DNA from: Rhexocercosporidium sp. MPI-PUGE-AT-0058
Lineage: Eukaryota > Ascomycota > Leotiomycetes > Helotiales
Length of the DNA stretch: 64,000 nt
Reading direction: 5' to 3'
NCBI GenBank assembly: GCA_020746875.1
Contig: JAGTJL010000015.1
Location: forward strand, 2,016,825-2,080,824
Shown: one piece after another, positions 1 through 64,000 of the stretch
How the letters are laid out: each line of letters begins with the position of its first letter
Position numbering within the stretch: the stretch's first letter is position 1
The notes under the pieces: generated by a model
Told to the model about the DNA's origin: nothing
Seen by the model: the letters and a program-made list of their open reading frames with translations, nothing else
The model's database searches: none
Made by a program: the position numbers and the translations under genes

Positions 1-3000
1 ACTTTTTATTAATAACTTATTTTATTTATATTAATTAAGATTTAAGAAAGGAGTTTACGGATTCTTATTTATTATATTTTCGCGTTATTATTTATAATTA
101 TAATAATTATAAATATTACTTTATTAATACTTTTGCTACTAAAAGTCGATATTATAATTATACTTCTGGTTATAAATGCGAGTCCGCCACAAGAGATATA
201 CTTAAGTGTAGTAAAAGATTAATTGTAATTATAAACTTTAATAATAAAAAGGTATAATAATCACATTATAATTAATCAAGCATTTTATTAACTGATTCAC
301 AAAGTATTAAGAAGTATAAAACTATTTTAAAAGCCTTAATAAAAGACTTAATAAATAATAAAACATTTAACGAAAATATAAAATTAAATCTTCTAATACG
401 CTTTTAAAAGTTAAATTTAAAACGTAATAAAAAAGATAACTTTAATAATAATATTAGTATTAATACGAGATCTTTAGCGAAGTTTAATAATCTTATATAA
501 GATTTAAAGAAGTTCGAGAAAGTCTTAAAGATAATAGTTATTTATTAATTTAAGTTTAAAGTAAATTCTTTTACGCTTTTAATAAATTATTTATAAGCTC
601 GGATTAAATTTAAACGGACTTTATTTAAGCTCGGGCCGGATTTAAATTGACTTTACTTAAGCTCGGGCTGGATTTAGCGTTTGTCTTAGCGTTTTTAAAG
701 CGTGAATACTTAAAATATTAAATTAAAAAGGTTTTATAAATAAAAGATTATATAAAGATTTTCTTAATATACTTTTAATAAATATATTTAAAGCTCTTTA
801 ACTTTTAATCGATAACTAGTAAAGCTTAAAAGTGCTTTAAAAAGCTCGAATTTCTGGCGAGATAAATTCTTTATAAGCTTATTAATAAGTATATTAATAA
901 TTAAAAGATATATTACTTTAAATAATTTATAAGTATACTTTTACTTAAGCTATATATTTTAAATATTTATATAATAAAACTTAATAATTCTCTTAATATT
1001 ATTCACAATTAATCTAATCGTTTATTAATTATTACAAAAGATCTCTTAAGTCTTATTAATATTAAGAGCTAAGTCTTAAAAAAATCGTTAAAGAATTATA
1101 GCTTCTTTTCCAGTATACTTTAATATTAATAATTCCGCTTTAATAATCGACGTAATAATTGTAAATTGCCTTAATGCTTTTTAAATTACTAACCCGCTAA
1201 ATAAAAAAATTATATAACCTTAAAATGACTTTTAAGTTTTGACGTTATCCGTAAAAGATATATTTAAAGTAATATAAAGCGCTCTTTATTAATTACTTTT
1301 ATATATAATTCTTAAAAAGCGCGTATTAAATAAATAGCAAATAAGCTAATATATAATTATAAAATACTCTAGATTAAGATTTATTGCGAATTATAAAAGC
1401 TAAACAATCGTAAAAGCTACGTCTAGTTTTATAATAATTATTATATATAATACCGACTTAACTCTTTTTTAATAAGCTTTAATATATATTTTTTTAAAAC
1501 TTATTCCTTATACTTAATAAAATCGATTTAAAGGAGCGGTGTCGTAGGACATCTCTTATTAACTTACTTAAACTTTCGAGTAATTTTCTTAATATATTAA
1601 TTATAAATTAAGAAGATAGTCTTACGCTTTTTATTATATATTATTTTAATTCTTAGGAATTATTTAATATTTTTAAGATTATATATATTATACGCTTAAT
1701 TTAATTATTTAATAAAATATTATTTAAGTTTTAAGTTGTCTCGGTAGTAGAGTATTTAAATGTTATTTATATAAAAGAGAATAAGGATTTTATAAGTAAA
1801 GTCTGTGAATATATATAATTCTTTTAAGTATAAAATCAACCTTAAATTTATTAACGTTTTATTAATATACTTATATTATAAATACAAAGAATCACGTATC
1901 CCGTAAAGAACGCGATTAACTTATAATATATGTTTAAGCTTATTAAAACCTAAAGGGAATTTATAATATATAATTTCGTCGTTTATATTTTAAAGAGCGT
2001 TAATAAACGTATTAATTACGTCGAAGCACTTAACTTTTAAATTAAAATAAGCTATAAGCGCTATAGTAATGTAAAAGGATTTAATTAAGAGCGTGTTAGC
2101 GTATATAAAGACAATTATTAATTTATTTTAAAGATTACCTCGTATAATAATTCAGGATTTATATCTTCTTTAAATTACTCTTTTATTAAGTAATTCTTAA
2201 GATCGCTTTATTATTTTAATTTAAGTAAAAAATCTTAAACTTTAATTTTTAAAAGTAAAATCTTTTCTTTTAATAATTTGCGGCTCGATTATATTACTAT
2301 TATAATTATATAATATATAGTTTTCTTTAAATCTCGAAAGTTATTTTACTCTTTTAATAATATATATTAATTAAGTATAAGCCCTTAAAGTATTTAATTT
2401 ATTTTAAACTAAAGATTATAATATTAGTCGAGGATTTAATTACTCTTAAGATTAAGCTTACTCCTGAGTTTAAAGTTGCTTTTATTAAGGTATATTTATT
2501 TAAAAATAATTATAAATATTATAAATACTTTATTATTTTAATCTTTTTATAGTTTTCCTTTTTTTCTTTTACTTTTAATTAGCTTTTTTACTTTTGCGGA
2601 GCTTTTAATAAATATATTTAATTTTAATTAAGCTTCTTTTATTATAGTTTAAGAATATGTTACTCTCGTTTATTCTGCTTCCGTCGTCCGAGCACTTTAT
2701 ATTTTAGTTTAAGGATATAATATTAAAATTATTACCGGAGTTTCCTCTTATAATTAAGGTCTTAATAATATTTAAATCTTAATACGTAATAATTAAGGCG
2801 AATCCCGCGCTTAATTTTATAATACGTTCGAATCTCGATTAATAAATTATATACCCTTACGTAAGTCGAATGCTTTTAAGTCTTATTTTATGCCCAAAAT
2901 AAACTTTTAATTCAAAGTACTTTTTTTTTAATTCTTTACTTTATTTAAGAGGGCCCTTTAAAGTAAAAGTATATTTTAAAGTTAAAAGTTTATTTATTAT

Positions 3001-6000
3001 ATTTAAGCTATTAATATACTCTTTTACCTCTGAGTTTTAACTTTTAAAGCTTTTAATTAATCTTTAAATTCGTTTAATATATAATTAAAACAAGTCTTTA
3101 CTTAAGAGATTCGTATTATTGTTTTTAATAATTATATTTTTAATAATATTCTTAATAATTCTAGCTTAGTTTACGATAAACTTATCCTCTTTAATAAGAT
3201 TATAAATAGACCGGGCTATTTAAATTTTAATATTTGCTTTTTTACTTGAAGTAATATAAAAGCTATTTTCGTTAAAATATATATTACGCGTGATAATTAT
3301 TTTATTAAGACGTGGCATTTAAATTTTATAAATATTAAAAGCGTGAAAACTTATAAAATATTTAATATACTTATATATAAATATTTTAAACGCCTTTTTA
3401 TTTTATCTTTTAACTCTTTTATTTATTAATAAATACGCTTTATAGTTATATATATAAATCCTATTTTAGTTCAGTCTAAAATCTATAGTAAGTCTTATAA
3501 TAAGCGCTAAGTTATATTATTGAAAATAGTTTTAAAATTATTTATTATTAATTTTAATAAGTAATAGTTAGTCATTTGCTTGCCTTAGGCTTTTATTATA
3601 TAAATAAATCCTTATAAATATATATTTAATACTTAAATCTACAGGGAAATTAGTTAATAGTCTTATTTTAATATCTTTATTAATTGTTTTTTAACTAGCT
3701 CTTTCGGCTCCGCTATTTGACTTATAAGTTGCCGTTAATAAGAGCTCGAGGTTAATTCCGAGCTTATTAACTTATCTTTTTTATTTTATAAATCCTCGAA
3801 TTATAATAATTGCTTTTTTTAATTATATTTGAATTTATATATTAAAAGTTTAACCTGCTTTTAAACTTAAGCTTTAAAGCTCTTAATATATTAAAACACT
3901 TTATTACACTTTTTTATTTATAATATATAATTAATAAATAAGCCGCTATATTCGCATTTAAGTACGAGGAGTTAAAAGTAATTACTTTAGCATTTTAAAT
4001 AATTAAATAAATCTTAAGTAATTCTTTAAAATAATTTAAGAGATTTCCTTTTTAATAGACGTTTAGAAATTACTTAAGTAATATAAGTTAAAGTATATTA
4101 TTTATATTTAATTCTTTTTATTACTTTAGTAATTTTAATATTTTTCGTTATACTTATTAATTTCCTTAAAATATTTAAGCCTAAATAACTTACTTATAAA
4201 TATTTAATACGCTCTGAGTTTATTTTAAAGTACTTATAATTTTTAAATAATTTATACGACTTATTTACTCTTTTAAAAAGCGTTAAAAATATTACAATTC
4301 TTATAACGTTTAAGAATATATTATAAGGGCTCGGAGAGTAAATTAAACGTGGTTTATATTTAAAGAAAATGAGGTTTTATTTACGCTTTAACTATTATAT
4401 TATATAGTATTCCTTAATTAATAAGCTTTTCTCGTTTTATTTTAAAGTATAATTTATATTATAAAACTAAAGATTAATTTTAAAAAAACGAGTTTTAAAA
4501 ATAATATTAATATAAAAGTTTTCCATAATTATAACGTTATAAAGCGTAAAATTAAATAATTCTTTATTCGGACTTTTAAGCACTCTTTTTATGACTCGAG
4601 TTCCGCGCTTAATAATAGGCAATTAAGAGTTTTTACACTCCACTAATTCCTTAAGAGTGGATTTTATAAAAGATTCTTTTAATAATATTAAATAATTATT
4701 AATTAAATTAGTCGTTTTATAATTATTTAATAAAATAAAGTTTAATAAAAAATAAAGTAAATTCTAAAAGGAATATATACTCGTAATTAAATACTTAGTT
4801 AAATTAAATAAAAGTATTAAGTACGCGTAAGTCTTGCTTATTCTTTTTTTATTTAATAAGTTTCCGGGAAAAGTAAACTTCCTTTTATTTAATTTATTAA
4901 ATCTTTATTTATTTAATTTTATTAATTAAAGGAAAAGCTTATTTAAGCTTATTTACTTACGGAGAACTTTTTATTATAGCGTAATAAACCGCTACCGAAT
5001 CTTATTATAATATTAATTATTCATTTTTAAGTTTAAATAAGCTATTTTATTTTAATATTTAATAAACACTTTTTTATAAACTATTATTTAAAGATAAGTA
5101 TAGTTTAAGAGAGACTAATAATAAGTTTTATCCTTTAAATATAAATATACTTTCATTATAGGTTTTCTTTTTGTCTTAAATCGGTTTAATCTTGTATTAT
5201 ATAAATTAAAAGCTTTTAAGTCGAGTGTCTTATTATTATTAAAGCGTAAACTAAAAATAAAGAAATGATTATGTTTTAATTTTCTATTAATAAGCTGTTA
5301 CTATTAGCGATCGGCTTAATTAAAATAAAACAGTCGTGAAACTATTTTAAGGAGTATTTAAGAGGTATCTCGAGCTCGTCGGTTTCCTTAGTCTTAAGAA
5401 AGTACTTTTAAGTTTATAAGCTATTAAAGTTATTAATTACGATTAAGAAAAGGTTAATATGAAGGGTATCGAACACTTCCGGTATATAATATAAATTTCT
5501 TTTACAAATTAACTTTTAATATTATATAATCTAGACTTTTAGGTTTAAACGTTTTTTATATTTAAAAATTATAAGTAATTTTAACGGGTTATCGTTTAAA
5601 TTATTATATTCGTTTAATATAAAACTATTTTAAGCGTATAAACTAGTATTTAAATATTAGCTCTTTTCTTAGCGATGAGCTATATAGCGGCTATATTAAA
5701 GAATTAACAGCTTATAGTTTTTTTAATTTATTTATAAAGCTTAAAATATATTATAGTTTATAATTATTATATTACGTACTTTATAATATGCGCTTTAGCT
5801 TCGGCCTCGGCTTCCTTTTAATAAGATTCTGCGGTTATTTTAATAAGTTTATATAATTAAATAAGAAGAAAAGTAATAAATACGTTAAAATTTGCTATTA
5901 TTTAATCTAAAGAAGACGTAGTTATTATATAATAATCGAGCGCCTATTTTTAAAGTTATTTATTATATTTGTTCGTTTTTATTATATAATTTAATTTAAC

Positions 6001-6365
6001 GAAATTATTTTTTTATTAAGCGATTTACTTAGAGGTCCGTAGATTTTTATTAATGATTTTAATTAGTATTTTTATATTTAAAGTATTTAAGTTAATAAAG
6101 GGCTAGAGTTTAAGTATTTAAGCGTTAAGAATTAAATAATTTATTTATAATAAGAAGTCTTTAGGCTTTAAGTATATAATATTTACGTTAAGACTGTTAA
6201 AGCTGTCGTAGGATAATATCTTAATAATTACGTTAAAAAAAGTATTAAGATTTAAGCGTAAGGAAAGGGAACGAAGATTATAAAGTTAAAGTTAAATAAG
6301 CTTAATTAAAGCTCGAAATTTATATATATTAAAAATAACTTATAAAAATAAATGTGGCTTTTAAT
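1..6365. repeat. AT-rich RIP-degraded repeat block
   Basis: Sequence is strongly TpA-rich, with few CpA/TpG and many scattered CG-containing words left, the usual appearance of DNA hit by repeat-induced point mutation. No open frame above about 60 codons is believable. The first 350 bases are a diverged copy of the sequence at 45588-45856 continued at 46616-46680, in the same orientation, so the block is dispersed-repeat material. I could not assign a transposon family to most of it. Confidence 0.75.
595..675. repeat. 32-bp tandem repeat, about 2.5 units
   Basis: Units start at 595, 627 and 659 with the word AAGCTCGG and a GGATTTAAAT-like core. They differ mainly by C/T and G/A changes, consistent with RIP acting after the duplication. 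Confidence 0.7.
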
Positions 6366-6387
6366 TATCGAATAAATATAAAGTAAG
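6366..6387 (+). mobile_element. Left piece of a solo LTR (LTR-X), split by copia
   Basis: These 22 bases align to the first 22 bases of the intact LTR-X at 38860; all but two differences are C-to-T or G-to-A. The remainder of the LTR resumes at 13743 after the Ty1-copia insertion. The base string before it (TTAAT) matches TTAGT after 13913, a RIP-altered 5-bp target duplication. Confidence 0.75.
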
Positions 6388-6600
6388 TGTCGGTATAACT
6401 GTACCGGGACATATAATAATAAAGTTACCTGAATAAATATCGATATTATTAAGTGATTTTAAAGGTGTTATAAAGTGTGTTCTTTTAAGATAAGAGTAAA
6501 GCTCTTTATATATATATATCGGTCCGGAACTTTACCGAAACCCTATCGTTTTAGCTATAAGTTAGAGTTTTATATCGGTAAGAATTTTTACGGATTAATA
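6388..6600 (-). repeat. Copia LTR (3' LTR of the minus-strand element)
   Basis: Starts TGTCGGTATAACTG and ends ACGGATTAATA. It aligns along its whole length with 13530-13742 and includes a shared TATATATATATCGGTCCGG stretch. Confidence 0.88.
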
Positions 6601-6921
6601 TAAGTAAAACTTCTTTTGGAAAGACGATAAGAGTTATAAACGTAAAAGAGAAGAGTATATAAAGAAGTAAGGAATAGAATATATTAAGGAAAGAGGCTGT
6701 AGCGGTGGAATAGAAGAGCCGAATTTTATTAGCGAATAATAGGTGGCTAAGCGAGGAGCTCGGCTAGCTATTAAAGTGCTTATTATTATCGATTGATTAT
6801 AGGTATAAGGAGAAATCTCTTTCAGGAATCGACTTGATCTCTTAAGCAATTATATTAATAAAGTCTGTACTTTTGAATTATCGATCTATATGAGAACGAA
6901 GTGCTGACAGATTTTATAGAC

Positions 6922-6922
<1 letters not shown>

Positions 6923-6951
<29 letters not shown>
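6923..6951. repeat. (TAA)n microsatellite inside copia
   Basis: About nine to ten uninterrupted TAA/ATA triplets between the 3' LTR and the antisense reading frame. Confidence 0.9.
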
Positions 6952-6955
<4 letters not shown>

Positions 6956-7049
6956 GTAAGTTATTATTAATTTAAGATCGATTCGGTATCGATCCGGTAG
7001 TAATTCGGATGTTAACGAGTGATGTAATGCTAATTCCCGTTTCTGCCGG

Positions 7050-7655
7050 TGTCTTCCGGGCTGCCCACCGTGTATGCTGCTTCCGTTGCGCCCGCCTTAT
7101 AGCAACGATTCCGTCGTATAATTGCCTCTTTTATAATAAGAAGGGGAAGAAATGCGCTTATTGCGCAGAATAGAAGATTTTTTGCGTTCTCGTAAGTTAT
7201 AGAATCTTGAAATTGATTCCGGAAATAATCCGTAAAGGCTCCGTATCTGATATGTGATTTAGCTTCCTTAGTACGTAAGTGAGGAGTTCTCTGCTCTCTT
7301 CGCTGTCGTAGTAGTAAAGGATAAGACTGCTATAATCGCCGCCGCGACCGAAATCGATTCCGTTTATTTAGTTGCCTCGGCGGAGGCGCTAAAGACCGAG
7401 AAGGAGGCGTTGGTGGCGTTGTTAGAAGAGACTTGTACTCTTTGTAGAAAGGTGTCTGACTTGTTAAATAACGTTAGTATAAGTACTTTTGATTTTAGCT
7501 TAATATTCGGTTGATATTAACGCTTAAAAGCCTTGCTGGAGTTCTCTTGTCACGCGGCGATAAGGGCGGCGAAGAAGCGTCGTCGAGGAGATTCTAGTAC
7601 GGGAGGAAATAAGGATAAAGCGAAAAAGAAGGATGATAAGCTTGCGGCCGAGTAG
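7050..7655 (+). pseudogene. Antisense cysteine-motif ORF within the copia element
   Basis: Plus-strand reading frame opposite to the polyprotein. It opens with a Cys pattern (CFRC ... C ... CAYC, about 7078-7170) of the sort seen in small fungal zinc-binding proteins. About 120 codons rich in Ala, Val and Glu follow, then a basic tail (AAKKRRR ... KAKKKDDK) ending LAAE-stop at 7655. A few in-frame stops of RIP type and one phase change near 7270 break it; the phase change could also be a lost intron. GC content is higher than the surrounding block. I do not recognise the family with certainty. It may be an extra ORF carried by this copia lineage or a captured host gene. Confidence 0.5.
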
Positions 7656-8025
7656 GAAACTGCTCGCGTTAAGCGCCGTCGTCTTCGCCGCTTATCGTTT
7701 TAAAAGCCTTATTTTAGATTGGCTTTATAATTAGCTTTTCGTAGCGATACTTTTTTTATACTTTTATACGAGAATAGCTTTTTATGGTGAAACCGGTAGC
7801 CAGGTCTTTATTGGAATGTCGTTATAAAACCGCTTGTTAATGCTTTAAATTAGAAAGTAAATAGAGAATTTGATTACCGTTCCTTGTTTCGCAAATTAAA
7901 AGTAATATAAAATATAATATAAAAAGAGCGTAAGTATATAAAAGAAATTAAGAATTAAAGAAAAACTATTACTTTCTGAAACGATACCGGAACTAGTCCG
8001 AATCGCCTCCGGTTAGCCTTTGGAT

Positions 8026-11000
8026 TTAACCTTTTATTTTAATAGTAAAAGAATTTGAATTAATTAACTTTTGAAGAGCCTTATTTGGATTTGCTTTAAT
8101 TATTATATTAGTAAGATTACGAGCTTCATTAATTTATTTTATTTCCGTTAACTCTCTGCGTTTGTACGACTGTCGAATGGCTATTATATTAATTATTAAA
8201 CGTTTTTCTTTTATTATGCCGAGTTTAATAATGTATTTGTATAACGAAAGAGAGTTTATATAGACGACGGTAGAGAGGCGTGGAAGACCGAGTTTATTAA
8301 TTATTATAGCGACGGTAGTCGACACAGAAATAAGTATATTAATACTTATTATTATAGCGTAAAGTTCGGAAGTAAGAATAATACGTGTTATTCTCTTATA
8401 TTTCGTTAAGCTGGCGTAGATAATATTATTACGGAATATGAACTCTGAATTCCTTTCCGTTTCGGTACCGATTAATATTAGAAACCCGATTTATAAGCTT
8501 AAGTTTTTATTATTAATAAAAGAGCCGTTAATAAAAGCGTATAACTTAGCGGACCGCAGATCGATAAGTATATACCGCAGGCTTCTTTTTTAGTTATTTA
8601 TTTGCTATTAAAGACGTAGATTTAAGGCTTTAGCTTCTTTTATAAACGGATTTTGGTGTTATGTCGCGACGGAGAGATTAAACGTAGCTTTTAGTTGGCA
8701 TATTATCGCAATATATGTTCCGCGAGCGCGTTGTTTTCAGTAGGCCTTTTTATAATCTTCTTACTTGACGTTAACGACTTTTAGTCTTGCTTTTTGTTTT
8801 TTTTAAAACATATAAAGATTATTTCTTTTTATAATAATAATATAATTATTAAACGTGACCGATTTAGAAGGGTTAAGGACTTATATTAATTTGATTAAGA
8901 AACCGGCTTTTATGATTTATTTTTATTTCGTTTTTAAGAACTCGTTGTTTTTTAGAATAAGAGTATTATTCGTTTACATTTTAATTAATTTAAAATGGAG
9001 GTTTTATTGCGTAAATATTAATAAATAAGGGTTAAACGTGGAAGTTTTTATTTATAAGTTCTTTTAATAGTGTTTGTAATACGTATTAAATTAATAGTTT
9101 CTTGATTCCGGAATATTATATAACGGGAGTATTATTATAAATACTGTTTTATAAGGAAACTCGTCCGTAATTTCTATTAATAGTTACGTAAAGATCTTTC
9201 GAAGGAGCTTGGTATTAGCTTATATATATGCCTGGGTAATATTACGGATCGCTAAGGTCGATTTGGTATTGTTTCTTATTTGTTTTAATATTTTAATAGA
9301 AGCCGCTAAGTAAATAAGGAGTCGTTAGCTAATTCGTTAAATTGTTAATAATTATATTAAGATATCCTTTTTCTTTTTATTATTAAAATATATAATTATT
9401 AGCTTTAATTTCTCCCGTGGTATAAGAATCTTTTTATTTTTAATCTCGTTTACTATACGTAACTTAAATATTTAATAGCCTTTAAGTCGTAAGTCGCTTT
9501 AATTAATTAATATAAAAATACTTTTTTTTATAAATACCTTATATTTTATCCTTCGGAATTATTGGAATAATAAACTTAGCGTTTTGATTTTGCTTTTAGC
9601 TCGTAGTTTAATAGCGAGCTCTCGGTTTTTAGTTTCTTTCTCTATAAGAAACGCTTTTATATTAAAATTATCGTTGAATATTTAAATTCCTAAAATTAAT
9701 TATATAAAAAGTAATTTAATTGCGATTTAATAGGTTTCCGGTATCGTTCCGGATAAATTATTAACTCGTGATCCCGGCTCACGGGACTTCTTTAGCAAAT
9801 TTTCTTTTTGAGATTTAACGTTCGATATATTTATTTTAAATAGACGTACAAAAGTTAATCTAAAGGTTTTGATTTTATTACCGTTTATCTTAATTTTACA
9901 CGTCTCTTCTTCTATTCTTAAGAAATTATATAAGCTTTTTTATTTTTTCTTTTTTTTTATATTATAACTTAATCTTTGATTCGGAGATTATATATATGAA
10001 TTATTATAGGACCGTTACGCGTCCTTAACGCGTTATTTACTTGCCGGCTAACTTAAATCTTACGAATCTCTTTTATAACTTTCTTAATAGTAATGGCGCG
10101 TTACTTAATAAACGGATTTAATAAGTCTATTTCGATTAATTTAAAGTAAGCGCCGAAAATAAGTAATATAAGAATAAGGCCTTAAGAACTCACTATATCG
10201 TTAATTGCTTTTATAATTATTTGTAATCTGTTCTCGTCGCTTAATTCCGAGTACTCTTCCGTGACGATTTCGTACGCTCGGCGAAGGAGGCGATGGAATT
10301 GTTCTACTTTTTTAATAAAATAATATACCTTTATAAACACGAGTTTCGGCGTCGTCTTTATTAATCTTAAAAAGCTCCTGAACTTTTTTGAATTAAAATT
10401 AGTTTTATAATCGTAGATTACGTAATTAGGAGGGCCGAGGTAAGTATTTATTTATGCCGACCTGAGTGCGTTAAATATAAACCGAGCTGTAGCCGATTCG
10501 GTGGCCTTTCGGAGTAGTTTTGTTTAATTAAATCCCGTGCTCTCGTCGATTATATAAAGGACTTATTTAGCCCTTAGCTAGATTATATTAACGTAGATTA
10601 TATGGTTAAAGTTAACGTTATTTTTTAATTTGAATTTGAACTTTTGTAGAGCCTTTTTATACTTTTGGCAGTGTTTATATAGCTTTTTAACCTTTTTTAT
10701 TATTTCGGAATTAGGATTATAACCGGCTTAATTTAATAAGAGTTTTAAACGCGTTATTATAAGGTGGTTAAACCGCTTGTAGAGTCGTTTAATTTCCGTT
10801 TTTGTGAGGTGGCACGTGTTAATTGTCTTTATTAAAGAATTAAGAAGTTGATTATAGCGATTTAAAAGAAGCTACGTATGACTTTTCTTTTGAACAATTA
10901 AGTATTTCTTTTTGCCTTAAATTAATACGTTACTGAAGTTATCGTATTATATATTGAGTTTATTTAGCTATTATAAATAAACTAAGAACAGTATATCCGC

Positions 11001-13450
11001 GTTTACGATTATAAATTCTATTTTATTAATAAGAGTATTAATTATTATAACTTTAAGGAAAGGTCTCGAACCGGCACCGAATATGATCCGACTCGTTTCT
11101 GCTTGACTTATATTAAATTTAATATTCTGGATTTGTTGTAACGCCCGCAGCTAATTAATGCCGCCGGTGTTTTTATTAAACGCTCCCGTGTTAATTAGTA
11201 AACTTTAGAAGAATTTATTAATTTATTATATTATATATACTTCGGAAGTAATAGGTTTTGTAATTATAGCTTTTAAAATATGAATTGCCTTTTGCTCCTT
11301 AAGTTGCTGAAATATTTCCCGTGCGTTATACTTCTTTTTACTTACTATAAATATAGTCGTATAAAGTGCTAAGCCGTCGCTTTTTTTATTTACGTTTGAA
11401 TTATCTAAATTAATAATAGAATCGACTTCTGATAACGATTCTGGCTTATAGTAGCTATTATAGTCTTTAGAAGAGGTCCAAATCCTGTTCGAATCGGAAC
11501 CGTTCCCTTTTATATATATTAAATATATTTTAAAAAAAGAATCGTTAGTTTTAAGGCCTTTTGCCTTTCGATTTGCGAAGTATTTTGCTTTAAAAGTAGC
11601 TCTCTTTTCGTTTATATAACGGTTATTATAGTAATTTAATTTCTTATAAATAATATAGCCGGAATAGCCAGGTTTTAGCTTGAATTTGTTTTTGCGTTTA
11701 TTTCCGGACGAGTACTTGATTTTTCGGTCCGAGTAATGCGCGTTGCTTTTTGCGACGTGGTTTTTGTGTCGATTTGAGCCTGTTTTGGAATGCTTATAGC
11801 GTTGATTTAAGTTATACGTTATTTTTACGCTAACCGCGTTCCGTAAGCTGTTTATGAGAGTAGGGAAAGTTGGAGGCGCGTTGAAAAGTGCTATTTTAAA
11901 AAAAGGATTGCCTGATATTCCTTGAATTATTTTATTATATAGCGTTTGATTATTCCGTATATATTTATTTTTGAAACTTAACTATGTATATTGTAATTCC
12001 TTGGCGAAGTTCTTTAACTGAATTAGTACTGACTTGCCGCGTTAACGATTGGCTTTTTAGAAATCCTCAAATCTGAGGTTAAATTACCGGCTAAGGAACC
12101 GCTGAGCTTGCTTTTCCGTCTTAAAATAATTACGCGTAATTTATATTAGTTAATTAAACGTATACTTCTTATTTTATAAGTAATAGTAATAATACGTATT
12201 CGCTTTATCTCGTATTATAAAAGGAAAAGTTCTTTTTTAAATTACTTTAGAAACTCTAGCGCGTTAGCAGAAATTAATAAGGATATATAACTTCTCGTTC
12301 AAGTAATCCTTTATCTTATTATATTAAAGCTCTTTAATATATATCTTCGATAGCGTCGCTAAAGACTTAGTTTGGGATTCTGAGAAAGATTTTATAATAA
12401 ATTAAAAAGGGGAGTCCGAATCTTTACCGTTATTTATTAATTCTGAAGTTGTTTTAAATAATAGTATTAACCCGTTTCTTAAGATAAGTGGAGGTGCCGG
12501 AATTAGGTTTAGAAATAGAGTATTATTTAGTCTTTATTAGGGTAAACTTTTTATAAGGCTAAGGGTAGGAGATGGCGATTCTTTTTTTACTTTTATAAGC
12601 GCTGAAGGAGTTACGTTATATAGATCTTCCTTTATATCGGCTATTATAATATATTATAGAGTCGCAACGTCTTAGGTGTTCCGTAGCGTGTACGTCTCTT
12701 AGCCTAGAGTTAATATTCTGACTTCTGGCGTTTATAAAGCTAGTCGTATTAATTTAAAACTCTTAATTTGCCCGTCTTATGGCCGTAGCTCGTCTCGTAT
12801 GTATTTCGGTATAGATTTAGAGTATAATCGAGCTTGGTCCCGAAGCTGGTCTTACGGCTACTTGTTATATAATACTTAGAGTATTACGTATAACGTTTTA
12901 ACGGTCTTTGTTCTCTTTAACCGTTCGACGTAAACTTTATAAAATCTAAAAGCGTCACGAAAATAAAATCTCTCTTGTTTATTAATTATTCTGAGTTAGT
13001 CGACTGTTTATTCGCTAAAGAACTCGTAAAAGTCTTAGAAAAGGAATTCTCCTTTAACTCGTTTATTATAAAAGTTTTTACGGAAGTCTTCTAAGTACTT
13101 CGTTAGGTCCGCGGGGAATTCGTTTATTAACTGAGTCTCTGAGGCTTAAAGTATAATATTTATCTTATTCTCTCCTCTATTATTTGCCAGAATTAATTCT
13201 CTTACTTCTGATATAATTTCCGTAACAATACCGTTCTAATATAATTTCAGTAAGTTTACGGAAATAAAATCTTGTATTAAGAAAGTCTATATTAACTTAA
13301 TAATTATCGAAGAGTAACTGTTATATTAAAGTTAGTATTTAATAATATCGTCGAGACGCTCGGCTTTTTATAACGTTTAAAAACTGAGAAAATTCTCTTT
13401 TTTAATTAATTTAAATATAAAAGCGGAACTGAAGCGTTGAGATCTTGACT
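8026..13450 (-). pseudogene. Ty1-copia Gag-Pol polyprotein, degraded
   Basis: Read on the minus strand. Near 8130-8325 a stretch reads as copia RNase H: ID-SLYK, IIKLG, KEKRL, RQSYKRRELTEI, followed by a PNKALQKLIN tail and a stop at 8026-8028. Around 10280-10620 the frame reads as fungal copia integrase, with IDESTGFN, INTYLGPPNYV and KVEQFHR-like blocks. Stops from CAA/CAG/TGG codons recur, so no product is expected. Gag and protease between about 10.7 and 13.5 kb are too mutated for me to place, and the upstream limit is approximate. Confidence 0.8.
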
Positions 13451-13529
13451 TCCCGCGCTATCTGCGATTTTAACTCTTTAGTGCTATAACTTTATCGTTC
13501 TATAGTATTTTAAGTAGATTATTAATTAG

Positions 13530-13742
13530 TATTAGTATAATTATACTAGGATATATAATAATAAAATCACTTGAATAAATATTAATATTATTAAGTGATT
13601 TTAAAAGTATTGTAAAGTATGTTTTTCTAAGATAAGAGTAAAGCTCCTTATATATATATATCGGTCCGGAACCCCACCGAAACCCTACCGTTTCGGCTAT
13701 AAGCTAGAGTTCTATATCGGTAAGAATCCCTACGGACTAACA
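13530..13742 (-). repeat. Copia LTR (5' LTR of the minus-strand element)
   Basis: 213 bp, the partner of 6388-6600. It starts TATTAGTATAATTA, the RIP-converted form of TGTCGGTATAACTG, and ends GGACTAACA, followed by GTAAG. Confidence 0.88.
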
Positions 13743-13913
13743 GTAAGCTTTTCGTAGTTTAAGAGCTTTACGATTAACGTAAAGAGTAAGGGTTTAAAAG
13801 ATATATTAAAGTAAGCGTTACTTTTATAAAAGAGAATTATAACCCGAGTATATATATACGTAAGTGTTTACAAAAGCATACACATAATTAATAAACTGCG
13901 CTAGGGGGCGACA
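13743..13913 (+). mobile_element. Right piece of the solo LTR-X split by copia
   Basis: Aligns with the rest of LTR-X (38860-39048) from the GGCTTTTAG word to the terminal GCGACA. With 6366-6387 it makes about 188 bp, the length of the intact 189-bp copy, once the GTAAG duplication is removed. Confidence 0.78.
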
Positions 13914-15414
13914 TTAGTATTATAACTCTTAACTTAAAAATATAATTATTAACTTTAAATTTGTTTTCTTTTTTAATTATATATTAATTAAAAGATTTTC
14001 AAAGTCGGAAATTAAAAGCGTATTTAAATATTCTCTTATAAACTTTAACCGTGTGACGATCTATTAGATCACCTGTTAGTCATATAGTAGTCACCTGAGT
14101 TAAGCTACCGAGGTTGTAAATACTAAGCCGCATTAGGACTGGTTTTGTCGCAGCACGTCGCAGAGCCTTACGCTAGCCGGCTGGCTTCGCTTAGCCTAGC
14201 GTAGCTCTTTATATTAGCGCCCCTTTTATATATATTTATATTTAGGGATTCTTATAATCTTTTTTTTTTACGTTTTTAGTCTTTTATTAATAATAATATA
14301 ATAAGTTATTATTCGCGCCGTTATATTATTAAAAACTTCATCTGCAAAAAATTTCGCAGACGCCCAGAAATCGAATCCGTTATTTTCGCTATTTTCGCTA
14401 TTTTCGCTAAAAAGCCGCCTTTGACGCCTAAAGCCGCCTTTATAAAATTCAATCGGTCGCTGATATTAACAGCGCTAGTTTCTTTTAATAAACGCTAAGC
14501 CTAATTAATTAATTTTTATAAATATAATTTAAACGCTAAAATATTATTATTTAAAAAAAATTATTTTAGCGATTTTTTATTAACTAAATCCGGTTAGATT
14601 AACGTTAATTTTAAGTTTCGCTTATACTTCGTCGGGTACGTCTTAAAAACCAGTCTCGCTAAAGCTCTTACGCTATGAATATTCACGCAAAAAAAAATTA
14701 TAATAAGAAAATCGTTCGTTTCGGGTAAATTATATGCGCACGCTAGCCGGCGCTAGCCCTAATCGGGCGTTATAAGAGGCATATTTATTATTAATACATT
14801 TACAAACCTTATTAATATATTAAATAAAATAAAATAATATAACCCTACTTTTAAAAGTGAGGTTATAATAGGCTAGTTTATTTCGACGCTTTCGGCGCTT
14901 TTTACGCCTTCGGCGCGCTTTTAATTTATTATAATAAGAAACTGTCCCCAACAATTTCGACATGTAACTTTAGCTCCAAAAGCGCCAGAATGGCGCCTCT
15001 CGATTTTTTTGCAGATGTTCTTTTACTTATAAAAGTATTAATATTTACTTTACTTTCCTCGACTTTTATTAAGTAATCCGAGTATAAATAATTTAATTTA
15101 AAATTCTGCTGAGTTAGGCTGATTTCGAGGCTTCTTTGGCCTGGTTGGGCTGTGTTCTGTACGCTTATAGGGCGCCAAAGGATTGTTGCTGCATTATCTG
15201 CTCAGGCGCATACAATGCTCCAATCCTAGCGCCATGTCACGCACCAAAGAACCTCTCGGATGTGATAGTGCATAAAAAGGGGACAAAGATAGATTGGTAT
15301 TCTGCACTAGCATGTCTCACTACAGTGACTCATACCAACTGACAAAGTGATTAAATAGGGGGAGTTTTAGAAAACTTGCTAACTTCCAACCCTAAAGAAA
15401 AGAGCTTAATGTTA
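13914..15414. other. Mixed AT-rich and GC-containing intergenic DNA
   Basis: No recognisable gene. It holds a short TATTTTCGC-type 9-bp tandem repeat (14381-14409) and GGCGC palindromes near 14880-14930 and 14985-15000. A 68-codon frame at 15136-15342 has no recognisable domain and I do not call it a gene. Confidence 0.5.
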
Positions 15415-17487
15415 TCCCCTTAACTGCCAGTCGGAACGGGTTAATTTAGAGCCTGTAACCCCCTGTAAGACAGCCTGTAGCGAGCCCCTAATTAAGCGAG
15501 GAACGCCGAGTTTTAGCACTTACACTTAAAAAAGCGATTTTTATAGCTAAATCGTATCATTTGCTATAATATTACTAAAAGCAGTTGTTTTCTTTACAAA
15601 TATAGATATTATACTACTTGCAGCCAAAAGTAGTAGTTGTCCTTTTACTTAGCCGGCCAGTATTAACTGCAATTTCCGCTAAGGCAACTCGCTTTCGCTA
15701 TAGAGGATCGAAGAACCTCCCCCCCTTACAACTAACGCAATTCGATGAGGTTATCATCTTTACCTACTCGTGCTTATGAACTAGGACCTTGAAAGTATCC
15801 TCAGACAAGGCGGAATAACGTCTTTTGCGAGGCTCCGGTGCATCCTTCGACATATTAATTAATGCCTCGATCACTTGCAACCGGAAATCGTCTTGACTTC
15901 GGGTGTTGACAGACTCTAAGTTATAGCCAGAGTGCATGCAAATCAAGTAACAGTTGCTAAGTACTACCAATAACATATATTAGTGTAGAGCTTAAATAGC
16001 ACCACGTCGAAGGCGTCTTAAACCAGCATTATACCCCTGTAACTAGTCCCCAATATCGACAGCGCCCATGTGGCGATTATAGGCGTCGTAAAGCTCTGGG
16101 ATCCATAACTCTTTTTCGGCTTCGTCGTCGCTATAAGGACCTCTCGATACTTTAGCATTCCCAGCTGTCTTTTTCGGCCGTTTACGTAATCGTAAAACCT
16201 TCTTTTTACTATCGAAATATATGGATATAGCGAGAGCAAAAGCTCCGTCTTAAAAGCCAGTTTGATTGACCATATTCGATTCTGTTGGTATCGAAACAAC
16301 TGTCCCCTAGGGCATAGCATTCGGTCCCTTTTCGCGGTGTTTCTTTAAATCGATGAGGTCTTGTAAGACACCGGATGATGTCCTACAAGTGCCGGTAGTA
16401 GCAAAGCCTTCCGCTCGAAGGTATTCAGCGAGCTTATTAAACGTAAACAAGTTGTCGAGATAGACGTGGTAATAAGCCTTCGGAAATAGCTTCAAGAGAT
16501 ATAGTACCATAGCTTAAATAACATTCAAGTCCTTCATTTTCAGAACCTCAAATATACTACTATTCTTCCTTAATACGTGGTACTACCACCGTAAAAAGAA
16601 GCCTCGCTGTACAACAACCCAGATTTTAATGCCGGTAGGCGTAGGCTTGTTTAATATAATAATTACATACTTAAAACGCCCGGTGTACCGCTTAATAGCT
16701 TCATCGACAGCAACATCTTAACCAGCTTTTTAAATCTTTAAGTTAGTATCTTAAATATATGTGTTTAATAGCTCAGTCTATAAGAAATAAGCTAAATACT
16801 ACTGGTTTTAGGTAAGATCTTACTCTTTTAAACAGCTCTATATCATTAGAAGGGCATACTCGAAATCGACGCCGGAGCTCTTGAAACCGATTCCTTGAGA
16901 TCTCTTTAATAATAATATAAAAAGGAGTAAGCTTCTTTATACTCCAGTAGTCGTCGATTTTATTAAGAGGATAAATAGTCATGTAAATACAAAATGCTAA
17001 ATATAAGTAAATCTCTCCTCGAGTAGTCGGTTTCCATGCCGCTGCACAAGAGTATGACTTGAGTTTATCGTTAGGTAGGGGTCTTTGATACGAGTTTGTA
17101 GCTAAAACGATAGCATCCATTATGTCAAGAGTGTAATACTGTGTGAAAAGGGTAATAGGATCATCTAGTGAACAGTCCTCCGGTATATGAATCTCGAAAT
17201 CCTACGATTTATACTTAGAGTCGTCTTATAAAGGCTGAAAATCTGTCCCCTTTTTCATTAAGGGCTTTGCTTTAGGTCTTAGGGTACCCGCATCGGTTGG
17301 ATCTGGATATACGTCTTCGGGCATAATAACTATATAAAAAGTGGGTGATTTAAGGTAAAAAAGAGGGGTTTGTTAATGATATTTGTTAATCCAGTCCCTG
17401 AGCGCACGTGCCCTGTAGTTATGGCAACCTTAGCGCCACCCTTCAGCGCACCCCCCTAAAGAGACCCGTTTCTGGCAGTTAAGGGGA
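15415..17487 (-). mobile_element. piggyBac-type DNA transposon, copy A
   Basis: About 2.07 kb bounded by inverted ends TCCCCTTAACTGCCAG (left) and its complement (right). It encodes a degraded piggyBac-family transposase on the minus strand. TTAA sits 4 bp inside each end, and the outermost TATCCCC is shared with copy B at 18163. The element may therefore end in TCCCC with a TA duplication (15413-15414, 17488-17489) rather than at TTAA as in classical piggyBac. Confidence 0.75.
15767..17324 (-). pseudogene. piggyBac-type transposase (DDE_Tnp_1_7), broken
   Basis: The reading frame starts with ATG at 17324 (MPEDV...), passes TAA and TAG stops after about 33 codons, then continues with a typical piggyBac N-terminal core: TNSYQRP, AAWKPTTRGEIYLYLAFCIY, YW, and a NRFQELRRRFRVCP block. 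The catalytic central block is readable near 16307-16510 (YYHVYLDNLFT ... TTGTCRTSSG) and the distal block near 16018-16260. The frame is disrupted by stops and phase shifts between these blocks, so the gene is dead. Base composition is far less AT-rich than the 1-14 kb block, so RIP damage is lighter here. Confidence 0.8.
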
Positions 17488-18164
17488 TAGAAGAATATCG
17501 TCAGACAGCCTATAACGCCAGTAGACTCCCATAAAACACAAAATCCCACGTCTATTCCAGAGAAATAGAACCAAACTATTGTACCGTGTAATGCCAACAT
17601 CTATCAAAGTATAGCGCTGCGAGACAGTGTAGATGCTGTCTTTGCTGGAGCTTAACGTCGCACACCCAGCAGATTGATGGTTCCCACTCTTCGAGCTTGC
17701 TCACGTGCTTCCTATTAAAGTGCCTGTGATTCTTCAGGCATAACCGACTTGATTTTCCCTGGGTGGACGTAAGGTCACTATTTATGCTCCCAGCAGCGCA
17801 TACTACCGTGTTTCCGTGGGAGAGATGCACCTCGTAAAGAGACAAAAAACAGGAGATCTCATTTCATGCTCTGCCTCATCAGTTTGCCGTTCCATAATTG
17901 ATATCCCATGATTCTCCGACCGTTTGTCCACAGGATCCTCACCACAGCAAGTGAAACCTGAAGGTCTTGGTCGCCGTCGCCGTCGGTTTGCTCATCGCAC
18001 GATGTGATGCCTCACCCTTCCCCCCGCTCAATCATGGACATCGCCAGCTATTCAAATTTCGGAGGCCTGATGGCGAAGCGCAATATCGGATGAGATCTGC
18101 ATTAGGGACTAAAAGACAGTCAACCGCGGCCGAAGCGGGAAAGGGTCTTATGCGCGTCGCCTTA
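17488..18164. other. Normal-GC spacer between two piggyBac copies
   Basis: Unique-looking sequence with codon-like composition. A minus-strand frame at 17576-17845 contains a Cys/His-rich stretch (SRLCLKNHRHF ... ICWVCDVKLQQRQHLH). It could be the remains of a zinc-finger gene, but no family match is certain. Otherwise I see nothing definite. Confidence 0.3.
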
Positions 18165-18279
18165 TCCCCTTAAGTGCCACATACAGGTCGGCCCAGGGTA
18201 CAGCGCTGAAGCGGGGCGCTAAGGTTGCCATGTCTACAGGGCCTGCGCGCTAAGGGGCCGGCATAACAAAGAACATTAA
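18165..18279 (+). mobile_element. piggyBac-type copy B, 5' terminus
   Basis: Begins TCCCCTTAAGTGCCA and continues with GCGCTGAAG and GCGCTAAGGTTGCCAT, which match the reverse complement of copy A around 17410-17450. The element is then interrupted by the pogo-1 insertion at the TA at 18280 and resumes at 20141 with its transposase start. Confidence 0.75.
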
Positions 18280-18281
18280 TA

Positions 18282-20140
18282 ACGTACTTGATAAGTAAGC
18301 GGATCATGCATGTTAACGGATCACACCCCACCAAAACTACCACTTTTACACCATTTAACTAGTTATGTCTTAACCAACTAACACTTAATTGGCTTCTAAG
18401 GAAGGCCGAATAGCTCTTGCGATTAATTCGTACAAATCTAGCTATTTTACGAGTATTCGCGAAGCCGCAAACACCTACGACGTTGCTTATTTAACTTTAT
18501 ATGCGCGACTCCACGGACGCGTTCTACGACAAGAAATTCGATCCGTAAACCACAAGCTCACAGCTACGGAAGAATTAACGCTCGTTAATTGGATTTTATC
18601 TATGGACGAACGAGGTTTACCGGTCCGTACGGCTTTAATTCGAGATATAGCTACGTTACTTCTTCAAAAACGGACCGGTACGGACGCGTCTTCTACGCGT
18701 ACAATTGGAGTTCGGTGGCCATACAACTTCGTCCAACGTCACGACTCTTTGCGGACTCGATATAACCGAAAATACGACTATAAACGTGCTTTCTGCGAAG
18801 ATCCTACGGTTATTCGAGATTGGTTTCGACTAATATAAAATACGGTCGCAAAATATAGGATTTAAGACGAAGATATCTATAACTTTAATAAGACGGGCTT
18901 TCAAATGGGCGTAATTTCAACTATAAAGGTTGTTACGGCTTTTAAACGAGCTTTGCGGCCCGTTACGATTCAACCTGGGAACCGCGAATGGGTTACGGCT
19001 ATTAAGTGTATTAATTCGAGCGGTTAGTTACTTCCCTCGATGATTATACTTAAAGGTAAAACTTATATCTCTTCTTAGTATTTCGACTCTTTACCGTCTA
19101 ACTAGACAATTGCAGTTAGTGATAATAATTGGACGACTAATTAATTAGGCCTAACTTAGCTTATGGACGTGTTTTATTTGTATACAAAAGATTATACAAA
19201 GGGTATATATCGGCTTTTGATTCTTGACGGACACGAAAGCTACGTAACGCCTGAATTCGACTTGTTTTGCAAAGACTACTGTATTATTACTTTTTGTATA
19301 TTACTACATTCGTCGCATTTATTTTAACCTCTTAATATCAGTTGTTTTGCGGGTTTAAAGCGATCGTATGGACGTCAAATTAAAGATTTAATGCGAGTTG
19401 GAATTAGTTATATTAATAAGTCTGATTTTCTTTTAGCTTATCTTACAGCTCGTACAGAAGCTTTGACTTCAAATACAATCCGTAGTAGATTCGCAGCTAC
19501 TGGATTAGTCCCGTACGACCCTGAACGTGTCCTCTCGAAGCTTAATACTTAATTACGGACGCCTACCCCTTCTCCTCCTCCCGCGACCGAATAAGCGACT
19601 TAGGTCCTAAAGACGCCACATAATATATAAGAGTTAGAATTACAAGCTAAGGCAATTGGAGACTTTGTATAACGTCGTACGGCTGGTTCTTCTAGCTTTA
19701 CAGACCGTGCGATTTAATAATTAATTAAAGGTTATTAAATGGCTATGTATTCTGCGGTTCTTCTTGCGGACGAAAACAAAAAGCTACGGGCCGCAAATAA
19801 ACGCCAAAAGAAGAAGAGAGCTATACGGAGGTCATATATTGCTACGGGGGGTGTTTTAACAATACAAGAGGGCTTAAATCAATCTGTAATTACAAATACA
19901 GAGCCTACGGGTCAGTCTACGGGTGGGGTTGAAGAGGGACGAATCCGCGCGCCGCGGACGTGTAGTATGTGTAAATCGCTCGAACACACGGCTCGTACGT
20001 GTCCACTTAGATTTAATTCAACTTAATTTAGTTTAATAATAATAATTTTAATTCGTTGTTGAGTTATTAGTTCTTAAAGTAGTAGTTTTGGTGGGGTGTG
20101 ATCCGTTAACATGCATGATCCGCTTACTTATCAAGTACGT
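18282..20140 (+). mobile_element. pogo/Fot1-type transposon, pogo-1
   Basis: 1859 bp with near-perfect inverted termini of about 58 bp (ACGTACTTGATAAGTAAGCG at the left, its complement at the right) and TA target duplications at 18280-18281 and 20141-20142. It encodes a CENP-B/pogo-type transposase on the plus strand. It sits inside piggyBac copy B. Confidence 0.92.
18389..20026 (+). pseudogene. pogo/Fot1-type transposase, RIP-damaged
   Basis: N-terminal helix-turn-helix region (EGRIALAINSY ... SIREAANTYDV), then the CENP-B-like part (FVQRHDSLRTRYNRKYDY, FCEDPTVIRDWFRL). After a stop at 18836 come DDE-domain blocks: YNFNKTGFQMGVI, VTIQPGNREWVTAI, LLILDGHESYVT and HSSHLF-PLNISCF. The C-terminus (19739-20026) is open and ends in a CCHC knuckle, CSMCKSLEHTARTCP. 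At least nine in-frame stops at former CAA/CAG/TGG codons separate the blocks. The catalytic Asp of the first motif reads Asn (NFNKTGF for NFDETGF). It is non-functional. Confidence 0.85.
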
Positions 20141-20593
20141 TAACCCTTTTTCCCTATTAAAATAACCCACTTTTCAATGCAAATAACATGCCCGAAGACT
20201 CAGTTTCAGATCCGACGAACATCGCTACTCGGAGGCTAAAAGCACCACCTTTGGAAAAAGAAGGGGACCGGATTTTAGCCTATGAAGCTTGACGAATTTG
20301 ATTTTGAGATATATTTGCTTGAATAGTGCTCTCCGGATGATCCTATGAAGCTTGACGAATTTGATTTTGAGATATATTTGCTTGAATAGTGCTCTCCGGA
20401 TGATCCTATTACGCTTTTCACTTAGTATTACACACCTAACATCATTGATACGATTATTTTAACTACAAATTCCTACCAAAGACTACTCCCCGATGATGAG
20501 CTTAAGCCGTATTCTCGTGTAGCGGCATGGACACCCACGAATCGGAAGGAAATTTACCTTTACTTAGCCTTTTGTATTTACATGACATTGTAA
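20141..20593 (+). pseudogene. piggyBac-type copy B, transposase N-terminal fragment
   Basis: The frame starts with ATG at 20188 (MPEDSVSD..., matching MPEDVYPD of copy A) and reads through several stops to TNSYQRLLPDDELKPYS, AAWTPTNRKEIYLYLAFCIY, then TAA at 20591. Homology with copy A ends there, so the catalytic part is missing. A 63-bp in-frame tandem duplication lies inside (20279-20404). The fragment joins the 5' terminus at 18165-18279 across the pogo-1 insertion. Confidence 0.78.
20279..20404 (+). repeat. 63-bp perfect tandem duplication (2 units)
   Basis: Units 20279-20341 and 20342-20404 are identical and equal 21 codons of the piggyBac-like frame. Each unit contains the same internal TAG, so the duplication post-dates at least that mutation. 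Confidence 0.92.
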
Positions 20594-22253
20594 GTTAATC
20601 CTCAACACGTGCCTTATTCAAGTCGTCGTTATTATCGAGAATCACTAAATCTGCATATAATTAGCGGGCCGCTTCCGAAAGGACAGCCGGGGCGCTTACC
20701 TCGACTATCACCCTAACATCCACCCGACCCTAGTTTTATTCGGGTCGACATTACAGTCTAGCCCTGTAAAGAGCTGGCTATTTTAGGCGCTGAAGGGTGA
20801 ATCCCCGGTCTTCGAGGCCTCAGTCGCTTCGGACGCAAAGCCGTCCGCTCCTCGAGATGGAAAATTCCGTTTAATTCACTTTTATTACCATTAAGAGCAC
20901 GCTTATAATTTAGAGCAACAAATCAGAACGATTCACTTTCGGCGCAGGTCTTTAAGGTACCTTCAGCTCTGCCGCCGTATTTCTATTGGCCTTAGTTCGA
21001 CATCCAGAACGCGACAGAGTCGCCCCGAGCCTATATGCTTTCTGGTTACCGCTGGATTTGAATGTGGCTAGGTTTGGCAGTCCAGAGTGTGTTCCGCTTA
21101 AAAGGTGGCAGACAGGTTTAATATAGGAAATGTAAATGGAATAAATCTCGTGCTCTTAAGGACAGCTAAAGAGTAAACCAGTTTGAGTATATGTAATGTT
21201 TAGCGAGGGAAATTGAGCGGATTAAGTATTACCCGTGAAAGCCTGCTCGTCGGAACTAAGCTGCTCTCGTCCACACATCAGCTTTACCGTTTGCAAACAA
21301 CTGCCGTAGGCTATCTTAAAATCAAATAATCTCAGCCGCTCCAGCAGGTTCCTGCCAGGACTCAGTCCATCATGCCAATCCCTAGTCTTCCTCGGCTTCA
21401 CCGACGATCGAGAAATCGACTTGTAATCAGTCCAATCCTACTCGAAACCCACTCTATCACACTGTCCGTAGAGCTTGCGGTCATCTCTGCGGAGCTGAGC
21501 CCAAATCGACCTTCCCTTTACAGAATTGAGACTCTAGGGTATAGATTATGCCGAGTTAATTATCGTGGCGATCGTAATCCGGCCATGGCAGCGCCCTACA
21601 GCCGAACTGTCCTCGAAACTGCCTTCAAACACTAGATCTATCATTCCAATATGTAACGACAGCCGATCGAACTCCTCCCGAGATCGTATAACGTGCCTCC
21701 GTGCCATCTTCTACGTCAACCTGCCTCCTTGTGACCTATTTTCCCACGGCCGGCGTTTCGTATTAGGTCTGTAGGATGGCTCAGCAAAAGCTTCGATAAT
21801 GCCTTTGTCATACAAATTGCCACCTGCCACAGCCAGGTTAGACAGAAATCGGTCTTACTCGTCACAAATAAATCTAAATTATTACAGTTACCTACAGAAT
21901 CGGCTTCGCCTTATTTCGCTTAAAAAAATTGTGAGCACAGATTACCTCGATCACTTTTGGCGCTGACGCCGTACCTCGTTGACTGCGACGTGTTGCGGCT
22001 CTGTTTATATGACCACCACGTAGTCAAATAGGGGCAGAGCTTAGTCCTTGCACGCAAGCCTTATCGTCGTTGACCTTCCCACGCTCGCACACCCTGGGCA
22101 CTCCACAGTTTCCGCAATCTCGTCCGCCGGCATCGTTCGGTCATGTAAGTTCAAGACCCGCATTTTGCTGTGTTATCAAATACTCACGAGCTGTTTTTGT
22201 AGGTTGAGCGCCTAATAATATACGCCCCCTAAAGCCGTCGCCACCTGCCCCTC
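20594..22253. other. Gene-poor stretch upstream of the SesA-type gene
   Basis: GC content is near normal. Short plus-strand frames at 21372-21635 and 21565-21774 show no domain I recognise. There is a GGTCTTCGAGGCCTCAG-like palindromic patch near 20810. The last 100 bp are pyrimidine-rich and probably hold the promoter and 5' leader of the next gene. Confidence 0.4.
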
Positions 22254-23041
22254 ATGTCCGTCGCCGAGGCCATTGGCCTCATTTCGGGCGTGATATCAAT
22301 CATCGAGGCAACTAAAACAGTGTATGATGCCGCCAAAGACGCGAAAGGCCAGCCAGAGGCATTCCGCCAAGTGACTGAACGACTGCCACTCGTTATCGAA
22401 ATCCTTCGCAGCGCTGAAGAGAGGGCATCGGCGCTCGACGAGACGGCACTGGATGCATTGGAGCACACTCTAGAGTTATGCAAGGCGAAGGCTGAGAACC
22501 TCAAGAAAATATTCCAGAAGGTTATTCGGAAGGATGATGACAAGTGGTACGACCGATACAAGAAGGCCGTAAGTACGGTAGGAAAAGGGGAAACAGTGGA
22601 GTGTTTGATGGAAGGGATATTGAAAGACATTCAAGTGCTTGTATGCGAGAGGCTGAATGGAACCGCTATCGAAGCCCAAGTAAAGGAGATCGAAGAGGCG
22701 ATCAAGCAGATGAACGAAATGACATCCTCTCTCCCAGATGAGGCCAGGGCTGTCCAGATACCTCCCGTACCCAATAGAGAAGATACTGATGCAACGTGAG
22801 TGCCGCTTTATTTGAACTCGACGCGTCTGGAGAAATGCACTACAACTGATGCAGATGAGATTATCTGAGAAATGGCATTGAGCAGATCATGCAGTCGCCT
22901 AAAGATCTCAGTAACATTGACATGAAAACGGTAATCTCTTTCATCCCCACTTCTTATTGGTTAAGTCTGACAATTTTTGTTCCGGCGCAGTACATGGGAC
23001 TTTATAAGCAAGCATCTCCTCAGCTGGTTGGCCTATGTTAG
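22254..23041 (+). CDS. SesA/NACHT N-terminal domain protein, stand-alone
   Basis: Exon 1 (22254-22795) starts MSVAEAIGLISGVISIIEAT and reads through about 130 residues as the alpha-helical SesA-type domain that usually sits at the N-terminus of fungal NACHT and P-loop NTPase receptors (Pfam SesA). No NACHT, lipase or other partner domain follows. The open frame would stop at 22797, but that stop lies in a splice donor (AC|GTGAGT). I propose intron 22796-22869 (CTGAT branch, weak GAG acceptor), exon 2 at 22870-22930, intron 22931-22990 (GTAATC ... CTGAC ... GCGCAG) and exon 3 at 22991-23041. This gives about 217 residues ending QLVGLC. The second intron is convincing, the first acceptor less so. 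The protein may be an adaptor or signal-transmitting partner of a STAND receptor; that role is inferred. Confidence 0.8.
22796..22869 (+). other. Proposed intron 1 of the SesA-type gene
   Basis: Donor GTGAGT, CTGAT branch-like word near 22846, acceptor GAG at 22867-22869. This acceptor is the only one nearby that restores a frame into exon 2. The acceptor is non-optimal. Confidence 0.5.
22931..22990 (+). other. Proposed intron 2 of the SesA-type gene
   Basis: 60 nt, donor GTAATC, branch word GTCTGACA, acceptor GCGCAG, phase 0. Confidence 0.65.
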
Positions 23042-24128
23042 ATGCTGAGACAGCTCCCAGCGCTGTCCATAACTACTGCACATCTCAAAAGGTGGTCAGT
23101 TTTAATACACAAAGCATTTTTGGGGGTGGTCATCGAGGAGGTTCGCCATAGTGCCCAGATCAACCAGTTTCGACAGTCACACGCTCACACTCAGAGTGTT
23201 TGATAAGCCAGCCGGCTGATCAGCTAGCCAGTCAGCTGAGAGATTTATCTAAGTCAATCAGCTCAGCCCTAGCCCTAAGTCAATCAGCTGAGATATTCTC
23301 AGCTAATCATTAGCTTATAAGCTAAGAGGTTATATATTTATCTCTATATTAGGTTAATTTTAGTTATAGAACCCCCAAAATCTAGTAAGTTCTCTTCAAA
23401 AAGTTAAAGAGTATTAATTTTGATTTTAAATAATTTTATTAACTAGTTTATAATAAATATAAGTAATAATAACGGTAAGTTAAATCTTAAGCTTTTATTT
23501 AATATAAGAATATATTTTTATTTACTCGTGGAAAAGTGCCCTTAAAATCACGTTTATGTCACGTTTCTGGCTGATCAGCGGCTTATAAGTTAATAAGCTA
23601 AGTCAGTCAGCTAGTCAATACTCTTAAGCCAATCAGCTGTGATATTTCCTCAGCTGATAGCTGACTGATTGGCTTATCGAACGCTCTGCTCACACTTTAC
23701 AGTTCACAGCCTTGGAGACTTATACCATCTCCTTGGAGACTACCTTACTGCCTATCTACGGACCCTCGCTGCGGAATTTAGACCCGAGGCCGACGTGATC
23801 TTCCTGGCACTTTACATTCAAAAATGAGATCAATACACAACTGCCGCAAAATATGTCAACCATTCGTTTCGGTATCTTAACCGCCATTGTTACTTTGTAC
23901 TGTACTTAACAGTTTCGGCAGCAAATCGCGTCTATAACAATTCATCTACGGCTGTTTTCTTAGTTCTACTATCAATGCCACTTTTACAGTCGACAGACGC
24001 AGTATAGTCTTACGAATACGCTTAACTCTGTACGTTCTTCATTCCCTAGCTAAACCTTCAATCAGAAATATCTCTTCATAAATCTGCGCCTGGAGATTCA
24101 GTGCGATATAAATTATGCAGCTGTTGTC
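23042..24128. other. Intergenic region holding a hAT-type MITE
   Basis: Apart from the MITE at 23192-23688 I see no gene. The tail-to-tail neighbours are the SesA-type gene (plus) and the HET gene (minus), so their 3' ends and terminators fall here. Confidence 0.6.
23192..23688. mobile_element. hAT-type non-autonomous element (MITE), 497 bp
   Basis: Ends CAGAGTGTTTGATAAGCCA (left) and the complement of CAGAGCGTTCGATAAGCCA (right), with a perfect 8-bp target duplication CTCACACT at 23184-23191 and 23689-23696. The CAGAG start and 8-bp duplication are hAT features. The inside is AT-rich, has no coding capacity and contains subterminal repeats of a CAATCAGCTGA word in both orientations. Confidence 0.92.
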
Positions 24129-26192
24129 TTAGACCAACAGAAACTCCTCATGGTCCTGCGAGGGTGAGGAGGTGCATGCTGACTCGTAGACGACAACTGC
24201 CCAAAGTTAGCATTCCCGAAAAGCGATGAGCTGGAAGTGTCTCGACTTACAAGCTTGTCCCACCAGAACAAACCCTTCGTCATACCTCCGGAGAACGAGA
24301 GGATGGAATGCCCCAGGAATGCTAGCAATTAAATCGCCGGGCTTGGAATCGCTAGGGAAGAGGCCCAAACACCCATTCTCCGAGAAGCCCAGGGAACGGC
24401 CCACCGCGTGCTTCCTCATCGCGGCGTGGATCTTGTTGTACGGGTGGGGGACAGTGTTGTGGAATTCGGACGGGATGAGGTAGGTTTTGTGCCTGTCGTC
24501 GGGCTCTTTGAATGCGCCCTTGGTGAACCTTTCTTGCTTTGGTGGTAGCAAGGTGCCATCATCAGCGTAGGCGAAATCGTGTTTCTCAGTGCGGATAGAT
24601 ATAAACTGCAGCCACCCGTTTCCGTTATGCTCTGACAAGATAGAACTCTTCATGAAGTGCTGGTAGCTGAAACCTCGCCTATCCTCAAAGCCGGGTGTCT
24701 GCGAGAAGGTCCTCCACTGTGTGTATGTGTCCTGGAGCGTGGCGATGGTATCGTTCTCACCGACCACCGCAGGGCACAAAAGAGCAATGGTGCTAAACGG
24801 AGCTCCCTTGACAGTTAAGGTCTCTGCATTGTCTGCACCGCCAAATGCAATATCAACTGCGATCGTTTTCATTGTTGACGACCATCCATCTTTCTGAGGA
24901 AGCGGCCGTGCCTTCCAGTAGTCTATGAGATTGGGAATCCACGACGGCAGACCGTGGTGTCTGTCCGGGTTTTGCGCCGCTCCGAGAATATCCAATTTAG
25001 ACGTCTTGAAGATGATCGCCTTTGTGGCGGCAATTAGTACCTGGCGCGCCTGGAGCCGGTAGTCCGGCGCGAGGCCGTAAACGTCCGGGTCCGCCATTCC
25101 CAGCATGGCAAACACCTTGTCTCGCAGGTCAGTGGCCCGGCACGTCCTTCCGAGCAAGATGAGCTGTGCGAGATCTGTGTATTTGTACCCGTGACTGGTT
25201 TCTGAGCGCAGACTATCTAGATCCTGAATGTGAGCGTGGCGCACGCCAGACAGCTGTTGCTCCTGGGCCGGCTCCTGCTGATTTCCGAGATCCGGTTCGA
25301 AGCCCGTCTGTAACTTTAGGGTATCGATGACCTTGGCAACGTAGACAAGATGGTGGAAGTAGCAAGCTGCTATTCCACAGCGGACCACGATATTATGATT
25401 CAGCGCGACCTCCTGCCGGACCCAGGCGCGTTGCCACCACGACCTCGCAAAAATGGCCGCGAGGGCCTTCCAGTTCTTGCGTCTCTCATCATCCGTGGCG
25501 ACAAGGGGCGGCGGGGCCGGAACTCCAGGGCCTCGTCGGGGCGGATCCTTCTCGAGCTCGACGGCCAGCTTGAAAGTGGCTTCGCTGTCGTCTGCTTCTT
25601 CGCCGAGCCAGACCTGAACTCCTTCGGCACGGTGATAGATGCGTCGCATCACGGCCACCTGGGAATTGCGCTCGGCAATGTCGGCCTGGTTGATGCACAC
25701 GGCGTCGATCCACCAGTACCATACGGATGGCGCAGCGAGATGGTATGGACGGTCGATGTTGGGGTCGGGATCCTTGCGCAGACTTAAGAGAGCCTCCTTG
25801 AGGTTCTTCGTGACAGGGAATTTGTGGCCATCGACCTGGATAGACTCGTCGAATTGGGGCTCTCCCCATGTATACGAAAGCGCCTTAAACCGGGATAGCG
25901 GCTGTCAGTCGGGGTGGGTAGGCGGGACGCTGAATTTGTTGTCGAGATTCACATGGATCAAGTTGCAGTCGACGACGTCGGAATCAGCCTGGCTTGCCGT
26001 GACCCTGAGCAGCCGGATCTCAGCCTTGTCCGTCGCAAGGGGTCGGTATTTGTACGGACCGGTTTTGATCGTCGGATCGGCTACGGGATCAGAAGCGGCC
26101 ACGGCTGCGGCTGGCGGAAATGGAACCTCGGGCATGATGAGACCCAGGTGCGAGAGAATCCGGTTCTCTAGCGCCTTAAGGCGCGCTGCCAT
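24129..26192 (-). pseudogene. HET-domain (heterokaryon incompatibility) gene, interrupted
   Basis: One reading frame runs from ATG at 26192 to the terminal exon, broken only by TGA at 25905-25907 (codon 96). Before it: YKYRPL and IRLLRV, typical HET leader. After it: FKALSYTWGEP, KNLKEALLSLR, WWIDAVCINQADIAERNSQV, WLGEEADDS, the conserved HET core, then RAWVRQEV, RDKVFAMLGM and LPSWIPNL. A clean 54-nt intron (24250-24197: GTAAGT ... TGCTAAC ... CAG) joins GQA to a final exon ending at 24129. The HET domain triggers incompatibility cell death when activated by a partner. The TGA is one C-to-T step from CGA, as RIP would produce. A transposon (26238-28422) sits 46 bp upstream of this ATG and appears to have separated the original start. 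It is likely non-functional unless TGA is read through or is a sequence error. Confidence 0.85.
24197..24250 (-). other. Intron in the HET gene
   Basis: 54 nt, donor GTAAGT, branch TGCTAAC, acceptor GGGCAG. Removing it extends the protein by 22 residues (…GQAF… to …FLLV) instead of stopping within the intron. Confidence 0.88.
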
Positions 26193-26237
26193 CACAGCAG
26201 GTTGTTGGACCGCATCCGCGAGTTGCTGCGGGCTATA

Positions 26238-28422
26238 ACCGGGTTCCCGCCTAAAATCCCACCCCTGTTATAAACAGTGTGAGCAAAATTAATCATATAA
26301 ATCAATTAATATTTGATTAATTTGATTTGATTTGATTTGACTTTGATTAATTAATCTAGATTAATTTGATTAATGACTTTTTTCTTTCGATATTTATATA
26401 TAATATAAGAATAGATTAAATTAGCGAGTATTTTAATAAATAATAAATGGATTTAAAGAATAATCAACTTATAAACTACTTGATTAAATAAATAACAAGT
26501 AAAAACCTGTTGAATTCTTTAAATTAGTATTTAGAATTTGCTGACAAATACAAACACTTGCTTATAAATAGGCTTTCTATTAATAAAACCTTTTGCTTTT
26601 CCATCTTAAAACGACTATATTATTACTAGGTTATTAATAAGGCTTACTAATCCAATATCAATCACTAATTAAGTGTTATAAATTAAATAAAATATGTTTC
26701 TTACTTTATTTAGGTTAAGCGAGGCTCTCTGAAAAAAGAGATTTGGTGTGAATGATGATTCCATTACTTCGGGGGAAACTAGGTCTATATAACTACTTTT
26801 AGGCGCCAAGCTATTTAGCTCTCGCATCGGCTATTTGCTCTCGCATCGGCTATTTGCTCTCGCATCGGTTATTAGCTTTATATTGAAACTAGCTTTATAT
26901 TAAGACTAGCTTTATATTACCAGAGCTTCCGAGGTTTAAAACACGGAAGCTTAAGGCTTGATGAAGCCACTGTTTTAGCTCTGAATAACCCTTTACTGAA
27001 AGCTTAAAGCTTCCGAGGTTTAAAGCACGGAAGCCGAGGCTTTATACGAAGCCGGAGCTTTATGCAAAGGTAGTTGAGTTATGGAAAGGTATGCTTAATA
27101 TAATCTTATATTATTAAGCGAGTTTAGCCGAGGCTTAATATAGTCTTATACTCTCTAGATTAACCGAGACTGTTAGACTTTAATTGATTCTATTATTAGT
27201 ATATACTAATCTTCTTTAAGCTTAGTTTTAAAATCTAGTCCCAATTAGGATGCGGCTCTTATATTAATCAAATTAATCAATTAATACTTGATTAATTTGA
27301 TTTGATTTGATTTGATTTTGATTAATCAAGATTTTGCTTGATTTGAATATGATTAATAGCCATTAATCAAATCAAATCAAATCATTTTTCACACTGGAAC
27401 TTATAAATCCCGCGATTTACACCAAAATCCTACATTTTTGAATATTAATAAAACAATAACCACGAGACTTATATTTATGAAAATTAAAATATAAGTTTAT
27501 CTGTGTATAAAAAATATAAATATAATATTTTAAATGCTTAAAAACGTCTTAAAAGTCTATAAGAAAAGCTTAAAAACGCGATTTTTGAGCTTTATTTAAA
27601 ATTAGAGTAATATACGTTTAAGTAATTCTAATAATAAAATAATTATAAAATCTTATATAGAAAAGCTTTAAAATATTTTTCGTATAAAAATAAAGTGTTA
27701 TATGTAAGTATTTAAGGTTTAAGAAAATAAAAACCAATTTTTATTAAATTAAGTTTATCTTAAGATAAAGAAACCTAGTTTATATTTTTAAAGTTTTTAA
27801 ACTTAATTTAAGTTCTAAAGATCCTTATATAAGTAATATATTATATAAATATGCCTTTAAAAAAGTAAAAAATTGATAGTATATATTTCGGCTTATTTAT
27901 TTTTAATATATATTATTATAAAGTCAATTTTAAAGGCTTTTTAAAAATTTAAACTATGAAATGTAATAATCTATCCTAGTAAGCATTATTTTAAGTTTAT
28001 AAAATAAAATATCTTTTATCAAGATTATAAATTCAGCTCAAAAAATTCAAGTAGCATTATTTATTATAATATCCTTATATTTTCCTCCTAATATCTAAGT
28101 TTAAGTCATAAATAGCTTTTAAACTATTATAGATTATATATAGCTTTATACTTTATGTTTAAATTAACTTTTGTAGTTAATATTTAAATAAATTTAAATA
28201 ATCTAAAAACCCGAAAACTTAATCCAGTTTTATACGATAATAAAAGTCTATTTTTAGAAATATTAAGCCTTAATATTAAATACCTAAAAACTAGATTATT
28301 TATAATTCAAAAAGTAAGTTTATAGCTCTTAATATGCAAAAGTTATCGCCGTTTAAAAACGTGCAATTTTGGTGGTAAGGTGGGATTTATAACAGGGGTG
28401 GGATTTTAAGCGGGAAACCGGT
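26238..28422. mobile_element. TIR DNA transposon inserted at the 5' end of the HET gene
   Basis: Inverted termini ACCGG(G/T)TTCCCGC(C/T)TAAAATCC... match over about 37 bp and weakly further (together with a TTATAAATCCC word), with TA on both sides (26236-26237, 28423-28424). The interior is AT-rich and non-coding, and a second, hAT-like element (26275-27396) is nested just inside the left terminus. Without that insert the element is about 1.06 kb, a non-autonomous or decayed member of a TA-targeting superfamily. No transposase was seen. Confidence 0.85.
26275..27396. mobile_element. Nested hAT-like non-autonomous element
   Basis: Starts CAGTGTGAG and ends TCACACTG. Both ends carry subterminal runs of TTGATTTGATTTGATT and its complement. 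TTATAAA precedes the left end and follows the right end within 4 bp, an imperfect target duplication. The middle (26800-27060) holds short GC-richer repeats of GCATCGGCTATTTGCTCTC and GCTTCCGAGGTTTAAA words. Confidence 0.65.
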
Positions 28423-28439
28423 TAGTTTGTAGAAACAGA

Positions 28440-28442
28440 CAT
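28440..28442 (-). other. Probable original start codon of the HET gene
   Basis: Conceptual removal of the TIR element and one TA puts this minus-strand ATG in frame with the HET sequence: six codons (28442-28425), one junction codon, then 14 further open codons to the present ATG at 26192. No stop occurs in the join. Confidence 0.6.
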
Positions 28443-29576
28443 TTCCAATGCCAGTCAGTGCTCGAGCGGGGGGGAAAAGCAAAATCAAAACAAAACTCGG
28501 GAGAGAGAGAAGCAGATTTTTTGGCTCAAAGAAAGATGAAAGAAGCAGTGTCAACTTGGACTCTCCTCCTATATATGAACGCAGTACAGCCCCTGAAGCT
28601 ACAGGATCGGGGGTGGCCAAATTTCGATTTACTGCACAAGAGGTGCTGTGGCGCCGAAAAATAACATTCGCTCTCGAAGTCCATTGGACGAAATAAGAAC
28701 CCGAAATATCAAACCTCGCTGCTGCATTAGTGCCTCACTCCCTTTCCAAAATCTAAAGGTTGTCAAGATGTTTGCTATGACCCCCAACTCAGGGGGAGGA
28801 TGCTGAGAAGGAATATCAAGTAGGAGCCAGCCTCAGCGCATCTATTGCGCCTCTGATTGGCCCGTCCGAGGCGCGCCCCCTGCTGCAGCCACTGTACGAA
28901 ACATCAACCAAATTCCTGAATTCTTTGACGGACGGCGTAATTTCGCTTATATAATTATTTGCAAGTTCGTCAGCTTGTAGGTTCTACTTTCCCAAAGCTG
29001 GAGTGAACGGCACACTTTTGGAGTTGACCAATAAGTCTCCGTGGAGTTATCGTTAGGTTAATATAAGCTTTGATTGGAGATGTAGCGCCACGTTCTGCCT
29101 TTTCTCTACAAACTTGCAGATACTTGAAGCAGGCTCTGTAATCGAGGTCTGATTCCACTGGTTTGGCTTGTTTGTAGTTCTGCCGACCAGCTTTCATTGG
29201 AAGAGCATGCATCGCAGTCGTATCACAAACCGTCTTGGCACCATTGCGCGTGACGTGATTTCTTTCCTACTATTTGCTGCCATCAAAGGAACGCTTGAGC
29301 TGAGGGACATATCACTAATGGATATCAAAGCATCTAACCTAGCCAGTCCCTATACTATTTGTGTTATTCCCACTGCACCTTCTCCCCTCACATCTAATAC
29401 CCGTCCCCCTAAATCTCCTTTCTATATCCTTCAGTCATCTCTATAAAGACAAGTCAAACGGCGAGGCAGATATGATACGTGGAATGAAGCCAAGAGTTTT
29501 ACACAAGATCGAAGTCTAAGAAATGAACACCAGGGCAGGAAAGGTAGAACTAGTACCCATTGTTCGCAGTCTCTAT
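28443..29576. other. Intergenic region between HET and CHAT genes
   Basis: GC near normal, probably promoter sequence of the original HET gene at its left end and 3' flank of the CHAT gene at its right. Several 70-90 codon frames on both strands have no recognisable domain and overlap one another. I see no supported gene. Confidence 0.5.
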
Positions 29577-32500
29577 TTAGGTATCTGGTTTTCTAAAAAC
29601 TGACTCGATTTCCTTTCGACTGAAACGGAATTTCCAATTTCCATGCAGCACAAACAAAGCCCAGAAGTATGGTAGTGAACGTTGCTTTCTGATATCCAAG
29701 ACCGCTTGACGGAGAGCTAGAGCAACATCTAAAACAATCACATCATGGTCATTTTTGCTCAGAAGTTCCTCCGCTTGGGTTTTTAAAACATCGTAGAATA
29801 CTTTGGTGAATAATTTCCCTGCAGCGTCTGAACATTTCCACAAGGTCCCTATGGTCGCATTTACACCTGCAAGGAGAAGCATTGGAAGCAATCCGATGGG
29901 CTCCTCGCCAGCATTGATCTCCTGTTGTGCGGATTCGCAGGCGATCATGACAAAAAGAGCGATGCCAAACTTCATTGTGAGAAGCTCCCGTGCAGTCAGA
30001 TCTCCGCTGTCCAGAGCTTCGGTTGAGGGCCGGTGAAGCTTCAAGGCTGAGCGGAGAGGATCCATAGAGTCAAAGAACGCATGGCCATGATAGTGAACAA
30101 TAGAACTCGTCTCTGATTTCTGTTTAAATGCAGACTTGGTTGCTGCATCCCTCACAAGGGGCTCAACATGCCAAATTTCGCCCAGCGACTCTGAGGACTG
30201 CTCAGCCTCAACCCTATCACCACTGGGATTTCCGAATATTGCTATTTTGCTGAGATCTTGGATGTTGTCCGCGCGCCTGAGACAATGATGAAGGACGGAG
30301 AGGCTCGAGGAATATACCACTGGATTTCGTTCAAGGAGCAACATCCCTTCGCATTCAAGAGCATGGAGAGGGAGGGCAGAAAGCAGGCTGGACGGGCAGA
30401 AGACGAGTAATTCGTCTTTCTTTGAGAGCTCTGATAAGGGAGTGACCAAGGGGTCCAGCTCCCTCAGCCTTTCGTTTGCTCGTTTCTGACGCATGTACTC
30501 TGCCTTCAGATTCGACCCAATCCAGGAACTGACCTCAGGTTTCGTGATGGCAAGCTTATGAGCAGATGGTTGGTGTCCAGGCCGAACTGTTATCATCCAG
30601 ATGGAATCGCCCACAAGAGCCCAGTCCACGCACAATACATCCTTGCTCAAGCCAAACATTCCAGGAAGACGTTGGAGCGAGAGTGCTTCTGCGCCGCGAT
30701 AGAGTTGAAGATTGTAAAGCTCCGGTATAGATATGAGCTGACGGCGAATCTCTGAAATCCGCTGGCGGATTGGAAACCGTCTCTCGGGCGAAGCTGCCTC
30801 GCAGTCTTGTAACAGTTTGGTTTCAGTGTTTAAAAGCTCTTTTCCCCGTTCAGTTGCCATCGCCGAGGCCATAATCATCGTGGGGACATTTTCATTTCCT
30901 TCAAGTCCCAGGAGATCCAAAAAGGCTCTTGCTTTGCCCCGTTGTATCCACTGCCAGGCCTGAGCAGAGCTGTTCTGAAGCAAACTGAGCTTGACGCCAA
31001 GTTCATACAAATCCGCATTTTGGGCTACAAGTGTTCGGTTATGAGTGAGGATTTCCTCGTCTTTCTGGATTGCCATATCGGCGCGGACACCATTTCTGAT
31101 GTCCTCTGCGGCTTCCAGTTGTTCCAACGCGTGCACAAGTGCGTCTTGTTGGCCGAGCTCGTATGCACTTTGCCATATCCAAGCTTGCTGGATGTGGCAC
31201 CGAGCCAGCTGGAGTCTGAAATCCGACTTGAGCAACGCATCCTGTACCTGTTGAAAGTTCTTCAGGGACTCGTTCAGGACTTCCGCAGCAATTTCAACGC
31301 CCAGCCCTGCGGAAAGCCGAGACTCGTAAACAGTAAGGAGTTGGAGCTGGCCGATACGATTCTGCATGTGTGTTGCTTGCCGCTTCTCTCCCGCCTGTGT
31401 GAAAAGCAACTTGGCAAGCTCTACGTAACCAATGGCCGTCGGGTAGTCCCCAAGAAGATAGAATGCCTCGCTTGACTTGAATTTGATTTCCGCAAGATTT
31501 GAGATGCGGTTTTGCTCTGGAAGGAGGTTCACCAGACGTTCAGCCTTTTCGAGCCAGTCCAGGCACTTTTTGGACGCGCCTTGCTTGTCCACGGAATCAA
31601 TGCGGGCAGCTTGTAGGATTTCAGTGTTCGAGAGAAGGCCATACTTGTCTATTCGATCTTCTTCATTGCCATTCTCGCCATCAATCTCGGCCCATTTGGC
31701 CAAGAGAGACACGAGCTCTCCGAAATATTGAATGGAAAGATGGGTGGTAGACTTCAGCCTGTCACGCATAGCAAGTGCTAATCCCTTAGCCGCCTGGGAG
31801 CCTAGGACAATGTCGTTCTGGGTTTCCGAGATGCAAAGGGCTTTTCGGCCCCAGAGTAAAGCATTCTCCCAATCTTTCAGCTGCTGGTAGTTGGTGCAGA
31901 GTGAAATGGCACATGGAACAGCCAGCTGAAGCATCTGCATTTCCTCAGCTTTTGAGAAGAGTGATTTGAAGCCTTCGAGAGTTGCAGCGAGATGGCCGCC
32001 CTGCATAGCCGCAAGGTTGAGGATCCCAAACTGGTGGTGGCACCATTCCAGATTTGAACCAATTGAATTGCAAACCTCTTGAAGCTGAGCTGAGACCCTT
32101 GAGAAATCAGGATACCGACGGGTTTCTCGGTAGAAAATAGTCAGCCTAGTGAGGACCAAGCTCTCGTCGTTGGGAGATTTGAGCATCTTGAAGGCTTCCG
32201 CGAGCCTTTCGAGAGCAGCAAGATTCTCATCACTCAGGTCTCCTGGCTTGCTCTGATCCAAATCCTGCAGCATGTCTTCCAATTTTGCCGCTTGCTCTCG
32301 TAGAGAGAGGTTCATTGCAGAAAACACGCCTCGTACCTCCTGGAGCAATCGCCTGGCTTCTCGATATCGTTTTTGAGCCCGGGCAATTTTCGAACGTTCA
32401 AATACAGCAATGGCGGAGAGGTATTCTGTGCTGCCAACTTGCAAGAAACTGGACAGTTCCGCATCTGCACGGGTGTTGTCGAGGAGGAATAGTCGATAGT

Positions 32501-33053
32501 GAAGCATATCCCATGCAGTACAATGCTCACCCATCTCACCCAGATGTAGTTGCGCTGACTTCATCCTCGCGTTGAGCCCAACCTTGAAGCTACTTTCTAT
32601 GCCGTGCGTATATTGGGCATACTTTTGAAGCAGGAATGTGATATAAGCAAGGTACAACAGGGTCCAGCATCGAACATTCGATATATTGTCATCCCAATCG
32701 GCGGCATCTTCTAATATCTCGTTCCAAGTCGAGATTACCAACTTCTGCGCTCCATCTAACAGTCCCCGTGTCTCAATTTCCGCAGCAGCTAATTGCAGTT
32801 GAAAGACGCGCAGCTGGTCCTTATTCAGCTCTGAGAACTGGGCCTTGACGACAGGCTCCAAAGTCTTCACCACACGATTGCGATAGCCTTGCACAGTGAG
32901 CAAGTGGCACTTTTCGACCAAATTGTCAAAACAATTTAGGCTTTGTGACGAAGCCTTCCCCAAACAGCTCCATGCTTCTTCGAAGCGACCTGTCGAGCGG
33001 AGACGCATGGCCCTGTGGATATGGGTCTCCGGATTTCGAGGTGTTGAATGCAT
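29577..33053 (-). CDS. TPR-CHAT caspase-like protein
   Basis: Intronless, 1158 residues. Residues 1-750 are helical and repeat-like, with TPR-style A/G/Y/A spacing (for example residues 340-420 and 520-600), ending in the AWQWIQRGKARAFLDLLG motif that often precedes CHAT domains. The C-terminal CHAT domain (about 850-1150) carries the clan CD protease dyad: His in HYHGHAFF (H991) and Cys in IACESAQQ (C1039). GIGTLW-type strands (TIGTLWKCSD) and a C-terminal LPYFWALFVLHGNW block match the family. No signal peptide or membrane segment, so it is probably cytosolic. Both catalytic residues are present and the frame is undamaged. In fungi such proteases can act in regulated cell death; the substrate is unknown. 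The divergent neighbour at 33352 is the obvious candidate. Confidence 0.9.
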   Translation of the reverse strand: MHSTPRNPETHIHRAMRLRSTGRFEEAWSCLGKASSQSLNCFDNLVEKCHLLTVQGYRNRVVKTLEPVVKAQFSELNKDQLRVFQLQLAAAEIETRGLLDGAQKLVISTWNEILEDAADWDDNISNVRCWTLLYLAYITFLLQKYAQYTHGIESSFKVGLNARMKSAQLHLGEMGEHCTAWDMLHYRLFLLDNTRADAELSSFLQVGSTEYLSAIAVFERSKIARAQKRYREARRLLQEVRGVFSAMNLSLREQAAKLEDMLQDLDQSKPGDLSDENLAALERLAEAFKMLKSPNDESLVLTRLTIFYRETRRYPDFSRVSAQLQEVCNSIGSNLEWCHHQFGILNLAAMQGGHLAATLEGFKSLFSKAEEMQMLQLAVPCAISLCTNYQQLKDWENALLWGRKALCISETQNDIVLGSQAAKGLALAMRDRLKSTTHLSIQYFGELVSLLAKWAEIDGENGNEEDRIDKYGLLSNTEILQAARIDSVDKQGASKKCLDWLEKAERLVNLLPEQNRISNLAEIKFKSSEAFYLLGDYPTAIGYVELAKLLFTQAGEKRQATHMQNRIGQLQLLTVYESRLSAGLGVEIAAEVLNESLKNFQQVQDALLKSDFRLQLARCHIQQAWIWQSAYELGQQDALVHALEQLEAAEDIRNGVRADMAIQKDEEILTHNRTLVAQNADLYELGVKLSLLQNSSAQAWQWIQRGKARAFLDLLGLEGNENVPTMIMASAMATERGKELLNTETKLLQDCEAASPERRFPIRQRISEIRRQLISIPELYNLQLYRGAEALSLQRLPGMFGLSKDVLCVDWALVGDSIWMITVRPGHQPSAHKLAITKPEVSSWIGSNLKAEYMRQKRANERLRELDPLVTPLSELSKKDELLVFCPSSLLSALPLHALECEGMLLLERNPVVYSSSLSVLHHCLRRADNIQDLSKIAIFGNPSGDRVEAEQSSESLGEIWHVEPLVRDAATKSAFKQKSETSSIVHYHGHAFFDSMDPLRSALKLHRPSTEALDSGDLTARELLTMKFGIALFVMIACESAQQEINAGEEPIGLLPMLLLAGVNATIGTLWKCSDAAGKLFTKVFYDVLKTQAEELLSKNDHDVIVLDVALALRQAVLDIRKQRSLPYFWALFVLHGNWKFRFSRKEIESVFRKPDT

Positions 33054-33351
33054 CTTTGATGTTTACACAGAGCTTACAGAACAACAGTCTGGACAATAGT
33101 CTGGATAACAGTTTGCACAACAATCTGGACAACAGTGTGGATATGAAGATAAAGAGCTGACGAGACAGGAAAAAAAGCAAACAATGTAACACAGCGTGGC
33201 GCAACAAGCCTATCGACGCGATGCGGGGTAGCTTCAGCTCGCACTTTCAGCTCGCAACCAGCAAATGCAAACCATCGTCCAAACACTCCTTTGACCCCCC
33301 AAACAGCTACATCATTCCAGCCCTTCTCCGGACCGCAGACTTCTCTAAATC
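33054..33351. promoter_or_regulatory. Shared divergent promoter of CHAT and small beta-rich gene
   Basis: 298 bp separate the two start codons, so both promoters and 5' leaders must overlap or abut here. It contains a 12-bp minisatellite (33081-33140) close to the CHAT start and a CT-rich stretch just upstream of 33352. No clear TATA box. Confidence 0.6.
33081..33140. repeat. 12-bp minisatellite, five units, in divergent promoter
   Basis: Units of ACAACAGTCTGG with one to three changes each start at 33081, 33093, 33105, 33117 and 33129. Confidence 0.88.
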
Positions 33352-34107
33352 ATGGACTTTACCAGTGATTCGTCTCTCGAGTGGGAATTGGCCTTTGAGC
33401 CAGACCAAGATGCCGAAGAAGAACTTGCCGGCGAAGAGGATGGGACAGTTGACAAGGCTCTCATCACCGACGAAACTATCAGGAAATGTCGCATCTTAGC
33501 CTCTGTACAGTCCATAGAGTACGGAGAGACTGAGGTCACCCCTGGCCAAACGAAGCCTGCAGCGCTGCTCGTTATCAACTTCCACTTCCACCCCTTTGAA
33601 TCGCGAGTCAAGGGAGCGGATGTCGAACTCGCCTTCAACAACAAAGCAACAATCGCCCTTCTCCAGCCTGAAAGCATCAATGACTCTGAGAGCGAGGAAA
33701 CGATTCGGCACAAACTGTACGCAGAGCTAAGTATTGGCTACCCGCCAGCCGGGGTCGACGCCAAAGCTGGCAGCGAGCGCGAGACTGAACGAACAAAGAA
33801 GTTTGCCGAGCGGATCAGGGGCTCGGGAATCAGCTCGAGCCGCGCAACTTGGACGTTGAGGGAGAACCCGCAGGCACGCGATGGCATACATTTGCGGTTT
33901 GTGGGAGTCCTTGTCATAAAGGCAGAAGGGGAGTTGGAAGTGGACGTTGAGATACGGGCCACGATCGGTGCAAAGCTCGACGATCCGCTGGGCATTCGTA
34001 AGATCATTGCAACGCAGACGAAGAAGTTTGATGGGAAGAGCCTCCTTGGTAGAAGACCTCTGGCATTAGATATCGAAGAGGGTCTTTTCAAAGCAAACGG
34101 CAAGTGA
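33352..34107 (+). CDS. Beta-rich protein of unknown function, CHAT neighbour
   Basis: 251 residues, single exon. An acidic N-terminus (EPDQDAEEELAGEEDG) precedes alternating hydrophobic strands (AALLVINFHFHPFES, VELAFNNKATIALL, YAELSIGYPPAG). A charged helix-like linker follows (ERETERTKKFAERIR), then a WTLRENPQARDGI motif and more strands (LRFVGVLVIK, ELEVDVEIRATIG). I recall the FHP ... WTL-EN---GI pattern from uncharacterised ascomycete proteins but cannot name a family. No signal peptide or transmembrane helix. It is transcribed head to head with the CHAT protease across 298 bp. Fungal gasdermin-like effectors are of similar size and often sit beside protease genes, but I see no diagnostic gasdermin motif, so that role is only a hypothesis. 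Confidence 0.75.
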   Translation: MDFTSDSSLEWELAFEPDQDAEEELAGEEDGTVDKALITDETIRKCRILASVQSIEYGETEVTPGQTKPAALLVINFHFHPFESRVKGADVELAFNNKATIALLQPESINDSESEETIRHKLYAELSIGYPPAGVDAKAGSERETERTKKFAERIRGSGISSSRATWTLRENPQARDGIHLRFVGVLVIKAEGELEVDVEIRATIGAKLDDPLGIRKIIATQTKKFDGKSLLGRRPLALDIEEGLFKANGK

Positions 34108-34647
34108 TGCTGGCGGTAGAGCGTGAGTAGGTCTAAGCATGCAGTTCAAGTATAATTGTACCTAATGTCATCAAAAATAGACGGCTCTCTTTCGGACTCC
34201 CTAATAAGAAAGAAAAAGAAGGTGCCCACTTGTCAGTTCCAGGTTGAGGTAGGGCGACACTACGCAGCGCCAACAACTATTGTGAGGATGATGAACACTC
34301 ACCTAGATACACACATGCATTTCTGTCTGTCGCCTGTGTAATAGGGCCTAGATACGCCAATTTCCCTTAGTCGTATTTATTCTTATTAACAAACCCATGA
34401 AGCTATCGACAATTCCAGAGATCTGTTCACATTTTTTTATGTTCCTGAGTCTTTGGGTGCCTTCCTATATGCGAGTTCTACATCTGTGAAGCGGAGGTAA
34501 TTTATCGTCTAATTATGTTTAAAGCCAGTTCAGGTCCAAGCCCACCTAAGTCCAAATTTGTATTCGCCAGACTCATTCCAACCATCAGTAGCCTCCTTCG
34601 CCGACCACGCATTATCTCCAGCGCCATTATACTCTAGTGTTATTCTG
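34108..34647. other. Intergenic spacer (convergent gene ends)
   Basis: No gene seen. It holds the 3' ends of the plus-strand beta-rich gene and the minus-strand RTA1-like gene. Confidence 0.6.
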
Positions 34648-35774
34648 TCATCTAATCTCTCCTGTCACAACACTTTCATTTCCACCCTCCAACTCGGCCA
34701 ACGGCGCCTCACCGTTTGAAACCCCCTTCCTCCCTATCAATTCCTCGGGATGCACCACATGGAATACCACCATAACACCTAACATTACGCTGCATCAAAC
34801 GCATATAAAAATACCTCGTTCGAAACCAGCTTCCCATTATCCCCTTCCGCGAACTCAAAGATACGGAAAATAGACCGGATTAGAATAAGCGAGCTTGCAA
34901 CGTAGAGTGTCCAGAGGTACTTCTGCCAAGGGGCTTGGAGGGAAGCTGAGGTAGGTGTAGAGGCTATGCGCCGGTGGGAAATTGCGCTAGTTATGATGAA
35001 GATGCCAAAGAAGATTATTTGGAGGGCAAGGCCGACTATGACGACCTTTTTGCCGAGGTTTCGAGTAGATGACTTGGCTAGCATTGACCCGCTTATATTC
35101 ATATCGTTAGTCTAGTACCACGAGATATATTATTAGTAGTAACATAAGATGGCCATTAAAAAGTAAGAAGGAGCGCGACTTGCCCACAGCTTGCACAATG
35201 AACGTGAAAACATCGCCAGTAACGAAGATCTTTGTTAACCAATTTGCGCGTATAGGGGCTACGCTTTCGCCTTTCGTGTAGAGGATTAAGCAACCTAGAA
35301 CCATATAGTCACTCGCTGCGAAGAGGGAAGGTGGTAGGAAGAGCAGGAGCGTTTGCGCAACATAGATGACCATGCTATGGATGTGAAAGTGGGCTAGGAT
35401 GCGAACGATGTAGCCTGTCCATTCGACTGCTCGCCTGTTAGTAAGATAGCTAGGTGTATCCAGATAGGATAGAGCTAACACACCCCGCCTATTAGTAAGA
35501 TAGCTAGGTGTATCCAGATAGGATAGAGCTAACACACCCCGCCTATTATAAGAGGTATGAAGTAGAATGTTCGCTTTGTGAAGGCTTGCCAACAGTGATA
35601 TGCCGTAGTGCTGAAGAAGAGGACGATGAAAACTATAGCAGCTGGAATAGATGGATCATAGCTGTGATAGTTAGTAAGGGATGAACCAATTGGTGCGAGC
35701 TATTTGAATACTGACTTAAAGAAAGAAAATTTTTCGTCACGAGTGCCAATGGCAGAACTGGGAGAGATAGTCAT
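34648..35774 (-). pseudogene. RTA1-like seven-helix membrane protein, frameshifted
   Basis: Exon 1 (35774-35716) starts MTISPSSAIG. A 54-nt intron (35715-35662, branch TTACTAAC, CACAG) leads to exon 2, reading YDPSIPAAIVFIVLFF and AFTKRTFYFIPLIIGG, the RTA1 helix 1-2 region. An intron lying in a tandem duplication (about 35537-35435) leads to exon 3 (EWTGYIVR, APIRANWLTKIFVTGDV, VQAVG). A third intron (about 35179-35092, branch GACTAAC, odd donor GTCGCG) leads to the last exon (KKVVIVGLALQIIFFGIF, ILIRSIFRIFEFAEG, EVFLYAFDA). There a one-base loss near 34787 puts the remaining conserved part (MLGVMVVFHVVHPEEL) in another frame, ending at 34648. RTA1-family proteins are fungal plasma-membrane proteins linked to lipid transport and drug tolerance. 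The frameshift probably truncates it, though a sequencing error is possible. Confidence 0.8.
35432..35539 (-). repeat. 54-bp tandem duplication of an RTA1-like intron
   Basis: Copies 35432-35485 and 35486-35539 are almost identical (CGCCTGTTAG against CGCCTATTAG) and a third partial start follows at 35540. On the minus strand each copy carries the GGCGGGGTGTGT donor side and a TACTAA branch plus AG, so an intron of about 49 nt plus 5 nt of exon was doubled. Confidence 0.88.
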
Positions 35775-37851
35775 GATCGAGTTGGAAACAGAAGATGGAC
35801 ACCGTGGATCAGGAGAAACAAAACAAGTGATTCAAGAACTACCTAGAAACACTGCATCGAGAGAGCACGGGGCTTCAATATACTTGTACCTCCTCCATCC
35901 AAATACAGGTAGACCATGGCAGGGCAGAACGGAAGATAGTAGCCTCCATCGCTTCTCTCTACTTACATCTTCGTACATCAGCTCAGACTATTGGAACTTG
36001 GGATGAGAAGCGAACATGCAAAGTCTGACCGACTAGTACCTTCCAGGTACAAACTAATAATCAACACGGCTGAGAATCATAGGCGTCCACCTGGAAGCTG
36101 TTCAGGGCAGCTCGCTCTTGTTTTCGTTCATTTCATGGGTTAGTGGGGCGTCGCCATCGTGGAGGCTGAGCCGCCGGAGATGTGGTGTTGAACTGGGCAT
36201 GCCCGTAGATGAGTTTCATCCGGGGAGGGAGATTTGGAAAGACTTAGGCTCGTAACGCTGGGGGATTGTCTTCTTTCGGTTACGACTAGGGGCGAAGCAC
36301 GACGTAAGGCAAACCTTCTTCGATCGGTCGGAAGATTCTAAGATCCGTTTGATTCTGCCGACAGCTTCAGCTTCTGGGTTTGAGATCACGTCCATGTTTC
36401 AGCAACAAACATTCAAATGTCATTCTTACCACTGAACTCTTAATGGTACATAGCTATTTCTTGCAATAAGTTATCTTGTTTATCCTTATTACTTGACCTT
36501 TCGCGCATGTTATAGGGGAAGACTCGTTGAATTGTGTACACAGATCTCTTCTTCTTGTGACGGACGGCAAGAGACAGGCGCAAGTCAAATGCAGAGAGCT
36601 CGAGACTTTTACTGTTCGAAGATTCTAAGCCGAAGAGGCTAGGCGAGCCTCGGGAGAAGCGATAGTACTTCACCCTATAGATTGATCAATGTAGAGAGCT
36701 CTTCAATGTTGAATATACTAGTACGCGCGGCGCTCTTTAGTGACTCCCCTATTCTCCCACTTCAAGGCTTTCTCGTTCGCTAGCTGCGTAGCATGCTTAC
36801 CAAAGGGCTTCTTCGTCAGCAACGTTTTGAGCTTCGTTTGTTTTGATATAAGGGTTGTGTTACAGTGACATGTTTGTTTTCCTACGGCATTTTATACCAT
36901 ACCCCAAAGAACTGATGCACGACGAGGGACCACAAAGTGCATGCCGCTTTCTTCCCCCGCAAACAGAGAACGAGTAGATAGATTCTGTTGTGCCAGGATC
37001 CTGAAACACATCGCTGTTGCGAATCACCCCTTTCTCCAGCCTCATCCTCCGCCTTTTCCTGGGCCTCACCCCAACCACCAGCAAGTTGCCCAGCGGGACC
37101 CAATCATCAAAATATTGACAGCATGTTGGACGATCAACGGGTGAACTTTACCACAAGCACTGCTGATGCCGATTCTTCTCATGGGTGACGCGGATGTATC
37201 TCTGCCCAGCTCAGGGCCAGACAGCGTAGGGCAGCCAGTCGGCTGCTGCGAAGAGGAAAGAACTTGTGGAGAAAGGTGAACACCGCGATATATATAGAAG
37301 TGCTCTTTTGGTTGTCAGGTACGACCGTTAGCTGCTCGAGTGGTCCTGCATGCAGCTGAGACATGGGACGATCAGTGCCGTGCCAGGTGTGCAGTGAGAA
37401 CATAGCACTTGAACAATTCCTGCCACAACTAGTACATACAACCACCAATTGATTACTCAAGAGAGCAATATAAGCCGGAAAAATAAAATAAACTAAAAAC
37501 TCCCCAATGGAAAGAAACACATCACATGAAATTAGGTATCGTGTTTGATTATCTGATTCATATTGTTTCTATTTTTCTGGGGATTCGCTATTCTAATTTG
37601 GTCATTATCATCTATCCCCTGCATGGGACAACCCTGAAGACTAAACTCTACGGCTTTCTGCCAACTCCGCCACAACACGAATCCCTCTCATAACCTTTCG
37701 CCCTTCTTTTATAAACACTAAAGTCCGCCACCTTTACAATTCCTTCATATTTACTCACTCTGTTTACCGAGAACACTTCGTTGTTACATCATCTCTGCCA
37801 TACACTCGCGTTGAGCTTCATTGACCGATAACAATCTCAACTCCATCTACA
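35775..37851. other. Intergenic region, no gene seen
   Basis: About 2.1 kb of near-normal GC. Frames of 60-110 codons occur on both strands (for example 36440-36673 and 37179-37520, minus) but overlap each other, show no domains and no convincing introns. The right end is pyrimidine-rich and serves as the promoter of the SUR7-type gene. Confidence 0.5.
37707..37717 (+). promoter_or_regulatory. Possible TATA-like element of the SUR7-type gene
   Basis: TTTTATAAACA lies about 140 bp upstream of the ATG at 37852 and within CT-rich sequence, a usual fungal promoter setting. Weak evidence only. Confidence 0.35.
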
Positions 37852-38142
37852 ATGGGTGCAGGACGATTTGTTTGCGTGGCCGTGCCATACGGCTTAACCT
37901 TTGCCAGTCTCATCTGTCTCCTAATAGTAATTTTCGCCGGCATAACCGACAAGTCCTTAGACTTGTTCGAGATCAAGACGCAGAACCTCTCGATATCCTC
38001 CTTTTCCCTTGAAAACCTCGCCGACCTCGCTAAACGAGCTCCTTTCCCAAGCAACTCACTCTCGGCCTTGACCGTCGCAGGCCTCTCTCCCAACGCAGAC
38101 GGCAGCTTGAACATCACCGCCTCAGACCTTAGCCTGCATTAA
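37852..38142 (+). pseudogene. SUR7/PalI-family membrane protein, truncated
   Basis: The frame starts MGAGRFVCVAVPYGLTFASL and continues with a transmembrane helix (ICLLIVIFAGI), TDKSLDLFEI and NLSISSF, the standard N-terminus of fungal SUR7-like proteins of eisosomes and the cell cortex. It stops after 96 residues (LNITASDLSLH) exactly where normal-GC sequence changes to AT-rich repeat DNA. The Cys-containing extracellular loop and the last three helices of the family are absent, so only the first helix and part of the loop remain. The gene was probably cut by a transposon or rearrangement at about 38138. Confidence 0.82.
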
Positions 38143-38859
38143 TGGGAGGCATAGGAATTGTTTCGAGTGGTAAAGTAGGCTTTGTGGTAGTTAATGCACA
38201 CTTTAAAATAGGCGCTAATGGGCTTGCCGAGGATGTGTGGAATAGCGTGAAGTCCATAAGAATAATACCCCTAAAGATTTTATATATTAAAAGCATAATA
38301 AATAAAGAGTCGATATTTTTCGTTTCACGAAATGAGATTAATAAACTAAGAGCTACGTAAGGAATTTAAGGGCTATTTCCGTTAAAAGATTAATTAAGGA
38401 AGTTAATAATAAGAGTTTCGATTCTTATAAACATATAAAGAGTTAAAATTGGAATTATTAAATATGTTTAAGGCGAATATACGTCGTATAGGCCTAAAAT
38501 AATATTAGTTTTCTAGTTATACGGTTTTTAAATAGTTTTATTCATTAAGGTAAGGATTATTATAGTATTAGAAGATAATTCGATGTAATCCTATCCATTA
38601 TTATTAAATAAATCTAATATAAGATTCATTTAATTCCCTATATAACCTATTAGCGTGGATTTACCGAGGCCATAAAATTCATTTAATTAAATTCATTTAT
38701 TAAGGTTACGTCTAAATAAGCTCGGGTAAGGCTTAAATTCGAATATGAATTGGCCCTAACATATGCGACACTAGCCCCGTCGAAACTTTCATTAAAACTC
38801 CATTATTAAGTGAGTTTTATAAGAAGACAGTAATCGTCGTCGATTTTTAATAAAAGAAG
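38143..38859 (+). repeat. AT-rich degraded repeat at the SUR7 breakpoint
   Basis: The first about 200 bp are weakly coding-like on the plus strand (KILYIKSI, ESIFFVSRNEINKLRAT) and continue through stops to about 38640 (VRIIIVLEDNS-), so this is probably a RIP-damaged transposon or repeated gene. I cannot name the family. Confidence 0.5.
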
Positions 38860-39048
38860 TGTCGTACAGAGGTGGAGCAGGCTTTTAGTGGTTCAAGAGC
38901 TCTACGATCAACGTGGAGAGTAAGGGTTCAAAAGATTTATTAAAGTAAGCGTTACCCTCTGCAAGAGAGGACTGTGACCCGAGTATATATACACGTGAGT
39001 GCTTACGAGAGCATACACATGACTAGTAGACTGCGCTAGGGCGCGACA
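38860..39048 (+). mobile_element. Solo LTR (LTR-X), well preserved
   Basis: 189 bp, starts TGTCGTACAGAGGTGG and ends GGGCGCGACA, flanked by a perfect 5-bp duplication AGAAG (38855-38859, 39049-39053). No internal retrotransposon sequence on either side. It retains most CpA/TpG sites, unlike the copies at 6366/13743, 41220, 43420 and 43969. Confidence 0.92.
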
Positions 39049-40439
39049 AGAAGTAAATATATAAGCTAAGTTAATTAAAATACGGTTCTTAAGTATAAAG
39101 TAAATATAAAAGTATAAAAGTATAAAAGCGGAAATTATAACTAATTATACTACGCATAAGTTCAGATTATAAGTGCCGAACGCGTAAAGGCAATAAGACG
39201 CGTAAAGAAAATAAAAAAAGAGAACATATTATTTAAATAATTTAAAAAAAGAGTTAAGTTATAAATTTATTTATTTATTTATTAATATTTAAAGTAATAA
39301 TATGCACCGTATGCCAATATGCCGTGTTACTTAGCCAGATTTCCCATTATTTAAGCGGTTTTAATGGCTATAATATAATTAAAGAAGTACGAGAGCGGAT
39401 TTTAAAAGAAATAAATTAAATTAAAAGGTTGATTTTATGTCGAGTAAAGTTAAATAAGTTGCCAATTCCCGTTAATTTAACTTAGCCCCCGATTCCCAAA
39501 TTAAGAAGACTTAAAATAAATGGAAAAAGGTGCTTATTTGCCTTATGTCGTTATATTAATTGCTAGCGTTAAGCTATTTAAAAACATTTTAAAGAATAAT
39601 ATAATTAAGTAAATAAGAGGAAGAGAAGGCGTTAATATACCGGCTAAGAGGTATAAGTAATGCTATAAATTTTAATTTATTACTAATAATTTTTCCTTAA
39701 AAGTTCTGGTTTCACATTTTTCGAAGTTTTTATAAAGGGATTTAGCCTCGTTATATCGTCGGGAGACGTCGATTTAAAGGCTATTAAGAAACGATTAAAT
39801 TAAGAGATATAATAAGTCGACGAGGAGTAGCGTCGTTAAATTAATAAGCCAGAGGAATCCCAGGAATTAAATCTATAATTATGTCGTATAAGTTAAATTA
39901 AATATTTCAAAGGGTATAACCGGGAAGAATTACAAGCATTAATTGCTCTCGTTAAAGAAGACGAATTAGAATTAGAAGTATTATACTAAGCATTTAATTA
40001 ATTAATTTAAGACGCATAATACTATTATATTCGGCAAATAATAGGGCTAAGGGCATTATTTAAAGCGAATAAAAAGGAGGTAAATAAAGAAGTCTAAATG
40101 CCGTTTAATAATTAAATAAATATTACTACCGTCGTGCGATATATAAAAGTTTATAAGTAATTAATGTGTTATATATTCCGGTCGAAATGCATTAAGCCCG
40201 AGAAGCGGCCGGGATTTGAGTTAATAAAGAAGTAATAAATAACTATTAACGACGTATAAATAAACGTTAAGGAATTCATGTGATAAAAAGAGGATTAAGA
40301 GAGGGATTTAGGAAGAGAGAAAAAGGAAGAATTAAATAAAGAAATTAAATAAATGGACTGGATTTAGCGGCAGATTTTGCGGTTATGGATTGCGTTATTA
40401 AATTAATTATTATAAGATGACAAGTATAAGAATATTGTG
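39049..40439 (+). repeat. AT-rich degraded repeat with decayed plus-strand frame
   Basis: Around 39930-40300 the plus strand reads, through many TAA/TAG stops, as a once-coding block (LALVKEDELELEVLY, IRQIIGLRALFKANKKEV, YIFRSKCIKPEKRPGFEL). It looks like a repeated fungal gene or a transposon-linked ORF; its identity is unknown to me. Confidence 0.5.
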
Positions 40440-41408
40440 GAGGGGGAAACACTAAGCACACAATAAGAAGAAATAAAAAATTAAAAGATAAAAAAAGAAA
40501 TAAGTAAATAAGTAAGCACGTAAATATAAAATACGTTAATATTTAATAAAGGTTAATTATAATAATATAAAAGTCAATATATATATATTTTTAAAGATAA
40601 TTATAATTACGTTACTACGGTACGGGACGCTTAAACTAATAATATACCTACTAACCCGGGAAGCGGTGTATTATATAAGCTAATAAGAGGCTGGCATATA
40701 TTATTACGGCTTCTTATTATATATAATAATTACTTTAAAAAGATTAAATTCATTAATTATAACTTAATAACTTAATAATTAAATAAGACGGCACAAGATC
40801 TTAATTATAAAGTAAACCTTATTTTAGCTTTATTTCTAAAACCTGCGATTTGCACGTATTAAATATAATAATTAAGATTTTGTTTATTTAATTATTATAG
40901 CTTAGTTATATATTTAAATCTTATTTATTTAATTATATATAATTTAAATGCGTATTTATATTCTTATTTATTATTAATATTAATTGCCTAATAGATTACT
41001 TATATTAATATATAAAGTCCTCGTATATTATATTTTTAAAGCGTGTATTAATATTTTTATTTATTATAATATTTTAAAAGTATTAATTTATTATTCGGCG
41101 TTATGCTTTTATTAAGAATTAATATATATACTCGAAGACCTTATATTATATTTCTTAATTATTTATACGCTTTTAAATAATAAGGCTTATTTATATAATG
41201 GAGCCTTATTATAAAAGTGTATCGCGCTTTAGCGTAATTTATTAATTATATATATACTTTTATAAGCACTTACGTATATATATACTCGGGTTATATTCTT
41301 TTTTTATAAAAAATAACGCTTACTTTAATATATTTTTTAAACTCTTACTTTTTACGTTAATTATAAAGCTTTTAAACTATTAAAAGCCTGCTTTACTTCT
41401 GTCCGATA
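40440..41408. repeat. Inverted repeat, left arm
   Basis: Reverse complement of 43969-44940 over about 970 bp, with RIP-type differences. It comprises a 420-bp outer part, the S segment (about 40860-41219) and an LTR-X copy (41220-41408, minus). Confidence 0.85.
41220..41408 (-). mobile_element. LTR-X copy, minus orientation, RIP-mutated
   Basis: 189 bp; its complement begins TATCGGACAGAAG and ends GCGCGATA. No matching target duplication on its flanks. Confidence 0.82.
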
Positions 41409-43419
41409 CTTCTTTTTAATAATATAAACATAAATTATAAAAGCAGCTAAAAGCTCTTTTTTTTTAATAAGAAATTAATTAAATTAGTTTAATTTTCTGG
41501 AAATAAAGCGAGTAACTTACCGTTCTTTTTATTATTATTATCTCTATTATTACTTTTAAATCTATTAGCAGCTCCTGGAGTAACTCTATTATTAAAACTA
41601 ATAGCAGCTCTATTAATATTATTACTCTTGAGGGCGGCACGGACTGGGATTCTTAATTACTTTAACTTTTAGAAAAATTAATAATAAATTAAAAAGCGAG
41701 AAAAGAATAGCTAAATCGACTTACCTTCTTATTAACTTTATTCTTTAACGTATTATAATATGTGAAAAAAGGAGCTTAAGTAATAGTAAAAGTAATTACG
41801 CACTTATGGCCGGACGAGTAAGCGAAGCAATAAGTATTCTTTTTAACGGTATCGTAATATTAACTGTTATCTTTTATTTAAAGAGCGCTGTTAATATAAC
41901 TTAAATAGATTACTATACGGGCACTTATTAATTACTTTAAAGCCTAGAGAGCAGTAACAGCACCGCGAAAAGCGGGGGCGGGAACGGGAGTAGCTAACAA
42001 TTGTGCCTTAGCGACGACTTTCTTTTTATTATTAATAATAGCCTTAACTTATTATAAGTTGGCGGTTATTCTTTAATTAATTAATTTTCAATTAGTCGAT
42101 CTCTAATTAATAAATCGAAATTAATAAATCGAAAATCGAGCTATTTACTTTGCTTTAGCGAGTAAATCGTCCTTCTGCTATAACGATTCTGGCAGAGCTC
42201 TTAGAGATATTCATAATATCGAAAGGAGCAGTTAATTAATTAATAGATTGATTAAGTAGTAGATCGAGAGCAGTCGATTTATGAATTATTAAGTGTTTAT
42301 AAGTTCAGGTTTAATAAGAAAATCGTTAGTTTATATAATTAGGTTATTTACTTAATTATTATATATAAGTGAATTTATTTATTTAATTCCTTTTTACTGT
42401 TTAGTTTCGCTTAATATAGTTAATTATAATAGTAGTGGCTTATTATTATTAATTACTTAAGAGGTATATTGTATAAGCACGGGCAGCTGCTCTCTTGGCA
42501 CTGCACGTGACCTAATTAGGTTCTATTACGGTAGACCGCCTTCAGGAGAACAATTGTTTTCTTCTAATTCTTAGAGCTTTTAGAATAATAATTAATTACT
42601 TTAATTTAATTACAACTGCTCGCAGTGCTTTAATCCACTTTTACACTACAGCTAAATAGTATTAATAAGTGATTGGCGCAAGTAACTTGTTAATGTAAGT
42701 AGTCGGGCCCTCAGTATTTAGCTGGTTATATTACTTAAGCATTACTCGTACAGAAAGGCGGCTTAGCTTAATGACGTAACTTATAGAGAGTCCTTTACTG
42801 CTGGCGAGATATATTAAGGTAATAAGGTCTTGCTTTTAAATATAGCATAAAATTACTAGTAAGGCCGGAGAAAATTTTAAAAAAAAACGTAATACGATAA
42901 GGATAGTAATTTAATAATTTAAATATGAAATAAAACGCAGTTTATTTTATCGAATACATAAACCTTGGTTCGCGAAGCCTAATTCCGTGTATAATTTATA
43001 TATAGCCTTTAAAATGCTTTACGTGCTCGAGAACAAACTCTTAAGACTTATACGTTAAGTAATAATATTTTATTTTAGCGTATAAATCTCTTCCTTTAAG
43101 GTAAATCCGTTTAATATAATTTATTATCTTCGTAAGGCGGTAAAAAGAGCTTATCCACTTCTTATAACTCTTCGATTCGTCGTTAATATAAATTAAGTAT
43201 TAATTCTTAATAAGAATAAAAAGGAAAGGCTCGAGATTAGGTGATTCCTTTTTAATAAGAGATAACTGCGGTAAGGCAACCCAAAGTTAATAACGTCGGG
43301 GCATTTCGCGGCGGCGGCAGAGGGCTAATAAAGTAGATTCAGCGCGCGATAATATCTTATAAAGTAATATCCGCGATATAAGTATAAATAAGTTCGGCTA
43401 ACTGCGCTTATTCGGGAAT
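41409..43419. repeat. AT-rich repeat spacer between inverted arms
   Basis: Includes the R2 repeat (41791-42651). The rest is RIP-like with no readable gene. A GC-richer patch near 43290-43330 (CATTTCGCGGCGGCGGCAG) is not part of any frame I recognise. Confidence 0.55.
41791..42651 (-). repeat. Dispersed repeat R2, copy 1
   Basis: Direct repeat of 49282-50168. This copy is more strongly RIP-mutated. On the minus strand both copies contain an Ala/Lys-rich open stretch (KKKVVAKAQL-like), so the repeat may be part of a transposon ORF. Confidence 0.82.
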
Positions 43420-43607
43420 TGTGGGACAGAAGTAAAGCAGGCTTTAGTAATTTAAAAGCTTTACAATTAACGTAAAAAGTAAGAGTTTAAAAAATATATT
43501 AAACTAAGCGTTACTTTTTATAAAAGAAGATTATAACTTAAGTATATATATACGTAAGTATTTACGAAAATATATATATAATTATTAAATTACGTTAAGG
43601 CGCGATA
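43420..43607 (+). mobile_element. LTR-X copy, first of a tandem pair
   Basis: Starts TGTGGGACAGAAG and ends GCGCGATA, about 188 bp. It is followed by the 361-bp S segment and then a second LTR-X. Confidence 0.82.
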
Positions 43608-43968
43608 TACTTTTATAATAAAGCTTTATTATATAAATAAACTTTATTATTTAAAGGCGTATAAGTAGTCGAGAAATATAATATAAGCTCTTCGAGTATA
43701 TATATTAATTCTTAATAAAAGTATAACGTTAAATAATAAATTAATACTCTTAAAATATTATAATAAATGAAAATATTAATACGCGCTTTAAAAATATAAT
43801 ATACGAGGACTTTATATATTAATATAAGCAGTTTATTAAGTAATTAATATTAATAATAAATAAGAATATAAATACGTATTTAAATTATATATAATTAAAT
43901 AAATAAGATTTAAATATATAATTAAGTTATAATAATTAAGTAAATAAGATTTTAATTATTATATTTAA
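43608..43968. repeat. S segment, copy 1
   Basis: Repeats at 44158-44519 in direct orientation and at about 40860-41219 inverted. Together with the flanking LTR-X it makes a 549-bp tandemly repeated unit. Confidence 0.85.
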
Positions 43969-44157
43969 TGTCGTACAGAAGTGGAGCAGGCTTTTAGTAG
44001 TTTAAGAGTTTTACGATTAATGTGGAAAGTAAGGGTTTAAAAGATATATTAAAGTAAATATTATTCTTTATAAAAGAGGATTATAACCCGAGTATATATA
44101 TACGTAAGTATTTATGAAAATATATATATAATTAATAGACTGCGCTAAGGCGCGATA
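43969..44157 (+). mobile_element. LTR-X copy, second of a tandem pair
   Basis: Starts TGTCGTACAGAAGTGGAGC and ends GCGCGATA. It is 549 bp downstream of the previous copy and is also the inner end of the right inverted arm. Confidence 0.85.
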
Positions 44158-44940
44158 CACCCCTATAATAAGGCACTATTATTTAAATAAGCCTTATTAT
44201 TTAAAAGCGCATAAGTAATTAAGAGATATAATATAAGCTCCTTAAGTATATATATTAATTCTTAATAAAAGCATAACGCCGAGTAATAAATTAATACTCT
44301 TAAGATATTATAATAAATAAAATTATTAATACGCGCTTTAAAAATATAATATATAAGGACTTTATATATTAATATAAGTAGTTTATTAAGCAATTAATAT
44401 TAGTAATAAATAAAAATGTAAATACGCATTTAACTTATATATAATTAAATAAATGAAATTCAAATATATAATTAAACTATAGTAATTAAGTAAATAAAAT
44501 CTTAATTATTATATTTAACGCGTGTAAATCGCAGGTCTTAAAAATAAGATTAAAATAAGGTTTAGTTTGTAATTAAAATCTCGTGCCGTCCCGTTTAATT
44601 ATTAAATTACTAAGCTATAATTAATGAATTTAGTCCTTTTAAAGTGATTACTATACATAATAAGAAGTCGCAATAATATATGCTAGCCTCTTATTAACTT
44701 ATATAATACGCCACCTCCCGGGTTAATAGGTTTATTATTAATTTAAACGTCTTATACCGTAGTAGCGCGATTATAATTACCTTTAAGGATGTGTATATAT
44801 TAACCTTTATATTATTATAATTAACTTTTGCTTAATATTAACGCATTTTATACTCGCGTGCTTGCCTACTTGTTTATTTCTTTCTTTTGTTTTTTAATCT
44901 TTTATTTTTTTTAATAAATTCTCCTCGATCATTAGCTATA
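43969..44940. repeat. Inverted repeat, right arm
   Basis: LTR-X, S segment copy 2 (44158-44519) and about 420 bp of further sequence (starting CGCGTGTAAATCGCAGG) matching the reverse complement of 40440-41408. Confidence 0.85.
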
Positions 44941-45587
44941 CTTTTTAAAGCTTTTAGAGTAGCGACTGCGTATATTAATAATTAAATTACAACTCGCTAA
45001 GTAAGTTCTTTTTTAATTTAATTCCTTAACTTCATTTTTAAATAACTTTATTATTATGGAATTAATCGCTAATAATTATATTATAAAATCTTAAAAATAA
45101 CTTCGATAATTAAAAAGTATTTAATAATAAGCCTATTAATAATTTTATTAATAATTGTCTTTTTACTTATTTAGTCGTTAAAATAAATCTTAAAGAAGAT
45201 TAATAATATTTTTTTTCGCGTGAAAATGAAAATGCGCTTATTAATAACTTTAATAATAAGCTAATTCTCTTTTAATCTTTTTATATTAAGTTAAGCTCGC
45301 TATTTAAGAAAACTCTTACGCGTTCTTTTAATGTTTTATTATTATTAATTATATTAAATAAAAGCGTTATTATATTAAATGAAAATGGCTTTTAATATAC
45401 CCCTTTTACTTTACGCGTCTCGTATTTTAGTTCGACTTCTTTTATTACCCTTTTTCTAATCTTTAAGACTCGCACTCGTTCTTTATTAGCTTTAAAAAAG
45501 CGTAAATCGTCTCGTACTTTATTTAAGCCTCGCTCTCTTATTAAGCGCGCTTAAAGTATATATATATTATTTTAAAGCTTACTTTTT
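44941..45587. repeat. AT-rich degraded repeat
   Basis: RIP-like sequence. Homology to the region left of 40440 continues weakly in inverted orientation near 44941-45010. No gene is readable. Confidence 0.5.
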
Positions 45588-45856
45588 ATTAATAACTTAT
45601 TTTATTTATATTAATTAAAATTTAAGAAAAGAGTTTATAGATCCCTGTCTATTATATATTCGCGTTATTATTTATAGCCGTAGTAATCGTAGACATTATT
45701 TTATTAACACTTTTATTATTAAAAGTTAATATTATAATTACACTTCTAATTATAAGTGCGAGTCCGCCACAAGAGATATGCTTAAGTATAATAAAAGATT
45801 AATTACAGCTATAGACTCTAATAACAAAAAGATATAATAATCGCATTATAACTAAT
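45588..45856 (+). repeat. Second copy of the repeat at the window start
   Basis: Matches 1-275 with C/T and G/A differences, including the shared GCGAGTCCGCCACAAGAGATAT word. It continues at 46616-46680 after the mini-LTR insertion. Confidence 0.88.
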
Positions 45857-46610
45857 TGTCAGATTTTGACTATTTGCATGCCTTACTCTTCTAAAGGCAG
45901 AGTGAGAGTAGGTTTATATACATGAGTTAAAGGCTTTAGAGCCTTCCATGCCTTTACAAATTAATGCTTTTAAAGCATTCTATATTCACGTGACTCTTAG
46001 ATTACATGATTTCCAACACGCCCCCTTGATTCAAGCATCCTCTAACTCAATATCAAGGCGACAAAATCGGCGGCTTTAGCTCTGGCTCTGGCTCTGGCTC
46101 TGGCTTTTGGTTCTAGCTCTTTGGCTCTGACTCTAACTCTGGCTCTGGCTCTAGCTCTTGGTTCTGGCTCATTGGCTCTGACTCTGGCTCTGGCTCTGGC
46201 TCTAGCTCTGGCTCTGGCTCTGGCTCTTGCCTACTATTCGTCTTTGCTTAGTATTTAACGAGGTAGCTGTTCCTCCGGTTCTTATTTCTCTAAGAGACCG
46301 ACTCCTACTAGTTTAGAGAAGGCAGTCCTCTTTGCGAATAAGTCCTTTAATAACGTAGGTCGGCATCTACGGCTTGAGTTAACGATAAGGAGCTCTACCG
46401 GGAGGACATATAATAGAGGAAGAGAAGATCTTACTCGAATTGCTACCATGTCAGATTTTGACTATTTGCATGCCTTACTCTTTTAAAGGCAGAGTGAGAG
46501 TAAGTTTATATACATAAGTTAAAGGCTCTAGAGCCTTCCATGCCTTTACAAATCAATGCTTCTAGAGCATTCTATATTCACGTGACTCTTGGATCACATG
46601 ATTTCCAACA
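45857..46610. mobile_element. TRIM-like mini LTR retroelement, 754 bp
   Basis: Two 162-bp direct LTRs (45857-46018 and 46449-46610) begin TGTCAG and end CCAACA. A perfect 5-bp duplication CTAAT lies at 45852-45856 and 46611-46615. The 430-bp interior starts CGCCCCCTTGATTCAAGC, contains a GGCTCT hexamer array and has no protein-coding capacity. It is inserted in a RIP-destroyed repeat yet remains GC-normal itself. LTR differences are a handful of transitions. Confidence 0.92.
46078..46228. repeat. GGCTCT hexamer microsatellite inside the TRIM element
   Basis: Interrupted array of GGCTCT/AGCTCT/GACTCT hexamers over about 150 bp. Confidence 0.93.
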
Positions 46611-46615
46611 CTAAT

Positions 46616-49281
46616 CGAGTATTTTATTAATTAATTTATAAAACGTTAAAAAATATAAAATTATTTTAAAAGCTTTAATAATGTAAAGTGGCGATTCTAG
46701 CCAGGAAATGATGCCTAAGGCGTTATTTAAGGAACTAGGCATATAACCTTTAAAGGTTTGTATAAAAGGCTTTTCCTTTATATAAAATTAAAAGAATTAA
46801 ATACTTTTTTACCTTAAATCTTAACTCTTTAAAATTATTAAGCTCCTTGCCTAATGCTTTGCGTCGTGCTACGTTCTTTATTTATTATAGCTTTTATATT
46901 AATAACTTACGCAGGGAGAAAATCGTATAGATTCGTCTTTATACGACTTATATAAAAGCATCTCGATTCGCAGTTAAGACTATTTATTAAAACCAAAAAT
47001 TTATAATTTTCCGCTCCTTAAATTAAGCATTCCCTTTTTCTTTTAAAAAGACGTAACGATTAATAATAATATAAAAATTAAACTTAAATTAAAATAGCTT
47101 ATCTCGGTAATCTATTAATAAAACTTAAACGGCCAAACTTAATTCCTTAAAGAAACGCCGGAAATTATAAACTATAAATAAGAGAATTAAGAGAAATATT
47201 ATTAACTTTATATTTAAATTAAGGCGTCTCTTAATAATTCGGAATACAAAAAGTAAACCTTAACTTAAACTGAAATCGCTAAGTAATCCGAACTCTTAGT
47301 TTTAAGGTTTTTATTAATACTAATTTTAATTTATAATATGTTATTAAAATAAATTAAATATACGTTAACTAAAATTAACCGAGAGATTAGTGAATCTATT
47401 GAATTAAGATTAATAAGCCGAGATTAAAAGTTAATAAAAAATAAAAACCTACGAATATCGTTAATATTTAATAATAAAAACAATTAATATATATTTTTAT
47501 TATTTACAGAATTTCTTGAGTTCCCGAACTCTAATCAAATTAAATTAAACATGAAAGTAAAGCCGGAAACCTTTTAAACTCTATTACCTTTATCTTTTTT
47601 AGACTTATTAAATACTTTAATTAATAGTTTTATAAAACCCTTAAATTTAAGTCTTAAAAACTCGGAAATTATATTAAGAACTAAAGGAAACTTATAAAAT
47701 ATAACTACTAGTAATATTAAATATTTCCTTTAAGAGATTATGCCTCTCCTCGGGTCAGTAAGCATGCCTATCTTCTCGAGAGTAAATATCTCGGATTTTC
47801 TAAAGTAATATGTAGAGATTAATATAAATTACAAAGTATTAAAAAGTGATTAAGTTATTTATTTATTTTAATATTACGATAACCTCTGACGGGACATTAT
47901 TAAGACTCTCCCGAAATAAAAGAATAAGAAAAGATAAAAAACACTAGTAAAAGTATTAAAGTCGGAATTTAAAAAATATAATCGACAATAAATTTAAGAG
48001 TTTATGAACTTTTTTTAAGAATTTATTATAATTTAACGTATTATTATAAATTTTAAGGGCTATTGCCGACTTTATTCTCAAGTTTTAAAGGCTTTTATAT
48101 ATTAGAAAATCCTTAATAAAGTCAATTAAGGCAAACTCTTTCTCTTAAGATTACCGGCTTCCTTTCGAAATAAAATTATTAAATAGCTTAAAATCGATAA
48201 CTTTAAATTAAAATCTTATAAAAAAAAGTATTTCGAATTTATAAAATACGTTTTTAAAACGGTTAAAAGTAAGTAAATAATAAAAGCTCTTTAGCGAGAG
48301 AAATAATTAATAACGTCGTATATAAAGGAAATTTAAGACTTAATAAAAGAATATACTTAATCTTTAATAGTTATTAAAGTAATAAAAAAGGCACTTATGA
48401 CGCTGCCTTTCTTAAAAAAGGTTAAAGTAAATATTAATAAAATAAAAGCATTAATTATAAAAATGACTAACTTAAAAATAAACCTTATTTATTTTAAATT
48501 AAATTAACTTTTAAATATAAAGCCTTACGTTTTAGAGTTTAGTCTTGGGAATCGAATTTTACCTTAATACACTTAATATAAGTTCACTAGTCCCGGGTAC
48601 TTTTAATAAGATAATAAAAGTGGAATAATAGATTTAGGCGGAAGCGTTAATATTAATATAATAAAATATAAAAATAAAGTATATAACTTCTGTAATAACC
48701 AGTTCGAAAGCCTATTATATAGGTTTAAATACTAGTGTCCCTTCTTTTATTACTTTATTAATAATAACGTCTATTATATTAATAAATATAAGAAAATTTA
48801 TATTAAACTATATCGAGAAAAGACTTAATTAACTTAAAAAAAGTCAAAATAATCTTAAGTCGTAGCGATTCAATAAAAAATTAATAATATAAAATATAAT
48901 AAAAACCTAAAGGCACGTAAATTTAACCGCTTAATTTATATTATTAAAAAACGACCGAAAGAGGTGTGAGAATAAGCGAGCCAATCAGGAATGAGGAAGC
49001 GCAGTAGGTGAGGACATGTGATCAAAGAGAGAGAATTGCTTTGCTTACTTACTTGAAGAGCTAGAAGAGCTCTTCAGTAGTTATATATAAAATAATAGCT
49101 TCTTTAAAAGCTTTTACGACTACGTAATTAATTACGTAGCTTATACGAGCTACGTAATTAAATACGAGCGTAATTTCCCGGAATACGAAGGTAATTTCCG
49201 GGCCGCGTAAGTAGTGGAAACTCCTTCGGCTATTTTAGGGTAGAATCGGCACGAGTTACCGAAGTCAAATCCAACAGCGGG
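46616..49281. repeat. AT-rich RIP-degraded block
   Basis: The first 65 bp complete the window-start repeat. The remainder is a long TpA-rich tract with no readable frame; several transposons probably decayed here. A short less-mutated patch lies at about 48955-49060. Confidence 0.6.
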
Positions 49282-50168
49282 AGTAATTACGCACTTGTGG
49301 CCGGACAAGTAAGCGAAGTAATAAGCACCTTGTTTAATAATATTATAATATTAACCGCTACCTTTTATTTGGAAAGCGCTATTAATATAATATAGCCTAG
49401 ACGGACTATTATATAAGTACCTATTAGCTGCTTTAGAGCCCGGAGAGCAGTAGCGGCACGGCGAGGGGCGGGGCCGGGAACGGAAGCAGCCGAGAGCTTT
49501 GCCTTAGCGGCGACCTTCTTTTTGCTATTAATAATAGTTTTGACTTATTATAAGTCAGTAGTTATTCTTTAATTAAGTAATCTCTAATTAATTAATTTTA
49601 ATTAATCGATCTCCGATGAATAAATCGAAACTAATAGATGGAAAATCGAGCTACTTACCTTACTTTAGCGAGTAGATCGGCGTTTTATTATGATTATCTT
49701 AGCGGAGCGCTTAAAAACGCTTATAGTATCGAAGGGAGCAATTGATTAGTTAATTAATTAATAGATTAATTAAATAATAAATCGAGAATAGTCGATTTAT
49801 AAGTTATCGAGTATTTACAGGTTTAAGTTAAGTGGGAAAATCGTTGATTTATATAATCAGGTTGTTTGCTTAATTACCGCATTTAAGTATAGTTATTTGC
49901 CTAATTCCATTTTAGTATTTGCTTTCGCTTAATACAGTTAATCTCAGTAATAGTAGCTTACTATTATTAATTACTTAAGGGGTGTGTCGTATAGGCACGG
50001 GCAGCTACTCTCTTAGTACTATACGTGACATAATTAGGTTCTGCTATTGTAGACCGCCTTTAAAAGAATAACTGTTTCTCCTGATTCCTTTTATAATTAA
50101 AAGAATAATTAATCACTTTAATTCAACTAAAACTACTCGTAATGCTTTGATCCACTTCTATACCACAG
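49282..50168 (-). repeat. Dispersed repeat R2, copy 2
   Basis: Direct repeat of 41791-42651 and less mutated. The minus strand around 49285-49550 reads KKKVAAKAKLSAASVPGPA and ALRALKQLIG before stops appear. The family is not recognised. Confidence 0.8.
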
Positions 50169-51021
50169 AAGCGCAATTCTTTACCCTAAAAGGACCTATT
50201 AATCGTTTTTTAATTCTTAATGAAAATATGTAGCATTTTATAAGGCTTATATTAAATCTTTTTAGTAATTATAATAATAATTAAAACCTCAATTTTTTTT
50301 ATTTTTATAATATTTATAATCGAATAAAAAGGACCGATTTCCAATTTGTTTCGAATAAATAATCCGCTCACTTATTTAAGGGGCATATCTTAAGCTTTAT
50401 AATAGTTGTTTATAATTAATATTAGAATATCTTTAGGACAAGTATTTATATAATATGATCTTAAAGCTTAGTAAAAGAAAAGATAATAAGTTCGCAGCTT
50501 ATTTATAGCCCTAATTATCTCGGAAATTTATTATTTTTATTCAATATAAGTTAAATCTCTTATACATAAGGCAAGTATATAATCAACAATTTATTATTTA
50601 ATAAACCCGCAAGCCATTAAACTCAAAAGACTTTACCCAAAGTAAAATACCCTTCTTACTATATTGGCTTAATACACGCGCCCAAAGATATTGCAAATAC
50701 CGATATTAATAAAATCCTCGATAATAAAAAAAAGATATTTACAATAATTAAAATCTTTTTCCTTTAACTTAAACCTTAATACTAATCACATTCTCTTAAC
50801 AATTACTAAATTTTGTTTTGCTTTTAAGCTTAATTATAACCTTAATTGCAAACACATTCTCGGCCCGAAAATCTGAAACAAAGCGGCTTCTTCGCCAACG
50901 CATTGCAGCTCTCAAAGAAGAATTAATAGCAGTAAAGAAAGAGTCAATCGTAGCAAAGAATTAATTCGGCTTAGCATAGACCCTCGGAATGTGTATAATA
51001 TTAACTAATATTATTATTTAA
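50169..51021. other. AT-rich region with short coiled-coil-like remnant
   Basis: RIP-like throughout except about 50870-50965, where the plus strand reads KRLLRQRIAALKEELIAVKK, a short heptad-like stretch without flanking coding sequence. No gene can be supported. Confidence 0.4.
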
Positions 51022-51144
51022 TAACGTAATTTATCACCGAGCGGCGCACTTTTCCTCAGTAAATAACTTTAAATGCTAGTAAAGTAATTATAATAAAGTA
51101 AATTAATTAAAACTACTTTAAATTTATTAAATAATACTTTTATA

Positions 51145-53222
51145 ATATTTTGACAAGTTCGTGCATTATGGCTAGTTTCTCCGCAGGCCTTATAATACTT
51201 CGTAAACGGCTGGCCCTCCCTACGACTACCTCCCGCTACACGCATATCGCGTCGTACTTCTTCCTCCGCTTCCTTCCGGGCTATTATATCTTATACATCC
51301 TTTATTATAAGTGCGCCTCCTTAACGAATACGAGTCTTTTTTGCCTTACGGCATTTACTGAGTGCTTATTAGCTGCTCGAAGCATACGCACTTCATTAGA
51401 CAAAAGGGTTATTTCATAAGTTATTCGCTCTATACTCTTTGCCAACGCTTTAATTGTCTCGAAAAGAGGAGTTAACGAGCTCTCTTAATAACAGGCAATC
51501 CGGTTTCGAATAAGAGTCGTTTATAAGAGAGCTTTAATAAGGTTTAAAGGGATCTGGGAGACTTATTAGTCGACGTTAGAAGAGGGGGAAAGGGGAGTTA
51601 GAGTCCGTAACTTCACGTTAAGCTTTAAAAGTATTGCTTACGGGTCAAAAGGCACTAGGCTAGCTCCACAGAACCCAGCTTAATAATTCTAAGCTGTTAT
51701 TAATTCCTTATACGCTGCCGTAAAAGCTAAAAAGAACTCGACTTTTATAATATAATTAATATAAGTCTTAATAAAAGTCTCCATTTGCCGGCCGTATGCC
51801 CGTTTTAATATACTGAAATACCTGACGTTAAGAAGCTAAGTAAGATAGGAAAAGTAAGGAGGTAATCTAAGAGTTATAATAGTATATGCCTTATAATACT
51901 TTTGGAATTCGGCCGATTCGTGACTCTTATGCTTATTAAGGACTAGCATTCGGTAAGGACTCTTTACTCGAGTAATAATATGCTTATTAAAGTGTTTTAT
52001 TTATTTTAGACCCGTCTCGTTATTCGTTTATTTATTTTCTATTAATTTAATAACTCAGTCGTGTGGCAGGCTCCCGTTTATATATTAGTTCGCGAGGTGG
52101 TTCTTCCCTTAGACGATCAGAAACGGAGGCATATTATAGCCCTCGCTATTAATATAAGTAATCGCTATAACTTATTCCCGATTCCCTGGCTGAACTGCCT
52201 TGCCTCTGCCACGCCGGTCCGCCCGAGTAACAACTATTACAGGGCAGATAACACCTATTATAAAGCCACCAGTGGGTGTCAGAATTCGGTGACCACACCC
52301 TAAATATTAGGCGATCCTTACCAAAAGTCACCCTTTTACACTTAAAATAAAATAATAAGTAATTAATAAGAATGTTTATAAATATTAAAATCTTGTTCGT
52401 TATTATATATGAATAAACTCTTACTACTTTTCTTTCATATAAAATGATTATATAAAAAGCTTTTATAATAAGATTGAAAACACTATCAAAAAGACGACTA
52501 TCTCCTTATTTAAAATAAGCTTGGCTACTTAATTTATTATTTTATTATACGAAGACATAATCCTCTTTAAATCTTAAAGAAACCAATAAAATAAAGAATG
52601 TCTTGGAATTTCAAAAGTATTTTATATCTCATTCGTTTTTAGAAAATATATTAAGGTAGAGGATTTTGGGTGAGAATCGCTTATTTTGGGCCGTGGTTAC
52701 CGAATTCTGACACCCACTGGTGAAGCCCGTCTCGTCAAAGTTATAGAAGTCGCAGTTCAAAACCCCGTACTTTGCCCTTATGTTCTACACAAGCCGGAAC
52801 CGCGCGCCTAATATCTCGGGATCTTCGCATAAGGCCCTTTAGAAGTCATAAACGCGATTAAAACGCGCCTTTAGGTCTAGTTGTCGTTATATAAATCGAT
52901 GCGCCCAGAGCTTGCCGACGCGTCTTCCCCCTCTCGATTCGAGGATATAATTCGCCATATCTTCTATACTAGCCAGCCGGGGTACAAATCCTCTCGAATC
53001 CAGATTAAGGATATATTATATAATCACTTACTCTTTTAATTTAGAAAGTTTATAATAATTAGGTCGTGTTTCGCTGCGAGGGGTTCGGCCGGCTATTCTC
53101 TCGCGAAGTGTTGTTTCGGATACTTTATAGAGCTTTACTGTAAACCGATAACTGAGTTTCTTAGACGTCCGAATAGCCCTAATAGCTAGAATGATTCGAG
53201 CTTCATCTATATAGATTTCCAT
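51145..53222 (-). pseudogene. pogo/Fot1-type transposase, RIP-damaged, split by MITE
   Basis: Minus-strand frame starts MEIYIDEARIILAIRAI at 53222 and continues SETTLRERIAGRTPRSETRP, GKLWAHRFI, LKARFNRVYDF and CDFYNFDETGF, where a MITE (52722-52267) breaks it. It resumes IIGVI, GKAVQPGNRE, GYNMPPFL, then YRMLVLNKHKSHESAEFQ, LKRAYGRQMETF and GASLVPFDP. A coiled region (SNEVRMLRAANK) and a zinc-knuckle tail (ACGETSHNART) follow in shifted frames. Many stops at former Gln/Trp/Arg codons show RIP. The first catalytic Asp motif (NFDETGF) is intact; the second reads LVLNKHKSHES in place of LVLDGHESHES. Confidence 0.88.
52267..52722. mobile_element. MITE nested in pogo-2
   Basis: 456 bp, ends CACCAGTGGGTGTCAGAATT and its complement, homologous over about 60 bp inwards. 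A 4-bp AAGC duplication (52263-52266, 52723-52726) fits: removing the element and one AAGC restores the transposase frame exactly (DETGF|IIGVI). No coding capacity. Superfamily uncertain. Confidence 0.88.
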
Positions 53223-53353
53223 TTGTGGTTATTAGGCTATCGCGTTATAAAGGTAGATGCCAAGGTAAAGTGCGCCGCTCGGTGATATGCGCCGCTCGGT
53301 GATAAATCACGTTAACCGAAATTCAACGCCTTAATTTGAATACAAATTTTTAG

Positions 53354-56017
53354 TTAATTAGGAATATTATAGAGCTTGCTCCTAGTCTTCCTCCAAAAGC
53401 CCTCACGTTTAGGGAGGAGTTTCTCTCTCTGCTTCATCTCTGATTCATTCGCTGTAGAGTATTGATTCCGCAGCGAAATTAATCTCATTCTGAATTCGAT
53501 TGTTGAGCAGTAAGGCATCCATTCACTTTCATCAGGGAAGGTCAACTGTTCACTTTGCTTCCATAGCCACTTAAAGAGCTCTAGGTTCCCTGCTTCTGCT
53601 GCTACTCTGAATGTTTGGCCAACATCAGCGAATGATATCATTTGGACACGGGATGCGTAGTCCCTGAAAGATTCGCTGAGGCAGGATGATGCACTCGTGG
53701 TTTCGGTACATGTAACAGTCCAGTGAAATGATTCGGCGAAATGGACTCGAGATTTCAACCGTTGTTTCCAAGGAATACCACTTGGGCTTTCAGTCTTCAT
53801 CCATCTATTGGCCGCATGGTCAAGAAGGAAGAGAATAGAGAAGTCTACTCTTCCTCCTTTGTTTTGAATCGCTCCAAAAGAACTGAGACAATTTCTTCCT
53901 GCATGCCCAAGGGCGCTTAAAAAGTCACCAGAGTCAGGATCCAAGGTTTTGATGCGATGCAAGAATGCTCCAACGAGGGCAAGATGTGCGTTGAAGTTTG
54001 GATCGGCTGAAGAGATGATGAAGTTCCACATATCAGGCTGTAAAATAAAATCCTTGACGGTCCGGTGAAGATACGAAACTTTGGCATGCGCGCCATCGGT
54101 TTTGTAAGACGGTGCTTCTAAGAGAAGCTGACAACGACTGTTGAGGCGACGCCGCATATTATCCGCTCGAAACTTGACTTTTTCAGAGGGCATGGTTCCG
54201 AATTCAGCTTGGATAGCCTTCTCCAAACCATCCTCTGCCAGGTCAAGCGTGAGTAAGGTCAGGGATTCTTGTGCAGCTTGAATAAGTTGAAATAACCTCG
54301 ATGTCTGCGTGCGGTGATCTGTGTCCACATGATCCAGTATTTTGCGGAAGAGATCGTCCAAGTCCTCGGGCAATCTTTGGAGCCGATCGTGGAGGTCCGT
54401 TATCTTGTCTCCGTCTCGAAGTCCATCCAGCAATGACCGTACAACAATACGCACCCACAGGAAAACGCCATTCGCTTTTCCAGTTATCCTCGTGGCTAGA
54501 CCTTGCGCTTCAAACGGTTCAAACTCTAGTAGCTTGATGAAGAGTTCATTGGAATTAAGTATATCAGAGACATATTTAAAAATGTCTAACCGGGTGAGCT
54601 CTTCCATTCGTAACGAAGGTATGCGCTTGAATGTGTCCTCGAAAACATTCCAAGGGCGACTGGAGGCACATATCTTGATATTTAGCCCTGAACGCGAAAT
54701 TCTGTGGACAAATTCGGCGATCCCTAGAGGGTCGTTATCGACTTCATCCAGACCGTCGATGAAGATGAAATATTTGGTGGACTGATCCTCCAGGAGAGTC
54801 GCAAAAGCACTGCTAAGCTCCGACCATGACCACAGACGAGAATCACCACCAAAGAGTTCATAGTATTTCCAACGATCTGGAAACAGATGCGGAATGAGGC
54901 AGTTACGATCACCTATCAATGCATAGAGCAGTGATTGCAGCAGACCGAGTCGTGACATCTGCATAGTTGTTCCAGAATTCCAGAAAAAGAAGCTTGCAGT
55001 GCGTAGGGGACTATCGCCAGCCCAAAGTCGCAAGGAGTGATCGGTGCGGCCGTCGTCACACAAAAACTTCATCAAGGTTGATTTTCCAGAACCTGGTTTT
55101 CCCGTGATCCAGTATAGGCTTTCCCCGCCTTGGAGCCAATGGAGATAGCTGTCGCAGTTGGCTTGCGAAAGATTACTGGGCTGATTCGACTGTGAGATAT
55201 CTCTGGAGAAGACCCACTCAAACGTTTTGGTGTGCGCTTCTGGGATGGTCGCATGGCGGTCTTCCATGGATTGGAAACGCAATTTCGCTAAGATTTTCGA
55301 CGTCAGAACATTGTCTCTTTCCCCCTTCACGGCGGCTGACAGCTGCGAGGAAAAGGTGTGAAGATCGTCGGCATTACCAACTTTCCAGTCGTTTCTCTGG
55401 AGGTTGTCGAGAACCTCTGCTTGCCATTTTTTGGTCCCATCAATGAATCCAAGAAGTTGTTGGCCAGCTTCATTTTTGGAGGATCGTCCGAATCCGAGAT
55501 TGTTGCTTGTGATGTTCTCTCTCAACAATAGAAGGAGCGTGGTATCGATTTGGCGCCTGTAACGTTCCTGTCGTTCAGATAGGTCCTTGATCTTCTTTTC
55601 CTCCCAGATGCTTTTCAGAGCTTGGCGAAAAGAATTCCATCTCTTATTGGCACCTTCGAGTTTGAGTTCTCTAAGAGCATCGACTAATTGTCTTGAAGTT
55701 CCTCGGCAGCCTTGAACGAGCTCCGTAAGAGTTTCTTCTGTCGACTGCGATTTTGCCGTGCTCTGAGAGCTTTTCTGAGGTTTGCTTGGCCACACACGGT
55801 GTATATCCACTGGCTGTTCGTGGGCAGATCCAATGAATAGTAGTCTACTGGTAAGAGCATTAAGGTTTCGTGTAATAATTTCTAGTTCGGCGTGTTCGAC
55901 GAGTATGCCATCCGCGGAATTATAAATCTCGCGACCTCTGTCAATCAACTCCCCTGTAAAACTAAGAAACTGCACTATGTTCGAAGCAAGTGACAACGCA
56001 GTAAGTGGGTCTAGCAT
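53354..56017 (-). CDS. NACHT-domain STAND (NLR-like) receptor
   Basis: Intronless. I take ATG 56017 as start (MLDPLTALSLASNIVQFL, the usual N-terminus of fungal STAND proteins); an ATG at 56041 would add eight residues. Numbering from 56041: residues 9-200 helical Helo/PigL-like N-terminal effector-type region; residues 260-300 linker (HATIPEAHTKTFEWVF); NACHT core with Walker A GKPGSGKST (314-322), Walker B FIFIDGLDEVD (425-435) and an ICASSRPW motif near 460. A long helical region with a YLHRTVKDFI block follows; no WD40, ankyrin or TPR array is visible. Such proteins oligomerise on activation and trigger incompatibility or defence cell death. The frame is undamaged although AT-rich transposons flank both sides. 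Confidence 0.92.
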   Translation of the reverse strand: MLDPLTALSLASNIVQFLSFTGELIDRGREIYNSADGILVEHAELEIITRNLNALTSRLLFIGSAHEQPVDIHRVWPSKPQKSSQSTAKSQSTEETLTELVQGCRGTSRQLVDALRELKLEGANKRWNSFRQALKSIWEEKKIKDLSERQERYRRQIDTTLLLLLRENITSNNLGFGRSSKNEAGQQLLGFIDGTKKWQAEVLDNLQRNDWKVGNADDLHTFSSQLSAAVKGERDNVLTSKILAKLRFQSMEDRHATIPEAHTKTFEWVFSRDISQSNQPSNLSQANCDSYLHWLQGGESLYWITGKPGSGKSTLMKFLCDDGRTDHSLRLWAGDSPLRTASFFFWNSGTTMQMSRLGLLQSLLYALIGDRNCLIPHLFPDRWKYYELFGGDSRLWSWSELSSAFATLLEDQSTKYFIFIDGLDEVDNDPLGIAEFVHRISRSGLNIKICASSRPWNVFEDTFKRIPSLRMEELTRLDIFKYVSDILNSNELFIKLLEFEPFEAQGLATRITGKANGVFLWVRIVVRSLLDGLRDGDKITDLHDRLQRLPEDLDDLFRKILDHVDTDHRTQTSRLFQLIQAAQESLTLLTLDLAEDGLEKAIQAEFGTMPSEKVKFRADNMRRRLNSRCQLLLEAPSYKTDGAHAKVSYLHRTVKDFILQPDMWNFIISSADPNFNAHLALVGAFLHRIKTLDPDSGDFLSALGHAGRNCLSSFGAIQNKGGRVDFSILFLLDHAANRWMKTESPSGIPWKQRLKSRVHFAESFHWTVTCTETTSASSCLSESFRDYASRVQMISFADVGQTFRVAAEAGNLELFKWLWKQSEQLTFPDESEWMPYCSTIEFRMRLISLRNQYSTANESEMKQREKLLPKREGFWRKTRSKLYNIPN

Positions 56018-56041
56018 AGTGAACGAGATGGTCGTAAACAA

Positions 56042-57140
56042 TAGTTACTGTGAGTCTAGCGATTCTTGCGATCACAGAGTACGATAAGGAGCTGAGTTGT
56101 AGTTGTAGTACACGGGTAAGGGCCCCTCTTACGCTACATCAAGTCTCCAGCTGACCAGCCGCATATTTGGCAAAATGATGGCTGACTGTGACTGCCTGTG
56201 CCGCCATATTCTTTCTTATCCTGCGCCTTAGGGAAGGCAGCGAGCCGGCCCCCAGGCGCCTTATCTGAGTGTTGGTTGCGACCTTTCTCCTTTAGTGGCG
56301 GCTTACATAATGGAATTCTTTTAAGTTACTGGCCTACTTGAATAATCAGGTTTCGGATAGTTGGGTGGCGCCTTTTAAGTAATACACGTGCGTGGTTTTG
56401 GTTGGCCGGGAGAAGTAAATGAGGCTTGAGATAGGGCATCAACGGGAACTGCCACTGTCCCTCTTTGGCCCTCGCAGAATATTCTATATATAGCCAATAA
56501 AAAAAAGGAATCCTCGCCTCCCTGTTTATGGATTAATTTTAGGTGATTATTACGCTATACTTAGACCACTCCCTTAATTAAGCGACCACTTGTAGGCTCA
56601 GAATTATTCGGAATATGCCTTATACCCCCGCATATATAGTAGGGATAGATATGAATAAGAACCTTTAGGTATTAAGGTGTGCATTTTCCTTCCGCCGACG
56701 GTTGAGGTATGCAAGTGGGCTGGTATTGGTTAAAGATTACGTGTTCTCAAGTAAGTTTTGTAATAAAATGAATTCTATAATAACACGAGAATAGAGACCT
56801 TAAGAAAGAAGCATAATATCGATTTGTAACTTAGAATACAAAACTAAGGAGAAAAGGTTCGGGTTGAGGCAAGAAGAGGTGGTTTTATGCCAACCTCGCT
56901 TGCAATCACGTGAAATATGGTTGCCGTATCCAAAGCTGTAATTATTGTTCTGTCTCCTCCGTCTAAAAAAAAAAATAAGAATCTATCACGTAGAATACTA
57001 AAGGGGAAGAAAGTAAGAATTAGTGAAGTAATAGGAAGCAGAAATTAATTAAGAAGTGCTTTGCCCTCCCGATTTGAGGGAAAAGGGTAGTTATATATAT
57101 ATTAAGTAAGTGAGTTTAGTTAGCTATAAATATGCAGGAA
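56042..57140. other. Upstream region of the NACHT gene, gene-free
   Basis: The first about 450 bp have normal GC and should hold the promoter, then composition falls toward the copia remnant. A poly-A run lies at 56967-56977. No frame above 60 codons. Confidence 0.5.
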
Positions 57141-57149
57141 GTATACCTG

Positions 57150-58337
57150 GCCGTTTAGTGGTCTATTTTTAAATACTTGTTATTTTATAAAGATATTTTC
57201 ATATCCTTTAATTATTATTTGTTTTACTTTTCCTTAATTAACTGACTTATTACATAATTTAAAATCATTAAAATATGATAAATTATAGCATATATATGTA
57301 GTTGCGGCAGTATTAAGTGTAAAGGTTTTTATTTAATTGTTTTAATTATTTATACTTGTTTTCTTATTCCCATGACTTTTTATAGAGTTTAAATTAGAGC
57401 TTATATTATTAATATTAATTATTTTATCAGTTTTTATAAAGGGTATAATTATTAATACTTATATATCTTTCATAAGATTTAAATCAAAATTAAAATCGCT
57501 AAAGTCTCTAATAGCACTTGTAGTACTATATAAGACGTCTATATTATCGTCTCGCTTATCCCGAGCCGATTTCTCGGTAATATTAGGTGATTTATCAGTC
57601 TTTAAGCGTTTCTAGCCCTTCGGCGCTTTCTCGGGAAATAGAAAAGCGCAATTAGAAGTCACGTGAGAGTGTTATTTATAATTAGTGCAATACTTCTTGC
57701 TTTAAGTGGTATTTTTAATGACTTTATAAGGTTTTTTACTTTTATTATTACTAGAAGTTATTAAGGCTTGATTTATATTAGCTCCATTTGATTCTTAGCG
57801 TTTTGATTCGTTTAATAAATTAAAGAATAACAATTTAAGAATATAAGAATTAATATTAGTTCTTAAAGATTGTATTATATTAGAAATTAATCTATTATAA
57901 TTATCAGTTAAGTTACTAAGAACCTAAGCTATTATTACCTATTTAAGCAACTTAAGGTTTTTAGCTTTTAGCTAATCGCTTAGTTGTTTTACTTTATTAA
58001 GGTATTCTTTTATTAAATTATACTTAATTAAATGAGTATTAAAGAATTCTCGGTAAATTAAAAATTCCGAGTTAAACTCTTTTAAGGAATAGAGGTTTTT
58101 AAGCGATTGCCAAGCTTTAAAAGCACGTGTTATATACTGTATTTATAAAACAAGGCCATCCTCAATAAGCAATTGAATATTAGAAAGGGCTTTGCCGTTT
58201 ATTTCATTACTTACTTTATTACACGCTATTACAGCGTTTAGCGCTTCTTTTGTCAAGAAGGCCGTCATACGAAGTACCTAAGTTGGGTAATTAGCCGAAC
58301 CGCTAAGCTTAGCTATAGTGGTTTTATCGGAAGTCAT
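57150..58337 (-). pseudogene. Ty1-copia Gag and protease start, truncated copy
   Basis: Minus-strand frame starts with ATG at 58337 (MTSDKTTIAKLSGSANYPT) and runs through copia Gag blocks: VLRMTAFLTKEALNAVI, IQLLIEDGLVL, AWQSLKNLYSLKEF, YLNKVKQLS. A CCHC-type knuckle (KYCTN ... HSHVTSNCAF, about 57650-57700) and a protease-like TAATTYICYN block near 57290 follow. Several RIP-type stops. Integrase and reverse transcriptase are missing, as the sequence becomes unrelated below about 57.1 kb. It is a second copia family, not a copy of the element at 6388. Confidence 0.8.
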
Positions 58338-58732
58338 TTTATTTGTTTATATATTAGTTATATTTTAAATAAGTATTTAAAGGTATTAACTTAACTTTAA
58401 AGATTCCGAGGTTTAAGTTATTCGGAATAGTCTAAGTTTTTAAATATTAGTTATTAAGTACGTGACCCGTATATATAGAGAGTTATAAGGTAAAGTACCT
58501 ATTAGTATATGAGAACTTTTGAAGTGTTCTTGCCGAAGTCACGTTTTTATTTTGCTTTTAGTGTAAGGATAATTAATTTAAAAACTCTACAAGTTATACA
58601 ATAGATTTATTAGTATATAAGTTATGTTTTATTAAGAGTATAAAGGGTATTTACTAATAAATATTAAAGATTTTTAGCTTTTTGTATTTTAGAAGTTGTA
58701 TAGTTAGACTAGCTAACAAGAGAGCTACGTAT
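58338..58732. other. 5' flank of the copia-2 Gag, possible LTR
   Basis: AT-rich, no frame. By position it should hold the primer-binding region and 5' LTR of copia-2. No matching second LTR is in the window, so the borders are unknown. Confidence 0.35.
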
Positions 58733-58995
58733 TGAAGGTATAACGTAAGTATGAAGGTATAAAGCTGTAGGTATGAAGATATGAGGGTATAAAGCCGTAG
58801 GTATGAAGATATGAGGGTATAGAGCCGTAGGTATGAAGGTATAGGGGTATGGTAGGTATAGTAATATATACTAGACCAGCTAGTAAGAGAGCAACGTATT
58901 GGGGGTATGACGTAGGTATGATAGGTAGGTATGGTAGATATGGTAGGTATGGTAGGTATGGTAGGTATGGTAAGTATGATAGGTATGAGGGTATA
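58733..58995. repeat. Minisatellite of GGTATG-containing units
   Basis: Two patterns: a roughly 32-bp unit (GTATGAAGATATGAGGGTATARAGCCGTAG, 58740-58845) and a 10-bp unit (GGTAGGTATG, about 58915-58985). An ACTAGACCAGCTAGTAAGAGAGC block repeats an earlier one at 58705-58730. Confidence 0.9.
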
Positions 58996-59760
58996 TAGTT
59001 TATTATACGTTAAAAGGATTAAGTATAAAAGGTATATAAGAATGGAATTCTGTCTCTAATTTCCAGCTTTTCCCTTAAGGAATCATAGCAAAAATACGCG
59101 AAAGCTTTGACTAGTAGTCCTTATATAACAGACGAAAAATACATATAATAAACAATTCTTATTAGCTTTATTAATAAATAAAGTTTAGCGCAATAACCTT
59201 TATTCCCTTATTAAAAATCGTTTGTGATTTCAAAACCGCTTATTATCTTACCTTTTTTATATATATAACCTTTAATTATTATATATTACTTTAAGAACTA
59301 ACTTTAATATAATCTTTAATTAAATTTTAATTTATTTTAACTTATATTTATATCTTTTTTTATTTTAAATAGTCACGTTACTTTAATATATTCTTATTAA
59401 TTACTTCCCCTTTTCGAGTATTCTTTCCTTATTTATATTAATCCCTTTATTTTAATATTAATTAACCTTATAAATAATAATTTAAATATTTAATTATTTT
59501 ATAGGTTTTTATTTATAAAGTAACTAATTTAAATTCCATTCTTATTATACGTTATTAAAGCTATATTTTTTACTTTTCATATTTATAAAGGCTAAAATAT
59601 AATTATATTTAAAAGCTCTTTACCTCTTTCGATTTATAAAAGAAATAACCTTTTTAATTATTAATTAAGACGTATTATCTTTATAATTTATCTTATTTTA
59701 ACTTAAATTATAATATATATAAAGATTACTTATATTTAATACTAAAAAACGTTTTACTTG
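58996..59760. repeat. AT-rich subtelomeric repeat
   Basis: The first 150 bp are moderately GC (possible LTR edge); the rest is RIP-like and unreadable. Confidence 0.5.
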
Positions 59761-62700
59761 CTTTTAAGCTCCTTGCCCAAAACCTCGATTAAGTCATTCA
59801 CACTAGCCGCTTCTCGAACCTCATAGGCCTTAAAAATATCCTTCAGCTTCTCGACTTTCTAACTTAATATTACTATATTTTTTATAATATTATTTTATAT
59901 ATAACTCACTTTCTTATATAATATAAGAATTACTTTATATAATATATAATACTTTTAATATAGCCTTAATTTAAATACCTTCCGCCTTATTACTGCCACT
60001 TTTATCCTTTGCTTTTTATATATTAATTGCTTTGCGTCGCAATTGTCGCATTTAATCCACAAATGCGTCGCTTTTTCTGTATTTCCTTATAATTAATATT
60101 ATAAGCACTTTAATTATTATTCCTCCTTCTCCTAATAGTCCCTTTATTATATTTACGGTCTTGTTTATTATTTTCTTATTTACTTTTATTAACAACTAAC
60201 TCTTTATTATTTTAACGTACGCTGAATCACTTATTTACGTTATTATAAAAATTAAGTTAAATAACTTTTATATTTATATAAGCTAAAAACCTCGCCGTTT
60301 TAAATATAAACTTATAATTATTTCTTTATTTATAAGCTTTATTTTATTTAATAACTTTATATTATCTTCGATTTTAATCCCCCGAGCTCTAATAATCTGC
60401 GAACCCTTTTACTTTATAACTAACGCATCCCTTCGCCTTAATTTATTTTTTATACTTAAACCCCTTAATGCCTATTTATTTATAAGCTTAAATATCTCTG
60501 GAATTCTCAAAGGCGAGGCGATAATACGCGGAAATCCCTTTATTACGTAAGATAAACTTAAAGTTATAACATTTACTTTCGAGGACAAGCTATTATAACG
60601 ATATCCTTTATTACTTTTAGTTATATTTACTAGTATTAAATTTAATATTATTAGCTTTAAAAACGCCGTATAAGTATTAATTTAATTATAATTCTTTTTT
60701 AACGAATTAAACCATTTGGCTAAAAGTATTATTACTAACGTCGTAGATATATTAAACTTATTATATTAAAGAATTACTTAATTTGCGCCTTAAGGAGTAT
60801 TTGTATTTAATTGCGGCTTTTTAATAAACGAAGTCGGAGGTTTTATTATACGTATATTAAAATCTTAAGCCTCGTAATTATTGCACTTTATATCTCCTTT
60901 TTTATATTATCTTAAATTTCCGTTTATATATACCGATAAAATCCGTTTTTTATACTTTTCCGTTTATATTAATTCTCTTATTTCCCTTACTTTCAGCCTT
61001 TAATTAATTCTCAGTTTTCCTTAATTATTTTCTGAAATAATTAAGATCGAATTTGCCACGTTATTATTCCGGCTAGCCCGTCTTACTTATTAATAATAGT
61101 TTAAAATCTCAAACGCCCTCGTAATATATACTATTATTATTACCTCTAAATTTAGTCCCTTGCCAGCCGCCGTTATCGCTATCATTATTTGCTTATTAGC
61201 CTTTTAAAAACCCGTTATTATCTTATTTTTATTACTTAAAAATAAGTCTTTATGGAAAAACCCGACGTCTAACGCTTTTATTAATTTCTTTCTTAAAACT
61301 TTTCTTATTATATATATTAGGACTTTCGACGCCAGTCCTATTTCCTCCTAAATCCTCTTTACTTTATTTTCATACCTTATATTATCTTTCACCACTCGAA
61401 CCTACTAGTACAAGTTTCTCCTTATAATTTCTTCTATTACTTCCTTTACTTAGCTCGGTTTTATATTTACTTAATCGTACATTATTACTCGCATCTCTTT
61501 TAGGAGCGTTATAGACAAGAAAACCTTTTATATAATATATTTATTAAAAACGCTAGATTTTTTAAATAAGTCACTCATTATCCCTTAAGCTAATCGCTAT
61601 TTTATATTTATTATTAAATAATAGTATTCATCGAAAACTATTTTTTTTAATAATTATTATTTTATTATTAATTAAATTTATCTTTTAAAATAGTCAACCG
61701 TAGCCACCTCGGGAATTGTAAATACTACATTTACATAAGGCATTATGTTGGCGGTAAATACGTCAGCTAATATATTTAAGTCTTAATAGTGCTTTATAGC
61801 TTTTTACCGTAGAATAATATACGACATAAACACAAGAGTTACTTTATTAAAGCTTAAGCTCGCCGGAATTATATATACAAAAGTCTTCCCTGCTTTAATT
61901 AAAGCTATTTATATAATATTTCGTTTTATTTTTACTATTACTTTTATTACTTCTTACTACGCTACCGTTCGAAAACTTATTAAGCCGTATAATTACTTTA
62001 GCTTTTGTTACACTTTGACTTTTTACGACTATCTTTTATAAATAAAAATCTGAAGTAGCTCCGCGCTTATCGTAGCTTTTTTTTAAATTTTAATTTATAA
62101 AGGAATTAATTGAAATTCGTTTAGCACCTCTCGTAATATTAATTTCACGCTATCGAGATCTTTAAAATAAAAGACTTAAGTATAAGTCTTTAATATTAAT
62201 TTATTATTAGACGGCTAAAATAAAGTTTTAAAACCTTTTTACTTAAACCCTTAAAACGTATACCAGCGTCTCGATATTCCGCGAAAGGCATCGATTATCT
62301 TTAAACTTAAACCTGCTAAGCTATTTATTTAAAACGCGTAATAATATTCTTTTACTTCTTTATTATAGCCTGATTATAAGATATAAGCGTTAATACCGGC
62401 TATATAGCCTATTTGTATAAACTTTTTATTAAGCGCGATTATTATTTAACGCTAGGCTTGCTTGTATAATTTAACCTTTATTTAGGCCTTCGATTTAACT
62501 TTAAGCACTGCCGTTAATTTATTTAATAATTAGATTTTACTTTTATTTTAAAGCAGAAAGCTAGAGAAAAGTAAGCGATCTCCTTCTTTTATTATTACTT
62601 AAATCGCGATTTAAAATAAAATAACCGTTAAAATTCACGCTATTATAATTTGACTTACTCGCTTTAGTAGAAATCTTATAATTATAGTTAGCGTCTCTTT

Positions 62701-63800
62701 TAACGCGTCTACCTTATTATACGTATTAACGATTATAACTAGATTCTATATTAATATAATACTTCGGTAACTCGTTTAATCGTTTATTTAACATATAAAG
62801 AATAGTTTTTATATTTTTGCCGTTAGCCTTCTTATTAAATATATTATTATTATTAATTGTCAGAAGCGGGCCGTGTATTTTTTAACTTATAATTTCCTTG
62901 CCTCTTTTAGCGTTAATATATTATATAGCCTTATAAGTATTAACTTATTTACTTTATATATTTCGCCTTCTTCTTATAATTAATCGCATCTCTTATATTA
63001 TTACCTTTCTTATCGGGTAGTCCTCAGCCGCATTTAAGGCTACCTTTTATTTATTAACTACTCTTATATACTCGGGCTCGTCGTTATATATATTTAAGAA
63101 GCATTTCCTTCTTTTACTTTATATTAAATTATTCTTAAATTTATTCAGTATATACTCCTTAAGGAACGACGTATTACGGAAAACTAACTTAAACAGTAGC
63201 CCTTCTTTTAAATTCTTAAGTAAGCTTATTAATTCCTTTTTTATTATGTTTAATTTTAGGTTATCTTCCTTATATTATAACGAATAAGAATCCTTTCCTT
63301 AAGTAATAACTAGATTTCCGTATTAATCGCCCCCTGTTACCTTAGCATAATTCCGCAGTTATTATATATAATTGAATATAATATAAGAGTCTTTATAAAT
63401 ATATTTTTTATAATACGCTTTTATTATAATAGTTTTTATAATTAAATCCTGGCGAACCTAACTAGCCATCGATATAAGGCGTACGTAATAAGTTAACGGC
63501 GACAGAGTATGTCGAAATTTTACAGCCGTCTTTTATTATGCCTTTTACGCATAAAAACCTTTTATTAATATTTAATATATTACCGGCGATAAAAACGCGC
63601 TTTTAATTATTTTTTAATTAATTAAGGCTAAGCTGAGATTTAGCACGGCCTTTTCCTTAGCCGAGTCGTCTTCCGCCGCTAATAGCGTTTGTAATAGTAC
63701 GTTTTATTTATTATTAAACTTTAACTTAAACTGTTTTTTTTATAAGAATAATTTAAAAAGAAAGCTAATAAGCTTTTGTTATACCTTAATATACGTAATT
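59761..63800 (-). pseudogene. Telomere-linked RecQ-type helicase, RIP-destroyed
   Basis: Minus-strand frame with helicase blocks in order: AGKTFVYIIPASL (motif I, 61893-61855), VTLVFMSYIIL, ANIMPYVNVVFTIPEVATVD, IVFDEYY (motif II, about 61635-61621, DECH-type box converted to DEYY), VFLSITLLKEM (motif III), LIYIIRKVL, IAITAAGKGLNLEVIIIVYI and YY--VRRASRNN (motif VI, about 61090-61050). N-terminal decayed coding sequence extends toward the telomere (MRLIIRRRRNI and ENLKLN-like blocks, 62.9-63.3 kb). A less mutated patch at 59761-59860 (KVEKLKDIFKAYEVREAA) may be its C-terminus. RecQ-type TLH genes are common next to fungal telomeres; transcription here points away from the telomere. Ends are approximate. 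Confidence 0.75.
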
Positions 63801-63849
63801 AATATATTATCGCCGACCTTTTCTATAGGCTTCTCGCTTAAGTTGCTAT

Positions 63850-63996
63850 TTAGGGTTAGGGTTAGGGTTAGGGTTAGGGTTAGGGTTAGGGTTAGGGTTA
63901 GGGTTAGGGTTAGGGTTAGGGTTAGGGTTAGGGTTAGGGTTAGGGTTAGGGTTAGGGTTAGGGTTAGGGTTAGGGTTAGGGTTAGGGTTAGGGTTA
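63850..63996 (+). repeat. Telomere repeat array, (TTAGGG)24
   Basis: 24 perfect TTAGGG units (63850-63993) plus TTA, G-rich strand toward the window end, as expected for a right chromosome end. The preceding base string GTTGCTAT is subtelomeric AT-rich sequence with no degenerate telomere variants. Confidence 0.98.
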
Positions 63997-64000
63997 TCTC
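63997..64000. other. Four non-telomeric bases after the array
   Basis: TCTC follows the last TTA. It may be assembly or adaptor residue at the contig end. Confidence 0.6.

Follow-up and report, generated by a model that had tools for sequence, protein, structure and literature searches.

Proteins with the alpha-haemolysin/leukocidin fold are secreted toxins in bacteria, and in CRISPR TPR-CHAT systems a repeat-bearing CHAT protease is linked to a neighbouring effector. For fungi, the available parts of two reviews put the share of gasdermin genes clustered with protease genes at about 80%, with CHAT at 19%, and report that a Podospora gasdermin is activated by its CHAT protease, which bears TPRs (PMC10197012, PMC12881547). 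The fungal protease-pore pairs treated in those parts use gasdermins (PMC10197012, PMC12881547). Among the matches listed in a search of open-access titles and abstract openings, no leukocidin-fold protein was described in fungi or paired with CHAT, and the words “hemolysin” and “leukocidin”, in those spellings, are absent from PMC10197012, PMC12881547 and a survey of fungal NLRs (PMC9815663).

The locus analysed here lies within a stretch of 64,000 nucleotides (the window) from an ascomycete genome of 62.7 Mb in 60 contigs. A TPR-like/CHAT cysteine protease gene (29577..33053, minus strand, ATG to TAA) encodes 1,158 residues in a single uninterrupted frame. It is followed head-to-head by a gene for a 251-residue protein of predicted leukocidin/alpha-haemolysin fold, a candidate pore-forming executioner (33352..34107, plus strand, ATG to TGA). 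The divergent intergenic region common to both genes, presumably a bidirectional promoter, spans 298 bp (33054..33351) and contains a 12-bp tandem repeat of 5.1 copies (33081..33141) identified by Tandem Repeats Finder. The coordinates, open frames and head-to-head order reported in the earlier note were confirmed, with ORFs exactly in place and 298 bp apart, and the observation of a CHAT gene beside a small gene is real. The pair represents more than chance: a single-sequence search retrieved 25 database relatives of the small ORF, itself not counted (E ≤ 0.01), and nine proteins are closely related to the CHAT product.

This architecture is consistent with that of fungal CHAT-gasdermin clusters, such as the TPR-CHAT and gasdermin genes of Podospora anserina, in that a putative multidomain protease-sensor adjoins a candidate pore former of about 250 residues in an ascomycete. 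It likewise resembles HET-Q2/HET-Q1, in which the protease is a subtilisin, in the adjacency of a protease and a small candidate pore former. The combination of a TPR-like/CHAT protein with an adjoining candidate effector also recalls bacterial TPR-CHAT effectors and gasdermin-protease neighbours, as far as the available parts of the reviews describe them (PMC10197012, PMC12881547), whereas the organism and the neighbour differ from those of the bacterial systems. In contrast to the CHAT-gasdermin and HET-Q2/HET-Q1 pairs, the small protein is leukocidin/alpha-haemolysin-like in its predicted structure and has neither a match to the gasdermin profile nor a gasdermin among its listed fold matches. 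The models thereby suggest that what is new here is a protease/pore-former pair of known design with a surprising pore fold.

The product of the larger gene is a predicted CHAT protease, which, judging from its sequence, would be proteolytically active. The caspase-like CHAT domain (Pfam PF12770) spans residues 872–1139 (29637..30440, minus strand) and was recognised with an E-value of 5.8e-37 and 128.1 bits against a curated cut-off of 24. The description of this protein as TPR-CHAT holds clearly for the CHAT domain, whereas the upstream region is TPR-like, with a Pfam TPR_2 match (E 1.6e-4) of 22 bits against a cut-off of 27. Both catalytic residues claimed for the domain are there: putative catalytic H991 (codon 30081..30083, minus strand) and C1039 (codon 29937..29939, minus strand) are each conserved in all eight relatives that reach these sites, the ninth aligned relative (P0035) stopping short of both. 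Among the matches listed, the nine close relatives form a tight group of 53–99% identity, the closest named one being from Cadophora sp. MPI-SDFR-AT-0126 (99% identical). Eleven distant relatives in the same list, of which the two that carry an organism name come from a Pyrinomonadaceae bacterium and Penicillium argentinense, show 23–30% identity over part of the length only; P0038, the one CHAT protein in the list to bear a bacterial name, is 24% identical and covers 64% of the query. Scoring in this search was limited to the 7994 candidates with most words in common.

The small protein had been called beta-rich, and its predicted structure agrees. Comparison with Pfam, NCBIfam, PADLOC and the sequences in PDB returned chance-level rows only, none of them significant. 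Structure models of the window protein and of an Aspergillus relative were compared by Foldseek, and all 50 listed matches for each model were of the haemolysin/leukocidin type, including Epx, NetB/NetF and gamma-haemolysin. A core fold with a pre-stem of the Leukocidin/alpha-haemolysin type is present in the predicted models. As in bacterial pore formers of this type, the predicted core (residues 8–233) aligns with haemolysin-type structures and carries a flexible stretch at the pre-stem place. Several values count against the haemolysin-type reading: the query-normalised TM-scores are low (0.24–0.44 over the listed matches of both models), and the top VIA row for the second model has an rmsd of 6.2 Å over 184 residues. 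Both models are of moderate confidence, and they are not independent because they derive largely from the same MSA of 22–26 sequences. A fold search of BFVD gave nothing below E 1e-3. Unlike bacterial leukocidins, the protein is fungal, lies beside a protease, lacks a visible secretion signal and shows 5–14% identity in the listed alignments. The Leukocidin profile (PF07968) had no match at E ≤ 1 in the window protein or in any of 22 aligned members; it also had no match over the whole genome, which is not evidence of absence since no control genome matched. Based on the models, the small protein probably acts in the manner of leukocidin-type pore formers, yet by the tests run it falls outside the Leukocidin sequence family. 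Fold similarity alone does not prove pore formation.

The putative pre-stem corresponds to residues 112–147 (33685..33792, plus strand), the sole internal stretch with pLDDT under 50. The matching place in the Aspergillus model is likewise of low confidence, and in both models the stretch sits between two core strands, roughly at the position of the haemolysin pre-stem that becomes the barrel. Within it, the beta-moment in 11-residue windows outlines an amphipathic hairpin candidate at residues 122–141 (33715..33774, plus strand) composed of a strand, a proline turn and a second strand. Family-averaged hydropathy alternates at residues 117–131, where the beta-moment reaches the 89th–90th percentile among all windows of the protein, and to a lesser degree at residues 129–145 (73rd–81st percentile), with the proline turn between the arms. 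Residues 142–152 are strongly charged, a point against the pore-forming model. The pattern would suit a short hairpin in the membrane below a soluble upper barrel, a fit that is suggestive and no proof, because soluble beta-sandwiches show such alternation too.

A profile search with the small family recovered 36 proteins, and named members come from Coniosporium apollinis, Aspergillus udagawae, A. fijiensis, Fusarium falciforme and Hyaloscypha hepaticicola. In viral and prokaryotic contigs, scanned by patterns, no relative was identified. The window's own genome holds one copy; searches for same-genome paralogues with the window protein (E ≤ 0.001), with P0023 (E ≤ 10) and at the DNA level returned the gene itself only. 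Alignment A3 excluded the window protein (P0001) and the truncated or frame-disturbed P0017, P0018, P0025 and P0026, and alignment A4 added P0047–P0050 to A3, leaving out the short P0051–P0056. Over 26 aligned sequences, three elements stand out: an acidic N-terminal motif with an invariant EEEL, an invariant RGSG and a conserved C-terminal tail. The acidic motif, conserved in A3 and A4, occupies residues 10–26 (33379..33429, plus strand), and family conservation places the tail at residues 227–251 (34030..34104, plus strand). These terminal elements are the family's own and set it apart from bacterial leukocidins. The tail is a candidate inhibitory or cleaved segment.

The pairing was followed in other genomes by comparing contig sizes between 34 small-family proteins and the nine close CHAT proteins, with the 11 distant CHAT proteins as control. 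The window protein P0001 and P0051, for which no contig is given, were left out, and the size compared was that of each cluster's longest contig only. Small-family P0009 and close CHAT protein P0032 lie on contigs of identical size (352,735), as do P0021 and P0033 (7,219), each in another assembly, and no contig of the control set coincides in size with a small-family contig. Both families thus seem to occur together on one contig in each of two other assemblies, for which identical contig size is a strong but indirect sign. P0021 ends after 164 residues as if at a contig end; head-to-head order would account for this but is not demonstrated by it. Two observations count against fixed pairing: among contigs of at least 4.7 kb, only 2 of 8 close-CHAT and 2 of 17 small-family contigs were matched, and P0028, an 83%-identical CHAT protein on a 6,874-base contig, has no small partner listed. 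Missing partners may be hidden by the 90% identity clustering, introns, contig ends and the candidate limit of the CHAT search.

Based on these data, we consider it fairly probable that the pair is a compact fungal regulated-cell-death unit, in which a CHAT sensor-protease is coupled to a non-gasdermin, haemolysin-fold pore former activated by cleavage. The TPR-like/CHAT protein would act as a cytosolic sensor-protease, and its small neighbour as a cytosolic, normally silent pore former with a small beta-barrel (alpha-haemolysin/leukocidin) fold. Upon non-self fusion, infection or another stress, CHAT would cut the small protein, probably in the variable N-terminal linker (about residues 27–33) or in the conserved C-terminal tail. 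The freed protein would oligomerise on the fungus's own membrane, where the 112–147 hairpins would open into a shared beta-barrel and cause cell death. This model builds on intact genes, a CHAT domain whose catalytic residues are conserved, the similarity in predicted fold, the conservation of the families and partial co-location. Protease activity, the trigger, cleavage and its place, oligomerisation, membrane insertion and cell death we infer by analogy.

The earlier note had likened the pair to a protease with a small gasdermin-like pore former. This interpretation is supported in part. The pore-former guess survives, as the predicted fold is of a membrane pore-former type and not one unrelated to membranes, and the two families seem to lie on common contigs in two other assemblies; the analogy to gasdermin is not supported. 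A divergent gasdermin in an ordinary CHAT-gasdermin cluster, with the haemolysin match reflecting shared beta-rich character, would fit the published two-gene organisation and the size of 251 residues, which resembles that of RCD-1 (244 and 257 residues, in the part of PMC12881547 available). Gasdermin identity is unsupported: the Gasdermin profile (PF04598) had no match at E ≤ 1 in the window protein or any of 22 aligned members, and for both models none of the 50 listed matches per fold search, VIA lists included, is a gasdermin, all being of haemolysin type, although unlisted families are not formally excluded. The missing profile match is weak evidence alone, as fungal gasdermins may be too divergent, and the lack of a PF04598 match over the whole genome is not evidence of absence, one control having matched below the cut-off. 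Taken together, we regard a divergent gasdermin as very unlikely. A beta-sandwich in a non-pore role, as adaptor, regulator or protease inhibitor, is a less remote but still improbable explanation: fold does not equal function, the hairpin arms are in part highly charged and their alternation is unexceptional within the protein, whereas the core match includes the flexible pre-stem position in two models and amphipathic alternation is seen at residues 122–130 and 133–141.

The remaining explanations accept a pore former of haemolysin fold and differ in how it is used. Bacterial proteins of the same fold are secreted toxins, and the small protein could likewise be a secreted, offensive cytolysin with the protease gene a mere neighbour. 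In all 26 aligned sequences, however, the mean hydropathy of 11-residue windows stays at or below 1.32 throughout the first 50 residues (at most 0.27 in the window protein); with hydropathy this low, no signal peptide is apparent in the family by this crude hydropathy test. The conserved N-terminus is also acidic and the small-family and CHAT genes seem to be linked on contigs of two other assemblies, and we consider this explanation highly improbable. Control without proteolysis, with CHAT silencing the pore former by binding (guard/immunity) or acting on another substrate in the pathway, would leave pairing and fold looking identical, and according to the part of PMC12881547 available, cleavage does not control RCD-1, a fungal gasdermin. 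Yet both catalytic residues of CHAT are conserved, and the available parts of the reviews call CHAT control of fungal gasdermins proteolytic (PMC10197012, PMC12881547); we therefore judge non-proteolytic control unlikely and retain activation by cleavage as our preferred model.

On a wider scale, it is quite possible, and we propose it tentatively, that ascomycetes have a second, gasdermin-independent form of proteolytic lytic death, in which a caspase-like CHAT sensor licenses a cytosolic alpha-haemolysin/leukocidin-fold executioner against the cell's own membrane. If true, the same circuit has evolved or been rebuilt around another pore fold, and the protease-sensor would seem to be its fixed component, the pore the one that can be swapped. 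Eukaryotic cells would then use, as a self-directed executioner, a fold known chiefly from toxins that bacteria secrete. Consisting of only two genes, both with uninterrupted frames, the pair is directly testable in laboratory yeast or Neurospora, and the small protein provides a new query for hidden cell-death modules in fungal genomes.

The surroundings had been described as a region where most other genes are broken, and this was borne out in part. AT-rich stretches flank the pair: five sampled ones have GC 0.20–0.29 and TpA/ApT 1.09–1.39, whereas the CHAT and small ORFs have GC 0.50 and 0.54 and low TpA/ApT (0.46 and 0.53, respectively). A second RIP-type index is low (0.29–0.54) in four of the five stretches and reaches 1.06 in the nearest (26300–29000). 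Two further ORFs are nevertheless open, a SesA-domain ORF (22254–22799, plus strand) and a NACHT-type frame of 895 codons (53354–56041, minus strand; first listed start TTG). The latter matches NPHP3_N/NACHT-type and DUF7791 profiles, with SesA below threshold, and corresponds to an NLR-like STAND gene. A HET-domain ORF (24207–25700, minus strand) also lies near the pair, and several immunity-type genes fall within the higher-GC block around it. An RTA1-like ORF (35107–35592) is directly followed in another frame by a second hydrophobic ORF (34785–35102), possibly its continuation, both on the minus strand. Rfam gave nothing at gathering scores in the whole window.

The whole genome contains eight CHAT matches, the 29577–33053 gene included. 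We examined 7.5–9.5 kb around each of the other seven for ORFs of at least 130 residues, without intron models, and identified a similar head-to-head small ORF only at C23. At this locus (G000:C23; L014:4078-8681), a second TPR-CHAT gene (1,144 residues, minus strand) and a 286-residue ORF (L014:7821-8681, plus strand) lie head-to-head, 308 bp apart. The 286-residue ORF matched nothing significantly in Pfam, NCBIfam, PADLOC or PDB; if it is a gasdermin-type partner, as it may be, one genome would hold two different CHAT pairs. Its sole paralogue (G000:C33:112368-113120) is interrupted, with 22% identity and two internal stops, and lies in DNA of GC 0.35; the list of ORFs beside it, viewed by eye, showed no recognisable protease. 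At L011 and L012 (G000:C45:53500-70500), two divergent CHAT genes adjoin a Peptidase_C14 (caspase-type) ORF, forming a caspase-like gene cluster.
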